Source: Solimonas sp. SE-A11 | Lineage (GTDB): Bacteria; Pseudomonadota; Gammaproteobacteria; Nevskiales; Nevskiaceae | Direction: 5' to 3' | Assembly (NCBI RefSeq): GCF_030345715.1 | Contig: NZ_JAUASX010000007.1 | Location: 1-64,000 of the forward strand | DNA length: 64,000 bases | Shown: positions 1 to 64,000 of the stretch, piece after piece | How the letters are laid out: the number at the start of each line of letters is the position of its first letter | Numbering within the stretch: the first letter of the stretch is position 1 | The notes under the pieces: model-generated | What the model was told of the DNA's origin: nothing | Databases searched by the model: none | Seen by the model: the letters and a program-made list of their open reading frames with translations, nothing else | Position numbers and translations under genes: made by a program

Positions 1-52
1 ACTTAAAGGCCATCGTGTAATCGCGCTGCGTCCTCTTAACCCTTGATTCCAT
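1..52 (-). CDS. IS3-family transposase OrfA, N-terminal fragment (runs off left edge)
   Basis: A minus-strand ATG at 52-50 follows an AAGGAG ribosome-binding site with 6-nt spacing and stays open to the window edge. The 17 visible residues contain KRTQRDYTMAFK. From memory this matches the start of the small helix-turn-helix OrfA subunit of IS3-family transposases, which usually continues into a KL.VV.QVE-type segment. OrfA binds the element ends and is made into OrfAB by programmed frameshifting. Only the N-terminus is visible, so whether the element is intact cannot be judged. Confidence 0.55.
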   Translation of the reverse strand, partial: MESRVKRTQRDYTMAFK

Positions 53-105
53 TTGACTCTCCTTCTCGACTTCGAAAAGGTGTCAACCCTGGGCAGGACG
101 GGTCA
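1..105 (-). mobile_element. Edge of an IS3-like insertion sequence
   Basis: The OrfA start lies about 50 bp inside a sequence that, read inward from position 105 on the minus strand, begins TGACCCGTCCTGCCC. TGA-type ends with a C/G-rich inner part are usual for IS3-group terminal inverted repeats. The other end lies outside the window, so the repeat pair and target-site duplication cannot be checked. Confidence 0.45.
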
Positions 106-113
106 CAGATGTG

Positions 114-141
114 AAAAAGGCCGGCACAAGCCGGCCTTTTT
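114..141 (-). terminator. Rho-independent terminator, bidirectional form
   Basis: A 12-bp stem (AAAAAGGCCGGC and its complement) around an ACAA loop, with A/T tracts on both sides. It lies just downstream of the DUF4124 gene on the minus strand. Confidence 0.8.
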
Positions 142-158
142 CGTGGGCGGGGCCTTCT

Positions 159-605
159 TCAGGAAGGACCGCCGCAACTGGTGGCCGCCAGCGCCTCGGC
201 CTGCCGGCGCTGCTCCTCGTGGCGTTCCGTGGTCCAGCGCTCCATCTCGCCCTTCTCATTGCGCGTCATCAGGCGGCTGGGAATCTTCTGCGCCAGCAGG
301 GCCAGCCGCTCCCGGGCGGCAGTGCAGGCCTCGTCCTGCTTGGCCTGCTTGGCCGCAGCCTCGGTCTCCTTGCGGGCCGCTTCCTCCTGGCCCTTGTCCA
401 GCGCCTCCACTTGGCGCTGCAAGGCCTCGGCCTCGGCCGGATTGCCCGGCGTCACGCGCGGCGTCACCTTTTCGGCCGTGCGGCCGACCGGCGGGGTCTG
501 GCTGTAGGTGACGCGGCCCTGGGCGTCCACGGAGCGGTAGATATCGGCAGCGGCCAGGCCGGGGAGCGCGAGCAGCAGGGGCAAGAGCAAGGCATGGGTC
601 TTCAT
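159..605 (-). CDS. DUF4124-domain periplasmic protein
   Basis: 148 residues with a clear Sec signal peptide ending in GLAAADIYR. The segment after the cleavage site (IYRSVDAQGRVTYSQTPP) is the DUF4124 signature: a short beta-rich module with Asp-x-x-Gly and a Tyr-Ser turn, found in many exported gammaproteobacterial proteins. The rest (about residues 55-140) is charged and predicted helical or coiled coil, with one Cys in the middle and one near the C-terminus. Its molecular function is unknown. It is a single-gene unit closed by the terminator at 114-141. Confidence 0.8.
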   Translation of the reverse strand: MKTHALLLPLLLALPGLAAADIYRSVDAQGRVTYSQTPPVGRTAEKVTPRVTPGNPAEAEALQRQVEALDKGQEEAARKETEAAAKQAKQDEACTAARERLALLAQKIPSRLMTRNEKGEMERWTTERHEEQRRQAEALAATSCGGPS

Positions 606-674
606 GCTCCAAGCTTAGAGCTTCCGCGCCGGCAACACACGCCGGCCCGGCGGCGGCCCGACAGGAGGCACCAA

Positions 675-701
675 GAAAAACGCCGCCCTGTGGGCGGCGT
701 T
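675..701 (-). terminator. Rho-independent terminator of the DUF1329 gene
   Basis: Stem AACGCCGCCC / GGGCGGCGTT with a 3-nt loop, followed on the minus strand by a run of T. It lies 20 bp after the DUF1329 stop codon. Confidence 0.85.
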
Positions 702-720
702 CTGAGGACGGCGTGACGCT

Positions 721-2073
721 TTACTTGGTGGCCTGGCGCTGCACGTTGGCCGGGTCGAAGTAGGACGGCTCGAACACCTGCTCGTAGGCCTCCTCGTCTT
801 CGTTGTTCATCGCCTGGGTCAGGTAACGGCCACTCTGCAGGTCGTAGATCGTTTCCAGCACCGAGGCCTGGAAGGTCTTGTTGTAGGCCTGGATCGGATG
901 GGCTTCCTGCCAGCGCCACAGCTCGCCACGACGGTCGTAGATGTCCACCAGCGAGATCTGCCAGCTGTCCTCGTCCAGGAAGAACACACGCTTGGCGTAG
1001 ACGTGCGAGGTGCCTGGCTTGAGCGTGCCTTCCACCACCCAGACACGGTGCAGCTCGTAGCGCGGCAGGTCCTGGTTGATGTGGTTGCGCTTGATGATGT
1101 CCTTGTACTTGTACTTGTCGCTGTGCACGACGTAGGCGTTGTACGGGATGATCATTTCCTTCTTGCCGACGATCTTCCAGGTATAGCGGTCGGTGGCGCC
1201 GTTGAAGGTGTCGGTCTGGTCGTTGGTGCGCAGGTTGTCGGCGCCCGTGCCCGGGTTGTCGTAGCCGACGTTCGGGGCGCGGCGCAGGCGGCGCTGGCCG
1301 GGGTTGTACTGCCAGGCGCGGCGCGGTTCCTTGACCTGGTCCATGGTCTCGTGGACCAGGGTGATCTGGCCGGCCAGGCGCGGCGGCTGCGCCACCACCT
1401 GCAGGAAGTAGATGATGACGTTCTGCAGCGATTCGGGCGTGGCGCCCTTCTGGCTGTAGGTGAAGCGCACGTCCTCGCGGATCTTCACCAGGTTGAAGTC
1501 ACCGCTGGTGGTGACGGCGGCCTGGTTGTTCCAGCGACGGCCACCCGGGCCACGGTAGCGGACCTTGTGGTTCCACACCGGCTCGACGCCGCTCTTGGGA
1601 ATCGGGAAGGGAATGCCGGTGATGGTGTTCACCAGGGCCTCGCCGCCGCCGCCCAGGTCACCTTTCAGGGCATTCTGGTAGGTGGCCTCGTTGACGAAGT
1701 CCGGGAAGGCCGCGGTGCGGCGCGTCTGGAAGACGTTGAGCTTGTAGCTGTCCGGGTACTTGGCGAACATCGCCAACTGGCCGGCGCTGAGCTTGTCCTT
1801 GTACTGGGAATAGTTCTTGCCGGTGACCGTGTAAAGCGGCTTGTCGCTGGGGAAGGGATCGCAGAGGCGCTTGCCGTCGCCCTGGTAGCAGGACGGGGTC
1901 TGGGTGTAGCCGCCGTCCCAGGCCGGAATGCTGCCGTCCTTGTTGGCCGCCTTCTCGCCACCCATCGGCATCAGGGTGGACTTGAGCTTGTCGGCCTCGG
2001 CCTGGCTGACCTTGGCGGCGGCCGGCAAGGCCACCAGCGTCAGCGCCAGGGCGATGCAGGTTTTGATCTTCAT
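721..2073 (-). CDS. DUF1329-domain exported protein
   Basis: 450 residues, the normal length for DUF1329, with a signal peptide cut after LPAAA. Family traits include the N-terminal KLKSTLMPMGGEKAANKDG.IPAW block, the RTAAFPDF and NVIIYFLQ segments, and a C-terminal region rich in Trp and Tyr. The family has a LolB/LolA-like fold and is often encoded beside DUF1302 proteins and RND-type lipid exporters, so a role in moving a hydrophobic substrate in the envelope is usually proposed. Here the only DUF1302 gene lies 53 kb away (55028-56956), so the usual pair is split. It is transcribed alone, with its own terminator. The start is set by the signal peptide. Confidence 0.88.
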   Translation of the reverse strand: MKIKTCIALALTLVALPAAAKVSQAEADKLKSTLMPMGGEKAANKDGSIPAWDGGYTQTPSCYQGDGKRLCDPFPSDKPLYTVTGKNYSQYKDKLSAGQLAMFAKYPDSYKLNVFQTRRTAAFPDFVNEATYQNALKGDLGGGGEALVNTITGIPFPIPKSGVEPVWNHKVRYRGPGGRRWNNQAAVTTSGDFNLVKIREDVRFTYSQKGATPESLQNVIIYFLQVVAQPPRLAGQITLVHETMDQVKEPRRAWQYNPGQRRLRRAPNVGYDNPGTGADNLRTNDQTDTFNGATDRYTWKIVGKKEMIIPYNAYVVHSDKYKYKDIIKRNHINQDLPRYELHRVWVVEGTLKPGTSHVYAKRVFFLDEDSWQISLVDIYDRRGELWRWQEAHPIQAYNKTFQASVLETIYDLQSGRYLTQAMNNEDEEAYEQVFEPSYFDPANVQRQATK

Positions 2074-2157
2074 TCTTGTGAACTCCTCGAATTGCTTTCG
2101 CTTGGCGAACGATAGTGCAGAAGCAGCGCTCGTTCCAGACGGCGGCCAGGCTTTCGC

Positions 2158-2613
2158 TCAGCCCGGCAGCGGCTTGCGCAGGCGCAGGCCGTCGGCTCCA
2201 TCTTCGTAGTATGCGCGCAGTACCGCCGTCTCGGCATAGCCGAGCCGGCGATAGAGTGCCCGCGCCGGGGCATTGTCCGCACGCACTTCCAGTGACATTA
2301 GTGCCTTTTTACCAAGCCGTGCATGCCGCTCGGCGGCATTGACCAGCCGGCCGGCGATCCCCTGCCCACGGGCGGCGGGATCCACCACCACCGAGTAGAT
2401 GCGCGCCACGGCATTGTTGCGCCGCGTCAACAGTACCAGCGCGCCGAGCGTGGCACCGCGCGCGCGTGCCACCCAGATGGGGGCGCTGTCACCGGCCAGC
2501 AGGCGGCGCAGGGAGCGGGCCGACATGCGGTCGCCGGGGAAATTCTGCTCCAGCGCCAGCAGCGCCGGCAGGTCGGCAGGGCCGGCACGGCGGACCTGCG
2601 GGCGGTCGGGCAT
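2158..2613 (-). CDS. GNAT-family N-acetyltransferase paired with a RimK-like ligase
   Basis: 151 residues. The acetyl-CoA-binding motif A is VVVDPAARGQGIAGRLV (about residues 75-91), followed by a typical motif B (N.PARALYRRLGY). The layout resembles RimI-type Nalpha-acetyltransferases, but this is not enough to call it RimI. Its ATG overlaps the stop codon of the upstream ATP-grasp gene by one base (TGATG), so the two are almost certainly translationally coupled. A GNAT beside a RimK-like ligase is a recurring pair, suggesting that a ligated product is then acetylated. The acceptor is unknown. Confidence 0.85.
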   Translation of the reverse strand: MPDRPQVRRAGPADLPALLALEQNFPGDRMSARSLRRLLAGDSAPIWVARARGATLGALVLLTRRNNAVARIYSVVVDPAARGQGIAGRLVNAAERHARLGKKALMSLEVRADNAPARALYRRLGYAETAVLRAYYEDGADGLRLRKPLPG

Positions 2614-4085
2614 CAGCGCACCGCGTCGCGCGCGCGCGATTCCAGGCGCTTGACGAAGTATTCCATGATGCGGCGGTACAGCAGTTCCTTGAGCACCAGG
2701 TCCTCCACGCCGAAATCGATGTTGGGGTTGTCGTTGACCTCGATGACCTTGACCACCTTGCCGAACTGCTTGAGGTCCACGCCATAGAGGCCGTTGCCCA
2801 CGGCACGGGCGGCATCCACCGCGATCTTGAGCACCTGGCCCGGCACGTCCTTGACGTCCACGGTCTCGTGGTTGCCTTCCTGCTTGGCGCCCTTGTCGTT
2901 GCGCTTGACCACCTGCCAGTGGCCCTCGGCCATGTAGTAGCGGCAGGCGTAGAGCGGCTGTCCGTCGAGCACGCCGACGCGCCAGTCGTACTCGGTGGGC
3001 TCGAAGGACTGGCCGATGATGAGGTCCGAGCGCTCCAGCATGTCGCGCGTCTGGCGCTTGAAGTCGGCCTCGCTCTCGGCCTTGATGACACCCTTGGAGA
3101 ACTGCGAGTCCGGCTGCTTGAGCACACAGGGGAAGCCCAGCTCGCGGGCGGCGGCAGCGATGTTGCCGCGGTGGATCACCACCGTCTTGGGCTGGGGGAT
3201 GCGGTGGCGCTCCATCAGCTGCGCCAGGAACACCTTGTTGGCGGCGCGCAGGATCGACACCGGGTCGTCCACCACCACCAGGCCTTCGCGCGCGGCGCGG
3301 CGGGCGAAGCGGTAGGTGTGGTGGTTGACCGCGGTGGTCTCGCGGATGAACAGGGCGTCGAACTCGGCGACGTGGCCGTAGTCGCTCTTGTCGATGAACT
3401 CGACGTCGAAGCCCTGCTCCTCGGCGGCCTTTTCGAAGGCCTTGAGCGCGCGGGCGTTGGAGGGCGGCTCCTTCTCGTCGTCGTTGACCAGGATCGCCAG
3501 GTCGTAGCGCGCCGAATCGCGCTTGGTGCGCGGGTGGCGGCGCTTCATGAAGAAGTAGTCGCGCGCCGCCTCGTAGAGGAATTCATGGTGCGCCGCCGGC
3601 ACCTCGCCCAGGGCGATGGGCCCCAGGGTCTCCACGCGCCATTCGTCGCCGCGGTGGATGAACTTGGCCTGCACCAGCGGCGCCGGGAACAGGTTGAACA
3701 GCGCCCGTGCCAGGCGCTCGTGGCGCTTGGCGATGGAGCGGCCGAAGTAGACATTGAGGATGTACTCCGCCGAACCGATGCGCGACAGCGAGTTCTGGAT
3801 CAGCTCCTCGATCTCGTCGTTGAGCACCGACGGACTTTCCGCCAGCTTCAGGTCCTGGATCGTGGTGATTTCGGGCAGCGGCTTGTGCCCGCGGGCACTG
3901 GCCAGCAGCGACACGTAATAGCCCGTGGTCTGGTAGCTGAAGGAGCGGCACAGGTTATAGATGCGCGAGCGCTTGGCGCGCGTCATCGACTCGTCGGTCA
4001 GGTAGTCCCAGGCCGTCACAACTTCGATACCGGGAATGTTCGCCGGCCAGTCGGAGCGCTGATCCACCACCACGATGCCGCTCAC
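2613..4085 (-). CDS. RimK-family ATP-grasp protein with RLAN N-terminal domain
   Basis: 490 residues, longer than classical RimK (about 300). The N-terminal half (about 1-200) looks like the RimK-like ATP-grasp N-terminal (RLAN) domain. The C-terminal half is an ATP-grasp ligase: nucleotide-binding PCVLKQPDSQFSKGV, and a metal-binding EVNDNPNIDFGVED near the C-terminus. ATP-grasp ligases join a carboxylate to an amine through an acyl-phosphate, and RimK itself adds glutamate to ribosomal protein S6. This subfamily has no settled substrate. The coupled GNAT gene downstream suggests a two-step peptide or amide modification. A non-coding gap of about 200 bp separates it from the divergent FecR/SPOR gene. 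Confidence 0.85.
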   Translation of the reverse strand: MSGIVVVDQRSDWPANIPGIEVVTAWDYLTDESMTRAKRSRIYNLCRSFSYQTTGYYVSLLASARGHKPLPEITTIQDLKLAESPSVLNDEIEELIQNSLSRIGSAEYILNVYFGRSIAKRHERLARALFNLFPAPLVQAKFIHRGDEWRVETLGPIALGEVPAAHHEFLYEAARDYFFMKRRHPRTKRDSARYDLAILVNDDEKEPPSNARALKAFEKAAEEQGFDVEFIDKSDYGHVAEFDALFIRETTAVNHHTYRFARRAAREGLVVVDDPVSILRAANKVFLAQLMERHRIPQPKTVVIHRGNIAAAARELGFPCVLKQPDSQFSKGVIKAESEADFKRQTRDMLERSDLIIGQSFEPTEYDWRVGVLDGQPLYACRYYMAEGHWQVVKRNDKGAKQEGNHETVDVKDVPGQVLKIAVDAARAVGNGLYGVDLKQFGKVVKVIEVNDNPNIDFGVEDLVLKELLYRRIMEYFVKRLESRARDAVR

Positions 4086-4289
4086 GTCGGCAGGCCCTGC
4101 GGATCGGCGGGAGGCGTAGCGACGCGTTCAGACCCGCGTATCGGGCCTTGGGAATCTTCGGGCATGTGGGAGGCGGTTGATCGGTCTTGAAGGAAAAAAC
4201 CGCAGCATCATCCTAGCATGCGAAGTGCTTCGCAGAGGCGGCGTACACTGCTGCCGGCAGGATCGATGGCTGTGATTATTGATTGAATT

Positions 4290-5306
4290 ATGAAATTAGA
4301 GTTTATCCAAAAATCAACTTCGCGCCAGGCTGCTGCACGCAGTGCCGCCGGCCTCGTCATGCTCGTGCTGGCCGGCCTGGCGTACGCGCAGCCGCTGCCC
4401 CTGGCGGTTGCCCGCGTGGCGCCCACCGCGGAACTGCGGCGCGGCGACGAGATCCTGGAACTGCGCAGCCGCGTGCCGCTGAGCCCGGACGACCGCGTGG
4501 TCACCGGCCCTCAGGGCCGGGTGTCGCTGCAACTCTACGGCGGCGGCGCCCTGCGCCTGGGCGGCGACAGCACGTTGCGCCTGCACAGCATCGAGCCGCC
4601 GGGCCCCGGCAACAGCGGCGTGGCCAAGCTGATCCTCGAACGCGGCGCCCTGCGCCTGGATGCGCGCGGCCGCTCCGGCCAGCCGCCGCAGGACTACCGC
4701 CTCAATGCCGGGCGCCTGCGCCTGCGCGTATTCGGCGGCGAGGCCTGGACCGAAGTGACGTCCCGCGGCGAAAGCGTCTGCCTGCTGTCGGGCGCGGTGG
4801 AGATCGTGGCCGACACCGGCGGCGAGCGCCTGGACCAGCCGGGCGCTTGCCTGGTGTTCGGCCAGGGGGGACGCCTGCCGGTCCATGGCGACGGCGGCGA
4901 GGCACTGGCGCGCAAGCTGCTGCGCACCGCTTTCGCCGACGACCTCAACGCCCGCGCGCTGGCCGAGCAGACGCCGGAGCCGGTGGCCGAGGTACTGCCG
5001 CCAGCCGATCCCGCCGTGGCCTCGCCCGAGGCGGCGCCGGTGCCGGTGCCGGCCACGCCCGGTCCGCGCTGGACGCTGGTCCTGGCCTCCTTCCCCGATC
5101 CGGCGGCGGCGGAGAACGCCGTGCGCAGCTGGCTCAACCAGGGCGAGACCCCCCAGGTCCGCCGCTCGGACACACCGTCGGGCGTGCGCTTCCGCGTCAC
5201 CGTGGGGGATTACGCCGACCTGGCCCAGGCCCGGGCCGGCCTGACGGAACTGCGCAGCCGCCAGCTCAACGCCGCCGAAGCCTGGGTGATGCCGGTCAAG
5301 GATTAG
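4290..5306 (+). CDS. FecR-like/SPOR-domain exported protein
   Basis: 338 residues with an N-terminal hydrophobic segment (about 18-33) ending AYAQ, a likely signal peptide. Residues of about 40-200 form a FecR-type beta-rich module (LSPDDRVVTGPQGRVSLQL, then LILERGALRLDARG), seen in periplasmic sensor or LysM-linked proteins. A Pro/Ala/Glu-rich linker (about 225-255) leads to a C-terminal SPOR-like domain (WTLVLASFPDPAAAENAVRS ... VGDYADLAQARAGL). SPOR domains bind denuded peptidoglycan at the septum. The combination suggests a periplasmic cell-wall-associated protein. No sigma/anti-sigma partner is adjacent. The ATG lies in an AT-rich patch after a 204-bp divergent intergenic region. Confidence 0.75.
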   Translation: MKLEFIQKSTSRQAAARSAAGLVMLVLAGLAYAQPLPLAVARVAPTAELRRGDEILELRSRVPLSPDDRVVTGPQGRVSLQLYGGGALRLGGDSTLRLHSIEPPGPGNSGVAKLILERGALRLDARGRSGQPPQDYRLNAGRLRLRVFGGEAWTEVTSRGESVCLLSGAVEIVADTGGERLDQPGACLVFGQGGRLPVHGDGGEALARKLLRTAFADDLNARALAEQTPEPVAEVLPPADPAVASPEAAPVPVPATPGPRWTLVLASFPDPAAAENAVRSWLNQGETPQVRRSDTPSGVRFRVTVGDYADLAQARAGLTELRSRQLNAAEAWVMPVKD

Positions 5307-5496
5307 GGCGTTCCAGCCACCCGGTGGGCCCGGGAATTGCTGCGGTTTGCAGGGCGTAGAGATTCCGTCACGAAACCGCCACGCTGTTTCTGTACAAGTG
5401 TATAGTGAGACCGTGAGGCCTCGGGTCCACGCACAGCGCTTTTGCTGCGCCTAGCGGCCGGTCAGTGCCGCAAAAGTCTTTCTGGAGAAGTGCTGT

Positions 5497-6666
5497 ATGT
5501 CATCCGCCTCGGATTCCGCCTGGGAACGCGCGCCGCTCAACCTGCCGGCCGTGATCCTGTTCAGCCTGACCACCCTGGGCATGCTGACGGTATTCCCCTG
5601 GTACGCCTGGACCCATGATTTCAGCGCCGCCGCCTGGGTCTGGTTCGTGGTGTTCATGTACGGCACCGGCATGTCGATCACCGGCGGCTACCACCGCCTC
5701 TGGGCACACCGCGCCTACCAGGCCCACTGGAGCCTGAAGATCGTATACATGCTGCTGGGCGCCATGTCGCTGCAGAACAGCATCCTGATCTGGGCCTCGA
5801 TGCACCGCATCCATCACAAGGAAGTGGACCACCGCGACCGCGACCCCTACTCCGCCGAGCGCGGCCTGTGGTTCTCGCACATGGGCTGGATGCTGCGGAA
5901 CTACCCCAGCTCCGCGCTGGACTTCAAGAACGCGCGCGACCTGATGGAAGACCCCATCGTGATGTTCCAGCACAAGCACTACCTGGGCATCGCGCTGTTC
6001 ATGAACATCGCCGTGCCGGCGCTGCTGGGCTGGGCCTACGGCGACGTCGGCGGCTTCCTGATGCTGGTAGGCCTGCTGCGCCTGGTGATGAGCCAGCACT
6101 TCACCTTCTTCATCAACTCGCTGGCCCACTACTGGGGCCGCCAGCCCTACACCACCGAGAACAGCGCGCGCGACAACGACGTGCTCGCCCTGTTCACCTA
6201 CGGCGAGGGCTACCACAACTACCACCACATCTTTCAGTGGGACTACCGCAACGGCATCCGCTGGTGGCAGTGGGACCCCACCAAGTGGATGATCGCCGGC
6301 GCCGCCCGCCTGGGCCTGGCCTATAACCTCAAGCGCGTACCGGAATTCGTCATCCGCCGCCAGATGGTGCAGCGCCAGCTGGAACGCGCGCAGGCGCAGT
6401 TGGCCAAGGCCCAGCCCGAGGTCCAGCCGGGCCGCCTGGCTGCCCTGCAGACGCTGCTGGAGCATGAGCTGAAGCACTACGCCGAGATCGCCTCGGAGTG
6501 GGCCAAGCTGCAGCAGGAGAAGCTGGAAGCCGCCAAGCGCCAGCTCGCCGAGCAGTGGGAGAACAGCGAGGCCCGTGCCCGCATCCGCGCCCTGGAGGAT
6601 TCGCTGCACCAGCAGCACCGCCGCCTGCGCCTGCTGAGCCTGCAGGCCGCCCAGGTCGCCGCCTGA
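5497..6666 (+). CDS. Acyl-CoA/acyl-lipid delta-9 fatty acid desaturase
   Basis: 389 residues, a membrane di-iron desaturase. The three histidine boxes are present: HRLWAH (66-71), HRIHH (103-107) and HNYHH (239-243). Hydrophobic segments at about 17-35, 45-60, 80-100 and 160-200 fit four membrane spans. The enzyme inserts a cis double bond into saturated acyl chains and so adjusts membrane fluidity. After about residue 310 comes a long charged coiled-coil tail rich in Gln/Glu/Ala/Leu, longer than in typical relatives. The start is supported by GGAGAAG 9 nt upstream. A TATAGT hexamer at 5401-5406 could be a -10 element but has no good -35. The gene ends at a perfect palindromic terminator. Confidence 0.9.
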   Translation: MSSASDSAWERAPLNLPAVILFSLTTLGMLTVFPWYAWTHDFSAAAWVWFVVFMYGTGMSITGGYHRLWAHRAYQAHWSLKIVYMLLGAMSLQNSILIWASMHRIHHKEVDHRDRDPYSAERGLWFSHMGWMLRNYPSSALDFKNARDLMEDPIVMFQHKHYLGIALFMNIAVPALLGWAYGDVGGFLMLVGLLRLVMSQHFTFFINSLAHYWGRQPYTTENSARDNDVLALFTYGEGYHNYHHIFQWDYRNGIRWWQWDPTKWMIAGAARLGLAYNLKRVPEFVIRRQMVQRQLERAQAQLAKAQPEVQPGRLAALQTLLEHELKHYAEIASEWAKLQQEKLEAAKRQLAEQWENSEARARIRALEDSLHQQHRRLRLLSLQAAQVAA

Positions 6667-6680
6667 GCCTGCCGAGCTGT

Positions 6681-6714
6681 ACGAAAAAGCCCCGCTCGAG
6701 CGGGGCTTTTTCGT
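6681..6714. terminator. Perfect 34-nt palindromic terminator
   Basis: ACGAAAAAGCCCCGCTC followed directly by its exact complement, with A and T tracts flanking a GC stem. It works on either strand and ends the desaturase gene. Confidence 0.9.
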
Positions 6715-6838
6715 AGGGGCTGTCGGAGCGCAGTTTTCCGGCCATCCGAACGGTCACGCACGGCGCGCAAACGGTCACCTTTTCCGCGGGGTTTTGCCGA
6801 AAACTGATGACAGATGCCTGATTTGATCGGGGGGCGTC

Positions 6839-7501
6839 ATGAAGCGATGCGGCAAGGGGCTTGCGGGTTTGATGATGCTGGGGTGCTGCAGCCCTGCGTC
6901 GGCGGCATGCCAGAACGACGAGGGCTTCCGCTGGCTGGGCTGCGCTCCCGAGACACCACAGCTGAGCAGCGGCTGGACCGGCGGCACGACCACCACCCCG
7001 CTGGAAGCGGGCTTCCGCCTGGCCGAGTGGCGCAACGACAGCTATGCCCGCCACAGCATGCGCCTGCGCTTCGACGCACGCAGCGATACCGAGGACCTGC
7101 TGCGCCGCTGGCGCTACGGCGCCGGCCTGGACCTGCATCTGCCCGGCGACGGCCTGCTGCAGGCCAGCGTCTCCACCACCAAGCGCCGCCGCGGCGAGGG
7201 GGCGCGCTACGCCTTCACACCGGACGGCCTCTCCAGCCGCCGCCACGGCGACCAGCCGTTCTGGGCCCTGGGCCTGTCGCTGGCCCCGGAGGATCGCGCC
7301 GACGGCCGCCGCCTGATGCTGACGCCTCAGCTACGCCTGGACGTGGACCGCTGGCTGGACACCTATGGCAGTGCCGAGCTGTACGTGGAGTACACCCCTT
7401 GGATCCACGACCTGAAGGGCACCTCGCGCGAGGACCGCGAAAACCTGCAGGACACCCTGGACGAGCGAGTGCCGCAGTTGCGGATGCGCTGGCGGTTTTA
7501 A
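6839..7501 (+). CDS. Putative outer-membrane beta-barrel protein (unrecognised family)
   Basis: 220 residues with a signal peptide (MKRCGKGLAGLMMLGC..ASA). The mature part alternates short amphipathic strands (YARHSMRLRFDAR, YGAGLDLHLPG, LMLTPQLRLDV, SAELYVEYTPW) and ends in LRMRWRF. A C-terminal Phe is the usual BamA recognition feature of outer-membrane barrels. A Cys follows shortly after the signal (ACQNDEG), with a second at about residue 34 (GCAPE), perhaps a disulfide. I do not recognise a named family. No neighbouring gene suggests a substrate. Confidence 0.55.
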   Translation: MKRCGKGLAGLMMLGCCSPASAACQNDEGFRWLGCAPETPQLSSGWTGGTTTTPLEAGFRLAEWRNDSYARHSMRLRFDARSDTEDLLRRWRYGAGLDLHLPGDGLLQASVSTTKRRRGEGARYAFTPDGLSSRRHGDQPFWALGLSLAPEDRADGRRLMLTPQLRLDVDRWLDTYGSAELYVEYTPWIHDLKGTSREDRENLQDTLDERVPQLRMRWRF

Positions 7502-7509
7502 ATCCCTCC

Positions 7510-7543
7510 GCAGGGTGGACAAAGCGAAGCGTGCCCGCCCTGC
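7510..7543. repeat. REP-like imperfect inverted repeat
   Basis: GCAGGGTGGAC ... GTGCCCGCCCTGC around an AAAGCGAAGC centre. It has the GGGTGGA/AGCGAAGC design seen in dispersed intergenic repeats of several Proteobacteria. It sits in a 243-bp gene-free stretch. Confidence 0.45.
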
Positions 7544-7701
7544 GCGAGCTGGCGAATTTGAATAGGGGCAGGCCTCCCTACGCTCGCTCGACAGAAACCC
7601 TCTCGGCCACTGCTCCTGCGTTGCCGTACCTCGGGCATCCATGCCTTCGTCATCCCGGCCTCTCTCCCGCAAGCGGGCCAGAGGAGGAAAAGCCAACGAA
7701 A

Positions 7702-7728
7702 AAGCCCCGCATCGCGGGGCCTTTTTTG
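7702..7728 (-). terminator. Terminator between the barrel gene and typA
   Basis: Stem GCCCCGC / GCGGGGC with an ATC loop and A/T tracts on both sides, between two converging genes. It can serve both. Confidence 0.85.
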
Positions 7729-7744
7729 TTGCAGCAAACAGCTT

Positions 7745-9583
<1,839 letters not shown>

Positions 9584-9767
9584 GGGAGGGTGTCCGATTG
9601 CTGCGGTGCGCAAAAAAGGTCGCGAATTGTACGCGAGGTCCCGTGACGCTGCATGAACGGCTTTTATCGGCCCCCGGCGCCCTTTGGCCTGCCGGGGCCG
9701 CCCAAGGGGGCCGGGGCTGGCTATTTTGCGACCATGCATGTCCATGCGGGCCATGCGGAGTCCGCCT

Positions 9768-10697
9768 ATGAAGCCTGTCGCCGTCACCCTCGCCTCCTAC
9801 CGCCGCCTGGCCCGCTGGCTGCCGTTCCGTCAGCTGGACGCGCAATTGTCCGCCCTGGTCGCCCTGGCCGGCCTGATGCCCCTGCTGGGGCTTCTGGCCG
9901 GCCTGGTGGTGCCCGGGGCACCCCGCGGTACCCTGGTCCTGCTGGGCGCGCTGGCGGGCACCGGCCTGGCGCTGTGGGGGCTGCAGCAGCTGCTCGCCCC
10001 CCTGCGCATGGCTCAGGCCGCCCTGCAGCTGCGCGCCACCCAGGGGCGGGTCCAGCCCCTGCCGACCGACCTGGGGGGCGACATGGGGGACCTGCTGCGC
10101 GAACTGCGCCGGGCGCTGGAGGCCGAGGCGGCCCAGGGCCAGAGCCTGCAGGCCCTGAGCCTCGACGACGCCCTGACCGGCCTGCCCAACCGCCGCTTCG
10201 CCGGGGAGTACCTGCGCCTGGCCGTGCATGCCGCCGAGCGCACCGGCTCCCGGCTGACGGTGGCCCTGATCGACCCGGCCCACATCGCCCGCCTCAACGA
10301 GGAACATGGCGTGGACACCGGCGACCGGGCGATCCGGGAGCTGGGGGAATTCCTGCGCCAGTGGCTCAAGCGCAAGAGCGACTGGGTCGGCCGCTGGGAG
10401 GAGGACCAGTTCCTGGCGGTGATGTTCAGCGAGCAGAACCAGGCCACCGAGTACCTGGAAAACCTGAAGCGCGAGTTCGCCCGGCGCATGCAGCACTTCG
10501 ACGGCGGCCCGCTGAGCCTGAACGTCGGCCTGGTGGAACTGCGCAAGCATGAGCGCCTGCAGGACTTCAGCGAGCGCCTGGAGACCGAGCTGCGGCTGGA
10601 GAAGCACATGGAGCCGCGCCGCCCGCCGGAGGCGGACGTGCCGGGTAGCGCGAAGGTCTATTCCATCGCCGGCGCGCTGCTGCGCCAGCGCCACTAG
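9768..10697 (+). CDS. Membrane GGDEF-domain protein with degenerate active site
   Basis: 309 residues from the ATG at 9768, which has GGAG 7 nt upstream. Two hydrophobic segments (about 27-50 and 54-78) anchor it in the inner membrane. A short coiled coil leads into a GGDEF domain starting at DDALTGLPNRR (about 133-143). The signature loop reads EEDQF (211-215) instead of GG[D/E]EF, and the metal/base region DPAHIARLNEEHG departs from DxDxFKxxND. Diguanylate cyclase activity is therefore unlikely. Degenerate GGDEF domains often bind GTP or act as scaffolds in c-di-GMP networks. No EAL domain is present. Confidence 0.85.
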   Translation: MKPVAVTLASYRRLARWLPFRQLDAQLSALVALAGLMPLLGLLAGLVVPGAPRGTLVLLGALAGTGLALWGLQQLLAPLRMAQAALQLRATQGRVQPLPTDLGGDMGDLLRELRRALEAEAAQGQSLQALSLDDALTGLPNRRFAGEYLRLAVHAAERTGSRLTVALIDPAHIARLNEEHGVDTGDRAIRELGEFLRQWLKRKSDWVGRWEEDQFLAVMFSEQNQATEYLENLKREFARRMQHFDGGPLSLNVGLVELRKHERLQDFSERLETELRLEKHMEPRRPPEADVPGSAKVYSIAGALLRQRH

Positions 10698-10715
10698 GGC
10701 ACGGGCACTACCCGC

Positions 10716-11918
10716 TCAGGCGATCCGCACCGCGGCGGCAGAGCGGCGCGCCTTGGCGCGCGCCTCGTCGATGCTGTCGCCCAGCGCCAGGGCCACGCCC
10801 ATGCGGCGCTTGCCGGCGATCTCGGGCTTGCCGAACAGGCGGAACTGGGTGTCGGGTTCGGCCAGGGCGGCAGCCACGCCCTCGAAGGCCGGCGCGGGAC
10901 GGTCGCCTTCCAGCAGCAGGGCGCAGGACGCCGAGGGACCACGGCCGCGGATGTTGGGGACCGGCAGGCCGAGGATGGCGCGCAGATGCAGTGCGAACTC
11001 GGAGAGGTCCTGCGAGATCAGCGTGACCAGTCCGGTGTCGTGCGGGCGCGGCGACACCTCGGAGAAGATCACCTCGTCGCCGCGCACGAACAGCTCGACG
11101 CCGAACAGGCCGCGGCCGCCCAGGGCAGAGGTGATCTGGTCCGCTACCGCCTGGGCCTTGGCCAGGGCCGCGGGGCTCATGGGGTGCGGCTGCCAGGACT
11201 CGCGGTAGTCGCCGTCGATCTGCAGGTGGCCGATCGGCGCACAGTACGAGGTCTTCACGGCGGCGGAGCCGTCGGTGCCGGCGGCATGGCGCACGGTCAG
11301 CAGGGTGATTTCGTAGTCGAAGTCGATGAAGCCCTCGACGATCACGCGGCCGGCGCCGGCGCGGCCGCCGGCCTGGGCGTACTCCCAGGCCTCCTGGATG
11401 TCGGCCTCGGTCTTCACCACGCTCTGGCCCTTGCCGGACGAAGACATCACCGGCTTCACCACGCAGGGCATGCCCAGGGCACGCACGGCCTCCTCGTAAT
11501 CCTCGTAGCGGTCGGCGAAGCGGTAGGGCGAGGTCGGCAGGCCCAGCTCCTCGGCGGCCAGGCGGCGGATGCCCTCGCGATCCATGGTCAGGCGCGCGGC
11601 GCGGGCGGTGGGGATCACGTGATAGCCCTCGGCCTCCAGCTCCTGCAGCGTCGGGGTATGGATGGCCTCGATTTCCGGCACGATGAAGTGCGGCTTCTCC
11701 AGCTCGATCACGCGGCGCAGCTCGTCGCCGTCGAGCATGCGGATCACATGGCTGCGGTGCGCCACCTGCATGGCCGGCGCATTGGCGTAGCGGTCCACCG
11801 CGATGCATTCCACGCCCAGGCGCTGCGCCTCGATCACGACTTCCTTGCCGAGTTCGCCGGAGCCCAGCATCAGCAGGCGGGTGGCGTTGGGGGACAACGG
11901 GGTGCCGAACGTGGTCAT
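10716..11918 (-). CDS. purT: Formate-dependent phosphoribosylglycinamide formyltransferase
   Basis: 400 residues from the ATG at 11918 ([10 protein letters not shown]), close to the 392 of E. coli PurT. It is an ATP-grasp enzyme: N-terminal [23 protein letters not shown]-binding [19 protein letters not shown]-terminal [24 protein letters not shown]. It makes formyl-GAR in purine synthesis from formate and ATP, independently of folate. It is divergent from pyruvate kinase across 79 bp. Confidence 0.96.
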
Positions 11919-11997
11919 AGTGCTGATCGTTTCGTCGGAGAGGCGTGCCGTTTCCGGCGGCGGGAGTAGACTTATACCCAGCATTATCGGAGAACTC

Positions 11998-13431
11998 ATG
12001 GCCCGCCGCACCAAGATCGTCGCCACCCTCGGCCCCGCCACCGACCAGCCGGGGGTGCTCAAGCGCCTGCTGGCGGCAGGCGTCGACGTGGTCCGCCTCA
12101 ATTTCTCGCACGGCAAGCAGGAGGATCACGCACGGCGCGCACTGGCGGTGCGCGAGGCCGCGGCCGAGCTGGGCGTGGACGTGGGTGTTCTGGCCGACCT
12201 GCAGGGCCCCAAGATCCGCATCGAGTCCTTTGCCGCCGGCCCGGTGGAACTGGTAGAGGGCCAGCCATTCGCACTGGATACCGCCCTGGGCTCGGAGGCT
12301 GGCGATATCACGGTGGTGGGCTGCGCCTACGCCGAGCTGCCGCGCGATGTTGCGCCCGGCGACACCCTGCTGCTCAACGACGGCGCCATCTCGCTGCGCG
12401 TGGACGCGGTGGGCAGCACGCGCATCGACACCACGGTGCTCCTGGGTGGCGTGCTGTCCAACCGCAAGGGCATCAACAAGCAGGGCGGCGGCCTGTCCGC
12501 CGAGGCCCTGACCGACAAGGACCGTTCCGACCTGCGCTATGCCGTGAGCATCGGCGTGGACTTCATTGCCGTGTCCTTTCCGCGCTCGGCGCAGGACATG
12601 CTGCAGGCGCGCGAGCTGGTCAAGGAAGCCGGCGGCGACTGCGCCCTGGTGGCCAAGATCGAGCGCGCCGAGGCCCTGCCGGAACTGGTGGAGCTGGTGG
12701 CCGCCTCCGACGTGGTGATGGTGGCGCGCGGCGACCTGGGCGTGGAGATCGGCGACGCCGAGCTGCCGGGCTGGCAGAAGCGCATCATCCGCGAGGCCCG
12801 CGAACAGAACCGCATGGTGATCACCGCCACGCAGATGATGGAATCCATGATCACCAGCCCGGTGCCGACCCGCGCCGAGGTGCTGGACGTGGCCAACGCC
12901 GTCATGGACGGCACCGACGCGGTGATGCTGTCGGCCGAGACCGCCAGCGGCAAGTACCCGGTCAAGGTGGTGGAGGCCATGTCGCGCGTCTGCATCGGCG
13001 CGGAAAGTGCCATGCCGGATCGCCCCAACCGCTTCCGCCGTGCCTTCGACGCGCACTTCGAGCGCACCGACGAAGCCATCGCCATGGCCACGGCCTGGAC
13101 CGCGCGCAACATGCGCGCCGACGCCATCCTGTCGCTGACCGAGTCGGGCAGTACGGCGCTGATGATGTCGCGCAGCGAGATGAACATCCCGATCTTCGCC
13201 CTGACCCGCCACGAGAAGACGCGCCGCCGCATGGCGCTGTGCCGCGGCGTGTTCCCGGTGGATTTCGCGCCGAGCATGCTGGACACGCTCAAGCCGCTGC
13301 AGGAGGCGGTGGCGCACATGGAGAAGCGCGGCAGTGTCACCCAGGGCCAGCGCGTGATCATGACCAAGGGCGATTTCACCGGCCCGGGCGGGACCAATGC
13401 GATGAAGATCGTGACCGTGGGAGAGTTCTAG
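11998..13431 (+). CDS. pyk: Pyruvate kinase
   Basis: 477 residues starting [15 protein letters not shown], with GGAGAA upstream. Hallmarks: RLNFSHG (substrate/ADP region), [11 protein letters not shown], the Mg/K+ site [10 protein letters not shown], and the signature [11 protein letters not shown] with [19 protein letters not shown]. It converts phosphoenolpyruvate and ADP to pyruvate and ATP in glycolysis. The C-terminal allosteric domain is present, including [10 protein letters not shown]. It stands alone and is followed by a large inverted repeat rather than a typical terminator. Confidence 0.96.
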
Positions 13432-13441
13432 AGGCTATGCC

Positions 13442-13512
13442 GTCCGCGAATGAACGCAAATAAACGCGACTCGCTTTGCTTTATTTGCGTTCATTCGCGT
13501 CCATTTGCGGAC
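13442..13512. repeat. Long intergenic inverted repeat (20-bp perfect arms)
   Basis: The arms 13445-13464 and 13480-13499 are perfect complements. An outer pair GTCCGC (13442-13447) / GCGGAC (13507-13512) extends the structure. The loop is 15 nt. The arm sequence, built from AATGAACGCAAATAAA-type words, is AT-rich and unlike its surroundings. It may end transcription of pyk or be a dispersed repeat. Confidence 0.75.
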
Positions 13513-13537
13513 TGAATGCTGTTGGCGGAGGAAGACC

Positions 13538-14245
13538 ATGACCGGCAAGGCTTCGGATTTCCTGGTGATCGGCCACCGCGGCGCCCGCGGCCACGCGCCG
13601 GAGAACACCCTGCTGGCCATCGATACCGGCATCCGCATGGGCGCGCACTGGGTAGAGTTCGACGTGCAGCAGCTCGGCGACGAACTGCTGCTGATGCACG
13701 ACCTGCGCCTGGACCGTACCACCAACGGCCATGGCCCGCTGGCGGAGTACACGTTCGAGGAACTGCGCCGGCTCGATGCCGGACAGGGCCAGCAGATACC
13801 GACACTGCAGGAAGCCCTGGACGTGGTGGACCAGCGTGCGGGCGTGAACATCGAGCTGAAGACCTGGGGCGGCTGCGCCGCCGCGGTGGCGCGCGTGCTG
13901 CGCGATTACCTGGCGGACGGTTGGCCGGCGGAGCGGTTCCTGGTGTCCTCCTTCCACCTGCCGGAGCTCTGGGAGTTCCGGCAATTGCTGCCCGAGGTGC
14001 CGGTGGGCGCCCTGGTCTGCGGCGTGCCGCTGGACTGGGCCGGCTCGGCGGCCGAGCTGGGCGCCGCCAGCCTCAACGTCTCCGACGAGTTCGTGGACGA
14101 CAAGCTGGTGACCGACGCCCATGCCCGCGGCCTGAAGGTCTATGCCTATACGGTGAACCATCCGGACGACATGCGCCGTCTGCGCGCGCAGGGCGTGGAC
14201 GGCATCTTCACGGACTACCCGGACCGGGCCCTGGCGCTGGGCTGA
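13538..14245 (+). CDS. Glycerophosphodiester phosphodiesterase
   Basis: 235 residues from the ATG at 13538, preceded by GGAGGAAGA. The GDPD core is clear: IGHRGARGHAPENTLLAID (about 9-27, catalytic His and Arg), EFDVQQLGDELLLMHD (metal ligands and second His), then VNIELK and a C-terminal VYAYTVNHPDDMRRL..GVDGIFTDYPD. The cytoplasmic UgpQ-like form (no signal peptide) splits glycerophosphodiesters into sn-glycerol-3-phosphate and an alcohol. No transporter is adjacent. Confidence 0.92.
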   Translation: MTGKASDFLVIGHRGARGHAPENTLLAIDTGIRMGAHWVEFDVQQLGDELLLMHDLRLDRTTNGHGPLAEYTFEELRRLDAGQGQQIPTLQEALDVVDQRAGVNIELKTWGGCAAAVARVLRDYLADGWPAERFLVSSFHLPELWEFRQLLPEVPVGALVCGVPLDWAGSAAELGAASLNVSDEFVDDKLVTDAHARGLKVYAYTVNHPDDMRRLRAQGVDGIFTDYPDRALALG

Positions 14246-14332
14246 ATCCGGCGCCGGAGGCGGCGCTTTGACAGTTCCTCGGGCGGGGGGCCACCATGGC
14301 CAATGATCCCGCCCTCGAAGGATTTGTGATAA

Positions 14333-14992
14333 ATGATTGACCTTTATACGGCCCCCACTCCCAACGGCCACAAGGCCTCGATCATGCTGGAAGAGTTGGG
14401 CGTGCCCTACCGGGTGATCCCGGTGGACATCTCCCGCGGCGACCAGAAGCGCCCGGACTACCTGCAGTTGAACCCCAACGGCCGCATCCCCACCATCGTG
14501 GACCGCGACGCCGGCGACTTCGCCGTGTTCGAGTCCGGTGCCATCCTGATCTACCTGGCCGAGAAGTACGGCCGCTTCCTGCCGGCCGACGTCCAGGGCC
14601 GCTCGCGGGCGATCCAGTGGCTGATGTTCCAGATGGGTGGCGTCGGCCCCATGCAGGGCCAGGCCAACGTCTTCTTCCGCTACTTCCCCGAGAAGATCCA
14701 GCCGGCGATCGACCGCTACCAGAAGGAAACCCGGCGCCTGTACCAGGTGCTCGACACCCAGCTGGGCCGCAGCGAATACCTGGCCGGCGACTACTCCATC
14801 GCCGACATCGCCACCTACCCCTGGGTGAAGATCCACGACTGGGCCGGCGTGGAAGCGCGCGACCTGCCGAACCTGAGCGCCTGGATGGACAAGGTCGCCG
14901 CCCGCCCGGCGGTGCAGCGCGGCCTCAAGGTGCCCGGCAAGGTCTCGCCCGAGGAAATCGTCAAGAGCGCGCAGAACATCGTCGTCAAGTAG
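14333..14992 (+). CDS. Nu-class glutathione S-transferase / disulfide-bond oxidoreductase (YfcG-like)
   Basis: 219 residues. The N-terminal thioredoxin-like domain begins [14 protein letters not shown], where Thr-Pro-Asn is the glutathione-contacting motif of YfcG/YghU enzymes in place of a catalytic Cys or Tyr. [14 protein letters not shown] carries the Glu-Ser that holds the gamma-glutamyl group. The helical domain has [12 protein letters not shown]. The family reduces disulfides with glutathione. ppk begins 14 bp downstream, so the two may be co-transcribed. Confidence 0.93.
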
Positions 14993-15006
14993 GCCGCCAC
15001 GGGCTC

Positions 15007-17136
15007 ATGTCACAGGAACGCAACATTGCGGCGCTAAACGTCCGGGTCCCGGCCGAACCCTCCGCGAACGATCCCATGAAGAATCCCCCTGCGCTCGAGC
15101 TTACCCCCGCCGAGCTGTTCCTGAACCGCGAGCTGTCGCTGCTCGAATTCAACCGCCGCGTGCTGGCCCAGGCGCTGGACGAGACGGTGCCGCTGCTGGA
15201 ACGCCTGAAGTTCCTGTGCATCTCCAGCTCCAATCTCGACGAGTTCTTCGAGATCCGCGTCGCCGGCCTGCAGCAGATGGCCGAAATCAACCCCGCCCAG
15301 CGCGGCTCCGACGGCCAGACGCCGGGCGAGTTGCTGACGGCCATCGGCACTCGCGCCCATGGCCTGGTGGAGGAGCAGTACCGCGTGTTCAACGAGGTGC
15401 TGATCCCGGCGCTGGAGAAGGAGAAGATCCGCTTCGTGCGCCGCAGCGAGTGGACCGCCGAGCAGGACGCCTGGCTGCGCAGCTATTTCCAGAACGAGCT
15501 GGCGCCGGTGCTGTCGCCGATCGGGCTGGACCCGGCGCATCCGTTCCCGCGCATCCTCAACAAGTCGCTGAACTTCATCGTTTCGCTGTCGGGCAAGGAT
15601 GCCTTCGGCCGCAGCACGCCCTACGCCATCGTGCAGGCGCCGCGCGCCCTGCCGCGCCTGATCCAGCTCCCCAAGACGGTGGAAGGCAGCGGCCCGCACG
15701 ACTTCGTGTTCCTGTCGTCGGTGATCCACGCCTACGTCGACGAGCTGTTCCCCGGCATGGAGGCCAGCGGCTGTTTCCAGTTCCGCGTCACGCGCAACTC
15801 CGACCTGGCGCTGGACGAGGCCGAGGCCGACGACCTGCTGGAGGAGCTGGAAGACGTGCTGGCGCAGCGCCAGTGGGGCGACACGGTGCGCCTGGAGGTA
15901 GCCCACAACTGCCCCGAGCAGCTGGTGAACTACCTGGCCGAGGAGATGCAGCTACAGGCCGTCGACATCTACTCCTGCAACGGCCCGGTCAACCTGATGC
16001 GCCTGATGCAGGTGCCCGACCTGATCGACCGGCCGGAGCTGAAGTACCCGGCGTTCGTGCCGCGCACCCCCAAGTCCCTGGGCGGCGACCTGTTCGCCAC
16101 CATCCGCCAGAAGGACCAGCTGCTGCATCACCCCTACGACTCCTTCACCCCGGTGGTGGAGTTCCTGCGCCAGGCAGCGCGTGATCCCAACGTGCTGGCG
16201 ATCAAGCAGACCCTGTACCGCACCGGTACCAAGTCGGCGATCGTGGAGGCCCTGATCGAGGCCGCCCGCAACGGCAAGGAAGTGACCGCCGTGGTGGAGC
16301 TGCGCGCGCGCTTCGACGAGGAGGCCAACATCGACCTCGCCGAGCAGCTGCAGGATGTGGGCGCGCACGTGGTCTATGGCGTGGTGGGCTACAAGACGCA
16401 CGCCAAGATGTGCCTGATCGTGCGCCGCGAGGACACCGGCCTGAAGCACTACGCGCATCTGGGCACCGGCAACTACCACCCGCGTACCGCGCGCATGTAC
16501 ACCGACTACGGCCTGTTCACCGCCGACAAGCAGATTTGCCAGGACGTGCACGCCGTGTTCCTGCAGCTGACCAGCCTGGGCAAGGTGACCAAGCTGCACA
16601 AGCTGCTGCAGTCTCCCTTCACCATGGCCAAGGGCTTCCACAGCCGGATCGACCGCGAGATCGAGAACGCGAAGAAGGGCAAGCCGGCGCGCGTCGTCGC
16701 CAAGATGAATTCACTGGTGGAGCCGGAGATCATCCAGGCCCTGTACCGCGCCTCCGAGGCCGGCGTGAAGGTGGACTGCATCGTGCGCGGCATGTGCTCG
16801 CTGCGCCCCGGCGTAAAGGGCATGTCGGACAACATCGTGGTCCGCTCGCTGATCGGCCGCTTCCTGGAACACCACCGCGTGTTCAGCTTCCACAACGACG
16901 GCGCCGACGAGGTGTGGCTGTCCAGCGCCGACTGGATGGAGCGCAACCTGTTCCGCCGCGTGGAAGTGGCCTTCCCGGTGGAAGACAAGAAGATCCGCGC
17001 CCGCATCCTGGAAGACCTCAACGGCTACCTCGCCGACACCGCCCAGACCTGGATCCTGCAGGCAGACGGCAACTACCTGCGCCCCGAGAAGATCGAGGGC
17101 AAGGCCGTGCAGCAGAGGTTCATGGACGAGACCTGA
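15007..17136 (+). CDS. ppk: Polyphosphate kinase 1
   Basis: 709 residues from the ATG at 15007; the ATG at 15076 (MKNPPALEL) is an alternative. N-terminal domain with FLNRELSLLEFNRRVL and CISSSNLDEFFEIRVAG; catalytic core with the autophosphorylated His in VVGYKTHAKM and the second His region around FLEHHRVFSF, plus SSADWMERNLFRRVE. PPK1 reversibly polymerises ATP gamma-phosphate into polyphosphate at the membrane. It converges with ppx, the polyphosphate-degrading enzyme, an arrangement that places synthesis and breakdown side by side. Confidence 0.96.
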   Translation: MSQERNIAALNVRVPAEPSANDPMKNPPALELTPAELFLNRELSLLEFNRRVLAQALDETVPLLERLKFLCISSSNLDEFFEIRVAGLQQMAEINPAQRGSDGQTPGELLTAIGTRAHGLVEEQYRVFNEVLIPALEKEKIRFVRRSEWTAEQDAWLRSYFQNELAPVLSPIGLDPAHPFPRILNKSLNFIVSLSGKDAFGRSTPYAIVQAPRALPRLIQLPKTVEGSGPHDFVFLSSVIHAYVDELFPGMEASGCFQFRVTRNSDLALDEAEADDLLEELEDVLAQRQWGDTVRLEVAHNCPEQLVNYLAEEMQLQAVDIYSCNGPVNLMRLMQVPDLIDRPELKYPAFVPRTPKSLGGDLFATIRQKDQLLHHPYDSFTPVVEFLRQAARDPNVLAIKQTLYRTGTKSAIVEALIEAARNGKEVTAVVELRARFDEEANIDLAEQLQDVGAHVVYGVVGYKTHAKMCLIVRREDTGLKHYAHLGTGNYHPRTARMYTDYGLFTADKQICQDVHAVFLQLTSLGKVTKLHKLLQSPFTMAKGFHSRIDREIENAKKGKPARVVAKMNSLVEPEIIQALYRASEAGVKVDCIVRGMCSLRPGVKGMSDNIVVRSLIGRFLEHHRVFSFHNDGADEVWLSSADWMERNLFRRVEVAFPVEDKKIRARILEDLNGYLADTAQTWILQADGNYLRPEKIEGKAVQQRFMDET

Positions 17137-17157
17137 GGCGGTCGCTCGGTATTCAGG

Positions 17158-17192
17158 ACCCCTCTACCGGATGCGGCAGAGGGGTTTTCCTT
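17158..17192 (+). terminator. ppk terminator
   Basis: Stem ACCCCTCT / AGAGGGGT with a 13-nt loop, then TTTTCCTTTT. It starts 22 bp after the ppk stop codon. Confidence 0.75.
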
Positions 17193-17298
17193 TTCCCGAG
17201 CATTGACCAATCACTCCTTCTCGCTGGCCGGAGGAAGCTGTCAGAGGGCATGCGGGAGCAGTTGCCGAGAAGGGGCACGTGCAGCAATTATTCCACCG

Positions 17299-17327
17299 GT
17301 TCGCCCTGAGCTTGTCGAAGGGTGAAC
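17299..17327. repeat. REP-type palindrome
   Basis: GTTCGCCCT ... AGGGTGAAC around GAGCTTGTCGA. This is the well-known GCCCTGAGCTTGTCGAAGGG dispersed palindrome found in many high-G+C Proteobacteria. It lies between the convergent ppk and ppx genes. Confidence 0.8.
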
Positions 17328-17349
17328 GCGATCAGAACCCTGCAGCCGC

Positions 17350-18876
17350 CTACTGCAGCCGCAACCTGATCTGCAGGGCCGCCAGCGCCTCGATCTCCTG
17401 CTCCAGCTCGGCGCGCGTCAGCGGATGCTTGTCCAGCCAGCGCTTCTGTGTGAAGGCCAGGTCCACCGAGCGCCGTTGCGCCGTCACGCGGATCGGCGGC
17501 TTCAGGCCCTCGCCGCGGGAGCGGTGCAGGATGTAGGCGATGCGCAGCACCACCGCCAGCTTGCGCACCGGCTCGGCCCAGGTGGTCGGCAGGTCGTCCA
17601 GCGAGGTCAGGGCGAACTTGCCGCGGTGCAGGCGCACCAGCGCCGCCAGCAGCTTCTGGTCGGTCTGCGAGAAGCCCTGCAGGTCGCAGTTCCGCAGGAT
17701 GTACTCGCCGTGCTTGTGGTACGAGGCATGCGAGATGGCCAGGCCGATCTCGTGCAGGCGCGCGGCCCAGCCCAACAGCATGGCGGAGAACTTAGGCTCC
17801 AGGCCCCAGGGCCTGGCCACCTGGTCCAGGATCTTCAGCGCGGTGCGCTCCACGCCGGCGGCGTGCTCCTGGTCACAGCCGTAGCGCTTGGCCAGGGCCT
17901 GTACCGACTCGTCGCGCACGTCGTGGTCCGACAGGCGGCCCAGCAGGTCGTAGATCAGGCCCTCGCGCAGCGCGCGCTCGGAGGTCTCCATGCGCTGCAC
18001 GCCCAGCGAGTCGAATACGCCGGCCAGCACGGCCAGGCCGCCGGGAAACACCGGGCGCCGGTCCTCGCGTAGCGCTGGGAAGTCCAGCCGATCTACATGG
18101 CCGCGGTCGATGGCCAGGTCGATGACCTTTTCCAGGCCCGAGGCGGTCATCTCATTCTCGCACCAGCCCTGCTCGCGCATCACGCGCCAGACGCCACGCA
18201 CGGTGCCGGACGAGCCGATCGCAAGGTCCCAGCCCGACTCGCGGTACTGGCGCTCGAGGAACTCCAGCTCGATGCGGGCCGCAAGGCGCGCGCGGCGGAA
18301 ACGGGTGCGGGTGATCTCGCCATCCTCGAAGAATCGCTGGGTATGCACCACGCAGCCCAGCGAGACCGACTCCATTAGCTTCGGAGTGGCCTGGTTGCCG
18401 ATGATGACCTCGGTGCTGCCGCCGCCGATGTCCACCACCAGGCGCTTGGGCCGGCCACGGCCCATGCCATGGGTAACGCCGCCGTAGACCAGGCGAGCCT
18501 CTTCCAGGCCGGCAATGATCTCGATGCCATGCCCCAGCGCCATTTCGGCGGCGGCATGGAAATCGGCCCCGCGGCGCATGCGCCGCATGGTGTTGGTGCC
18601 CACCGCGCGCACCCGCTCCGGCGGGATGCCGCGCAGGCGCTGGCCGAAGCGCTGCAGGCATTCCAGCGCACGCAGGGCCACGTCGGGCCGCAGGCGCTTG
18701 TCGGCGTCCAGGCCCGAGGCCAGGCGCACCGGCTCGCGCAGGCGATCGACCACCTGGATGTCGCCGCCGTTGGAACGCGCCACCATCATGTGGAAGCTGT
18801 TGGAGCCGAGATCCACTGCGGCGATCTCGAAGCCGTGCTCCCCGCCCCCCGCCTTGCGTCCGCGCACCGCCATCAC
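17350..18876 (-). CDS. ppx: Exopolyphosphatase (Ppx/GppA family)
   Basis: 508 residues, an ASKHA-fold phosphatase. N-terminal IAAVDLGSNSFHMMVAR (phosphate-1 loop), the middle VVDIGGGSTEVIIG (phosphate-2 loop), catalytic Glu region GLEEARLVYGG, and a C-terminal HD-like helical part (ARLHEIGLAISHASYHKHGEYI). It removes terminal phosphate from polyphosphate. Length fits Ppx (about 500-513). Two adjacent ATG codons (18876 and 18873) could start it. It is convergent to ppk. Confidence 0.94.
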   Translation of the reverse strand: MMAVRGRKAGGGEHGFEIAAVDLGSNSFHMMVARSNGGDIQVVDRLREPVRLASGLDADKRLRPDVALRALECLQRFGQRLRGIPPERVRAVGTNTMRRMRRGADFHAAAEMALGHGIEIIAGLEEARLVYGGVTHGMGRGRPKRLVVDIGGGSTEVIIGNQATPKLMESVSLGCVVHTQRFFEDGEITRTRFRRARLAARIELEFLERQYRESGWDLAIGSSGTVRGVWRVMREQGWCENEMTASGLEKVIDLAIDRGHVDRLDFPALREDRRPVFPGGLAVLAGVFDSLGVQRMETSERALREGLIYDLLGRLSDHDVRDESVQALAKRYGCDQEHAAGVERTALKILDQVARPWGLEPKFSAMLLGWAARLHEIGLAISHASYHKHGEYILRNCDLQGFSQTDQKLLAALVRLHRGKFALTSLDDLPTTWAEPVRKLAVVLRIAYILHRSRGEGLKPPIRVTAQRRSVDLAFTQKRWLDKHPLTRAELEQEIEALAALQIRLRLQ

Positions 18877-18956
18877 GCGTGGCTTCCGGGGCCGGAAATG
18901 GCGCAGCGGCTGCGCAAACCGCAGGGCAGGAGACTCATCGGGCGGCAGCGTCCATG

Positions 18957-18980
18957 TGTTTTAATTTATTAAATAAAACA
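18957..18980. promoter_or_regulatory. AT-rich dyad in the ppx-cytochrome divergent region
   Basis: TGTTTTA / TAAAACA separated by 10 nt, inside the most AT-rich stretch of this neighbourhood. It lies 81 bp upstream of ppx and about 180 bp upstream of the cytochrome pair. It could be an operator or UP-like element. I cannot assign a regulator. Confidence 0.35.
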
Positions 18981-19161
18981 GATTAATGTTTATTTTTAAT
19001 TACGGCATCCCGCAAGGCGGAGGTCCTGCCGCCACTATACGGAGGGCGCTTCCGCGAGGCGAGCACGAGGCCCCGGTGCAGGCCTCACGTTGACCCAAAC
19101 CGCTCAATGTCCGAACATATTGCATCTAGCTGTCCGCCAGATTCATTCCGGGAGTTTTCTC

Positions 19162-19485
19162 ATGAAGTTAGCGCGTTGGGGCCTGTTGGCCCTCGTCGCG
19201 ATGGCTATGCCTGCGTTCGCCGAGGGTGGCAACGTCGAGGCAGGCCGGGTCAAGGCCAATACCTGCATGGGTTGCCACGGCATCCCGAACTACAACAACG
19301 TCTACCCGACCTATCGCGTTCCGCGCATCGGCGGCCAGACCGAGGCCTACATCGTCGCGGCCCTGAAGGGCTACAAGAACGGTGAGCGTCCCCACCTGAC
19401 GATGCGTGCCCAGGCCACCAACCTGTCCGACCAGGACATGGCCGACATCGCGGCGTTCTTCGCCCACGCCCCGGTCCACAAGTAA
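19162..19485 (+). CDS. Small class I cytochrome c (first of a tandem pair)
   Basis: 107 residues from the ATG at 19162, with GGGAG 7 nt upstream. Signal peptide MKLARWGLLALVAMAMPAFA, then one haem site CMGCH at about 32-36 and a probable axial Met in LTMRAQATNLSDQDMADIAAFF. It is a periplasmic monohaem cytochrome like one half of cytochrome c4. The next gene, 9 bp downstream, encodes a second one; together they resemble a split c4 and may shuttle electrons to a terminal oxidase. Confidence 0.9.
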   Translation: MKLARWGLLALVAMAMPAFAEGGNVEAGRVKANTCMGCHGIPNYNNVYPTYRVPRIGGQTEAYIVAALKGYKNGERPHLTMRAQATNLSDQDMADIAAFFAHAPVHK

Positions 19486-19494
19486 GGTCGAACC

Positions 19495-19839
19495 ATGAAG
19501 CGGATCCTCTTCATCTCCCTGCTGGCCCTGGCCGGCACCGCCCATGCCAAGGACGCCGAGCCGCAGAAGGACGTCGCCGCGCTGGCCGCCCCCTGCGCCG
19601 CCTGCCACGGCGAGAACGGCGCCAACCCGACCACCCCGGTCTATCCGATCCTGGCCGGCCAGTACGCCAACTACCTTGAGCACGCGCTCAAGGAGTACAA
19701 GACCGGCAAGCGCAAGAACGTGGTGATGGCCAGCCAGGTGACCAGCCTGAGCGACGCGGACATCCGCGCGCTGTCGCGCTACTTCGCCGCCCAGTCGAGC
19801 AAGCTGCACACGCCGAGCGTGCACGGCAAGGCCGAGTAG
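19495..19839 (+). CDS. Small class I cytochrome c (second of a tandem pair)
   Basis: 114 residues with signal peptide MKRILFISLLALAGTAHA. The haem site is CAACH (about 34-38). A Met in VVMASQVTSLSDADIRALSRYF is the likely sixth ligand, at the same place as in the first gene. It is paralogous to 19162-19485 and in the same operon (9-bp gap). The operon ends in a strong terminator. Confidence 0.9.
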   Translation: MKRILFISLLALAGTAHAKDAEPQKDVAALAAPCAACHGENGANPTTPVYPILAGQYANYLEHALKEYKTGKRKNVVMASQVTSLSDADIRALSRYFAAQSSKLHTPSVHGKAE

Positions 19840-19858
19840 AACGCCTCAAGGTGTAGCA

Positions 19859-19890
19859 GGGCGCACGGGGCAACCCGCGCGCCCTTTTTT
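19859..19890 (+). terminator. Terminator of the cytochrome pair
   Basis: GGGCGC-A-CGGG ... CCCG-C-GCGCCC hairpin followed by six T. Confidence 0.88.
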
Positions 19891-19898
19891 GTTGCCTC

Positions 19899-19951
19899 TT
19901 GCGCGCCATTTGGGGGCAATTGCTAAGATCGCTCCCGGAGAGGAGTTCTCC
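19899..19951 (+). promoter_or_regulatory. Promoter and leader hairpin of beta-barrel 1
   Basis: TTGCGC (19899-19904) and TAAGAT (19924-19929), 19 bp apart, with an extended-type TGC before the -10. A short GGAGA/TCTCC hairpin follows (19937-19951). The same layout recurs at 20659-20715. Confidence 0.55.
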
Positions 19952-19982
19952 ATCGCCCCATAATCACAATGACGGAGTCACG

Positions 19983-20597
19983 ATGCCCATGAACAAAATG
20001 CTAGTCGCAGCCATGCTCGCCGCTGTTCCGCTGTCGAGCATGGCCGCAAGCCCCGTCGGCAACCTCGATATCTACTACACCGATTCCGAGGCGGAGCTGA
20101 ATGACGGCTTCACCAACGCAAAGGTCGATGGCGATGGCGGTTTCGGCATTCGCGGTAGCGGCAAGATCGCGGATCAAGCTTTCGTCTTCGGTGAGTACCA
20201 GAAGACCGACTACGACACCCCGACGGATCTGGAGATTCAGCAGATTCGCGCCGGCCTGGGCTTCCTGCTCGTCAACACCGAGCAAACCGAGGTCTACGGC
20301 AAGGCCTCGTTCCTGAACTTCAAGGCTGACAGCAACGTCGGCGAAGCCGACGACAACGGCTGGGGCCTGCATGCCGGCGCCAAGTTCAAGGTGGCCCCGG
20401 CCTTCAGCGTGTTCGGTGAGATCGGCTACCTGGACGTGGGCGACACCGACGGTCCGGAGTACAACATCGGCGCGGCTTTCGACTTCTCCCAGCAGTTCGG
20501 CGTGGTGGCCAACTACCGCTACAGCGATTTCGACGTCGACGGCGGCGGCTCCCTGGAGCTGAAGGACCTGCAGCTCGGCGTGCGCTTCAATTTCTGA
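19983..20597 (+). CDS. Outer-membrane beta-barrel protein, paralog 1
   Basis: 204 residues from the ATG at 19983. Signal peptide ends LSSMAAS. The mature protein starts with NLDIYYTDSEAEL and alternates Gly/aromatic amphipathic strands (GFGIRGSGKIADQAFVFGEYQ), ending in LQLGVRFNF with a terminal Phe, typical of an 8-stranded outer-membrane barrel. The next gene encodes a paralog of identical length with the same strand pattern, and a third, more distant copy is convergent (21429-22139). Ligand and function are unknown. An OmpA/OmpX-like small barrel is the nearest general class. Confidence 0.75.
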   Translation: MPMNKMLVAAMLAAVPLSSMAASPVGNLDIYYTDSEAELNDGFTNAKVDGDGGFGIRGSGKIADQAFVFGEYQKTDYDTPTDLEIQQIRAGLGFLLVNTEQTEVYGKASFLNFKADSNVGEADDNGWGLHAGAKFKVAPAFSVFGEIGYLDVGDTDGPEYNIGAAFDFSQQFGVVANYRYSDFDVDGGGSLELKDLQLGVRFNF

Positions 20598-20618
20598 AGC
20601 CAGCCCGCATCAACGAAG

Positions 20619-20645
20619 AACCCCGCGGATCGCGGGGTTTTTTGT
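20619..20645 (+). terminator. Terminator of barrel paralog 1
   Basis: AACCCCGCG-GAT-CGCGGGGTT stem-loop followed by TTTTTTG. Confidence 0.9.
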
Positions 20646-20658
20646 TGCCGATCGTCGC

Positions 20659-20715
20659 TTGCGCACCGTAAAGGGGCACTTGCTAAGATCAGGGCCGGAG
20701 AGGTGGTTGTCCTCC
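20659..20715 (+). promoter_or_regulatory. Promoter and leader hairpin of beta-barrel 2 (duplicate of the first)
   Basis: TTGCGC (20659-20664) -19 bp- TAAGAT (20684-20689). The words GGGGCA.TTGCTAAGATC and CCGGAGAGG are shared with the promoter of paralog 1. The hairpin after it uses different bases (GGAG/CTCC). Confidence 0.55.
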
Positions 20716-20746
20716 CATGCCCCATGAAACAAGCACGGAGTGCTCA

Positions 20747-21361
20747 ATGAAAATGAAGAAGACGCTGCTCGCTGCGCTGCTCGCCGCCGCCCCCGTGGCC
20801 TCCATGGCCGCCTCGGGTGGTCCCACCGGCCATCTCGACGTCTACTACACCGACGCTGACATTGAACTCGATGGCCCCGTCGTCAACGGAGACGAATCCG
20901 GCGACGGCTTCGGCATCCGCGGGTCGGGCAAGGTGGCGGACAAGGTGTTCGTGTTCGGCCAGTACGAGAAGAACAAGTACGACAACGACGCCGAACTCCA
21001 GACCATTCGCGCTGGCCTGGGCTTCGGCCTGTGGCAGGACGCCAACACCAGCCTCGACATCCGCGCCGAGTTCATCGACGTGGATGGCAAGGATTTCCCG
21101 CTCGGCATCGAGATCGACGACAGCGGCTACGGCGTGCACGTGGGCGCCGCGTTCCGCCCGCTGCCGGGCCTGAGCCTGTTCGGCGACGTGGGCTGGATCG
21201 ATGTGGGCGACTACGACGGCCCGGAATACACCGTCGGTGCCGTGTTCAACGTCAGCAACCAGTTCGGCCTGTTCGCCGACTACCGCATCACCGACGTGGA
21301 AGACGGTGATATCGGCCTGAAGTCGCAAGACCTGCACCTGGGCGTGCGCTTCAATTTCTGA
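20747..21361 (+). CDS. Outer-membrane beta-barrel protein, paralog 2
   Basis: 204 residues from the ATG at 20747 (ACGGAG 6 nt upstream). Signal peptide ends ASMAAS. The mature N-terminus HLDVYYTDADIEL matches paralog 1, as do GFGIRGSGKVADKVFVFGQYE and the ending LHLGVRFNF. The tandem pair with duplicated promoters and terminators implies a local gene duplication in which both copies kept independent transcription. Acidic loops (NGDESGDG, EDGDIG) could bind cations, but this is only a guess. Confidence 0.75.
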   Translation: MKMKKTLLAALLAAAPVASMAASGGPTGHLDVYYTDADIELDGPVVNGDESGDGFGIRGSGKVADKVFVFGQYEKNKYDNDAELQTIRAGLGFGLWQDANTSLDIRAEFIDVDGKDFPLGIEIDDSGYGVHVGAAFRPLPGLSLFGDVGWIDVGDYDGPEYTVGAVFNVSNQFGLFADYRITDVEDGDIGLKSQDLHLGVRFNF

Positions 21362-21375
21362 AGCCCTGCCCCGCT

Positions 21376-21420
21376 CCACAACAAAAAAACCCCGCAAGTA
21401 GCGGGGTTTTTTTGTTGTGG
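21376..21420. terminator. 20-bp-stem bidirectional terminator
   Basis: Perfect 20-bp arms (21376-21395 and 21401-21420) around AAGTA, with A7/T7 tracts inside the stem. It serves the convergent barrel genes on both sides. Confidence 0.93.
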
Positions 21421-21428
21421 AGCGGAGC

Positions 21429-22139
21429 TTACTGCACCAGCAGGTAGACGCCGAAGCGCCAGGGCATCAGCTTGACCTCGCCACCGCCGCCTTCGAGATC
21501 GCTGCTGCGGTATTCGGCGAACAGGCCGCCGTAGCGGTGCACCTGCAGGGCCGTGCCGGCGAGGTATTCGATCCCGTCGACATCGTCGAGCTTCAGGTAG
21601 CCCACCTGGCCGTAGACGCTCCAGGCCGCGGTAGGGTTGAACAGCACGCCGCCATGAGCAGCCACGCCATCCTGCTTCGCGCGCAGGCGGTTGCTGACCA
21701 CGGCACCGTTGCCGTCGGTGGTGTCGTAGGAGCCCTTCAGCTCGGTATTGACGTACTCGAGCAGGCCGAACAGCGTCAGCGAGCGCTCACGATAGAACGG
21801 CAGGCCGACACCCAGGCGCCATTCGGTGTAGTCCAGCTCGACGCCGTCGTTGGTGGCGATGGCCGCGCCGGTGTTGTCGCGCAACGTCAGGCCGCTTCGC
21901 TGGACTTCGGAACCCTGGTACTCGCCGGAGAAGAAGAAGTCCTCGGCGATGGAGCCACGGAACTTCACGCCGAAGCCATCCAGGCTGTCCAGGTCACCGC
22001 TGTAGTCCACGCCGCCGCTGCGGCCCTGCAGCTCGATGTCGGCACTGCTGTAGTAGAGGTCGAGCGAATCGAAGGAGGCCGCGTAGGCATTCGCGCTCAG
22101 CAGGAGCGCGGAAACTGCGAGAAGCTGAACTGGCCGCAT
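21429..22139 (-). CDS. Outer-membrane beta-barrel protein, paralog 3
   Basis: 236 residues from the ATG at 22139, chosen because the signal peptide (MRPVQLLAVSALLLSANAYA) starts there. The mature N-terminus SLDLYYSSADIEL aligns with LDIYYTDSEAEL and LDVYYTDADIEL of the two neighbours, and GFGVKFRGSIAEDFFFSGEYQ matches their second strand. It is longer by loop insertions (DNTGAAIATNDG and TTDGNGAVVSNRL) and ends in LLVQ rather than Phe. A diverged third member of the local barrel cluster. Confidence 0.7.
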   Translation of the reverse strand: MRPVQLLAVSALLLSANAYAASFDSLDLYYSSADIELQGRSGGVDYSGDLDSLDGFGVKFRGSIAEDFFFSGEYQGSEVQRSGLTLRDNTGAAIATNDGVELDYTEWRLGVGLPFYRERSLTLFGLLEYVNTELKGSYDTTDGNGAVVSNRLRAKQDGVAAHGGVLFNPTAAWSVYGQVGYLKLDDVDGIEYLAGTALQVHRYGGLFAEYRSSDLEGGGGEVKLMPWRFGVYLLVQ

Positions 22140-22485
22140 GGTATCCCCGGCTTTGGACGTCGGTTTGTCGGTTACATCCCTGGACGGCGATTTAAGCATG
22201 CCCGCCGCCCGGCGTCATCGTGGGCCTGTCGCTTTGGTCGGACCAGCCGCGCCGTTGCTCAGGCCCGCCCAGGAGCCAGTGCCGGTGCCGCCCGCGGCGA
22301 CCGGTATCCGGCCATGAGCAACGGAGCCCCGCGGGGGCAGCCCCGGGCGGCATCCGGGCACCCGGACCTTGGCCGGCCCGGGACCACACCTGCCCAGCGG
22401 GCGCATGCCAACGGAAAAGGGCCCCGGAGGGCCCTTTTCCTGCCTGAACCCCGCCGTCGGGAAGCCCCGCGGCGGCACTGCCGTA
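22140..22485. other. Gene-free interval between barrel 3 and rpoD
   Basis: 346 bp with no convincing gene. It holds the rpoD terminator (22413-22440) and the upstream region of barrel 3. The latter contains GCTTAAATCGC on the minus strand, resembling the GCTAAGATCGC -10 region of paralog 1. The rest is very GC-rich, and no riboswitch class was recognised. Confidence 0.6.
22413..22440 (-). terminator. rpoD terminator
   Basis: 12-bp perfect stem (GGAAAAGGGCCC and its complement) with a 4-nt CGGA loop, 45 bp past the rpoD stop codon. Confidence 0.85.
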
Positions 22486-24384
<1,899 letters not shown>

Positions 24385-24467
24385 GCGGATGATCACTCTG
24401 GATGGGCGCCCAAACTGCGGGCGCAATTCGCGGAATCGGAGATTTTAACAAAAATTTGTCAACCTGA

Positions 24468-26276
24468 CTAACTTTTTGCCACTCGACTCCAAAAGCCATC
24501 TGCCCCCTGAGTGACGCCCTTCTGCTTTTGCAGCAAAATACTGATTTCATTGGTTTCTGCAGCTGTAAGAGGGCGCAGGCGCTCCTCGTCGAAGAGCTGC
24601 TGAATTCGCGCTTTAATTACTTTCTGAGTCAGCTTGTCTAGGATCAGGCGCAGTTCCGGCTCAGGCCCCTTCTCCTGATCCACTGGGGCCTCGGCGCCCT
24701 GTTGCAGCAACTTTTCCACGCCCTTGCCCTTGGGGGTGCCCCGCCAGAGCTCCAGCAGGTGTGCCGCCGTGGCCTCGGGGTGGGCGTGGAAGAAGTCGAT
24801 GGCTTCCATCAGCACCTCGATGCCGGGCACCTCGGCCTGGGCCAGCAGCTCCAGGTTGTCGATGCGGTCGGCCAGGCGCGGGTCTTCCAGCAGCAGCTGC
24901 ATCACGCGCCGCACCGGGCGGTTGGCGTTGCCTGCGGGGCGGTGGCGGGTGGAAACCGGCTCCTCGCCCGGCATGCCGCCCGCGGGGCCGGCTTCGGCCG
25001 CCGCCGGCGCCTTGAGCATGGCCTCCAGGTCGGCACGCGGCACCCGCGTGAGGTTGGACAACTCGCCCAGCATCAGCACACGCAACGGCCCATCGCGCAG
25101 CTTCTCCAGGTGCGGGCGCGCCAGCGCGGCGAGCTTGGCACGGCCGTCCATGTTGCCCAGGTTCACCTGCTTGCCCAGCTCGCCGAACAGGAACTGCGAC
25201 AGGGTCTGGGCCTCGCCCACCAGGGCACGGAAGGCCTCGGCGCCGATCTGCTGTACCAGCGTGTCCGGATCGTGTCCATCGGGCAGGAACATGAAGACGC
25301 ACTCGCGCGTACCGTCGATCTCCGGCAGCACCTGTTCCAGCGCGCGCCAGGCCGCGGCGCGTCCGGCGCGGTCGCCGTCGAAGCAGAACACCACCTTGTT
25401 GGTAGCCTTGAACAGCAGGCCCAGGTGCTCGCGCGTGGTGGCGGTGCCGAGCGTGGCCACGGCCTCGGGCACGCCGTGCTGCGCCAGCATCACCACGTCC
25501 ATGTAGCCTTCCACCACCAGCAGGTAGGGCAGGTTGGACTTGGAGGACTGGCGCGCCTCGTAGAGGCCGTAGAGGTTGCGCCCCTTGTGGAACAGGGCGG
25601 TCTCGGGGGAGTTGAGGTACTTGGCCGGATCGTTGCCCAGGGTGCGGCCGCCAAAGCCGATGACCCGCCCGCGCGTGTCGCGGATGGGGAACATGATGCG
25701 GTTGCGGAAGCGGTCGTACACGCCGCCGCTGTCCTTCTGGATCAGCAGGCCGGCATCCACCGCGTGCTTCGGGTCCTGCAGGAACGTGGTCAGCGCATCC
25801 CAGGATTCCGGCGCAAAGCCGATGCCGAAGGTCTTGGCGGTCTCGCCGTTGACGCCGCGCTTCTTCAGGTAATCGATGGCCGGCTGCGCGCTGCGCAGCT
25901 GATCGCGGAAGAAGCGCTGCGCCGCCGCCAGGGCGTCCAGGGGGCCGTCCATCACCACGCGGTCGTTGCGCCCACCTTCGCGCGGCACTTCCACGCCGGC
26001 ACGCTGGGCCAGTTCCTCCACCGCCTCGACGAAGCTCAGGCGGTCGTACTCCATCAGGAAGCTGATGGCGGTGCCGTTCTTGCCGGAACTGAAGCAGAAG
26101 AACATCTGCTTCTGCGGCGAGACGAAGAAGGACGGCGACTTCTCGTTGGTGAAAGGCGAACGCGCCTTGTATTCCTTGCCCGCGCGCTTGAGATCCAGCC
26201 GCGCCCCGATGATCTCTACGATATCGGTACGAGCCAGGAGGTCGTGGATGAATGCTTCGGGAATGCGGCCGCTCAC
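24468..26276 (-). CDS. dnaG: DNA primase DnaG with a ligand-poor zinc-binding domain
   Basis: 602 residues, GTG start at 26276 preceded by TAGGTGG. DnaG makes RNA primers at the replication fork. The N-terminal domain aligns residue for residue with E. coli, but the zinc ligands Cys40, His43, Cys61, Cys64 read Ser40 (ARSPF), Thr43 (FTNEK), Cys61 (FFCF) and Ser64 (CFSSGKNG). Only one of four survives, so zinc binding is unlikely. The catalytic core is intact: LPYLLVVEGYMDVVMLAQHG and VFCFDGDRAGRAAAWRALE in the TOPRIM fold. A C-terminal DnaB-interacting helical domain follows. It is the only primase seen here and is in its standard place before rpoD, so it is probably the functional enzyme. Confidence 0.95.
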   Translation of the reverse strand: MSGRIPEAFIHDLLARTDIVEIIGARLDLKRAGKEYKARSPFTNEKSPSFFVSPQKQMFFCFSSGKNGTAISFLMEYDRLSFVEAVEELAQRAGVEVPREGGRNDRVVMDGPLDALAAAQRFFRDQLRSAQPAIDYLKKRGVNGETAKTFGIGFAPESWDALTTFLQDPKHAVDAGLLIQKDSGGVYDRFRNRIMFPIRDTRGRVIGFGGRTLGNDPAKYLNSPETALFHKGRNLYGLYEARQSSKSNLPYLLVVEGYMDVVMLAQHGVPEAVATLGTATTREHLGLLFKATNKVVFCFDGDRAGRAAAWRALEQVLPEIDGTRECVFMFLPDGHDPDTLVQQIGAEAFRALVGEAQTLSQFLFGELGKQVNLGNMDGRAKLAALARPHLEKLRDGPLRVLMLGELSNLTRVPRADLEAMLKAPAAAEAGPAGGMPGEEPVSTRHRPAGNANRPVRRVMQLLLEDPRLADRIDNLELLAQAEVPGIEVLMEAIDFFHAHPEATAAHLLELWRGTPKGKGVEKLLQQGAEAPVDQEKGPEPELRLILDKLTQKVIKARIQQLFDEERLRPLTAAETNEISILLQKQKGVTQGADGFWSRVAKS

Positions 26277-26320
26277 CCACCTATTCTAAAGGACCCGCCC
26301 GCCCGGGCTGCGGGCCAGAA

Positions 26321-26351
26321 AAAACCGGCCGGCGCACGGGGCGCCGGCCGG
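26321..26351 (-). terminator. Terminator upstream of dnaG
   Basis: Stem CCGGCCGGCGC / GCGCCGGCCGG with a 5-nt loop, followed on the minus strand by six T. It ends transcription of the Q/G-rich gene and insulates dnaG from the NHEJ genes. Confidence 0.88.
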
Positions 26352-26375
26352 CTCTCAGAGGGACTGCGCGAACGC

Positions 26376-26723
26376 TTAGCGGTTGTTTTCGCGGTCACGC
26401 TGCTGCGGGCTGCCCTGCTGGCCGCTGCGATCGGCCTGCTGGTTCTGCTGGCCGCTCTTCTGGCCCTGCTGACCCTGCTGGCCGCTGCGCTGGGCGTCCT
26501 GGTTCTGCTGGCCGCTGCGCTGCTGGCCGGACTGCTGGTTGCCCTGCTGGCTGGCCTGGTGACCCTGGCTGCCCTGCTGGCCGGAGGAGCGGTCGGTCTG
26601 GTGCTGCTGGCCCTGGTCGCTCTTCTGCGAGCCCGGCTGGTTCGGCTGGTTGCGCATCTGGGTGTCGTCCTGACGATCCTTCTGCTGGTTCTGCTGATCC
26701 GGACGCTGGTTCTGGTTAGCCAT
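26376..26723 (-). CDS. Gln/Gly/Asn/Asp-rich disordered small protein
   Basis: 115 residues with almost no hydrophobic amino acids: Gln, Gly, Ser, Asn, Asp and Arg make up nearly the whole chain. Repeating words are SGQQ, QQGQQ, NQQ and DRSGQQG. It starts MANQNQRPDQQN after a strong AGGAGG site (8-nt spacing), and a good terminator follows, so it is very likely expressed. No signal peptide or membrane segment. It resembles hydrophilin or stress-induced disordered proteins in composition only. It sits between ku and dnaG. A DNA-protective or desiccation role is a guess from the company it keeps. Confidence 0.72.
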   Translation of the reverse strand: MANQNQRPDQQNQQKDRQDDTQMRNQPNQPGSQKSDQGQQHQTDRSSGQQGSQGHQASQQGNQQSGQQRSGQQNQDAQRSGQQGQQGQKSGQQNQQADRSGQQGSPQQRDRENNR

Positions 26724-26805
26724 TCTCTAATCCTCCTGATGGGATGTGATTGCGGCCCCAGTGCTGGGGTGCGGGTTCTATGTCCCAAGAACCATGCCCC
26801 ATTGT

Positions 26806-26838
26806 CTGTCAATAAAATCAATGACTTGTAAAAGTTCC
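26806..26838 (-). promoter_or_regulatory. Possible sigma-E/AlgU-type promoter of the Q/G-rich gene
   Basis: GGAACTT (26832-26838, minus strand) is a perfect envelope-stress sigma -35 box. The -10 side, about 17 nt later, reads TATTGA and is a poor match to TCTGA/TCAAA. Alternatively TTGACA further down could serve sigma-70. Weak call. Confidence 0.3.
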
Positions 26839-26873
26839 GCGAGCAAACTGCAACAAACGCGCCTTGCGGCCGC

Positions 26874-27767
26874 TCATTTTGCGGCGCGGCGGCGGGCCAC
26901 CGGCTTCTTGCGCGGGGCCGCCTTGCGGGCCGGCTTACGCGCCACGGCCTTGCTCGCCGCCGGGGTACGGCGGCCCTGGTCCAGGCTTTTCTTCAGCAGC
27001 GACATGAAGTCGACCACGTTGGTGCTGGCCTGGTCGTGGCCCTCTTCCTCCGGCTCGGCGTTTTTGACCACGCGCTTCTTGCCGATGCGCGCCTGGATCA
27101 CCTTGTTGAGGCGCTCGCGAAACTCGTCCTTGTGCTGTTTCGGATTCCACCTGGCAGTCATGGATCTCACCAGTTGCTCCGCCATCTCCAGTTCCTTGGC
27201 GCTGATCCGGAAGCCCTTGGCGGCTTTCGCCGGGAAGGCATATTCGTCGGCGGGGACCAGTTCCTGCGGATAGCGCATCAGCATCAGAAGCAGGGCTTGC
27301 TCCTGCACCATCACCAGAGCGAGGTACTCGCGCGTGCGGATCACCACGCGGGCCAAGCCGGCCTTCTCCTGCTCGCGCAGGGTCTCGCGCAGCAGCACAT
27401 AGCCCTTCTCGGACTTGCGCGTGGGTACCAGGAAGTAGGGCTTCTCGAAGTACTGCGGCCCGATGGCCGCGACGTCGATGAAGGCCTCGATGTCGACCGA
27501 CTCCTTGCTCTCTGGCGCGGCCTTCTTCAGGTCTTCTTCCTCCAGCACCACATAGCTGCCCTTGTCGTACTCGTAGGCCTTGACCACGTCCTTCCAGGGC
27601 ACCTCCTCGCCGGTGTCGGCATTCACCCGCTCGTAGCGCACGCGCTTGTTGTCGCGCGAGTCCAGCAGGCGGAAGTGCAGGTCCACGCGGCGCTCGGCCG
27701 GCATCAGTTGCACCGGGATGTTGAGCAGCCCGAAGGAGATCGCGCCGGTCCAGATCGGTTTGGCCAT
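26874..27767 (-). CDS. ku: Ku homodimeric end-binding protein (NHEJ)
   Basis: 297 residues. The Ku core starts MAKPIWTGAISFGLLNIPVQL, with LLDSRDNKRVRYERVN and a long beta-barrel/arm region (YFEKPYFLVP, ALLLMLMRYPQELV). The C-terminal 50 residues are Lys/Arg/Ala/Pro-rich, the DNA-binding tail of longer bacterial Ku proteins. Ku rings double-strand DNA ends and recruits LigD. The gene starts 10 bp after the ligD stop codon with GAGGA before the ATG, so they form an operon in the order ligD-ku. Confidence 0.96.
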   Translation of the reverse strand: MAKPIWTGAISFGLLNIPVQLMPAERRVDLHFRLLDSRDNKRVRYERVNADTGEEVPWKDVVKAYEYDKGSYVVLEEEDLKKAAPESKESVDIEAFIDVAAIGPQYFEKPYFLVPTRKSEKGYVLLRETLREQEKAGLARVVIRTREYLALVMVQEQALLLMLMRYPQELVPADEYAFPAKAAKGFRISAKELEMAEQLVRSMTARWNPKQHKDEFRERLNKVIQARIGKKRVVKNAEPEEEGHDQASTNVVDFMSLLKKSLDQGRRTPAASKAVARKPARKAAPRKKPVARRRAAK

Positions 27768-27777
27768 GGTTTGGTCC

Positions 27778-30264
27778 TCAATGGATTTGCGGCAGGCGCT
27801 GCCGCAGTTCGCGGAAGCCCTCCCAGGGATCGCGGCCGGCGCGCTCGAGACGCCTGAGGCGCTGCCGCAGGTTGGCGTAGCCGAACTGGTCCGGCGATTT
27901 CAGGCGCGACAGTTCGTCCCAGCCCAGCGGCACCGCGGTCGGTGCACCGGGGCGGGCGCGCAAGGTGTACGAGGCCACGGCCGTCGCGCCGCGGCCGTTG
28001 CGCAGGTAGTCGATGTAGATGCGTCCCTTGCGGCGCGCCTTGGATGCGGTGGCGATGAATTCGTCCGGCTGCTCCTCGGCCAGCATCTGCGCCAGCGCGT
28101 GCGAGAAATTCTTCACCGTGTCCCAGCCCGCCTGCGGCTGTAGCGGCAGCACCACATGCAGGCCCTTGCCGCCGGAGCTGCGCACGAAGCTCTGCAGGCC
28201 GAGCTGCCCCAGGCGCTCGCGCAGCAGGCGCGCGGCGGCCACCACCCGGCGCCAGTCCACGCCCTCGCCAGGGTCGAGATCGAAGACCACGCGATCGGGA
28301 TGCTCGATGTCATCCACGGTGGCGCCCCAGGCATGCAGCTCCAGCACGCCCATCTGCACCATGCCGATGAGACCGTCGATGTCCTCGATCCAGAGATACG
28401 GCTCAACGCGCGCCTGGCGCACGCTATCCGGGAAGCCCGGCGTGGCGCGCTTCTGGAAGAAGCAGGCCTTGCCGGCACCGTCGGGGCAGCGCAGCAGCGC
28501 CAGCGGACGGCGCCGCAGCTCGGGGAGGATCCACGCCGAGATTTCCGAGTAGAAGTCCGCCAGCTGCTGCTTGGTGATGACGGGATCCTCGAAGAGATGG
28601 CGATCGGGGTGGGTAAGCTTCACGCCGGAATCGGGCGGCTCATGGGCCTTGCCGCCATGCCGCGTCCTGGTCTGCTTCACGCGGACTCCTCCCTGTGCGG
28701 GAACATGCGGAGCGCGGTCCGGCTCCTTGAGATCGGTGATCGACTTGTCGGCCCGCAAGCCCTTGAGGCTGGCCTGTCGCAGGAGGTTTTCGCCGGTGCG
28801 GCCGCGATGTTCCACCTCCAGCACCAGCGCGGGTTTCACCCACACGGGGCGCGCGCCGCGCAGGTCGGCGCGACTCGGCGGATTGAGCAGTTTCACTGCC
28901 TGCTTCGCCGGACGCATGCGCTTCAGCAGGTCCTCGATCAGCGCGGCGGTGAAGCCGCTGCCGACGCGGCCGACATAACGCCAGTCCTGGCCCGCGGGCT
29001 CGGCCAGCAGCAGCGCGCCCAGCTTTTCGCGCGAGCGCTGACCCCGCGTGTAGCCCACGATGGCGAACTCGTCGGCATCGACGCACTTGGTCTTCACCCA
29101 GGAACCGCCACGGCCCTCGCGGTAGGGCGCCTTGCGGTCCTTGCTGACGATGCCCTCCAGCCCGGCGCTGCAGGCGGCCTTGGCCGCCTTGGCACCATGG
29201 CCTTCCAGGTATTCGCTGAGGCGCAGACAATCGTCCGAGCCCTGCAGCAGTTTCTGGAGGGCCTGCTTGCGCAACTCCTGCGGCAAAGGCCGCCAGTCCT
29301 GGCCATCCAGGTGCAGCAGGTCAAACAGCATGGCCACGACATTTCCGGCGGCGTGGGGCTCCCCGAAGTCGCGCTGCAGCAGGTCGAAGCGGCTGCGGCC
29401 CTGTTCGTCCAGCACCACCACCTCGCCATCGAGAATGCAGTTCCTGCAGGGCAAGGCGAGCACGGCCTTCTTCAGCTGCGGCAGCTTCGCGCTCCACTCC
29501 AGGCCGCCGCGCGAGCGGATCTGCAGCCTGCGGCCGTTACGCATCAGCAACACGCGATAGCCGTCGTACTTCACCTCGTGCAGCCAGTTCTCGCCCTCGG
29601 GGGCCTTCTCGACCAGGCGCGCGAGCTGCAGGCCGACTTCAGCAGGGAACGCCGACCGGGAGGCCTTTGCCGGCTTGTTCGCGGCGGCCCTGCGCGGTGC
29701 CGCGGTCTCCTTCCACTGATCCAGCGGCGTGTCGTCGGCGATGTCGCCCTTCTTCACGTGCGCGTCGCTGCGCTTGAACAGCAGCCACTGCGGCCGCTTG
29801 CCCGACATGCTGGTGCGGATCAGCGACCAGTGGCCCTTCATGCGGCTGCCGAAGAGTTCGAAGTCCAGATGGCCTTTCTTCAGTGCCTTGGCCGCGTCGC
29901 CCTCCGGCGCCCAGCGGCCCTCGTCCCAGATCCATACCTCGCCGGCACCGTAGTGACCGTGCGGGATCGAGCCCTGGAAGCTGCCGTACTCCAGCGGGTG
30001 ATCCTCCACCTCCACCGCCAGGCGCTTCTGCTTCGGGTCCAGTGAGGGTCCCCTGGGCACGGCCCAGCTGCGCAGCGCGCCGCCCACCTGCAGACGAAAG
30101 TCGAAATGGCGGCGGCTGGCGTGGTGCAGCTGGATGACGAAACGGTCGCCGCGCACAGAGTCCACGGCCTTCGGTGCCGGCTCGGGCGTGGCCGTGAAGT
30201 CGCGGCGCTTGCGATAGACATCGAGGCGCTGGCGCGTGCTGCTGTAAGCGGTTGGAGGCGGCAT
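27778..30264 (-). CDS. ligD: LigD, three-domain ATP-dependent DNA ligase of NHEJ
   Basis: 828 residues from the ATG at 30264; a TTG further upstream (30339) would add 25 residues without family similarity. Domain order is phosphoesterase - ligase - polymerase, as in Pseudomonas. PE: FVIQLHHASRRHFDFRLQ and SIPHGHYGAGEVWIWDEG (about 45-115). Ligase: adenylated Lys in HEVKYDGYRVLLMRNG (about 225-240), EGIVSKDRKAPY. Polymerase: GFPDSVRQARVEPYLWIE, VFDLDPGEGVDW (metal Asp pair), FVRSSGGKGLHVVLPL. It processes, fills and seals broken DNA ends together with Ku. A terminator separates it from yqeY upstream. Confidence 0.96.
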   Translation of the reverse strand: MPPPTAYSSTRQRLDVYRKRRDFTATPEPAPKAVDSVRGDRFVIQLHHASRRHFDFRLQVGGALRSWAVPRGPSLDPKQKRLAVEVEDHPLEYGSFQGSIPHGHYGAGEVWIWDEGRWAPEGDAAKALKKGHLDFELFGSRMKGHWSLIRTSMSGKRPQWLLFKRSDAHVKKGDIADDTPLDQWKETAAPRRAAANKPAKASRSAFPAEVGLQLARLVEKAPEGENWLHEVKYDGYRVLLMRNGRRLQIRSRGGLEWSAKLPQLKKAVLALPCRNCILDGEVVVLDEQGRSRFDLLQRDFGEPHAAGNVVAMLFDLLHLDGQDWRPLPQELRKQALQKLLQGSDDCLRLSEYLEGHGAKAAKAACSAGLEGIVSKDRKAPYREGRGGSWVKTKCVDADEFAIVGYTRGQRSREKLGALLLAEPAGQDWRYVGRVGSGFTAALIEDLLKRMRPAKQAVKLLNPPSRADLRGARPVWVKPALVLEVEHRGRTGENLLRQASLKGLRADKSITDLKEPDRAPHVPAQGGVRVKQTRTRHGGKAHEPPDSGVKLTHPDRHLFEDPVITKQQLADFYSEISAWILPELRRRPLALLRCPDGAGKACFFQKRATPGFPDSVRQARVEPYLWIEDIDGLIGMVQMGVLELHAWGATVDDIEHPDRVVFDLDPGEGVDWRRVVAAARLLRERLGQLGLQSFVRSSGGKGLHVVLPLQPQAGWDTVKNFSHALAQMLAEEQPDEFIATASKARRKGRIYIDYLRNGRGATAVASYTLRARPGAPTAVPLGWDELSRLKSPDQFGYANLRQRLRRLERAGRDPWEGFRELRQRLPQIH

Positions 30265-30347
30265 CGGCGGTTCGCAGGGCGGAGATGACGCCTGCTGGCA
30301 ACCATTGTTCGTGCCGAGAGCCAGTCCCTTGGAAATCAAGGACCTGG

Positions 30348-30380
30348 AAAAGCAGAACGGCGCCTTATGCAGCGCCGTTC
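30348..30380 (-). terminator. Terminator between yqeY and ligD
   Basis: Stem GAACGGCGC / GCGCCGTTC with an 8-nt loop, then TGCTTTT on the minus strand. It makes the NHEJ genes a separate unit. Confidence 0.75.
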
Positions 30381-30405
30381 GGTTACAACAGTGCAGATTG
30401 CGGGA

Positions 30406-30852
30406 TCAGCCGAGCTTGGCTTTTACCAGCCCCGAGAGCTTGCCCATGTCCGTGCGCCCCTGGACCTTGGGCTTGAGCCAGCCGATCACCTTGCCCATGT
30501 CCTTGCCGCCCTGCGCCCCGGTCTCGGCGACGGCCTGGGCCAGCAGGGCATCGAGCTCTTCCGCCGTGAGCTGCTGCGGCAGGTACTCGGTGAGTACGCG
30601 GATTTCCTCGGCTTCCTTGTCGGCCAGTTCCGGCCGGTTGCCGGCACGGAACTGGGACTCGGAGTCGCGACGCTGCTTGAGCATCTTCTCGATCGCCGAG
30701 AGCACGACGGTGTCGGTCAGCTCAATGCTTTCCACCACTTCACGCTGCTTGAGCTCAGCGGTGAGCATGCGCAGCAGCATCAGGCGCGCCTTGTCACCGG
30801 CACGCATCGCCGTCTTGACGTCTTCACCGATGCGAGTCTTCAGGTCGGACAT
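30406..30852 (-). CDS. yqeY: GatB/YqeY-domain protein
   Basis: 148 residues from the ATG at 30852 (MSDLKTRIGEDVKTAMRAGD), the usual length (E. coli 147). It shows the YqeY signature LRMLTAELKQREV, ILTEYLPQQLTAEEL-type segment (here VLTEYLPQQLTAEEL) and the C-terminal GKVIGWLKPKVQGRTDMGKL. It is related to the tRNA-binding tail of GatB amidotransferase and may bind tRNA; its function is unproven. It is conserved between rpsU and dnaG in many gammaproteobacteria, as here after rpsU. Confidence 0.93.
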   Translation of the reverse strand: MSDLKTRIGEDVKTAMRAGDKARLMLLRMLTAELKQREVVESIELTDTVVLSAIEKMLKQRRDSESQFRAGNRPELADKEAEEIRVLTEYLPQQLTAEELDALLAQAVAETGAQGGKDMGKVIGWLKPKVQGRTDMGKLSGLVKAKLG

Positions 30853-30963
30853 AGCAAGATCAGCCAGGTGGAAACGGAATCGCTGGATTTTGAGCCCCGG
30901 GCCACGGGTGGCCCGGCTTTCTCCAGGGACGACGGTGGTCGGCCCCGGCCACCGCAAACGCCT

Positions 30964-31179
30964 TTAGAACAGGCGGATACGGCGGTTGGACTCGCGCTGG
31001 ACCTTCTTGGCCTGGCGCTTCACGGCGGCAGCGCGCTTGCGCTTGCGCTCCTGGCTCGGCTTCTCGAAGAACTCGTGCTTGCGCAGGTCGGTCAGCACGC
31101 CGGCCTTTTCGCAGGTGCGCTTGAAGCGGCGGATCGCAACTTCAAACGGTTCGTTATCGCGGACGCGGACAGAAGGCAT
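30964..31179 (-). CDS. rpsU: 30S ribosomal protein bS21
   Basis: 71 residues, the standard size, starting [20 protein letters not shown] and ending RIRLF. It is Lys/Arg-rich with the [13 protein letters not shown] helix. bS21 contacts the 3' end of 16S rRNA near the Shine-Dalgarno pairing site. It is first gene of the macromolecular-synthesis block and divergent from tsaD (118 bp apart), the conserved arrangement. Confidence 0.97.
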
Positions 31180-31297
31180 TCAAATCACTCGCTTAGGACA
31201 AAAGGGGCACTGCCCCCAAGGGTAAGGGGGCGCAGATTCTATGCGCAGCCGGCGGCAAAGGCAATCCAGGGGGCGGCCCGCTCGCTACAATACCCCG

Positions 31298-32323
31298 ATG
31301 AACATCCTCGGGATCGAGACCTCCTGCGACGAAACCGCCGCCGCCGTCTATGGCAGCGGTGGGCTGCGCTCTCACACCCTGCACAGCCAGATTGCCCTGC
31401 ATGCCGAGTATGGCGGGGTGGTGCCGGAGCTGGCCTCCCGCGACCATGTCAGCCGCATCAATCCGCTGATCCGCGAGGTATTGGCCCAGGCCGGGCTGCA
31501 GGCCTCGGAGCTCGACGGAGTGGCCTATACCGCCGGCCCAGGGCTGATCGGCGCGCTGATGGTGGGGGCCTCGGTGGCCGCCGGCATCGCCACCGCCCAC
31601 GGCCTGCCGCTGATCCCGGTCCATCACATGGAGGCGCACCTGCTGGCGCCGATGCTGGAAGATCCTCGCCCGGAATTCCCCTTCCTGGCGCTGCTGGTGT
31701 CGGGCGGCCACACCCTGCTGGTGAACGTGCAGGGCGTCGGCCGCTACGAGATCCTGGGCGAGAGCCTGGACGATGCCGTGGGCGAAGCCTTCGACAAGAC
31801 CGCCAAGCTGCTGGGCCTGCCCTACCCCGGCGGCCCGCACCTGGCGCGGCTGGCCGAGGGCGGCCAGGCCAGCAAGGCCTGGAAATTCCCGCGGCCGATG
31901 ACCGACCGCCCCGGGCTGGAATTCAGTTTCAGCGGCCTGAAGACCGCGGTGCTGACCGCCCTGCCCCGGGCGCAGAGCGAGCAGGACCGCGCCGACCTGG
32001 CCTGGGCTTTCCAGGAGGCGGTGACCGACACCTTGGCGATCAAGTGTGCCCGCGCCCTGGAGCAGACCGGGCTGACGCAGCTGGTAGTGGCCGGCGGTGT
32101 CGGCGCCAACCAGCGCCTGCGCGAGAAGCTGGGCGAGCTGGCACGCCGGGACGGCCTGCGCCTGTACTTCCCGCGCCACGAGTTCTGCACCGACAACGCG
32201 GCGATGATCGCCTACGCTGGCTGGGCCCGCCGCAGCGAGGGCCGCGCGCCGGCCGGCAAGCTGTTCACCACCCCGCGCTGGGCCATCAGCGAGCTGCTGC
32301 CCCCTACTCCCGTTACCGCATAA
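31298..32323 (+). CDS. tsaD: tRNA threonylcarbamoyladenosine (t6A) transferase TsaD
   Basis: 341 residues from the ATG at 31298. It is an ASKHA ATPase with [18 protein letters not shown], the metal-binding [33 protein letters not shown] and [15 protein letters not shown]. With TsaB/TsaE it transfers the threonylcarbamoyl group from TC-AMP to A37 of ANN-decoding tRNAs, and it is essential in most bacteria. The next gene, folB, starts 13 bp after its stop. Confidence 0.97.
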
Positions 32324-32336
32324 AGAGCCAACTTAC

Positions 32337-32711
32337 GTGGACAAGATCTTCCTGCGCGGCCTGCAAGTCGAAACCATCATCGGCATCCACGCCTGGGAGC
32401 AGCGCGCGCCCCGCCCGCTGATCCTGGACCTGGAGATGGGCACCGACATCCGCGAGGCCGCCTCCAGCGACCACGTGCGCGACGCGATCGACTACGCCGC
32501 AGTCACCACCGCGGTGGTGAAGTTCGTGTCGGAGACCCAGGTGGGCCTGCTGGAAACCCTGGCCGAGCGCCTTTCTCGGCATCTGTTCCAGCAATTCCCC
32601 ATCCTCAGCCTGCGCCTGGGCATCAACAAGCCCGGCGCGGTGCCGGACGTGAAGGCCATGGGCGTGGAGATCGAGCGGCGGCGCGAGGATTACGCGATAT
32701 GTGGCGTTTAA
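32337..32711 (+). CDS. folB: Dihydroneopterin aldolase
   Basis: 124 residues with a GTG start at 32337. MDKIFLRGLQVETIIGIHAWEQ is the family start; ETLAERLSRHLFQQF carries the conserved Glu, and INKPGAVPDVKAMGVEIER the conserved Lys-Pro. It splits dihydroneopterin to 6-hydroxymethyldihydropterin and glycolaldehyde in folate synthesis. It is co-transcribed with tsaD. Confidence 0.95.
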   Translation: MDKIFLRGLQVETIIGIHAWEQRAPRPLILDLEMGTDIREAASSDHVRDAIDYAAVTTAVVKFVSETQVGLLETLAERLSRHLFQQFPILSLRLGINKPGAVPDVKAMGVEIERRREDYAICGV

Positions 32712-32754
32712 CCAGGCAAACCCTAGGGCCGGCAGAAGCCAGGGGGCGGTTTGC

Positions 32755-33312
32755 TCAGTTCACTGCCGGCAGCGCCTGCTGCGCGGCGATGAGCGCAGAG
32801 GCAAAAGCAGCGAGGTCATCGTAGACCGCGACCCCTTTTAGTGCGCGCTCTTTTTCAGTGCGCGCCCCATTGCCGGTTCGCACCAAAACAGGGCGAGCCC
32901 CAGCGGCGCGGGCCGCTTCGATGTCGCGGAACGAGTCGCCCACCGCGGGCACGTACTCCAGGCTGACGCCCAGGCGCTTGGCCAGGTCCAGCAACATGCC
33001 GGGATTGGGCTTGCGCATGGGCCCCGGGCGATCCGGGTGGTCCGGGGCGAAGAAGCTGCCGTCGATACGCCCGCCGAGCTCGGCCAGGGACTTCTGCAGG
33101 TGGCCGTTCTGCTCGGCGAAATTCTCGTAGTCCACCTCGCCGCGGCCCAGGCCGGGCTGGTTGCTGGCGAGATACACGCGGAAACCCGCCTGGGTCAGGC
33201 GCGCGATGGCCTCCAGGCTCCCGGGTATGGGGCGGAACTCGGCGACCGAGCGGACCGGGTCGGTGAGTTCTTCGTTGATCACGCCGTCACGGTCGAGGAT
33301 TACGAGCTTCAT
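32755..33312 (-). CDS. gmhB: D-glycero-beta-D-manno-heptose-1,7-bisphosphate 7-phosphatase (zinc-less form)
   Basis: 185 residues, HAD fold. Motif I is LDRDGVINE (6-14), motif II YLASNQPGLGRG, motif III RKPNPGML, motif IV AVGDSFRDIEAARAAG. GmhB removes the 7-phosphate of heptose bisphosphate for LPS inner core. The zinc loop of E. coli GmhB (Cys-Pro-His ... Cys-Asp-Cys) is replaced by APDHPDRPGPMRKP: all four ligands are missing and the loop is shortened. It follows glyS on the same strand, the order also seen in Pseudomonas (glyQ-glyS-gmhB), supporting the gmhB call over other HAD phosphatases. Confidence 0.87.
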   Translation of the reverse strand: MKLVILDRDGVINEELTDPVRSVAEFRPIPGSLEAIARLTQAGFRVYLASNQPGLGRGEVDYENFAEQNGHLQKSLAELGGRIDGSFFAPDHPDRPGPMRKPNPGMLLDLAKRLGVSLEYVPAVGDSFRDIEAARAAGARPVLVRTGNGARTEKERALKGVAVYDDLAAFASALIAAQQALPAVN

Positions 33313-33323
33313 GGGGATATTCC

Positions 33324-33383
33324 TGTAGGAGCCAGCTGGCTGGCGACGCGAGGCCTGCTGTCGCCAGCCAGCTGGCTCCTACA
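33324..33383. repeat. REP/BIME-like inverted repeat
   Basis: Perfect 23-bp arms (33324-33346 and 33361-33383) around a 14-nt loop. Each arm starts TGTAGGAGCCAGCTGGCTGG. This is the TGTAGGAGC..GCTGGCGA repeat well known from Pseudomonas-type REP elements, which are moved by RAYT transposases. It lies between gmhB and glyS. Confidence 0.88.
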
Positions 33384-33433
33384 TTAGCGCGGCCAAAGGC
33401 GAAGAGCCGCCTTCTGGCGGGAGCGACGCCGTA

Positions 33434-35500
33434 TCACCCCGGCAGCTGCGACAGGTCCGCCACCGAGCGGCAGGCACGATCCAGCTGCGCCAGCAGCGCG
33501 AGTCGGTTGGCGCGCACGGCGGCATCGTCGGCATTGACCATGACGCCGTCGAAGAAGGCGTCCACCGGCTCGCGCAGCGCGGCCAGGTTCACCAGCTGCG
33601 CGGTGTAGTCGGCGGTCTTGGCGTTCTGAGCCTCCACCTCGCCGAGCCGGGCGTGCAGGGCGCGCTCGGCGTCGTGCTGGAATTTGGCCGGGTCGACCGT
33701 GCCGCCGATGCCGCCGGCCTGTTTGAGGATGTTGCGCACGCGCTTGTTGGCGGCGGCGAGGTTCGGCGCGGCGGGCTGGGCGACGAAGGCATGCACGGCC
33801 TGCACGCGACGCTGGAAATCCAGCGGCTGGCTGATGCCCATGGCGCGCACGGACTCGAACATCTCCACCGTGACCGGACGGCCGCCGATGTCCTGGCCGA
33901 CCAGCCAGGCGCGCAGGCGCTCCATGACGAATTCCACCAGTTCTTCCAGCAACGCGGCATCGCGCTTGCCGGCCGGCTGGCCGTCCAGCGCGCTCTTCAG
34001 CACGGCGCGCAGGTCCAGCGGCAGCTCGCCCTCGACGCAGATACGCAGCGCACCAAGAGCGGCGCGGCGCAGGGCGAAGGGGTCCTTGCTCGCCGTGGGC
34101 TTCTGTCCGATGGCGAAGATGCCGGCGAGCGTGTCGAGCTTGTCGGCCAGCGCCAGGATCTGGCCCTCGCACGTGGAGGGGATCGAGGTGCCCTGCTGCG
34201 CCGGCAGGTAGTGCTCGCGGATGGCCTTGGCCACGCCCGCGCTTTCGCCGGAACGTGCGGCGTAGTAGCCGCCCATCAGGCCCTGCAACTCGGGGAATTC
34301 GAAAACCATCTTGGTGACGAGGTCGGCCTTGCACAGCGCGGCCGCGCGCTCGGCAATGGCGACGTCGGCCTTCAGCTCGCCGGCGATACGGCCGGCCAGG
34401 GCGCGCACGCGCGCCACCTTGTCGCCGGTGCTGCCCAGCTCCTTCTGGAAGGTGACCGTGGCCAGCTTCTCGCCGTAGGCGGCCAGCGGCTGCTTGAGGT
34501 CCTGCTGCCAGAAGAACAGGGCGTCGGTCAGGCGCGGGCGCACCACGCGCTCGTTGCCGGCGATGACCTGCGAGACATCACGCGACTCGATGTTGGAGAT
34601 GGTGATGAAGGCATTGGTCAGCTGCGTCTGCGCGGCATCGCTGAACACGGTGAAGTAGCGCTGGTTGGTCTCGACCGTGGCGACGATCACCTCGGGCGGC
34701 AGCTCCAGGAAGCGCTCCTCGAAGTGGCCGGTGATGGCCACCGGGCGCTCGACCAGGGCGGTCACTTCGTCCAGCAGGTCCTCGGTGATGCGGGCGTGGC
34801 CGTCGAGCTTGGCGGCCTCGGCCTCGATCTGGCGGCGGATCTCCGCCTTGCGCTCGGCCACGTCGGCCCAGACGCTGGCGGCGCGCAGCGCCGGGGCGTA
34901 GTCGGCCGGCGTCTTCAGCACGATCGGCGCGGGCGCATGGAAGCGGTGGCCGAACGTGGTGGTGCCGGCGGTCAGGCCGAAGCGCTGCAGCTTGATGACG
35001 TCTGCCCCGAACAGGCAGACGATCCACTTCACCGGGCGCACGAAGGTCTCCTCGCCGCTGCCCCAACGCATGCGCTTGGGCACCAGCTCGTCCATCTGCT
35101 TGAGCGTCTCCTCGAAGATTTCCGGCAGCAGCTCGGCGGTGGCGCGGCCGGGCGCGGTCTTGGAGAAGTGCAGCTTGCCGTCCTTCTGCCCCAGCGCGGA
35201 AAACTCCACACCGCAGGACTTGGCGAAGCCCAGCGCGGCCGGGGTCGGCTGGCCGTCCTTGAGCGCGGCCGCCAGCGCCGGGCCGCTGCGCTCGATGGCC
35301 TGGTCCGGCTGGGTCTCGGCGACACCGGCGATCAGCACGGCGATGCGGCGCGGGGTGGCGAACAGCTTCAGCTCGCCGGGGGCGATGCCGCGCTTCTCCA
35401 GGCCGCCGGCAATGCCGCCACGCAGGGCCTCCGCCAGCGGGAGGACGTAGCGGGCCGGAAGGTCTTCGGTGCCCAGTTCGAGCAGCAGATCACGCGCCAT
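33434..35500 (-). CDS. glyS: Glycyl-tRNA synthetase beta subunit
   Basis: 688 residues from the ATG at 35500, matching E. coli GlyS (689). It starts MARDLLLELGTEDLPARYVLPLAE-like and contains RRIAVLIAGV, KRMRWGSGEETFVRPVKWIVCLFG, an HD-type domain (EFPELQGLMGGYYAARSGE) and a C-terminal anticodon-binding helical region. It works only with GlyQ (alpha2beta2). glyQ lies more than 5 kb away (40672-41565) on the same strand, with four unrelated genes in between, which is unusual. Confidence 0.96.
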   Translation of the reverse strand: MARDLLLELGTEDLPARYVLPLAEALRGGIAGGLEKRGIAPGELKLFATPRRIAVLIAGVAETQPDQAIERSGPALAAALKDGQPTPAALGFAKSCGVEFSALGQKDGKLHFSKTAPGRATAELLPEIFEETLKQMDELVPKRMRWGSGEETFVRPVKWIVCLFGADVIKLQRFGLTAGTTTFGHRFHAPAPIVLKTPADYAPALRAASVWADVAERKAEIRRQIEAEAAKLDGHARITEDLLDEVTALVERPVAITGHFEERFLELPPEVIVATVETNQRYFTVFSDAAQTQLTNAFITISNIESRDVSQVIAGNERVVRPRLTDALFFWQQDLKQPLAAYGEKLATVTFQKELGSTGDKVARVRALAGRIAGELKADVAIAERAAALCKADLVTKMVFEFPELQGLMGGYYAARSGESAGVAKAIREHYLPAQQGTSIPSTCEGQILALADKLDTLAGIFAIGQKPTASKDPFALRRAALGALRICVEGELPLDLRAVLKSALDGQPAGKRDAALLEELVEFVMERLRAWLVGQDIGGRPVTVEMFESVRAMGISQPLDFQRRVQAVHAFVAQPAAPNLAAANKRVRNILKQAGGIGGTVDPAKFQHDAERALHARLGEVEAQNAKTADYTAQLVNLAALREPVDAFFDGVMVNADDAAVRANRLALLAQLDRACRSVADLSQLPG

Positions 35501-35591
35501 GGGTTCTGTAACGCTTTTTGAGGTAAAAAAGAGCGCGCAATTCTCCGGGATCGGCGGCATTTAAGCCAATCCGGACCGAAAGCTGATTTAA

Positions 35592-37871
<2,280 letters not shown>

Positions 37872-37904
37872 TCCACCCCAGACAACGACAACAGGAGACG
37901 AACC

Positions 37905-38333
37905 ATGGCAGTCAATGTGCTCTACACCGCCCACGCGGTGTCCTCCGGCGGCCGCAACGGCCATACCGAGTCCCGCGATGGCGTGGTCAAGGCCGATCTC
38001 TCCGTGCCCAAGGCAATGGGCGGCCCCGGCAAGCCGGGCACCACCACGCCGGAGGACCTGTTCGCGGCGGGCTATGCCGCCTGCTTCGGCGGCGCGGTGG
38101 ACCTGCTGGCCGGCAAGATGGGCCTCAAGCCCAAGTCGGTGGAGATCGAGGTGGCGGTGGGCATTGGCCCGGACGACACCGGCTTTGGGCTCAAGGCGGA
38201 CATCACCGCCTGGGTCGGCGGCCTGGAACAGGCGGAGGCGGACAAGCTGATCGCCGCCGCCCACCAGTTCTGCCCCTATTCCAAGGCCACGCGCGGCAAC
38301 ATCGAGGTGGGCCTGAAGACCATCGTGGTCTAG
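37905..38333 (+). CDS. ohr: Organic hydroperoxide resistance protein (OsmC/Ohr)
   Basis: 142 residues. The two redox Cys are Cys60 (YAACFGGA) and Cys123 (QFCPYSKATRGN), the Ohr pattern. Ohr reduces organic and lipid hydroperoxides using a lipoyl-protein thiol donor. Residues of the Ohr type (TTTPEDLFAAGYAACF) separate it from OsmC. It lies right after katG and ends in a strong terminator. No OhrR gene is adjacent. Confidence 0.93.
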   Translation: MAVNVLYTAHAVSSGGRNGHTESRDGVVKADLSVPKAMGGPGKPGTTTPEDLFAAGYAACFGGAVDLLAGKMGLKPKSVEIEVAVGIGPDDTGFGLKADITAWVGGLEQAEADKLIAAAHQFCPYSKATRGNIEVGLKTIVV

Positions 38334-38357
38334 ATCCGCCGTCCGTCGGAAAATCAG

Positions 38358-38385
38358 GGGTGCCGGAGACTTCCGGCACCCTTTT
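38358..38385 (+). terminator. Terminator of katG-ohr
   Basis: GGGTGCCGGA-GACT-TCCGGCACCC followed by TTTT. Confidence 0.9.
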
Positions 38386-38451
38386 CCCGGCGCTGCGGCT
38401 ACGGCCGGGTAGCGCGATGGACTATCATCGCGCCCGTCTCCGGAGGGTGCC

Positions 38452-39360
38452 GTGGGTGTACTGATCGCAATATTCCTGACCTACGTCGGCTCGCTGGTCT
38501 TCGTCCGGCTGAGGAACCGCGTGCACCTGCCGTTTGGCCGGCAGCTGACCGACTTCTCCACCTTCATGGTGCCGTTCAACATCCCGGCCTACCTGCTGTC
38601 ACGCGTCTCCACTGCCGCACGCCTGCCGCCGGTGGAAACCTTCCCGCAGCTCAAGCTGCTGCAGGACAACTGGGAAACCATCCGTGACGAGGCACTTGCG
38701 CTGTACGGCCAGGGCCATATCGCGATCAAGAATGATCTGCCGGGCAGCAGCTTCTACAAGGACAATCGCTGGAAGAGCTTCTACCTGAAGATCTACGACA
38801 ACGACATCCCCTCGGCCAAGGCGCTGGCGCCCAAGACGCACGCCCTGATCGAGCAGATCCCCGGCATGAACCTGGCGCTGTTCGCCGTGCTGATGCCGGG
38901 CAAGCGGCTGACGCAGCACCATGATCCCTTCGCCTTCAGCCTGCGCTATTCGCTGGGCCTGTCCACGCCGAATTCCGAGCAGTGCGGCCTGATGGTCAAC
39001 GGCGAGCACTACATCTGGCGCGACGGCGACAGCGTGCTGTTCGACGAGACCTACATCCACTCGGCCTACAACGACACCGAGATTCCTCGCGTGATCCTGA
39101 TGACCGACGTCGATCGGCCCATGCGTCTGGCGCCCGTGCAATGGCTGTACTTCCGTTTCGCGCGCTTCTTCAACAGCCTGTTCTACATCGACAACGTCGA
39201 CAGCAACATCTCCGGCGTCGGCAACCGACTCAGCAGCACCGTGGTCAACTACAAGGCCACCATGAAGAAGCTGAAGCAGAAGAGCCCGCGCGGCTACCGC
39301 GTGGGCAAATGGGCATTGCACCTGGGCCTTGTAGGCCTGGTCGTGGCCTGGGCGCTGTAA
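38452..39360 (+). CDS. lpxO: LpxO-like lipid A 2-hydroxylase (Asp/Asn beta-hydroxylase family)
   Basis: 302 residues, GTG start at 38452 with CGGAGG upstream. It has the same length and layout as Salmonella LpxO: N-terminal membrane helix (2-20), FGRQLTDFSTFM.PFN, then an Fe(II)/2-oxoglutarate core with His157-x-Asp style QHHDPF (155-160), Arg165, SVLFDETYIHSAYN (His203) and a 2-oxoglutarate-binding Arg near 213, and a C-terminal hydrophobic tail. LpxO adds a 2-OH to an acyl chain of lipid A on the cytoplasmic side of the inner membrane, altering resistance to peptides and stress. The alternative is another beta-hydroxylase of the family, but the close length and motif match favours LpxO. Confidence 0.82.
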   Translation: MGVLIAIFLTYVGSLVFVRLRNRVHLPFGRQLTDFSTFMVPFNIPAYLLSRVSTAARLPPVETFPQLKLLQDNWETIRDEALALYGQGHIAIKNDLPGSSFYKDNRWKSFYLKIYDNDIPSAKALAPKTHALIEQIPGMNLALFAVLMPGKRLTQHHDPFAFSLRYSLGLSTPNSEQCGLMVNGEHYIWRDGDSVLFDETYIHSAYNDTEIPRVILMTDVDRPMRLAPVQWLYFRFARFFNSLFYIDNVDSNISGVGNRLSSTVVNYKATMKKLKQKSPRGYRVGKWALHLGLVGLVVAWAL

Positions 39361-39400
39361 TGCCTCCGCCATCGCCGGCCTGCGTGGCCGGATTCAACAG

Positions 39401-39431
39401 AAAGCCGCCGGATCGCTCCGGCGGCTTTTTT
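39401..39431. terminator. Terminator between lpxO and the NHL gene
   Basis: AAAGCCGCCGGA-TCGC-TCCGGCGGCTTT followed by T, between convergent genes. Confidence 0.9.
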
Positions 39432-39447
39432 GCTGCCCGCGGGCGGC

Positions 39448-40527
39448 TCAGCGGACGCGGACGCGCCTCACGCGGTTGAAGTCCACGCCGTCGTCGCCGC
39501 CGGTGCCGTCGGCGATCCACAGGGTATTGCCGTCGTCCGACAGGGCGAAGCCTTCCAACCCATAGAACTGTGCCGTCAGGCCTTCCCCGGGCGCGAAGCC
39601 GCGCGTGCCTGTACCGGCGATGGTCTCCACGTTGCCGCCGGCGATGCGGCGCACCAGGTAGTTGGTGGTGTCCGCGACGTAGACCGTCGCGCCGGCGGCG
39701 GCGACGTCCTGCGGGCCATTGAGGGTGGCGGTGGCCAGCGCGCCGTCGGCGCGGCCGGCGGTGCCGGTGCCGGCGAAGGTGGTGACCTCGCCCGCCAGGG
39801 TCACCCGGCGGATGCGGTGGTTGTTCTGGTCGGCCACCAGGATGCTGCCGTCAGCGGCCAGCGCCATGCCATAGGGCCGGTTGAAACGGGCGCCAGCGCC
39901 GGTGGCTTCGGCAAAGCCCGGGGTGTCGGTGGCACCGGCCAGCGCCGCGATGGCGCCGGTGCCAGGCGTCAGCAGTCGCAGGTCGTGGCGGACGATGTCG
40001 CTCATCACGATGCGGCCGTCGGGCAGTGCCAGCAGGCCGCGCGGGCGGCCGACGTTGCGCACCACCACCGTGGCGGCACCGGTGGCGGTGTTCACGCGCC
40101 AGACCGTGCCGGTGGTGGCGTCGCGCACGCCGGTGTCGTTGGTGTCGGTCTGAACGTACAGGCTGCCGTCCGACGCCAGCGTGAGGCCGAAGGGCCGCTC
40201 GAAGCCGGCTTGCGCCACCAACGTACGCACGCTGCCGTCCGGCGCTATCGCGCGGACGGCGTTGTTGCCGAAGTCGGCGACGTAGACCGTGCCGTCTGGC
40301 CCGACCTCGGTATTGACCGGGTTGTTGAAGCGCGCCGAAGCCGCTGGGCCGTTGACCAGCCCGGCGGGACCGCTGCCGAGGATCGCCGGGCGTGCGGCGC
40401 CATTGCCCTGCGGGCCGCCGTCATCGATGTCCTGGCAGGCCCCCAGGCCGCCGACCGAGGCGAGCAGCAGCGCGGCGCGCAACAGAGAAGTGATGGTCTG
40501 CGGTACCGCGGTGGACGTGCTGCGCAT
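39448..40527 (-). CDS. NHL-repeat lipoprotein
   Basis: 359 residues from the ATG at 40527. A lipoprotein signal ends VGGLGACQD, with Cys as the lipidation site. The mature chain is six or so NHL beta-propeller repeats of the form G.FNNP..EVGPDGTVYVADFGNNAVRAI and FNRPYGMALAADGSILVADQNNHRIRRV. NHL propellers bind proteins or sugars, and some act as periplasmic or surface lactonases. No catalytic signature is evident. It is a monocistronic gene within the glyQ-glyS gap. Confidence 0.82.
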   Translation of the reverse strand: MRSTSTAVPQTITSLLRAALLLASVGGLGACQDIDDGGPQGNGAARPAILGSGPAGLVNGPAASARFNNPVNTEVGPDGTVYVADFGNNAVRAIAPDGSVRTLVAQAGFERPFGLTLASDGSLYVQTDTNDTGVRDATTGTVWRVNTATGAATVVVRNVGRPRGLLALPDGRIVMSDIVRHDLRLLTPGTGAIAALAGATDTPGFAEATGAGARFNRPYGMALAADGSILVADQNNHRIRRVTLAGEVTTFAGTGTAGRADGALATATLNGPQDVAAAGATVYVADTTNYLVRRIAGGNVETIAGTGTRGFAPGEGLTAQFYGLEGFALSDDGNTLWIADGTGGDDGVDFNRVRRVRVR

Positions 40528-40631
40528 GTGAAGCCCCCTGTGGTTGGAACGCGGGGTTCCCAGGCCCCGCCGGAGCATCATAGATCGAGCCCCGGGGCAC
40601 CAACGCAAACTGCGTCACGCGGCGGCCAAAG

Positions 40632-40653
40632 AAAAGCCGCCCGGAGGCGGCTT
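40632..40653 (-). terminator. glyQ terminator
   Basis: AAGCCGCC-CGGA-GGCGGCTT stem, followed on the minus strand by a short T run. It lies just after the glyQ stop and shows that glyQ is no longer co-transcribed with glyS. Confidence 0.78.
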
Positions 40654-40671
40654 CGTCGCGTCCAGCCCGGC

Positions 40672-41565
40672 TCAGGCCGCTTTCAGCGGCGCAAAGCCGG
40701 CGATACGGGCGCGCGAGTTGTAGTAGGCCTCGGCGCAGGCACGGGCCAGGGTGCGCACGCGCAGGATGTAGGCCTGGCGCTCGGTGACGCTGATCGCGCC
40801 GCGGGCGTCGAGCATGTTGAAGCTGTGCGAGGCCTGCACGGTGCGCTCGTAGGCCGGCAGCGGCAGCGGCGGATCCAGCGCCAGCAGGCGCTGGCACTCG
40901 GCCTCGGCCTTGTTGAAGCGCTCGAACAGCGTGGCGGTGTCGGCATGCTCGAAGTTGTAGGTGGACTGCTCCACCTCGTTCTGGTGATAAACGTCGCCGT
41001 AGGTCACCACGCGGCCACCGGTGTCGCTCCAGACCAGGTCGTAGACGCTTTCCTTCTTCTGGATGTACATGGCCAGGCGCTCGAGACCGTAGGTGATCTC
41101 GCCCGCCACCGGACGGCACTCGATGCCGCCGACCTGCTGGAAGTAGGTGAACTGGGTGACTTCCATGCCGTTGAGCCAGACCTCCCAGCCCAGGCCCCAG
41201 GCGCCCAGCGTCGGCGACTCCCAGTTGTCCTCGACGAAGCGGATGTCGTGGGTCAGCGGGTCGAAGCCGAGCATGCGCAGCGAATCCAGGTACAGCTCCT
41301 GGATGTTGGCCGGCGACGGCTTCATCAGGACCTGGAACTGGTAGTAGTGCTGCAGGCGGTTGGGGTTCTCGCCGTAGCGGCCGTCGGTGGGGCGACGGCT
41401 GGGCTGCACATAGGCGGTGTTCCAGGTCTCGGGGCCGAGGGCGCGCAGGAAGGTGGCCCAGTGGAAGGTGCCGGCACCCATTTCCATGTCCATGGGCTGC
41501 ACGATCACGCAGCCGTGGCCGGCCCAGAACTGCTGGAGCTTGAGGATCAGGTCCTGAAAGGTCAT
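40672..41565 (-). CDS. glyQ: Glycyl-tRNA synthetase alpha subunit
   Basis: 297 residues from the ATG at 41565 ([19 protein letters not shown]). Class II catalytic motifs: [60 protein letters not shown]. It carries the aminoacylation site and acts with GlyS. It has its own terminator, and glyS lies beyond the NHL gene, lpxO, ohr and katG. Confidence 0.97.
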
Positions 41566-41899
41566 GACGGAGACTCGAAATTTTGAAGTTCGCCCGCACG
41601 GGCGCGAAGGGGCGGGAGTATACGGTCGCCCCGTCATTCATTGCAGGGCAGCAGCGATTTCCGGGAGGTTTGTGATTATATATTGTATAAAATATGGTAG
41701 TTTTTAGTTATTAAACAACCGCTTCGCCACCGCGCCTTTTCCGGGCAGCCGGGGGCGCCGGAAGTGGTTTTCCGCTACCATGCTGCGCCCGCCGTCCCCG
41801 CCCGCCCGCCCAATTGGCATGCTACGTGCATCTTTTTGGCGCACGCTGGGGCAGCCCAGCCCATTCACTTTTTCACTCACACCGTAACGGGAGTAGCCC
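41566..41899. other. Divergent glyQ-glnA regulatory region
   Basis: 334 bp. A very AT-rich block (about 41670-41710) could bend DNA or carry a sigma-70 promoter. The sigma-54-type element at 41815-41830 lies closer to glnA. The imperfect TGCATC-N5-GGCGCA dyad (41827-41843) resembles an NtrC half-site pair but overlaps the -12 element. Confidence 0.55.
41815..41830 (+). promoter_or_regulatory. Sigma-54-type promoter of glnA
   Basis: TGGCATGCTACGTGCA: invariant GG and GC spaced by 10 nt, with matches to TGGCA at -24 and TGCA at -12. It ends 69 nt before the glnA start. NtrC-activated sigma-54 control of glnA is well established in other gammaproteobacteria. Confidence 0.6.
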
Positions 41900-43309
<1,410 letters not shown>

Positions 43310-43335
43310 GCGCGTCTGCTGTTGCTTGTTTCAAG

Positions 43336-43366
43336 AAACGCCCCGCTTTCGCGGGGCGTTTTCTTT
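43336..43366 (+). terminator. glnA terminator
   Basis: AACGCCCCGC-TTTC-GCGGGGCGTT then TTCTTTT. Confidence 0.9.
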
Positions 43367-43491
43367 TGGGCGTCATCAAGCAAGCCGCGTGTGTCGCTGG
43401 GGGTGCCGGCGACTACGTCGACATCACCGCGTGCCTCGATACGCCGCTACGCGGCGCTCGGCATGAACGGGCAAACGGCTCCCGGGCGCTA

Positions 43492-44604
43492 TCAGTTCCC
43501 GCGCTGCTGCGGCAACTCGAAGCCGAACACGCTGCCGCCACCCGGTCGCAGCTCATACCACAGGTGCCCGCCCATGCGGGTAATGTCGTGCTTGGCAATG
43601 GCCAGGCCCAGGCCGGAGGAATACTCCGGCACGGCGCGCGCGGTGACGATGCGGGCGAAACGCTGGAACAGCTTCTTCTGGTCCGCCTCCGAAATGCCGG
43701 GGCCGCGGTCCAGCACCAGGCAGCGGGCGTTGCCGCTGCGCGTCACCGACAGCGACACCAGGATCTCCTCGCCCTCGGGCGAGTGGCGGATGGCGTTGGA
43801 GACCAGGTTCTGCAATACGTTGCGCGCCGCCATGTGATCACCCAGCGCGGAAACTTCCGGCTCGGAAGACTCGAGACGCAGACGCAGCCCGCGTACCTCT
43901 GCTTCGGCCTGCTGCAGACGCAGGGCCTGCGTAGCCATGGCGCAGAGATCGATGGGCTCGCTGTGGAACTGGCGCAGGGCCTCGCCCTCGGCGCGTTGCG
44001 TCAGGAAGCGTTGCACGAACTTAAGCGCCTCGTCGCTGCATTCGTCGATCTCCTGCATCAGCTCGGCGCGACGCGACGGATCATCGGTGCGCGACAGCAG
44101 CTGGTTGGCGAAGCGGATGCAGGTCAGCGGATTCTTCAGGTCGTGCGCGACGACGTTGACGATCTCGTCGCGCTCGCGCAGCACCATCTGCAGGTGGTCG
44201 CGCGCGCGCTTGAGCTCGACGTGCGTGCGCACGCGCACCAGCAGTTCGCGCGCGACGAAGGGCTTGGCGAGATAGTCGACGGCGCCCAGCTCGAAGCCGC
44301 GCGCCAGCTCCTCCACGCCGGTGGCGGCGGTGACGAAGATCACCGGCAGGTCGGCCAGGCCCGGCAGGGCATGCAGGCGACGGATCGCCTCGCTGCCGTC
44401 CATGCCGGGCATCATCATGTCCAGCAGCACCAGGTCCGGCTTGCGCAGGGCGGCACGCTCCAGCGCCTGCGCGCCGCTGGTGGCGGGCACCACGTTGTAG
44501 CCGGCGCCATCGAGCAGCTGCCCCAACAGCTGCACGTTGGCCGGATTGTCGTCCACCACCATCACCAGTGGTGCCGTAAGGTCCTTGTCTGCGGACTCGT
44601 TCAT
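43492..44604 (-). CDS. Response receiver - histidine kinase fusion (cytoplasmic)
   Basis: 370 residues from the ATG at 44604. Residues about 12-130 are a REC domain (phospho-Asp62 in LVLLDMMMPGMDG; Lys114 in YLAKPF). A HisKA domain follows with His154 in VNVVAHDLKNPL. HATPase_c contains NVLQNLVSNAIRHSPEGEE, DRGPGISEADQKKLFQRF and GLGLAIAKHDITRMGG. It has no membrane segment. Its ATG overlaps the stop of the upstream membrane hybrid kinase (ATGA), so they are made together. It probably receives phosphate on its REC from that kinase and acts downstream in a relay. The output regulator is unknown; the AlgB-like regulator at 52768 is a candidate. Confidence 0.9.
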   Translation of the reverse strand: MNESADKDLTAPLVMVVDDNPANVQLLGQLLDGAGYNVVPATSGAQALERAALRKPDLVLLDMMMPGMDGSEAIRRLHALPGLADLPVIFVTAATGVEELARGFELGAVDYLAKPFVARELLVRVRTHVELKRARDHLQMVLRERDEIVNVVAHDLKNPLTCIRFANQLLSRTDDPSRRAELMQEIDECSDEALKFVQRFLTQRAEGEALRQFHSEPIDLCAMATQALRLQQAEAEVRGLRLRLESSEPEVSALGDHMAARNVLQNLVSNAIRHSPEGEEILVSLSVTRSGNARCLVLDRGPGISEADQKKLFQRFARIVTARAVPEYSSGLGLAIAKHDITRMGGHLWYELRPGGGSVFGFELPQQRGN

Positions 44605-46745
44605 TTTCCTTCCTTCCCCTTGGCCAGCAGCGCTCCACCACGCTGCGGAAATTCTTCCAGCAAGGCCTCGACGCGCAAGGCGTCGAAGGCAAAAGCCGCG
44701 TCGTTGAGTTCCCGCGCGTAGTCGCGCAGCTCGGGCCGCCCGCAAGCCAGGGCCACCTCATCCAACGCCTGTGCAAAATTCTTGACGTCGCGCATCGCCG
44801 GCGCGGCGCAGACGGCAGGCCAGTCGCGCACCAGCAGGCGCTCGAGCCGCTGGCGCACGCCCTCCGGCAGCGGCGCCATGGCTTCTTCGGCCTGGTCTCG
44901 CTGGCCCTGTGCCATGACGCGACGGATCTCGGCGACCAGGCCGTCGCGCGTGAAGGGCTTGGCGACATAGCCGTCGAACTGCTTGCGCAGCTCGGCCTGT
45001 TCGCCGCGCAGGCTGGTGGCGGTCACGGCGATCACGCGCGGTGGCGCCAGCAGCGGTTCGGCGCGCAGCCGGCGCAAGGTCTCGAAGCCATCCATGCCCG
45101 GCATCAGCAGGTCCAGCAGCAGTAACTGCGGTGCGGACTCGCGCACCATGCTGAGTGCCGTGGGGCCGTCCGGGGCGAACAGCATCTCGTGCGGCGAGTC
45201 CTTGAACATGGCCGCGATCAGTTCGCGGTTGAGCTCGACGTCGTCCACCACCAGGATACGCAGGCGTTCCTGCCCGGCCTCGTCGCTGATCGGCTCTTCC
45301 GGCGGCGGCGCACCGGCGGCGGCGATGCGCGGCAGCAGGATGCGGAAGGTGGAGCCCCTGCCGGGTGCGCTCTCCACCTCCAGGCTGCCACCCATGCGTT
45401 GCACCAGCTGGCGCGTGATCGCCAGGCCCAGGCCGCTGCCCTCGCGCGGCGCTCCGCCAGACTCGGCCTGCACGTAGGGCTCGAAGATGCGTTGCAGCTC
45501 GGCCTGCGCGATGCCGACACCGGTGTCCTGCACTTCGAACACGCAGGACAGCAGTTGCGATTCCTCCGGATTGGGGCGTGCGGAAATGCGCAGGGTGACG
45601 CTGCCGCGGTCGGTGTACTTCACCGCGTTGCCGACCAGGTTGAACAGCATCTGGCGCAGGCGTGCCACGTCCAGCAGCACCGACTCCGGCACCGCGGCAT
45701 CGACGCTGGCGGAGAGCTGCAGGCGCTTGTCGGCGGCCTGCTGCGAGAACACGGCTACGACACCGTCGGCGACTTCGCGCAGGCTGGTGGGCAGGGCGCG
45801 AATCTCGATCTTGCCGGCTTCCACCTTCGACAGGTCGAGGATATCGTCGATCAGGGCCAGCAGGGAGCGGCCGCTGACGGTGATGGCCTCGACGTAGCGG
45901 CGGCTGACGGAGTCACCGGTGCGATCAAGCAGCAGCTGGCTGAACCCCAGGATGGCATTCATCGGCGTGCGGATCTCGTGGCTCATGGTGGCCAGGAAGC
46001 TGCTCTTGCGCAGGCTCTCGCGCTGCGACTCGATCATGCGCGCGCGCATCTGCTGCTCTTCATGCAGCGTGACGTAGTAGCGACGCAGCAGGAACAGGGC
46101 ACCGAGCGCACCGACGGCTCCGAGCAGGATCGTCAGGTAGATAGCGATGTTGCGCCGGGTGATGACATCGTTGAGCAGGTCCTGCTCGCGGGTGGCAACT
46201 TCCACCAGGCGCATCTGCAAGTTCACTACGGCCGTGCGCGTGGCGTCCATCGCCGGAATCTCCGGCAGGCTGCGCGAGCGCTGCAGCGCCTCGTCGCTGC
46301 CCTGGCTGTCGGCCAGGCCCTGCAGGCCCGAGAAGGCCTGTCGCTCCTCCAGCGCGAGACGGCTGAGCCGCTGCATCTCGGCGCGGAAGTCGCTGCGGTC
46401 GCGCAGCATCCCGTCGAGCCGGGCGAGCTGGTGCGGGAGCTGTGTCTCGGCCTCGCGGTAGCGCTGCAAGGCCTTGGTGTCCTGGCGCAACAGCCAGTCG
46501 CGCTGCCCACCTTCGAGTTCGACCACCAGCCCCATCAGCACGGAGGTCTCCTTGAAGGCCTCCTGCAGGCGCTGCACGCGGTCGAGCTTCTCGCTGAAGC
46601 GGCTCTTGGAGTAATAGGCCAGGCGCGTACCGCTCACCACCAGGGCCAGCACCAGCAGCCACAGGAAGCCGAGTCCCAGCCAGACCAGCAGCATGCGCTG
46701 CCGGCGTGGCGACTCGACTTTCTCCGTTGCGCTGTATGCGTCCAT
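44601..46745 (-). CDS. Membrane hybrid sensor histidine kinase
   Basis: 714 residues. TM1 is about 18-38 and TM2 about 200-222, enclosing a helical periplasmic sensor (CHASE3-like: QEAFKETSVLMGLVVELEGG ... RDWLL). HisKA has His256 in ATMSHEIRTPMNAILGF. HATPase_c (NLVGNAVKYTDRG, DTGVGIAQAELQRIF, GSGLGLAITRQLVQRMGG) and a REC domain (LLLLDLLMPGMDGFE; YVAKPF) follow, then an alpha-helical C-terminus of about 90 residues that might be a degenerate HPt domain, though no clear HPt His motif is seen. The signal is unknown. It is divergent from the entericidin gene and stress module. Confidence 0.92.
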   Translation of the reverse strand: MDAYSATEKVESPRRQRMLLVWLGLGFLWLLVLALVVSGTRLAYYSKSRFSEKLDRVQRLQEAFKETSVLMGLVVELEGGQRDWLLRQDTKALQRYREAETQLPHQLARLDGMLRDRSDFRAEMQRLSRLALEERQAFSGLQGLADSQGSDEALQRSRSLPEIPAMDATRTAVVNLQMRLVEVATREQDLLNDVITRRNIAIYLTILLGAVGALGALFLLRRYYVTLHEEQQMRARMIESQRESLRKSSFLATMSHEIRTPMNAILGFSQLLLDRTGDSVSRRYVEAITVSGRSLLALIDDILDLSKVEAGKIEIRALPTSLREVADGVVAVFSQQAADKRLQLSASVDAAVPESVLLDVARLRQMLFNLVGNAVKYTDRGSVTLRISARPNPEESQLLSCVFEVQDTGVGIAQAELQRIFEPYVQAESGGAPREGSGLGLAITRQLVQRMGGSLEVESAPGRGSTFRILLPRIAAAGAPPPEEPISDEAGQERLRILVVDDVELNRELIAAMFKDSPHEMLFAPDGPTALSMVRESAPQLLLLDLLMPGMDGFETLRRLRAEPLLAPPRVIAVTATSLRGEQAELRKQFDGYVAKPFTRDGLVAEIRRVMAQGQRDQAEEAMAPLPEGVRQRLERLLVRDWPAVCAAPAMRDVKNFAQALDEVALACGRPELRDYARELNDAAFAFDALRVEALLEEFPQRGGALLAKGKEGK

Positions 46746-46885
46746 GCCTTCCTGTGCCGCCGGACGACGCCGCAGCCTGCGTTTTGCATGGCCGGGATGG
46801 GTGGCCTCTGCGATGTGCAGTCAAGACAGTCCGGCGAGAGTTACCAACGCCCTTTTCAAATCAATCGCTTGTGGATTTTTACGGC

Positions 46886-46901
46886 TGGCACGAAACATGG
46901 G
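46886..46901 (+). promoter_or_regulatory. Sigma-54-like element upstream of the entericidin gene
   Basis: TGGCACGAAACATGGG: perfect TGGCACG -24 box, but the -12 has GG in place of GC. The same -24 word is found before the coiled-coil lipoprotein and DUF1328 genes. Confidence 0.4.
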
Positions 46902-46971
46902 TCTCATGTGTCGTCGCCGCAGTGTACCTACATTGCCGCGTCGCTTTGGAGTCCTCACAAGGAGAAGTGAC

Positions 46972-47124
46972 ATGACGCAATGGATGCAGAAGCTCGTCGT
47001 CGCGATATTGCTGGGTGGCAGCACCCTGCTGGCCGCCTGCAATACGGTGGAAGGCGCGGGCAAGGACCTTGAACGCGGCGGACAGGAAGTGCAGGACGCA
47101 GCCAAGCCGGGCGACCAGCGCTAG
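46972..47124 (+). CDS. Entericidin-like small lipoprotein
   Basis: 50 residues starting MTQWMQKLVVAILLGGSTLL, with lipobox LLAAC (Cys23) and the entericidin A/B tail NTVEGAGKDLERGGQEVQDA. EcnA/EcnB are cell-envelope lipoproteins linked to a bacteriolytic toxin/antidote pair in E. coli and induced by osmotic stress or stationary phase. Only one member is present. AGGAGAA lies 7 nt before the start. It is first gene of the stress module, divergent from the sensor kinase. Confidence 0.88.
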   Translation: MTQWMQKLVVAILLGGSTLLAACNTVEGAGKDLERGGQEVQDAAKPGDQR

Positions 47125-47131
47125 GTGTGAA

Positions 47132-47235
47132 GCCGGGCTGCGGTGTTGATGTCCTTGAGCGCGTTGCGCCAAGGACGGTGCGGTCGCCGCGAGGGATTGC
47201 GGGATCGCTCAGGGGCATCACCACCGCAGCCCGGC
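47132..47235. repeat. Nested inverted repeat between entericidin and otsB
   Basis: Outer arms 47132-47151 and 47216-47235 are 20 nt with one mismatch. An inner hairpin GTCCTTG / CAAGGAC (47151-47157, 47170-47176) sits within. The whole can fold into a cruciform-like RNA or be a small MITE. No T tract follows, so it is not a normal terminator. Confidence 0.7.
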
Positions 47236-47248
47236 GTACAGGAATCCG

Positions 47249-48079
47249 ATGATGAATTTTCTGAGCGAGCAGCGGTACCGACAGGATGTCGGTTCGAAGG
47301 AAGGCCGGAGCGCGGCACAAGGACGTGCTGCCCGGCCCGAGGCGATGGCCTCGACTCCCCCGCCGCCGCTCGCCCATGACATCGCGCTGTTCCACGATCT
47401 CGACGGTAGCCTGCTGGATCTGGCACAGCGGCCGGACGACGTGGTGGTGGCGCCGCATCTGCCCGGCCTGCTGGAAGCGCTCCGGCACCGCCTTGGCGGA
47501 GCGCTGGCGATCGTCACGGGTCGCCAGATCCAGACCGTGGACCGCCTGCTGTTTCCATTGCAGTTGCCGGCTGCCGGCCTGCACGGCGCCGAGCTGCGGC
47601 GCGCGGGCGCAGCCACCGAGACACGGCCCGCGGCCACGGATGGCCTGGCCGATGCCTTGCGCCGCTACTTCGGCGACGATCCCAACATCCTGATCGAAGA
47701 CAAGGGCATGGCCGTGGCCGTGCACTACCGGCTGGCGCCGGAGCGCGCCGCCGAATGCGAGGCCGTGGCCTCGGCCCTGGCCTCGGCGATGGGCCTGGCG
47801 GCGACCAAGGGCAAGATGGTGATCGAAGTTCTGCCGCCGCAGGCCAACAAGGGCTATGCGGTGCAGTCGCTGATGGAGCAAGCTCCCTTCGCAGGCCGCA
47901 AGCCGGTCTTCGTGGGTGACGATCTCACGGACGAGAACGGCATCCTGGTCGCGCAGGCGATGGGCGGCTACGGCGTGAAGGTCGGAGCGGGCCCCAGCGC
48001 GGCGCGTTATCGCCTGGGCAGTGTGCTGGCAGTCCACCGCTGGCTGGCAGCAGGAGCCGGGCTGCGGAATTTCGTATGA
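47249..48079 (+). CDS. otsB: Trehalose-6-phosphate phosphatase
   Basis: 276 residues from the ATG at 47249; an internal ATG at 47345 (MASTPPPPLAHD) gives 244 residues, closer to E. coli OtsB, and may be the real start because neither has a strong ribosome-binding site. HAD motifs: LFHDLDGSLLDLAQRPDDV (motif I), AIVTGR (II), KGKMVIEVLPPQANKGYAV (III), VFVGDDLTDENGI (IV). It dephosphorylates trehalose-6-P to trehalose. otsA starts within its stop codon (ATGA), in the order otsB-otsA. Confidence 0.93.
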   Translation: MMNFLSEQRYRQDVGSKEGRSAAQGRAARPEAMASTPPPPLAHDIALFHDLDGSLLDLAQRPDDVVVAPHLPGLLEALRHRLGGALAIVTGRQIQTVDRLLFPLQLPAAGLHGAELRRAGAATETRPAATDGLADALRRYFGDDPNILIEDKGMAVAVHYRLAPERAAECEAVASALASAMGLAATKGKMVIEVLPPQANKGYAVQSLMEQAPFAGRKPVFVGDDLTDENGILVAQAMGGYGVKVGAGPSAARYRLGSVLAVHRWLAAGAGLRNFV

Positions 48080-49518
48080 CGCCGCCGAGCCTGCGCAAGG
48101 CCGCTCAACGTCCGCGGCTGGTAGCCGTGTCCAATCGCGTGACGCATCCGCGTGGTGCCGCCCGGGGCGGCGGCCTGGCGGTGGCGCTGCTCGACGCCCT
48201 GCGTGAGCGCGGCGGCCTGTGGTTCGGCTGGAGCGGACAAATTTCCGATCATCCCGACACACGCCCGGCGGTGGTGGAATCGGGCCCGATCCGGCTCGCG
48301 ACCATGGACCTCAGCCAGGCCGAGCACGATGCCTACTACAACGGCTTCGCCAATCGATGCCTGTGGCCGCTGTTCCACCTGCGCCTGGACCTTACGGCAT
48401 TCGATCCCCAGCACTACGATGGCTACATGCGGGTGAACCGCCGCCTGGCGGGCGCACTGTGGCCCTTGCTGCAGGACGATGACCTGATATGGATTCATGA
48501 CTATCACTTGCTGCCCTTCGCCGAGGCGCTGCGCGAGCAGCGCGCCAAGCAGCAGATCGGCTTCTTCCTGCACATCCCCTTCCCGGTCCCGGAGATGTTG
48601 ACGGCACTGCCGCATTACCGCGACCTCATGCGCAGCCTGTTCTCCTACGACCTGCTCGGCTTCCAGACCGAGGACGACGTGCAGCGTTTCCGCGATTGCG
48701 CGGTCCGCGAGTTCGGTGCGCAGTTGCGCGGGGATACCATCACCGCTTTCGGCCGGCGCCTGACGGCCAGGGCCTTCCCCATCGGCATCGACGCACGCGA
48801 GTTCGCCCAGATCGCGGGGTCGCCGACGGCGCAGCAGGAATTCCAGCGCGTGCGGGCGCACCGGGAAGATCGCACCGTGATCGTCGGCGTCGATCGGCTC
48901 GATTACACCAAGGGCATTCCCGAGCGTTTCCGCTCGGTGGAATGCCTGCTGGATCGCTACCCGGATACCCATGGCCAGGTGGAACTGCTGCAGATCGCAC
49001 CGACCAGCCGCGGGGAGGTGCCGGAGTACATGGCGATCCGCCGCGAGCTGGAGCAGATCGCCGGCAACATCAACGGCCGCTACGCCCAGCTCGACTGGGA
49101 GCCGATCCGCTACATCAACCGGCCGCTCGGCCGGCGCCAGCTCGCCGGCATCTACCGTGCCAGCCGCATCGGCCTGGTGACGCCGCTGCGCGACGGCATG
49201 AACCTGGTAGCCAAGGAATATGTCGCCGCACAGGATCCGGCCGATCCCGGTGTGCTGGTGCTGTCACGCTTCGCCGGTGCGGCGCGGCAGATGCAATCCG
49301 CGTTGATCGTGAACCCCTACGACAACACCGCGGTGGCCGACGCGCTACAGACCGCGCGCTACATGTCGCTGGAGGAGCGCCGCAATCGCCACGCCGCGCT
49401 GATGCGAGACCTGCTGCGCGACGATGCCGACGCCTGGCGCGAGGCATTCCTGGAGGAGTTGCAGCGCTGCAGTGCCCAGCGTGAGGAACCGGCCTCTCCG
49501 ACGGCGCAAGCCGCCTGA
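48076..49518 (+). CDS. otsA: Trehalose-6-phosphate synthase
   Basis: 480 residues, GT20 family. It starts [28 protein letters not shown]-like with the glucose-6-P/UDP binding GG motif; further motifs [51 protein letters not shown] and the C-terminal [16 protein letters not shown]. It joins glucose from UDP-glucose to glucose-6-P, the first step of osmoprotectant trehalose synthesis. It is coupled to otsB by a 4-base overlap. Confidence 0.96.
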
Positions 49519-49553
49519 GAAGCCCCGCTGATTTCGCGGTAACGCGCGTTCCG

Positions 49554-49793
49554 CTACTCCGTCGTTCCCCTCTTGGTCTTGGCATCTTCTGCCTTGCGCG
49601 GCCGCAACATCTCCTCACCCTTGCCGATCGCCGCGTCGGTAGCTTCCTCGCGCCGCGGCACGCGGCTGGGCCCCAGGCGTGCACCCTTGCTTCCATCACC
49701 TGACTTGTGTGTGGTCGGCGCCGGGAGCTTGCGGACATGTTCTTCCTTGGCTTCACCGGTGACGATACCGCTGGTCTTACGCTCCTGCTTCAT
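49554..49793 (-). CDS. Small charged hydrophilic protein
   Basis: 79 residues, rich in Lys, Arg, Glu, Gly and Thr, without hydrophobic segments: MKQERKTSGIVTGEAKEEH then KLPAPTTHKSGDGSKGARLG. GGGAG stands 7 nt before the ATG. No family recognised. Its composition and place inside the stress module suggest an intrinsically disordered stress protein, an inference only. It converges on otsA. Confidence 0.6.
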   Translation of the reverse strand: MKQERKTSGIVTGEAKEEHVRKLPAPTTHKSGDGSKGARLGPSRVPRREEATDAAIGKGEEMLRPRKAEDAKTKRGTTE

Positions 49794-49824
49794 CGCTGCG
49801 CTCCCGCCGCGCTAGGCGGCCTTG

Positions 49825-49857
49825 AAAAAGAAAACCGGCGCGGTGGGGCCGCGCCGG
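49825..49857 (-). terminator. Terminator of the coiled-coil lipoprotein gene
   Basis: CCGGCGCGG / CCGCGCCGG stem with a 5-nt loop, then TTTTCTTTTTC on the minus strand. Confidence 0.85.
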
Positions 49858-49974
49858 CGAGAGAGGAGCGCTCGTGGGGGCGGCGCTCTGAGGGAGTTCC
49901 TTCTCCGCTATGCCGACCATCCATGTCGGCAGGGGTTCTGTATCAACAGGCAATCAAGCGGGGCGCGGACCTGT

Positions 49975-50445
49975 TCAGCCGGCGCCCGGCGTACTGTCCC
50001 GGCGGGTCTTGGCCTCGCTGAGCTTGCGTTCCTGTTCCGCCTTGGCGGCGTCGATGCAGGCACTGCGGTCGCCGCTGGGCAGACCGTTGCAGCGCTGCTT
50101 TTCCGTGTTGAAGGCGGCGTCGATTTGCGCAGACTCCACCTTGTACCGCCCCTCGGCTTCCTGCTTCAGGGTCTCGCCACGAGCCTGCATGTTGGTGAGC
50201 GCCGCGTCCGCCGCGTCCGGGTTGCTGGCGGCATCGAGCGTCGCCTGCGTCTCGGCCTGCTTGGCGGCAGCGATGTCCTGCTGCGCCTGGGCGCTGGCTT
50301 CGGCGACGTTCTGCTGGCCCTCGGTCTGGGCTTCGCTGATCTGCTCGGCGTTGGCCGCTTCCTTCGGCTTGCAGCCGGCCACGGCGACCAGGCTGGCCAT
50401 GGCCAGCGGGATCATCCATCCCTGCTTCAGACATCCGTGTTTCAT
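49975..50445 (-). CDS. Coiled-coil lipoprotein
   Basis: 156 residues from the ATG at 50445, GGAG 6-7 nt upstream. Lipoprotein signal with lipobox VAVAGCKPKE. The mature part is Ala/Gln/Glu-rich with heptad-like spacing (EQISEAQTEGQQNVAEASAQ), then a Cys pair (QRCNGLPSGDRSACIDAAK) that could form a disulfide. Such proteins are often tied to peptidoglycan/outer-membrane linkage; no specific family is assigned. Its promoter is the best sigma-54 match in the stress module. Confidence 0.75.
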   Translation of the reverse strand: MKHGCLKQGWMIPLAMASLVAVAGCKPKEAANAEQISEAQTEGQQNVAEASAQAQQDIAAAKQAETQATLDAASNPDAADAALTNMQARGETLKQEAEGRYKVESAQIDAAFNTEKQRCNGLPSGDRSACIDAAKAEQERKLSEAKTRRDSTPGAG

Positions 50446-50500
50446 CGTGTGCTCCTGCTTCGGTATGCGGCGGCGTCCCTGCCACCGGCCTGGATTCAGG

Positions 50501-50516
50501 CGCAGGCTTCGTGCCA
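50501..50516 (-). promoter_or_regulatory. Sigma-54-type promoter of the coiled-coil lipoprotein
   Basis: On the minus strand: TGGCACGAAGCCTGCG. GG and GC are 10 nt apart; the -24 box is perfect TGGCACG and the -12 has TGC. It ends about 55 nt before the start codon. A CAACCAC / GTGGTTG dyad (50515-50541) overlaps its upstream edge. Confidence 0.65.
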
Positions 50517-50713
50517 ACCACCAATGGAATATAAGTGGTTGATTTTTAAAGGTGACGCGCCCCGCCATCGCCGCAGGTTCCATGCAATTCGCAGGGATTC
50601 AGGATGAATCCCCTGGAATCTGCATGCTCGCCCTCGCATATTGCAATCTGCATGATTTCCTCTCCGCAGGCATGCAGCTTGCCGGGGTGGTCGAGGGCCA
50701 ATCTCCTGCAAGC

Positions 50714-50737
50714 CTTTGAATAAAAAAGAATTCAAAG
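50714..50737. promoter_or_regulatory. Inverted repeat next to the BON-gene promoter
   Basis: CTTTGAAT / ATTCAAAG, perfect 8-bp arms with an 8-nt AT-rich spacer, directly upstream of the -24 element. A possible activator or repressor site. Confidence 0.4.
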
Positions 50738-50738
50738 T

Positions 50739-50754
50739 TGGTATGTCGCTTGCG
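50739..50754 (+). promoter_or_regulatory. Sigma-54-type promoter of the BON operon
   Basis: TGGTATGTCGCTTGCG: GG and GC spaced by 10 nt, a perfect CTTGC at -12 and TGG.A.G at -24. It lies 29 nt before the start codon. Confidence 0.6.
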
Positions 50755-50783
50755 GCCGTTGTCTGGAAGCCTGGAGAACCCCG

Positions 50784-51587
50784 ATGCGAACCTGGCGCTC
50801 GTGCCTGCTGATGACGACTTTGCTGTGGCCCCTGGCGACGCCGGCGGCGAGCCTGGAGCAGATCGGCCGTGAAACGCAGATCTACGCGGCGTTCGCAACG
50901 TCGGACGTCCTGCGTCCGTTGGGTTTGACGGTCAGCGCGGAGGGTGAGCGGGTGGTGTTGACCGGCGTGGTGGCCAGCGAGGAACAGAAGCGCCTGGCGG
51001 AGCAGGTGGCGCGGGAGGGTGGCGCGGGCGTGCCGGTGGACAACCGCATCGAGGTCGATGCCCGGCAGGCGACGGCAATGCAACGCGCACCTGAAGCGCC
51101 GGAGCGCGGCGTGCGTGAGCGCCTGCGCGACAGCCTGCTGGCGGCACGCATCAAGCTGCGGTTGCTGCGCGACGATATCGGCGGCGCGCTCGACGTGAAC
51201 GTCGACACCGTATCCGGGCATGCCCGGCTCCAGGGTATTGCCGACCGCCCCGAGGATCGGGCACGGATGATCCGCATCGCGGCCGCCACGCCTGGCGTCC
51301 GAGAGGTGGAAGAGCTTATTGCGTTGCGCGCTCCCGAGGGCGCGACACCGGAACTGGAGGCACCGCGTGCCTCCCTGGTGGATGCCTGGATCACGGCGAG
51401 GTTGAAGTCCTCGCTACTGCTGTCACGCGAGGTGAACGGTCATGCGATCGCCGTTGCCACCAGCCGAGGCGCGGTCCGTCTGAGCGGACGCGTCTCCACG
51501 CCGGCGGAGCGTTCGGCCGCCGTCGAGATCGCCCGGGGCATCAGCGGCGTCCGCGACGTGGACGCCAGCAGCCTGCGCACGGGCTAG
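50784..51587 (+). CDS. Periplasmic protein with three BON domains (OsmY-like)
   Basis: 267 residues with signal peptide (MRTWRSCLLMTTLLWPLATPAAS). Three BON repeats follow: about 35-90 (GLTVSAEGERVVLTGVVASEEQ), 110-180 (IGGALDVNVDTVSGHARLQG) and 195-265 (VNGHAIAVATSRGAVRLSGRV). BON domains bind phospholipid surfaces, and OsmY is an osmotically induced periplasmic chaperone. It heads a probable operon with the DUF2383 and CsbD genes. Confidence 0.88.
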   Translation: MRTWRSCLLMTTLLWPLATPAASLEQIGRETQIYAAFATSDVLRPLGLTVSAEGERVVLTGVVASEEQKRLAEQVAREGGAGVPVDNRIEVDARQATAMQRAPEAPERGVRERLRDSLLAARIKLRLLRDDIGGALDVNVDTVSGHARLQGIADRPEDRARMIRIAAATPGVREVEELIALRAPEGATPELEAPRASLVDAWITARLKSSLLLSREVNGHAIAVATSRGAVRLSGRVSTPAERSAAVEIARGISGVRDVDASSLRTG

Positions 51588-51632
51588 TGCCGGCGACAGG
51601 CCCCGGCCATTGACGAATAGAGGAGTGCCGAC

Positions 51633-52070
51633 ATGAAGAACGCAAGCCAGTTGAAGGAACTGGTGCAGGTGGCCCGCGACGGCGCGGAGTTCTATGAACA
51701 GGCCGGGGGGCAGGTTCAGGACGCGCAATTGCGAGGCCTGTTTGCCCAGATGGCTGCCGCCAAGCGCGAATTGATCAACGGGCTCTCCGCCAGCATCGCC
51801 GCCAGCGGCGAGGACGTGCCGCACGGCGGCACGCTGGCAGGCAGCCTGCAGAAGGCCTATGGCCAGGTCCGCGCCGCCGTGGCGCGCAACGAGAACCGTG
51901 CCTGGGTGGCACAGCTCGAGGATGCGGAGGATCGCCTGCTGGAGCACATGCGCCGCGCGATCCGTGAAGCCGACGATCCCTCGGTGCTGGGCCAGCTCGA
52001 GGCTTATCTGCCCCGCGTGCGCGACTGCCATGAGCAGATGCGTGCGCTCAAGCAGCGTCTGGCGGCCTGA
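51633..52070 (+). CDS. DUF2383 (PA2169-type) four-helix-bundle protein
   Basis: 145 residues without signal peptide, almost entirely helical: LKELVQVARDGAEFYEQAGG, LRGLFAQMAAAKRELINGLS, a long third helix and YLPRVRDCHEQMRALKQRLA. It belongs to the ferritin-like/PA2169 family of unknown function, often beside CsbD and other stress genes. It is 46 bp after the BON gene and 46 bp before csbD. GAGGAG lies before the ATG. Confidence 0.82.
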   Translation: MKNASQLKELVQVARDGAEFYEQAGGQVQDAQLRGLFAQMAAAKRELINGLSASIAASGEDVPHGGTLAGSLQKAYGQVRAAVARNENRAWVAQLEDAEDRLLEHMRRAIREADDPSVLGQLEAYLPRVRDCHEQMRALKQRLAA

Positions 52071-52115
52071 TGGCCGCGTATTGATGTTTTTCACCAACCA
52101 AGGAAGGAACGACAC

Positions 52116-52322
52116 ATGAACCAGGACATCATCAAGAGCCAGTGGAAGCAGCTCAAGGGCGAGATCAAGCAGAAGTGGGGCAAGCTCACCGACGACGATC
52201 TCACCCTGATCGAGGGCAAGCGCGACGTGCTGGAAGGCAAGATCCAGGAGCGCTACGGCCTGGCCAAGGACAAGGCCTCGGAGGAGATCCGCGCGTTCGA
52301 GGAACGCCTGTCCAAGCACTGA
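52116..52322 (+). CDS. CsbD-family general stress protein
   Basis: 68 residues: MNQDIIKSQWKQLKGEIKQK with WGKLTDDDLTLIEGKRDVLEG, the CsbD signature, and a charged C-terminal helix. It is a small, soluble, stress-induced protein of unproven biochemical role. AAGGAAGGAA precedes the ATG. It is last gene of the BON-DUF2383-CsbD unit. Confidence 0.93.
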   Translation: MNQDIIKSQWKQLKGEIKQKWGKLTDDDLTLIEGKRDVLEGKIQERYGLAKDKASEEIRAFEERLSKH

Positions 52323-52336
52323 GCCCGCAGGCATGA

Positions 52337-52370
52337 AAAATCCCGCACACCTTCCGGTGTGCGGGATTTT
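52337..52370. terminator. Terminator shared by csbD and the DUF1328 gene
   Basis: 15-bp perfect stem (AAAATCCCGCACACC and its complement) with a TTCC loop and A/T tails, between two convergent genes. Confidence 0.93.
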
Positions 52371-52425
52371 GCGGCCGGGGAGCAACAGGAACCGTCCCGT
52401 TGGCTCCCCGGTCAATTGCAGTAGA

Positions 52426-52593
52426 TCAGGTGGCAGGCGGACGACGACCCAGCACCAGCGAGATGACGAACAGCACCAGGAACACCAGGAACAGCAGTTT
52501 GGCGATACCGGTGGCAGTGCCGGCGATGCCGCCGAAGCCCAGTGCAGCGGCGATCAGCGCGATAACCAGAAAAACAATGGAGTAATAGAGCAT
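52426..52593 (-). CDS. DUF1328 (YtjA-like) small membrane protein
   Basis: 55 residues from the ATG at 52593 (GGAGGAG upstream). [40 protein letters not shown] and [10 protein letters not shown] form two membrane helices joined by a Gly-rich turn, the DUF1328 pattern. Proteins of this family are stress-induced and found beside CsbD genes. It converges on csbD. Confidence 0.93.
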
Positions 52594-52638
52594 GGATTTT
52601 CTCCTCCTCGGTTGGGGCGGGTACGACAACATTCGGAT

Positions 52639-52654
52639 ACCAAGCCTCGTGCCA
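52639..52654 (-). promoter_or_regulatory. Sigma-54-like element upstream of the DUF1328 gene
   Basis: Minus strand TGGCACGAGGCTTGGT: perfect -24 TGGCACG, -12 TTGG in place of TTGC. It ends 45 nt before the start codon. Confidence 0.42.
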
Positions 52655-52739
52655 TTTAAAAAATCCTTTTATATCAATAGCCTGATCGAAAGCTCGCACA
52701 AGCGTTCCGGCGCCTTGCAGGGCCCAGCAAAGCGTTATC

Positions 52740-52752
52740 GTGCAATTTGCAC
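52740..52752. promoter_or_regulatory. Inverted repeat just upstream of the AlgB-like gene
   Basis: GTGCAA-T-TTGCAC, perfect 6-bp arms, 15 nt before the start codon and overlapping the leader. It could be an autoregulatory site. Confidence 0.35.
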
Positions 52753-52767
52753 TCAAGGAGCCCGGTC

Positions 52768-54132
<1,365 letters not shown>

Positions 54133-54176
54133 AGCCCGGCTTGCTCCGCGCCCGCGGGAGCAAGCCGCCGGCGCCC

Positions 54177-54731
54177 TTACTTCTGCAGCATCTGCGTCAA
54201 TTGCTCCAGCTGCTTCTGCTGGCGCTCGATGACCTCGGTGAGCTGCTCCAGGCGCAGGGCGTCGAGCTTGTCGTGCAGCGCCATGATCTCGATCTCGGCC
54301 TTGAGGTTGACCTCGTAGTCGTGGGTGGCCATCTGGCGGTCCTTGGCGGACTGCCGGTTCTGGCTCATCAGGATCACCGGCGCCTGCACCGCCGCCAGCA
54401 TCGACAGCACCAGGTTGAGGAAGACGTAGGGATAGGGATCGAAGGCGGTCTTGCCCAGGATCTCGGTGTTCAGTACGGTCCAGCCCAGCAGGAAGGATCC
54501 GAACAGGCTGATGAACAGCCAGGAGCCGCCGAAGGCGGCGACACGGTCCGCGAGGCGCCCGCCGAAGCCGGTCTGCTCGTCGATCAGGCGGTTGGGATCC
54601 TCGGTGCTGGCCTGGCGGCGGGCGGCACGCGCCAGCGCACGGCGCTCCGACTGGTCCAGGTGGTCGGGGCTGCGGCCGAACCAGCGAGTGGCGGCTTCGA
54701 GGTAGTTGAGGGCGGCCTTCTTCTTGGTCAT
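54177..54731 (-). CDS. DUF1003 inner-membrane protein
   Basis: 184 residues from the ATG at 54731. It starts MTKKKAALNYLEAATRWFGR; the DUF1003 core has FGGSWLFISLFGSFLLGWTVLN and YPYVFLNLVLSMLAAVQAPV (two membrane helices) followed by MSQNRQSAKDRQMATHDYE and a C-terminal coiled coil (LEQLTEVIERQQKQLEQL). Function unknown. The frame stays open to 54878 upstream, but that stretch lacks a plausible start. It converges on the AlgB-like gene and is the last gene of the stress block. Confidence 0.88.
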   Translation of the reverse strand: MTKKKAALNYLEAATRWFGRSPDHLDQSERRALARAARRQASTEDPNRLIDEQTGFGGRLADRVAAFGGSWLFISLFGSFLLGWTVLNTEILGKTAFDPYPYVFLNLVLSMLAAVQAPVILMSQNRQSAKDRQMATHDYEVNLKAEIEIMALHDKLDALRLEQLTEVIERQQKQLEQLTQMLQK

Positions 54732-55027
54732 GTAGGGCGGTCTCCTGGGTTCACGGCACCATTGGGCTTGCCTCCATCCTGATGCGTCACCGCGCCTCGC
54801 GGAAGACCTCTCCGGCCGCCTCCTCCGAGCGGGATGGCAGGCACCAGTCAGGCTCATTCCGCGGGGGCCAAGCCCCACCGCTTATCCCCCCAACGATACC
54901 GCTCAGAGAAAAACTACTGCAATTTGAGTAGGTTAAATCCTATCGACGGTGTAACTATCCCCATGGTCAATTAAACACCGGCCGCTGCGCCAAGAACGGC
55001 GGACCGGCGAGTTCCATGGAGGAAGAG

Positions 55028-56956
55028 ATGTCGCCGAGCCGTCCCCCCGCCCGCGCGCCGCGTCTGGCTGCGCCTGCCACCCTGCTGCTGGCCGCCGGCT
55101 GGGCGGCCCCCGCCGCCGCCGGTTCCTTCGAGATGTTCGGCCTGGAAGGCAGCTACCAGCTGCAGGGCAGCTATGCCCTGGCGGTGCGCACGGAGAGCCC
55201 GCACGACGGCATCATCAACACGCCACCGAGCCCGAAGATCCCGATCCCGGATTTCATCAAGTTCAACGAGTCGAACAACTACGACGACGGCGACCGCAAC
55301 TTCCGCAAGGGCGACATCGTCAACAACCGCGTGTCGCTGCTGGGCGAACTGCAGCTGAGCCGCGGCGACTACGGCGTGCTGCTGCGCGGCGACGCCTTCT
55401 ACGACCGCGTCTACCGTGGCTACAACCACAACGACTCGCCCGAGACCCTGAACCGCACCGAAGGGCGCCACAACTTCCCCTTCGAGGGTGATCCACAGGC
55501 CTTCACGGACGAGGCGGCGTTCTACGACGGCCGCCGCGCGCGCCTGCTCGATGCCTATGCCTACGGCTCCTGGTACGTCGGCGACGAGGGTGCGCTGAAC
55601 CTGCGCATCGGCCGCCATATCGCGGCCTGGGGCGAGAGCCTGTTCTTCTCCGGCATCGCGCTGGCGCAGTCACCGGCCGACGCGACCAAGGCGGCGGTGC
55701 CGGGCGCGGACGTGAAGAGCATCCTGCTGCCGGTCAACCAGATCTCGATGCAGTTCGCGCTCAACAGCAAGCTGACCCTGCTGGGCCAGTACAAGCTGGA
55801 GTACAAGGAGACCGAGCTCAATCCCGTGGGCGAGTTCTTCTCGGTCAGCGACGTGGTGGGCCCCGGCGCGCAGTTCATCTGGGGCATCGAGAACCCGCTG
55901 TACCTGGCCAACCTTTCGGACCTGAACCTGCTGTCCTCGGACCTGCCCGAGACGGTGGACCTGCTCAACGATCTGCTCAACCTGAACCTGCCGATCCAGG
56001 GCGTCACCGGCCTGCTCGGTGGCCTGCTGGACCGGCTGGACCCGATCCTGCCGGACCTCAACCTGCCGCTGGGCCTGATCCCGCAGCCGAACGTGCCGCG
56101 CTACATCAACGTGGAGCGCAAGCACGACATCCGCCCCAGCGACCACGGCCAGTGGGGCGCGGGCCTGAAGTACCAGGTAACGCCAGAAACCAACGTGGGC
56201 CTCTACCGCCTGCGCTACCACAACACCACGCCGGCGCCGGTGCAGAACTACGACTACGCCGTGCTGCTGCCGGGCGTCGGCGGCCTGCCGGACCTGACGA
56301 CGCAGGCGCTGGGCCTGAAGGTGCCCACCACGTACAATATCCGCTACTTCGACGGCATCGACATGACCGCCATGAGCTTCTCCACGACGCTGTTCGGCGT
56401 CAGCGTGGGTGGCGAGGCGATCCTGCGCGAGGGCATCGACCTGCTCGTGGACGTGGACGGCGGCCTGCTGGGCCCGGTGCCCACGCCGAGCCGCGGCGAC
56501 GTGGTGCAGGGCCTGCTGTCGGGCCTCTACACGGTTGGCCCGGCGCTGTTCTGGGACGCGCTGACCGTGGTCGCGGAGGGCAGCTACATCCACGTGCTGG
56601 ACGTGGACGCCGCCTGCGGCCCCACCAGCTGCTCCAACGACCTGACCTACGACACCGACGCCTGGGGCTACTCGCTGCTGGTGCTGATCGACCGCAAGAA
56701 CGTGATCGACGGCTGGGACCTGCAGATCCCGCTGTTCTGGCAGGGCATCGGCGACGGCCAATCCTCGATGCTGTCGGGCCTGGGCTCGCTGATGGGCGAG
56801 GGCGACCGCCGTGCCAGCGTCGGCGCAAACTTCACGCGCCTGCAGCAGTTCACGGTGGGGGTCAGCTACAACGCCTACCTGGGCGACCCGCACTTCCGCA
56901 AGCGGCCCTATGCCGACCGCGACTTTGCCGCGTTCACGATGAAGTACCTGTTCTGA
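55028..56956 (+). CDS. DUF1302-family outer-envelope protein
   Basis: 642 residues. The ATG at 55028 (MSPSRPP) is preferred over 55016 because GGAGGA at 55018-55023 is the ribosome-binding site. Signal peptide ends APAAAGSFE. Porin-like features: aromatic-rich beta strands, W-Y-F content and terminal KYLF. DUF1302 proteins are the partners of DUF1329 and RND-type exporters and are induced on hydrophobic substrates in Pseudomonas. A Leu/Asp/Asn-rich stretch (about 298-357: LLNDLLNLNLPIQG, then LPDLNLPLGLIPQP) looks like an inserted amphipathic helical or loop region. It is followed by a TetR gene that may control it. Confidence 0.88.
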   Translation: MSPSRPPARAPRLAAPATLLLAAGWAAPAAAGSFEMFGLEGSYQLQGSYALAVRTESPHDGIINTPPSPKIPIPDFIKFNESNNYDDGDRNFRKGDIVNNRVSLLGELQLSRGDYGVLLRGDAFYDRVYRGYNHNDSPETLNRTEGRHNFPFEGDPQAFTDEAAFYDGRRARLLDAYAYGSWYVGDEGALNLRIGRHIAAWGESLFFSGIALAQSPADATKAAVPGADVKSILLPVNQISMQFALNSKLTLLGQYKLEYKETELNPVGEFFSVSDVVGPGAQFIWGIENPLYLANLSDLNLLSSDLPETVDLLNDLLNLNLPIQGVTGLLGGLLDRLDPILPDLNLPLGLIPQPNVPRYINVERKHDIRPSDHGQWGAGLKYQVTPETNVGLYRLRYHNTTPAPVQNYDYAVLLPGVGGLPDLTTQALGLKVPTTYNIRYFDGIDMTAMSFSTTLFGVSVGGEAILREGIDLLVDVDGGLLGPVPTPSRGDVVQGLLSGLYTVGPALFWDALTVVAEGSYIHVLDVDAACGPTSCSNDLTYDTDAWGYSLLVLIDRKNVIDGWDLQIPLFWQGIGDGQSSMLSGLGSLMGEGDRRASVGANFTRLQQFTVGVSYNAYLGDPHFRKRPYADRDFAAFTMKYLF

Positions 56957-56977
56957 GCTGACCGGCGCAGCACCCAG

Positions 56978-57007
56978 AGGCGTTCGCCACGGCGAACGCC
57001 TTTTTTT
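56978..57007 (+). terminator. DUF1302 gene terminator
   Basis: AGGCGTTCGCC-AC-GGCGAACGCCT followed by seven T. Confidence 0.92.
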
Positions 57008-57060
57008 ATTTCGCACGCCCTATTCAGGGGGGTCGTCGCGGCGCGGCGCTTGGAGTACAA

Positions 57061-57714
57061 ATGCACATGACTGTCGCCTCCGAAAAACGACCCGCCCGCT
57101 GGTCCCGCCGCAGCGAAGCCCGCCCGGGCGAGCTGGTGCAGGCCGCGCTGGAGCTGTTCGTGGAACGGGGCTATGCCTCCACCCGGCTGGAAGACGTGGC
57201 CCAGCGCGCGGGCGTCAGCAAGGGCACCATCTACCTCTACTACGGTTCCAAGGAAGAGCTGATGCGCGCGGCCATCCGCCTGGCGGTGCAGCCCAAGCTG
57301 CAGTTCGCCGAGGAGGTCATGGAGCGCTCGGACCGCAGCACGCGCGACATGCTGCGCCTGATCGCGGCCAACTGGATGGAGGACAACAGCCGCTCCGCCA
57401 GCCGCGGCATCCTCAAGCTGCTGGTCTCGGAATGCCGCAACTTCCCCGAACTGGGCCACTTCTATTGCGAGGAGGTCATGCAGCGCGGCCGCGCCTTCTG
57501 GCTGCGCCTGCTGCGACGGGGCATCGAGCGCGGCGAGCTGCGCGACATCGACCCCGATGCCTACCTCGCCGTGGTGACCGCCCCCCTGACCCTGCTGACC
57601 ATCTGGCAGCACTCCCTGGGGCTGTTCGAGAAACCTTCCATCGATCCCAGGGTCTACCTGGAAACCTATGTGGACATGCTGTTCCAGGGACTGGGCCGCC
57701 ACGGCCAAGCCTGA
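57061..57714 (+). CDS. TetR-family transcriptional regulator
   Basis: 217 residues. The HTH is ALELFVERGYASTRLEDVAQ and RAGVSKGTIYLYYGSKEEL (about 30-70). The helical ligand domain follows, with Trp/Leu-rich segments typical of FadR-like acyl-CoA-sensing members, though the ligand is unknown. ATG codons at 57061 and 57067 could both start it. It lies downstream of the DUF1302 gene in the same direction, behind a terminator, so a regulatory link is only suggested by proximity. Confidence 0.9.
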   Translation: MHMTVASEKRPARWSRRSEARPGELVQAALELFVERGYASTRLEDVAQRAGVSKGTIYLYYGSKEELMRAAIRLAVQPKLQFAEEVMERSDRSTRDMLRLIAANWMEDNSRSASRGILKLLVSECRNFPELGHFYCEEVMQRGRAFWLRLLRRGIERGELRDIDPDAYLAVVTAPLTLLTIWQHSLGLFEKPSIDPRVYLETYVDMLFQGLGRHGQA

Positions 57715-57744
57715 TGGCACGGCTGTTGCTCGACTGGAATCGTC

Positions 57745-57942
57745 ATGGATAACCCTTATCTCCAACTGCCCGAGTGGCAGTGCCTCCTGCGTGCCGCTCG
57801 CGGCGCGTCCGTTTCCGATGCCGGACTGCCGGTGCTGGCCCGCCTGCAGCAGCTTGGCCTGCTGATCCGCGCGGGCAGCGGCCGCCATCTGGTCACGGCC
57901 CGCGGCCTGCAGATGCTGCAGCAGCCCGCCCAGGCGGCCTGA
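57745..57942 (+). CDS. Small hypothetical protein (winged-helix-like)
   Basis: 65 residues: MDNPYLQLPEWQCLLRAARG and ARLQQLGLLIRAGSGRHLV. The helix-turn and beta-hairpin pattern (..LQQLGLLIRAGSGRHLVTARG) resembles a short winged-helix domain. It starts 31 bp after the TetR gene with GGAA about 6 nt upstream. Whether it is expressed is uncertain. Confidence 0.45.
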   Translation: MDNPYLQLPEWQCLLRAARGASVSDAGLPVLARLQQLGLLIRAGSGRHLVTARGLQMLQQPAQAA

Positions 57943-58271
57943 GCCCGCTTCCGCCCTCCGCGCCCCGCAGCGCGGGCTTGGTCCTGCGCCCGGCAGGCCC
58001 GCCTTGAGGCGTCGCCCAAATGGGCGGACCGCCCCTACCCTTGGCTTCAACCGTCGCATTCAGCAGCGCTTCATGCCACTTCTGAAGCCCGTGCTTTCTG
58101 CACGACCCGCTTTTCAGGCAGCGTGCGTGCTGCATGCCCGCCGGTCGGGCGGCCTTGGCCGTCTGTGACGCAGGTAACTGAAATTCCGAGACAAATATCT
58201 GACGATCGTGCCACGTTCGGGTTGGCAAGGAGCTTGCGCTGCAAGCCTTGAAACCCACGGGGGAACTGAAC
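57943..58271. other. Non-coding interval with a sigma-54-type promoter
   Basis: 329 bp without a convincing gene. Short hairpins (for example GTGC-TTTCT-GCAC near 58090) and a GC-rich dyad are seen. The informative site is the -24/-12 element at 58223-58238 before the small membrane protein. Confidence 0.55.
58223..58238 (+). promoter_or_regulatory. Sigma-54-type promoter of the small membrane protein
   Basis: TGGCAAGGAGCTTGCG: GG and GC spaced by 10 nt, good TGGCA at -24 and perfect CTTGC at -12, ending 33 nt before the start codon. It is the best match in the right half of the window. Confidence 0.65.
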
Positions 58272-58505
58272 ATGAAGAACCAACTTACCGCTGCCGCCAT
58301 CGTCCTGGGCCTGCTCGCCGCCCTGGTCGCCGTGCCGCTGATGTTCCGCGCGCTGATGGACCTGCTGTTCGTCCAGCCGGGCGGCTGGCAGGTCTGGCTG
58401 CTGCTGGGCATGGCCGTGTTCGTGATCGAACAGGTCAGCGCCTGGATGGGCGCCGCGACGCCGCGGCGCCGGGTGGCCCTGGTCAAGGGCCGCGAGCGCG
58501 CCTGA
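58272..58505 (+). CDS. Two-helix inner-membrane small protein
   Basis: 77 residues from the ATG at 58272. Helix 1 is LTAAAIVLGLLAALVAVPLM (about 4-23) and helix 2 VWLLLGMAVFVIEQVSAWMG (about 38-57), followed by a basic tail (PRRRVALVKGRERA). No family recognised. PspG of the phage-shock response has a similar size and is also sigma-54-driven, but I see no sequence motif to support that name. Confidence 0.65.
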   Translation: MKNQLTAAAIVLGLLAALVAVPLMFRALMDLLFVQPGGWQVWLLLGMAVFVIEQVSAWMGAATPRRRVALVKGRERA

Positions 58506-58580
58506 AGCGCGCCTACCCCCGCTCCCGCGCCGGTCTGGCCGGCGCGGACTTTGTGCTCAAGCCCCTCGCCTTCCGGCCCC

Positions 58581-60989
58581 TCAAGGCCGGCAACCGAAAG
58601 CCTCCAGCCCACTGCCGCTGAGCGAAGGCGGCGTAGAATCCGCCGCCCAGCCCGTGTCGGGCAATCCCGCCGTCTGCAGCCGCACGGTGGCGGCGTCGCG
58701 CGGCAACAGCAGCCAGCTGCCGTCGATCTCTTCCCCCTCCAGCGACAGCCCGGTGACGAAGGGCTGCAACGGGCCCGCGCCCGGAGCCTCGATCACCAGC
58801 TTGCCGCCCGGGCGATGCAGCGTGACCTTCTCGAACGCCGGACTGCCCACCACCGCCAGCGGCGCGCCGGGGTTCATCGGATAGAGCCCGATCAGGGTCC
58901 AGGCCAGCCAGCCGGACAGCGCGCCGAGATCGTCGTTGCCCGGCAGGCCCAGCGGCGTGGGCGCATAGAGCGCGGCGGCGGAGCGGGCCACCACCTGCGT
59001 CTTCCAGGGCGCGCCGGCGTAGTTGTAGAGATACGGCGCCTGCAGATCGTGCTCGTTGCCGGGCGCGTACTGGTTGCCGTAGTAGAACAGGCCGAACACC
59101 GTCAGCTGGTTCTGCACGAAGGGCCAGGCACCGGGCAGCAGGTTGGCCGGCAGCAGGAAGAAGGTGTCCAGCCGGCGCTGCACCTCGGCATGGCCGCCCA
59201 TGCGTTCGAACAGCCCCGGCAGGTCGTGCATCGCCAGCCAGCTGTATTGCCAGGACGTGCCCTCCTGGAAGCCGTAAGGCAGCTCCGGCAGGAACGGCGT
59301 GAGCCAGCTGCCGTCGTCATGGCGCGGGCGGATGAAGCCGCTCTGCGGGTCCAGCAGGTTGCGGTAGTTGAGCGACTGCTGCGCCAGGCGCTGCGCCTCG
59401 GCGACATCGCCGCTGCTGGCCGTCATCAGCGCCAGCGCGAAGTCGGCCAGGCCATACTCCAGCGTGGTGCCGGCTTCGCGCGCACCGCCGATGAACACCT
59501 GGAAGGGATTGCCGGGCTTCTCCACCGGCAGGTATCCGGATGACAAGACCTCACGGCGCGAGCGCTCCAGCGCCTGCGCCGCGGCCAGCAGCGGCGCACG
59601 CTCGGCGGCGGGCACCAAGCCGCGGCACCAGCCCTCGGCGATGAAGGGGATCACCGGGTCGCCGGACATGTGGCCGGCATCCACCGGGCCCTGCTGCCAG
59701 CGCGGCAGCCGGCCGCCCTGCGTGTGGAAATCCAGCAGCGAGCGCAGCATGTCGAGATAACGGGCGGGCTGGATCTCGGCCAGCATCTGGTTCTGGCCGC
59801 GGTAGCTGTCCCATAGCGAGTACTGGCTGTAGTGCGGGCGCGCCGAGGCATGCACGGCGTTGTCCGGTCCGCGGTAGCGTCCGTCCACGTCGTTGTGCAG
59901 GTTGGGAAACTGCTGGATGCGGTACATCGCGGTGTACAGCGAGCGGCGCTGCAACTCGGTGCCGCCCTCCACTTCCACCCGCGCCAGCTCGCCCTGCCAC
60001 TGCTCGCGCACCCGCTGGCGCTGCGCCTCGAAATCCCAGTGGGGCAGCTCGGCGAGATTGCGCCGCGCGCCCGCAAGGTCGGTGTAGGACACGGCGATGC
60101 GCGCCTGCAGCGTGCGCGGCGCATCGTCGAAATCCAGCAGCAGCGCCAGGCGCTCGCCTTCCACCGTGACGCCCGGCTGCAGCGCCTCGCCCTCGCGCGT
60201 GGCGGCGCGGAACGGTGCGTCGAGCTGCAGCGCGAAGAACAGCGTGTAGCCATCGCCGGTATCGACGCTGCCGCTGAGCGTGCCGTCCGGCTCCAGCTGC
60301 GCACGCGCCGGGTGGTAGCCGGCGAGATCGCGCGAGACGTCCAGCAGCAGGCGCGGCGCCCCGGCGGTGTAGTGGTAGCGGTGCAGCGCCACGCGCTCGC
60401 TGGCGGTGATCTCGGCGGTGGTGCCGTAGCGCAGCAGGCCGACGCGGTAGTAACCCGCCTCGGCGCGATGATCCAGCGGATTCAGCGGCGAGGCATAGGC
60501 CGGCACCGGGTTGGGCCAGCCGATCTGCGACAGGTCACCCGGCGTCAGTTCGCCGGTGAACGGCAGCAGCGCAAACTGGCCACCCTTGGGCGCGCCCGCG
60601 GACATGTGCACCTGCGAGAATCCGGTGACCAGCAGGTTCTGCACCGAGTAGCCGCCGTAGTTCAGCGGGCCCTCGGTATCCGGGCCCGGCTGCACCATGC
60701 CGAAGGGCGCGAACGGTCCCGGATTGACGAAGCCGGGCGGGAAGCTGCCGATGAAGGGGTCGACGTAGGCGGCCAGGTCACCTGCTGCCCTCGGTGGTGC
60801 ATCGGGCGGCGTGCTACCGCCGCCGGCCTGCGGCGCATCGCTGCGCGCGCCGCAGGCCGACAGCAGCAGCACCGCCAGCACCGCCGCGAATAAAGTCCGA
60901 ACCCGCAAAACGCCCCCCGACGTTGCACGAGCCGGTGCCCCCTTCTTGCCACGGGGGAAAAACCTGAAGCCGGTCCTGTCTGCACGCAT
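58581..60989 (-). CDS. GH92-family lipoprotein (putative exo-alpha-mannosidase)
   Basis: 802 residues from the ATG at 60989. A TTG at 60908 after GGGGGG would place the lipoprotein signal (RTLFAAVLAVLLLSACGA) at the very start and is equally plausible. GH92 signatures: VDPFIGSFPPGFVNPGPFAPFGMVQPGPD-type start (seen as YVDPFIG.. and APFGMVQPGP), GFSQVHMSAGAPKGG, SLWDSYRGQN and GNDDLGALSGWLAWTLIGLYP. GH92 enzymes are Ca-dependent inverting exo-mannosidases. It starts 6 bp after the stop of the PKD/Calx-beta gene upstream, so they form an operon. Confidence 0.9.
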   Translation of the reverse strand: MRADRTGFRFFPRGKKGAPARATSGGVLRVRTLFAAVLAVLLLSACGARSDAPQAGGGSTPPDAPPRAAGDLAAYVDPFIGSFPPGFVNPGPFAPFGMVQPGPDTEGPLNYGGYSVQNLLVTGFSQVHMSAGAPKGGQFALLPFTGELTPGDLSQIGWPNPVPAYASPLNPLDHRAEAGYYRVGLLRYGTTAEITASERVALHRYHYTAGAPRLLLDVSRDLAGYHPARAQLEPDGTLSGSVDTGDGYTLFFALQLDAPFRAATREGEALQPGVTVEGERLALLLDFDDAPRTLQARIAVSYTDLAGARRNLAELPHWDFEAQRQRVREQWQGELARVEVEGGTELQRRSLYTAMYRIQQFPNLHNDVDGRYRGPDNAVHASARPHYSQYSLWDSYRGQNQMLAEIQPARYLDMLRSLLDFHTQGGRLPRWQQGPVDAGHMSGDPVIPFIAEGWCRGLVPAAERAPLLAAAQALERSRREVLSSGYLPVEKPGNPFQVFIGGAREAGTTLEYGLADFALALMTASSGDVAEAQRLAQQSLNYRNLLDPQSGFIRPRHDDGSWLTPFLPELPYGFQEGTSWQYSWLAMHDLPGLFERMGGHAEVQRRLDTFFLLPANLLPGAWPFVQNQLTVFGLFYYGNQYAPGNEHDLQAPYLYNYAGAPWKTQVVARSAAALYAPTPLGLPGNDDLGALSGWLAWTLIGLYPMNPGAPLAVVGSPAFEKVTLHRPGGKLVIEAPGAGPLQPFVTGLSLEGEEIDGSWLLLPRDAATVRLQTAGLPDTGWAADSTPPSLSGSGLEAFGCRP

Positions 60990-60995
60990 GCCGGG

Positions 60996-63900
60996 CTACG
61001 GCGCCGTGTACGGCGTCGCCACCGGCAACAGCGGCAGGCGCGCCACGTTGGCGTAGGGCTCCGCGATATTGCGCGGGCGCTCCGTGGGCACCATGAACTG
61101 CCACTGCTCGCCGTCCACCTCGGTCAGGCTCAGCGGCAGGAAGGCATTGTCGGTGTCGTGCGTGACGAAGAAGTGCACGCCATGCGCGGCATAGGCACCC
61201 TGGCGCTCGCTGCAGTCGAGCTGCTCGTAGGGCTTGCCGGCCATGCGCGCGTAGGCATCCTTGACGCGCGGGTCGTCGGAGTTGTCTCCCGGATAGGGCC
61301 GCTGCACCGGGTCATCGCCGGTGCCGTCGTCCAGGCAGGCGTCGTCGCGGTAGTAGGGCACCACCAGCGGGTTCACCAGCGAGGTCGCGCCCTTGATCAG
61401 GAAGGTGTAGACCAGCGAGCCGGAGTCGCCCTTGCCTGCCACCTGCTCCCAGTTGTCGAAGGCCAACGGCAGGTTGAAGGTCGGATCGGCGATGTCGACG
61501 AAGGCCGGGCAGCGGCCGGTGCTGGACGGCGGCCTTACGCCGTCGGAACTGGGGCACTGGCCGAAGATCGGCAGGAAGCCGTCGATGTTGCCGAGGTCGT
61601 CGTTGATGCCGTCGATCGGCACGCCCTGCGGGCGCAGGATGGTGAAGTAGCGCCCGCCCTCGATGCCGGCGGCGCGCTCGGCCTCGGTCGGCACCATCAC
61701 GCCGCGGTTGTAATCCCAGGAGGTGTAGAGGCCGTCCGGCGGGATGGGGTGCACGCGCAGGCGATAGCGATAGCTGATGGCGTCGCGATAGAAGCTCTCG
61801 GTCTTGGTGACGTTGGTACCGGAGTCGGCACCCCAGACCTCCCGGATGCAGCGCACCGGGCCGCAGCGCTCGCCCAGCAACGAGGAGTTGGCCTCCCAGT
61901 TGACCTGCTCGTCCTCGAAGCCGACCAGCGAGATCACCGAGTCCGGCGATTGCTGGAAGGCGCGACCCTTCCAGCGATCGATCAGGTCCGGGCCCAGGGT
62001 GCCGTCGGCCTTGGCCACCTGGATCTCGCGCAGCATCCAGCGGCCCGAGGCCTTGAAGCGGTAGCGCGCCGTGCGCACCTCGATGCCGTCGCGCGGGAAG
62101 CGATCGCTGGACGGCCGCGCCGTGGCCGGCGTGCCGTCGGGGCAGACCATGCCGGACAGGTTGGCACCGTAGTTGGTGTTGCTGGTGCCGAGCTTTTCCG
62201 GATCGTCGTCGCGGAAGAAGGAGCGGTCGATCCACTGGTCGGCATTGGCGTCGCGCTGGTACTGCACGTAATGCGGGCGGCCGCGGAAGCTGGAGCCGCC
62301 CGGCTTGCGGAACAGGTAGACCACGCGCTGCGTGGCGGGGTCCAGCGGATCGGCCAGGCGGACCTGCTGCGCGCTGGCACCAGCAGGCACGTCGGCGGGC
62401 CGGCTGCCCGCCGGCGCACTGCCACCGGCATCGGCGGCCATGAAGACCACCTCGTCGTCGTTGTCCAGGCCCGGCACCGGGTCCGGCCTCGGGCCGGCCA
62501 GGCCTTCCTGGCGGCCGTCGTCAATGCCGTTGCGGTCGTAGTCGCGGCGGCAGATGCCGGCGGTCATGCCCCAGGACTCGTTGTCCCAGACATAGGACAG
62601 TTCAGGATCGGTGCCGGAGTAGATCGAGAAGGTGCTGTTGCCGTTGGCCAGGAAGTACGGCATGCGCTCGTCCACCTGCACCGGGATCTCCACCCAGGCG
62701 CCGTCGCGCCAGGCATAAGCCGCGATCTCGTCCACCGGCACGCCGGCCGCCGGTGCTACGCCGGGCAGCGGATACAGCAGTGTGCCGTTGTGCGCATTGC
62801 GCACGCCGACACCGCCGACCACGGTATCGAGCACGTCGATCAGCGGATTGCACAGCAGGTCCGAGGGCTCGGGACACTGGCGCAGGTCGGCGCCCGAGGG
62901 AAAGGGCTTGGCGATGCCGGTGGCGGCAGGCACGGACCAGCCCGGCAGGCTCATGCCGCTGACGACCACCGCCTCCACGTCGCGGTGGGCGGAAGTGGCA
63001 CGCGCGATGGTGCCTGGCAGGTCCTGGTCCAGGCCGATGAATTCCTCCAGGCTGCCGGAGGCCGCAAGCTGCGCGAGGCTTTCGGCGTAGCCGCTGAAGG
63101 CCTGCTGCATCGCCGCGGCGGCGGACTCGAAGTCGCCGGTGAGCAGAGAGGAGATCGCCGTACCCGCCTGCGCGAAGAAGTGCGCGACCGCGCCGAGCAC
63201 GCCGCCGCCGTAGCCTCCGGCGCAACTGCCATCCGCCAGGCAACCGGCGGGCGGCTCGGGGCCTTCCTCGTCGTCGTTGAGTATGCGGCCCGTGGCCAGG
63301 TTGTCGGCAATGCCGGCATTGGCCGGCGCCGACAGGATCATGCTGAAGGTCTCGTCGGGCTCCACCACGGTATCGCCACGCACCGGCACCAACACGCGCT
63401 GCGTGGTGCTGCCCGGCGGGAAGTACAGCACCGTGTCCACGGCGACATAGTCGCTGGCGGCACTGGCGCTGCCGTCGATGCTGCGAACGGCGACGCTGAC
63501 CTGCTGCAACGCCGCCCGCGACAGCGTGACGACGAACTCCATCTGGCGGAAGCCGGCATTGCCTTCGGCGATGGCGGCATCGTCGATGCGCAGCAGCGGC
63601 TGCGGATCCACCGCGGGGCGATCCTGCACGGTCACCGCCACCTCGTCCTCCGAGATCGCGCCGGCCGGATCACGCACCTGCAGGCGGAAGCGCAGCACCG
63701 TGTCCATGACCACCACCGGCGCGGTGAAATGCGCCGCCTCGGTGTCGGCATCCGCCAGCGTCACGGTGGGACCGCCGGTCTGCGTCCACCGATACGTCAG
63801 CGGCTGGCCCTCGGGATCGCTGCTGCCGGCACCGCTCAGCGTGGCCTGCCCGCCCTCGATGATCGCGAAGTCGGGGCCCGCATTGGCCTGCGGCGGGCGG

Positions 63901-64000
63901 TTGAGCGGCGCGGCGTCGTTGACCACCACGCGCAGCGTGTCGCTGCTGCTCAGGCCCTGGTCGTCGGTCACGGTGAGCTGGAACTCGTAGACCGCACCTT
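60996..64000 (-). CDS. Large secreted PKD/Calx-beta protein, 5' end outside the window
   Basis: At least 1001 codons are visible; the reading frame is open at the right edge and begins inside a PKD-like repeat (YEFQLTVTDDQGLSSSDTLR). A second PKD/REJ-like repeat covers about residues 28-120 from 63971 (ANAGPDFAIIEGGQATLSG, LTYRWTQTGGP). A Calx-beta motif follows (about 125-235: RIDDAAIAEGNAG, SASAASDYVAVDTVLYFPPG, VVEPDETFSMILSAPANAG). The C-terminal 750 residues are an extracellular region of unknown family with paired Cys and Asp-rich repeats (RRDYDRNGIDDGRQEG). It probably binds or presents a glycan substrate to the GH92 enzyme encoded next. Confidence 0.82.
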   Translation of the reverse strand, partial: GAVYEFQLTVTDDQGLSSSDTLRVVVNDAAPLNRPPQANAGPDFAIIEGGQATLSGAGSSDPEGQPLTYRWTQTGGPTVTLADADTEAAHFTAPVVVMDTVLRFRLQVRDPAGAISEDEVAVTVQDRPAVDPQPLLRIDDAAIAEGNAGFRQMEFVVTLSRAALQQVSVAVRSIDGSASAASDYVAVDTVLYFPPGSTTQRVLVPVRGDTVVEPDETFSMILSAPANAGIADNLATGRILNDDEEGPEPPAGCLADGSCAGGYGGGVLGAVAHFFAQAGTAISSLLTGDFESAAAAMQQAFSGYAESLAQLAASGSLEEFIGLDQDLPGTIARATSAHRDVEAVVVSGMSLPGWSVPAATGIAKPFPSGADLRQCPEPSDLLCNPLIDVLDTVVGGVGVRNAHNGTLLYPLPGVAPAAGVPVDEIAAYAWRDGAWVEIPVQVDERMPYFLANGNSTFSIYSGTDPELSYVWDNESWGMTAGICRRDYDRNGIDDGRQEGLAGPRPDPVPGLDNDDEVVFMAADAGGSAPAGSRPADVPAGASAQQVRLADPLDPATQRVVYLFRKPGGSSFRGRPHYVQYQRDANADQWIDRSFFRDDDPEKLGTSNTNYGANLSGMVCPDGTPATARPSSDRFPRDGIEVRTARYRFKASGRWMLREIQVAKADGTLGPDLIDRWKGRAFQQSPDSVISLVGFEDEQVNWEANSSLLGERCGPVRCIREVWGADSGTNVTKTESFYRDAISYRYRLRVHPIPPDGLYTSWDYNRGVMVPTEAERAAGIEGGRYFTILRPQGVPIDGINDDLGNIDGFLPIFGQCPSSDGVRPPSSTGRCPAFVDIADPTFNLPLAFDNWEQVAGKGDSGSLVYTFLIKGATSLVNPLVVPYYRDDACLDDGTGDDPVQRPYPGDNSDDPRVKDAYARMAGKPYEQLDCSERQGAYAAHGVHFFVTHDTDNAFLPLSLTEVDGEQWQFMVPTERPRNIAEPYANVARLPLLPVATPYTAP

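Follow-up and report, generated by a model that had tools for sequence, protein, structure and literature searches.

The last ancestor shared by Solimonas sp. SE-A11 and Solimonas sp. BWSM_106 probably gained the NHEJ operon ligD-ku in its yqeY-dnaG gap, where a small Q-rich gene had been inserted before. We analyzed a stretch of 64,000 nucleotides of the SE-A11 contig NZ_JAUASX010000007.1 (the window; its genome is referred to as G000) and compared it with genomes of the family and the class. We regard the change as real, lineage-specific and fairly recent, be it a relocation or a gain of this standard operon, and we infer that it was an insertion here, as opposed to a loss in relatives.

Gene order and features of the block

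The initial annotation had placed ligD and ku inside the rpsU-yqeY-dnaG-rpoD block on one strand. Open reading frame (ORF) coordinates and Pfam matches confirmed this: the order is rpsU, yqeY, ligD, ku, the Q-rich gene, dnaG and rpoD, all on the minus strand. The Pfam domains LigD_N, DNA_ligase_A_M and A_C, LigD_Prim-Pol, Ku, YqeY and Ribosomal_S21 scored above cut-off, as did the main DnaG and sigma-70 domains. The features are as follows.

31,264–31,236, minus strand: promoter-like site before rpsU (promoter scan)
30,964–31,179, minus strand: rpsU, ribosomal protein S21
30,406–30,852, minus strand: yqeY
30,355–30,380, minus strand: weak terminator-like hairpin after yqeY, with a 10-bp stem and a broken U run (scan and shuffles)
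27,778–30,264, minus strand: ligD, PE-LIG-POL, in an ORF open from 30,339 (Pfam, NCBIfam, PDB relatives)
26,874–27,767, minus strand: ku (Pfam Ku, TIGR02772, PDB relatives)
26,785–26,799, minus strand: element GGGCATGGTTCTTGG, conserved in three species, before the Q-rich gene
26,731–26,737, minus strand: likely ribosome-binding site (RBS) of the Q-rich gene, AGGAGGA (read directly; also in G050 and G048)
26,376–26,723, minus strand: Q-rich gene, 115 aa, without known family
about 26,319–26,352, minus strand: strong terminator after the Q-rich gene (hairpin and U run), aligning with the G049 terminator directly after yqeY
26,283–26,288, minus strand: TAGAAT box, 6 nt upstream of the GTG start of dnaG
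24,468–26,276, minus strand: dnaG, primase, with a GTG start
22,486–24,426, minus strand: rpoD (sigma-70) ORF

YqeY has 148 aa and is 98.6% and 98.0% identical to its counterparts in G050 (Solimonas sp. isolate BWSM_106, JASBRP010000041.1) and in the congener G048, respectively. LigD probably starts at the ATG at 30,264 and not at the ORF opening at 30,339, as the ATG fits relatives; ku starts 10 nt past the ligD stop. LigD scored 630 bits against TIGR02776 (cut-off 373), above cut-off against TIGR02777, TIGR02778 and TIGR02779, and 893.9 against PRK05972, slightly below the cut-off of 895. The motifs KYDGYR, DLDP and HFDFR are present and invariant across six LigDs of the family, and at the DLDP and HxDFR positions the alignment extends to PDB chains. 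K-x-DG carries the ligase lysine, DxD is the POL motif, and the PE domain relies on His and Asp. Ku has 297 aa and a single core domain (PF02735, 149.9 bits; TIGR02772, 292 bits against a cut-off of 150). By domains and motifs, ligD-ku reads as a complete, ordinary bacterial NHEJ gene pair. The roles of both families are established: Ku attaches to DNA ends, which LigD then trims, fills in and seals; the pair in the window is presumably expressed and active in repair.

The Q-rich protein consists of 36.5% Q and 12.2% G, with a GRAVY of -2.54, and no family was found for it in Pfam or NCBIfam. Hydrophilins are recognized by a Gly content above 6% and a strongly hydrophilic character; the protein lies within this range by composition alone, and membership is not claimed. 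The element GGGCATGGTTCTTGG is the sole copy genome-wide at up to one mismatch and was not picked up by the sigma-70 promoter scan. The sigma-54 consensus has GG and GC 10 nt apart. We considered a sigma-54 promoter at 26,785–26,799 and set it aside as unproven: the site reads GG-N10-GG and scores 12/16 against the consensus, and 18 sites in the window score 14 or more.

The yqeY-dnaG gap among relatives

The gap was surveyed in 53 loci of the family in which yqeY and dnaG are both seen, window included, from a family sample of 12 genera. G027 (weak dnaG-like matches only) and G022, G054 and G055 (no dnaG match) were left out, and the G002 contig ends before yqeY. The gap measured approximately 4.1 kb in two loci (window and its congener G050, which has the same gene order), 620 bp in one (G048) and 13–253 bp in the remaining 50, which come from all 12 genera. 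Meanwhile, rpsU, yqeY, dnaG and rpoD stood in this order on one strand in 52/52 family loci showing all four. No match to ligD or ku was obtained by tblastn (E 1e-5) in the family's dnaG loci other than those of the window and G050. The synteny comparison proposed in the initial annotation supports a lineage-specific insertion; an old, ordinary arrangement had been expected if all relatives carried ligD-ku at this place, and 2/53 do.

The gap contents follow the species tree (G049,(G048,(G050,G000))), which has SH-aLRT supports of 97 and 93 and from which G002 and G010 were left out. G049 is empty, G048 holds the Q-rich gene only, and G050 and G000 hold the Q-rich gene and ligD-ku; the stem of G000 and G050 is short (0.012, support 93), which makes an older insertion with later loss from G048 conceivable. 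The Q-rich gene had been counted as part of the ligD-ku cassette, which is contradicted by G048, where it lies in the same gap without ligD-ku. Therefore, two insertions have probably accumulated, with the Q-rich gene a separate and probably earlier unit. A DNA pattern for the Q-rich gene, narrow and built on this genus, matched 3/58 family genomes and 1/369 genomes of the class sample, the latter being the window itself. The protein search matched 2/58 family genomes and missed the gene plainly present in G048, indicating that it is no test of absence.

Patchy spread of Ku and LigD among bacteria had been stated in the initial annotation, and our searches agree: ku was matched in at least 16/58 family genomes and, at E≤1e-10, in at least 30/369 class-sample genomes, window included. 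These counts are lower bounds, as the whole-genome searches scored part of the first candidates in some genomes (e.g., 6/10 for class ku and 40/886 for G049). Among the 29 other ku-bearing class genomes, dnaG was shown in 28; both genes were on one contig in 8/28, at least 195 kb apart, and on different contigs in 20/28, where closeness at contig ends is possible.

Terminators and transcription of the block

Terminators had been proposed at both ends of the inserted genes. The one at 26,321–26,351 held up as strong (z -2.8; 2/200 shuffles equally stable), whereas the one at 30,348–30,380 proved weak (z -1.4; 17/200), and with its 10-bp stem and broken U run it may leak. In G048, a GC hairpin occupies the corresponding position after yqeY, although the stretch as a whole is no more stable than its shuffles (z -0.8). 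Ten terminator-like sites were found by a plain scan against 7.6 expected, indicating that scan matches alone mean little. A strict rule (perfect stem, at least four T) returned a terminator in 7/53 gaps and also misses that of G049; therefore, the old terminator is established for the genus and not for the family. In many Gram-negative bacteria a terminator separates rpsU from dnaG, according to PMC2824700, which cites a 1993 paper.

The TAGAAT box before dnaG was not listed by a two-hexamer promoter scan. However, TANANT occurs at -12 in 14/53 loci and in two at most at any other offset, and the box would serve as a leaderless-type dnaG promoter. It had been suggested that dnaG and rpoD came to use a promoter of their own as a consequence of the insertion; this is not supported, as the strong terminator and the dnaG promoter-like box are already there in the empty gap of G049. 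The box thus appears older than both insertions, and together with the terminator it suggests two transcription units in this genus.

On the proposed course of events, the small Q-rich gene would have entered the yqeY-dnaG gap together with an upstream element and RBS of its own, followed in the ancestor of SE-A11 and BWSM_106 by a ligD-ku operon of approximately 3.5 kb without any other gene. Both insertions would lie after yqeY but ahead of the terminator that once followed it directly, and upstream of the older dnaG box; therefore, the insertion probably left expression of dnaG and rpoD unaffected and was tolerated. Capture of ligD-ku into the rpsU-yqeY transcript, which would tie it to growth, is compatible with this course and is a tentative possibility. 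Lying before the old terminator and behind a weak hairpin, ligD-ku could be read through from rpsU; all genes are co-directional, and the consensus scan listed no sigma-70-like promoter between yqeY and ligD. However, little weight can be put on such scans, transcription of ligD may start from a promoter of its own, and the hairpin may suffice to stop transcription. A wider scenario seems unlikely, in which NHEJ evolves by parts in the family: a family-type Ku would be kept, LigD swapped for a type from another deep lineage and the operon, placed ahead of an old terminator, wired into the rpsU-yqeY transcript beside the genes for primase and the housekeeping sigma factor. End joining would then be growth-linked, as opposed to the stress link that may hold in relatives where ku adjoins a second sigma-54 gene.

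Origin of the operon and comparison with known systems

Divergence at 4-fold sites between the window and G050 resembles that of the neighbors: it was 0.29 for ligD and 0.20 for ku, compared with 0.28 for dnaG, 0.37 for gmhB, 0.19 for folB, 0.15 for tsaD, 0.14 for glyS and 0.12 for rpoD. GC3 was 0.88 for ligD and 0.90 for ku, and 0.84–0.93 for the neighbors. Trees were built without G026 Ku and LigD, the split LigD of G005, and L173 and L203, which fall below the Ku-tree length limit. The LigDs of the window, G050 and G048 as a single clade were rejected (p-AU 3.5e-7); G048 LigD and window LigD belong to two deep lineages. Meanwhile, the Kus of these genomes lie within one family clade, with supports of 97/97 in a 75-row tree and 81/90 in a 22-row tree; window and G048 Ku group together at 97/83 and 62/74, respectively. 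The operon Kus and that of G006 as a single clade were not rejected (p 0.053), and the Ku evidence appears weaker than the LigD evidence. Two deep LigD lineages beside one Ku clade suggest that LigD was exchanged next to a family-type Ku, and the trees support such exchange within the family. The operon would thus join the family-wide Ku lineage with one of the two deep LigD lineages, pointing to assembly or movement within the family gene pool and to no distant donor.

Frequent transfer of ligD and ku, as stated in the initial annotation, is supported by the trees for LigD exchange within the family; a distant donor is not supported. The idea that the complete cassette arrived from another family, perhaps on a plasmid, would draw on the two deep LigD lineages, on the NHEJ genes reported on plasmids in other bacteria (PMC7719229, in excerpt) and on 1410 plasmid records matching LigD and 479 matching the DNA stretch in part. 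We consider it very unlikely: the LigD matches on plasmids all stayed below 60% protein identity (44% in the best row listed), no plasmid record covered 80% of the DNA stretch (best 28%), the nearest LigD relatives outside the genus belong to the same family (among the best 80 of 321 in the named scan), Ku lies inside the family clade, and composition is neighbor-like. Somewhat less unlikely, but still improbable, is an old arrangement in which ligD-ku stood in the block from the genus ancestor on, if not before, until G048, G049 and others lost it. The second, different ligD elsewhere in G048 makes replacement with loss possible, and G000 and G050 are joined by a short stem with a support of only 93 by one measure; against this stand the near-empty gaps in all 12 genera, the compact terminator and dnaG box in the gap of G049, and the blank tblastn searches of the other dnaG loci. 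An artefact of assembly or binning, conceivable for a 41-contig assembly, has a negligible probability, as G050 shows the identical order and divergence is ordinary on both sides.

For the preferred reading, insertion in the ancestor of SE-A11 and BWSM_106, no trace of a mechanism was seen. A mobile element or genomic island was considered and rejected: the window contains no tRNA gene, the insert holds ligD and ku only, and no repeat pair lies at the insertion edges among those listed (20 of 44 direct and 25 of 32 inverted, at least 12 nt). In G048 and G030, which belong to the same Ku clade as the window, a second sigma-54 gene adjoins the NHEJ genes; ku and ligD of G048 lie on either side of a sigma-54, BON, PRC and DUF4142 group, whereas ligD-ku of the window lies inside the rpsU-rpoD block. 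Relocation from such a group was also set aside, with suggestive evidence only: G000 and G050 retain sigma-54, PRC and DUF4142 genes elsewhere without ku or ligD (BON was matched in G050 only). The G048 proteins gave no tblastn match (E up to 1) in five genome stretches; absence of the group from G049 is not firm, given the candidates scored there (40/886).

The window shares Ku, all three LigD domains and the PE-LIG-POL order with bacterial NHEJ of the P. aeruginosa type, and is close to PDB 2fao, 2lj6 and 3n9b, which we take to be the POL and PE domains of P. aeruginosa LigD. Solimonas soli and S. variicoloris likewise have ligD and then ku a few nt apart. The genes are standard, and the sole difference from standard bacterial NHEJ is the place inside rpsU-yqeY-dnaG-rpoD; at the 76 named loci from other families, no match to any of these four genes lay within flanks of up to 8 kb (shorter in 11/76). 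The literature searched held no report of ligD-ku between yqeY and dnaG, and no paper on Solimonas together with LigD or on ligD with two of dnaG, yqeY and rpsU. Compared with the macromolecular synthesis operon rpsU-dnaG-rpoD, the window has the same core genes in the same order, and differs by three extra genes in the yqeY-dnaG gap, which probably came in two insertions. That these fell ahead of the terminator of yqeY and left the dnaG box intact suggests why the block tolerated them in this genus. The patchy spread of bacterial NHEJ is known already, and the excerpted part of the PMC7719229 survey, which agrees with it, marks no chromosomal NHEJ as acquired by composition. Here, composition is silent as well; however, the empty, half-filled and filled sites in sister species place a chromosomal NHEJ change on one branch.

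Gene order and the yqeY–dnaG gap

The genome of Solimonas sp. SE-A11 (G000) comprises 4.94 Mb in 41 contigs, with the window on contig C39. On the minus strand, the genes run rpsU, yqeY, ligD, ku, a Q-rich ORF, dnaG and rpoD. Pfam confirmed all block genes except the Q-rich protein, and LigD and Ku were further backed by NCBIfam and by relatives of solved structure; the initial annotation was thus borne out in placing ligD, ku and a Q/G-rich gene between yqeY and dnaG on the same strand. In these protein families, Ku binds double-strand ends, which LigD trims, fills and seals. The LigD domain order is PE, LIG, POL (Pfam), its motifs are intact, and 10 nt separate ligD from ku.

26283-26288 (-): TAGAAT box before dnaG
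26376-26723 (-): Q-rich gene
30264 (-): probable ATG start of ligD, in agreement with relatives
35700-37871 (+): ORF that by eye we take to be katG-like (catalase-peroxidase), near the block and divergent from glyS

The DnaG search covered 58 genomes of the family Nevskiaceae in 12 genera. Matches were obtained in 55, one of them (G027) weak only, which left 54 loci from the window or fetched; the yqeY–dnaG gap was measured in the 53 carrying both genes. The gap was approximately 4.1 kb only in G000 and Solimonas sp. BWSM_106 (G050), 620 bp in the congener G048, and 13–253 bp in the other 50; i.e., the proposed comparison with relatives recovered the block without ligD-ku, and the arrangement is not shared by all of them. 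G048, G049 and G050 were the only congeners of the window (genus g1) among the 58 genomes. G000 and G050 grouped in g1, separate from the genus of S. soli and S. variicoloris (g10), although the G050 record is named Solimonas.

Ku was matched in 16 of the 58 family genomes and, at E ≤ 1e-10, in at least 30 of 369 class-sample genomes, window included. DnaG was matched in 28 of the 29 other Ku-positive class-sample genomes; ku and dnaG shared a contig in 8 of these 28, at a distance of at least 195 kb, and lay on separate contigs in 20, where they could still be close at contig ends. Of the best 80 of 321 named loci, 4 belonged to the family; flanks of up to 8 kb around the remaining 76 (11 of them shortened by contig ends) contained no rpsU, yqeY, dnaG or rpoD matches. 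Among the genomes and loci examined, ligD-ku was thus seen at this site in two species only.

Probable order of insertions and the dnaG boundary

The species tree (DnaG, RpoD, YqeY and TsaD; 52 genomes) gave the topology (G049,(G048,(G050,G000))), with SH-aLRT values of 97 and 93. In G049, approximately 30 nt separate yqeY from a strong terminator (z -4.96), beyond which lie the dnaG box and dnaG. The order in G048 is yqeY, hairpin, Q-rich gene, terminator and dnaG; G000 and G050 differ in that ligD-ku comes after the hairpin, ahead of the Q-rich gene. The Q-rich gene had been taken as part of one cassette of about 4 kb; its presence here in G048 without ligD-ku contradicts this. Because the terminator 3' of the Q-rich gene aligns with the G049 terminator 3' of yqeY, both insertions probably landed between yqeY and its old terminator. 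Since similarity of the window to G048 restarts approximately 20 nt past the ku stop, the second insert measures approximately 3.5 kb, with ligD and ku as its sole genes. The strict terminator rule was positive in only 7 of 53 family gaps, and it also missed the imperfect stem of G049; the old-terminator claim thus applies to genus g1, not family-wide.

The Q-rich gene probably entered the yqeY–terminator interval first, giving the G048 state, and ligD-ku followed in G000 and G050. Less probably, ligD-ku was once present here in the G048 lineage and then lost. A second sigma-54 gene, grouped with BON, PRC-barrel and DUF4142 genes, is bordered by ku and ligD in G048, and in G030 ku is also near a second sigma-54 gene. 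G000 and G050 retain the group's sigma-54, PRC and DUF4142 genes at another site, where neither ku nor ligD accompanies them; the BON match in this group was found in G048 and G050. In G049, the group was not matched beyond short sigma-54-like pieces (40 of 886 candidates scored).

Second sigma-54/PRC-barrel/DUF4142 group, in three loci:
L063, 2874-10861
L228, 9231-11877
L229, 9703-13230

TAGAAT lies 6 nt upstream of the dnaG GTG in all four members of g1. With the dnaG start taken as the ATG or GTG nearest to the aligned start, TANANT occurred at -12 in 14 of 53 loci from several genera (the window, L032, L033, L041, L045, L050, L053, L060-L062, L064, L067, L073 and L078); it was absent at -12 in 39 and occurred at most twice at any other offset. 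These motif counts suggest a dnaG promoter of leaderless type, older than both insertions, and a leaderless dnaG transcript conserved across several genera. The two-hexamer promoter scan of the window did not list the box. The idea that dnaG and rpoD use their own promoter gained a candidate in this box, but one that predates the insert and is also present in G049 with its empty gap. Of the two terminators said to bound the insert, the strong one beyond the Q-rich gene stands, whereas the hairpin after yqeY is weak; therefore, read-through into ligD-ku from rpsU-yqeY is possible. PMC2824700 reports an rpsU-dnaG terminator for many Gram-negatives. Judged from sequence, ligD-ku landed at a pre-existing boundary.

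Origin of LigD and Ku

The trees separated two LigD lineages among family genomes. Lineage 1 holds the window, G050, G007 (a Hydrocarboniphaga MAG) and the g10 genomes G041 (S. soli), G047 (S. variicoloris) and G038, and adjoins Oleiagrimonas LigD; lineage 2 holds G048 with G029, G030, G025 and two G006 copies. LigD of the window, G050 and G048 as a single clade was rejected (p-AU 3.5e-7). Ku of ten of these genomes formed one clade (97/97 in the larger tree, 81/90 in the smaller), with G003, G004, G005, G011 and G024 outside it, and Ku of the window and G050 adjoined that of G048 (97/83 and 62/74, respectively). For the five genomes whose ligD-ku carries a lineage-1 LigD, a single Ku clade was rejected (p 9.8e-9), but a clade of these five plus G006 was not (p 0.053). 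Because LigD trees split the congeners while Ku trees keep them together, an exchange of LigD beside a family-type Ku is well supported for LigD and likely for the pair. G007 LigD grouped with g10 rather than g1 (100/99), against the species tree, a further hint of exchange within the family.

G006 carries two lineage-2 ligD copies (L122, L123) and a g10-like ku elsewhere, with genome contamination of 9%. Xanthomonad-type ligD was also seen in L150 and L179, whose record titles name Bacillus subtilis SK7B5 and Planctomycetota; in the tree, L150 ligD sits among Stenotrophomonas, and these records look like contamination or mislabelling.

Ku/LigD had been described as often transferred, and the LigD trees agree within the family. 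However, the plasmid record search found no LigD at ≥60% identity and no plasmid covering 80% of the ligD-ku stretch, and the composition check gave no sign of foreign genes: GC3 was 0.88 for ligD and 0.90 for ku, inside the 0.84–0.93 of neighbour genes.

Age of the insertion and comparison with known systems

Between G000 and G050, divergence at 4-fold sites was 0.29 for ligD and 0.20 for ku, inside the range of neighbour genes (rpoD 0.12, glyS 0.14, tsaD 0.15, folB 0.19, dnaG 0.28, gmhB 0.37; rpsU 0, on 37 sites). Protein identity was 90% for LigD and 93% for Ku. These values indicate that ligD-ku has probably been in place since before the G000/G050 split and its reading frames have been kept.

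The Q-rich protein (115 aa; 36.5% Q, 12.2% G; GRAVY -2.54) has two residues from the set VILMFYWC, and its likeness to hydrophilins is confined to composition. AGGAGGA, a good ribosome-binding site, precedes the start codon of the gene, and a conserved element lies further upstream. The narrow start pattern occurred in 3 of 58 family genomes, every one in g1; the protein search for homologues overlooked the G048 copy.

The ligD-ku insertion is real, lineage-specific and fairly recent, and is a clean case of interest; what was inserted is an ordinary NHEJ operon, a kind of system already known.
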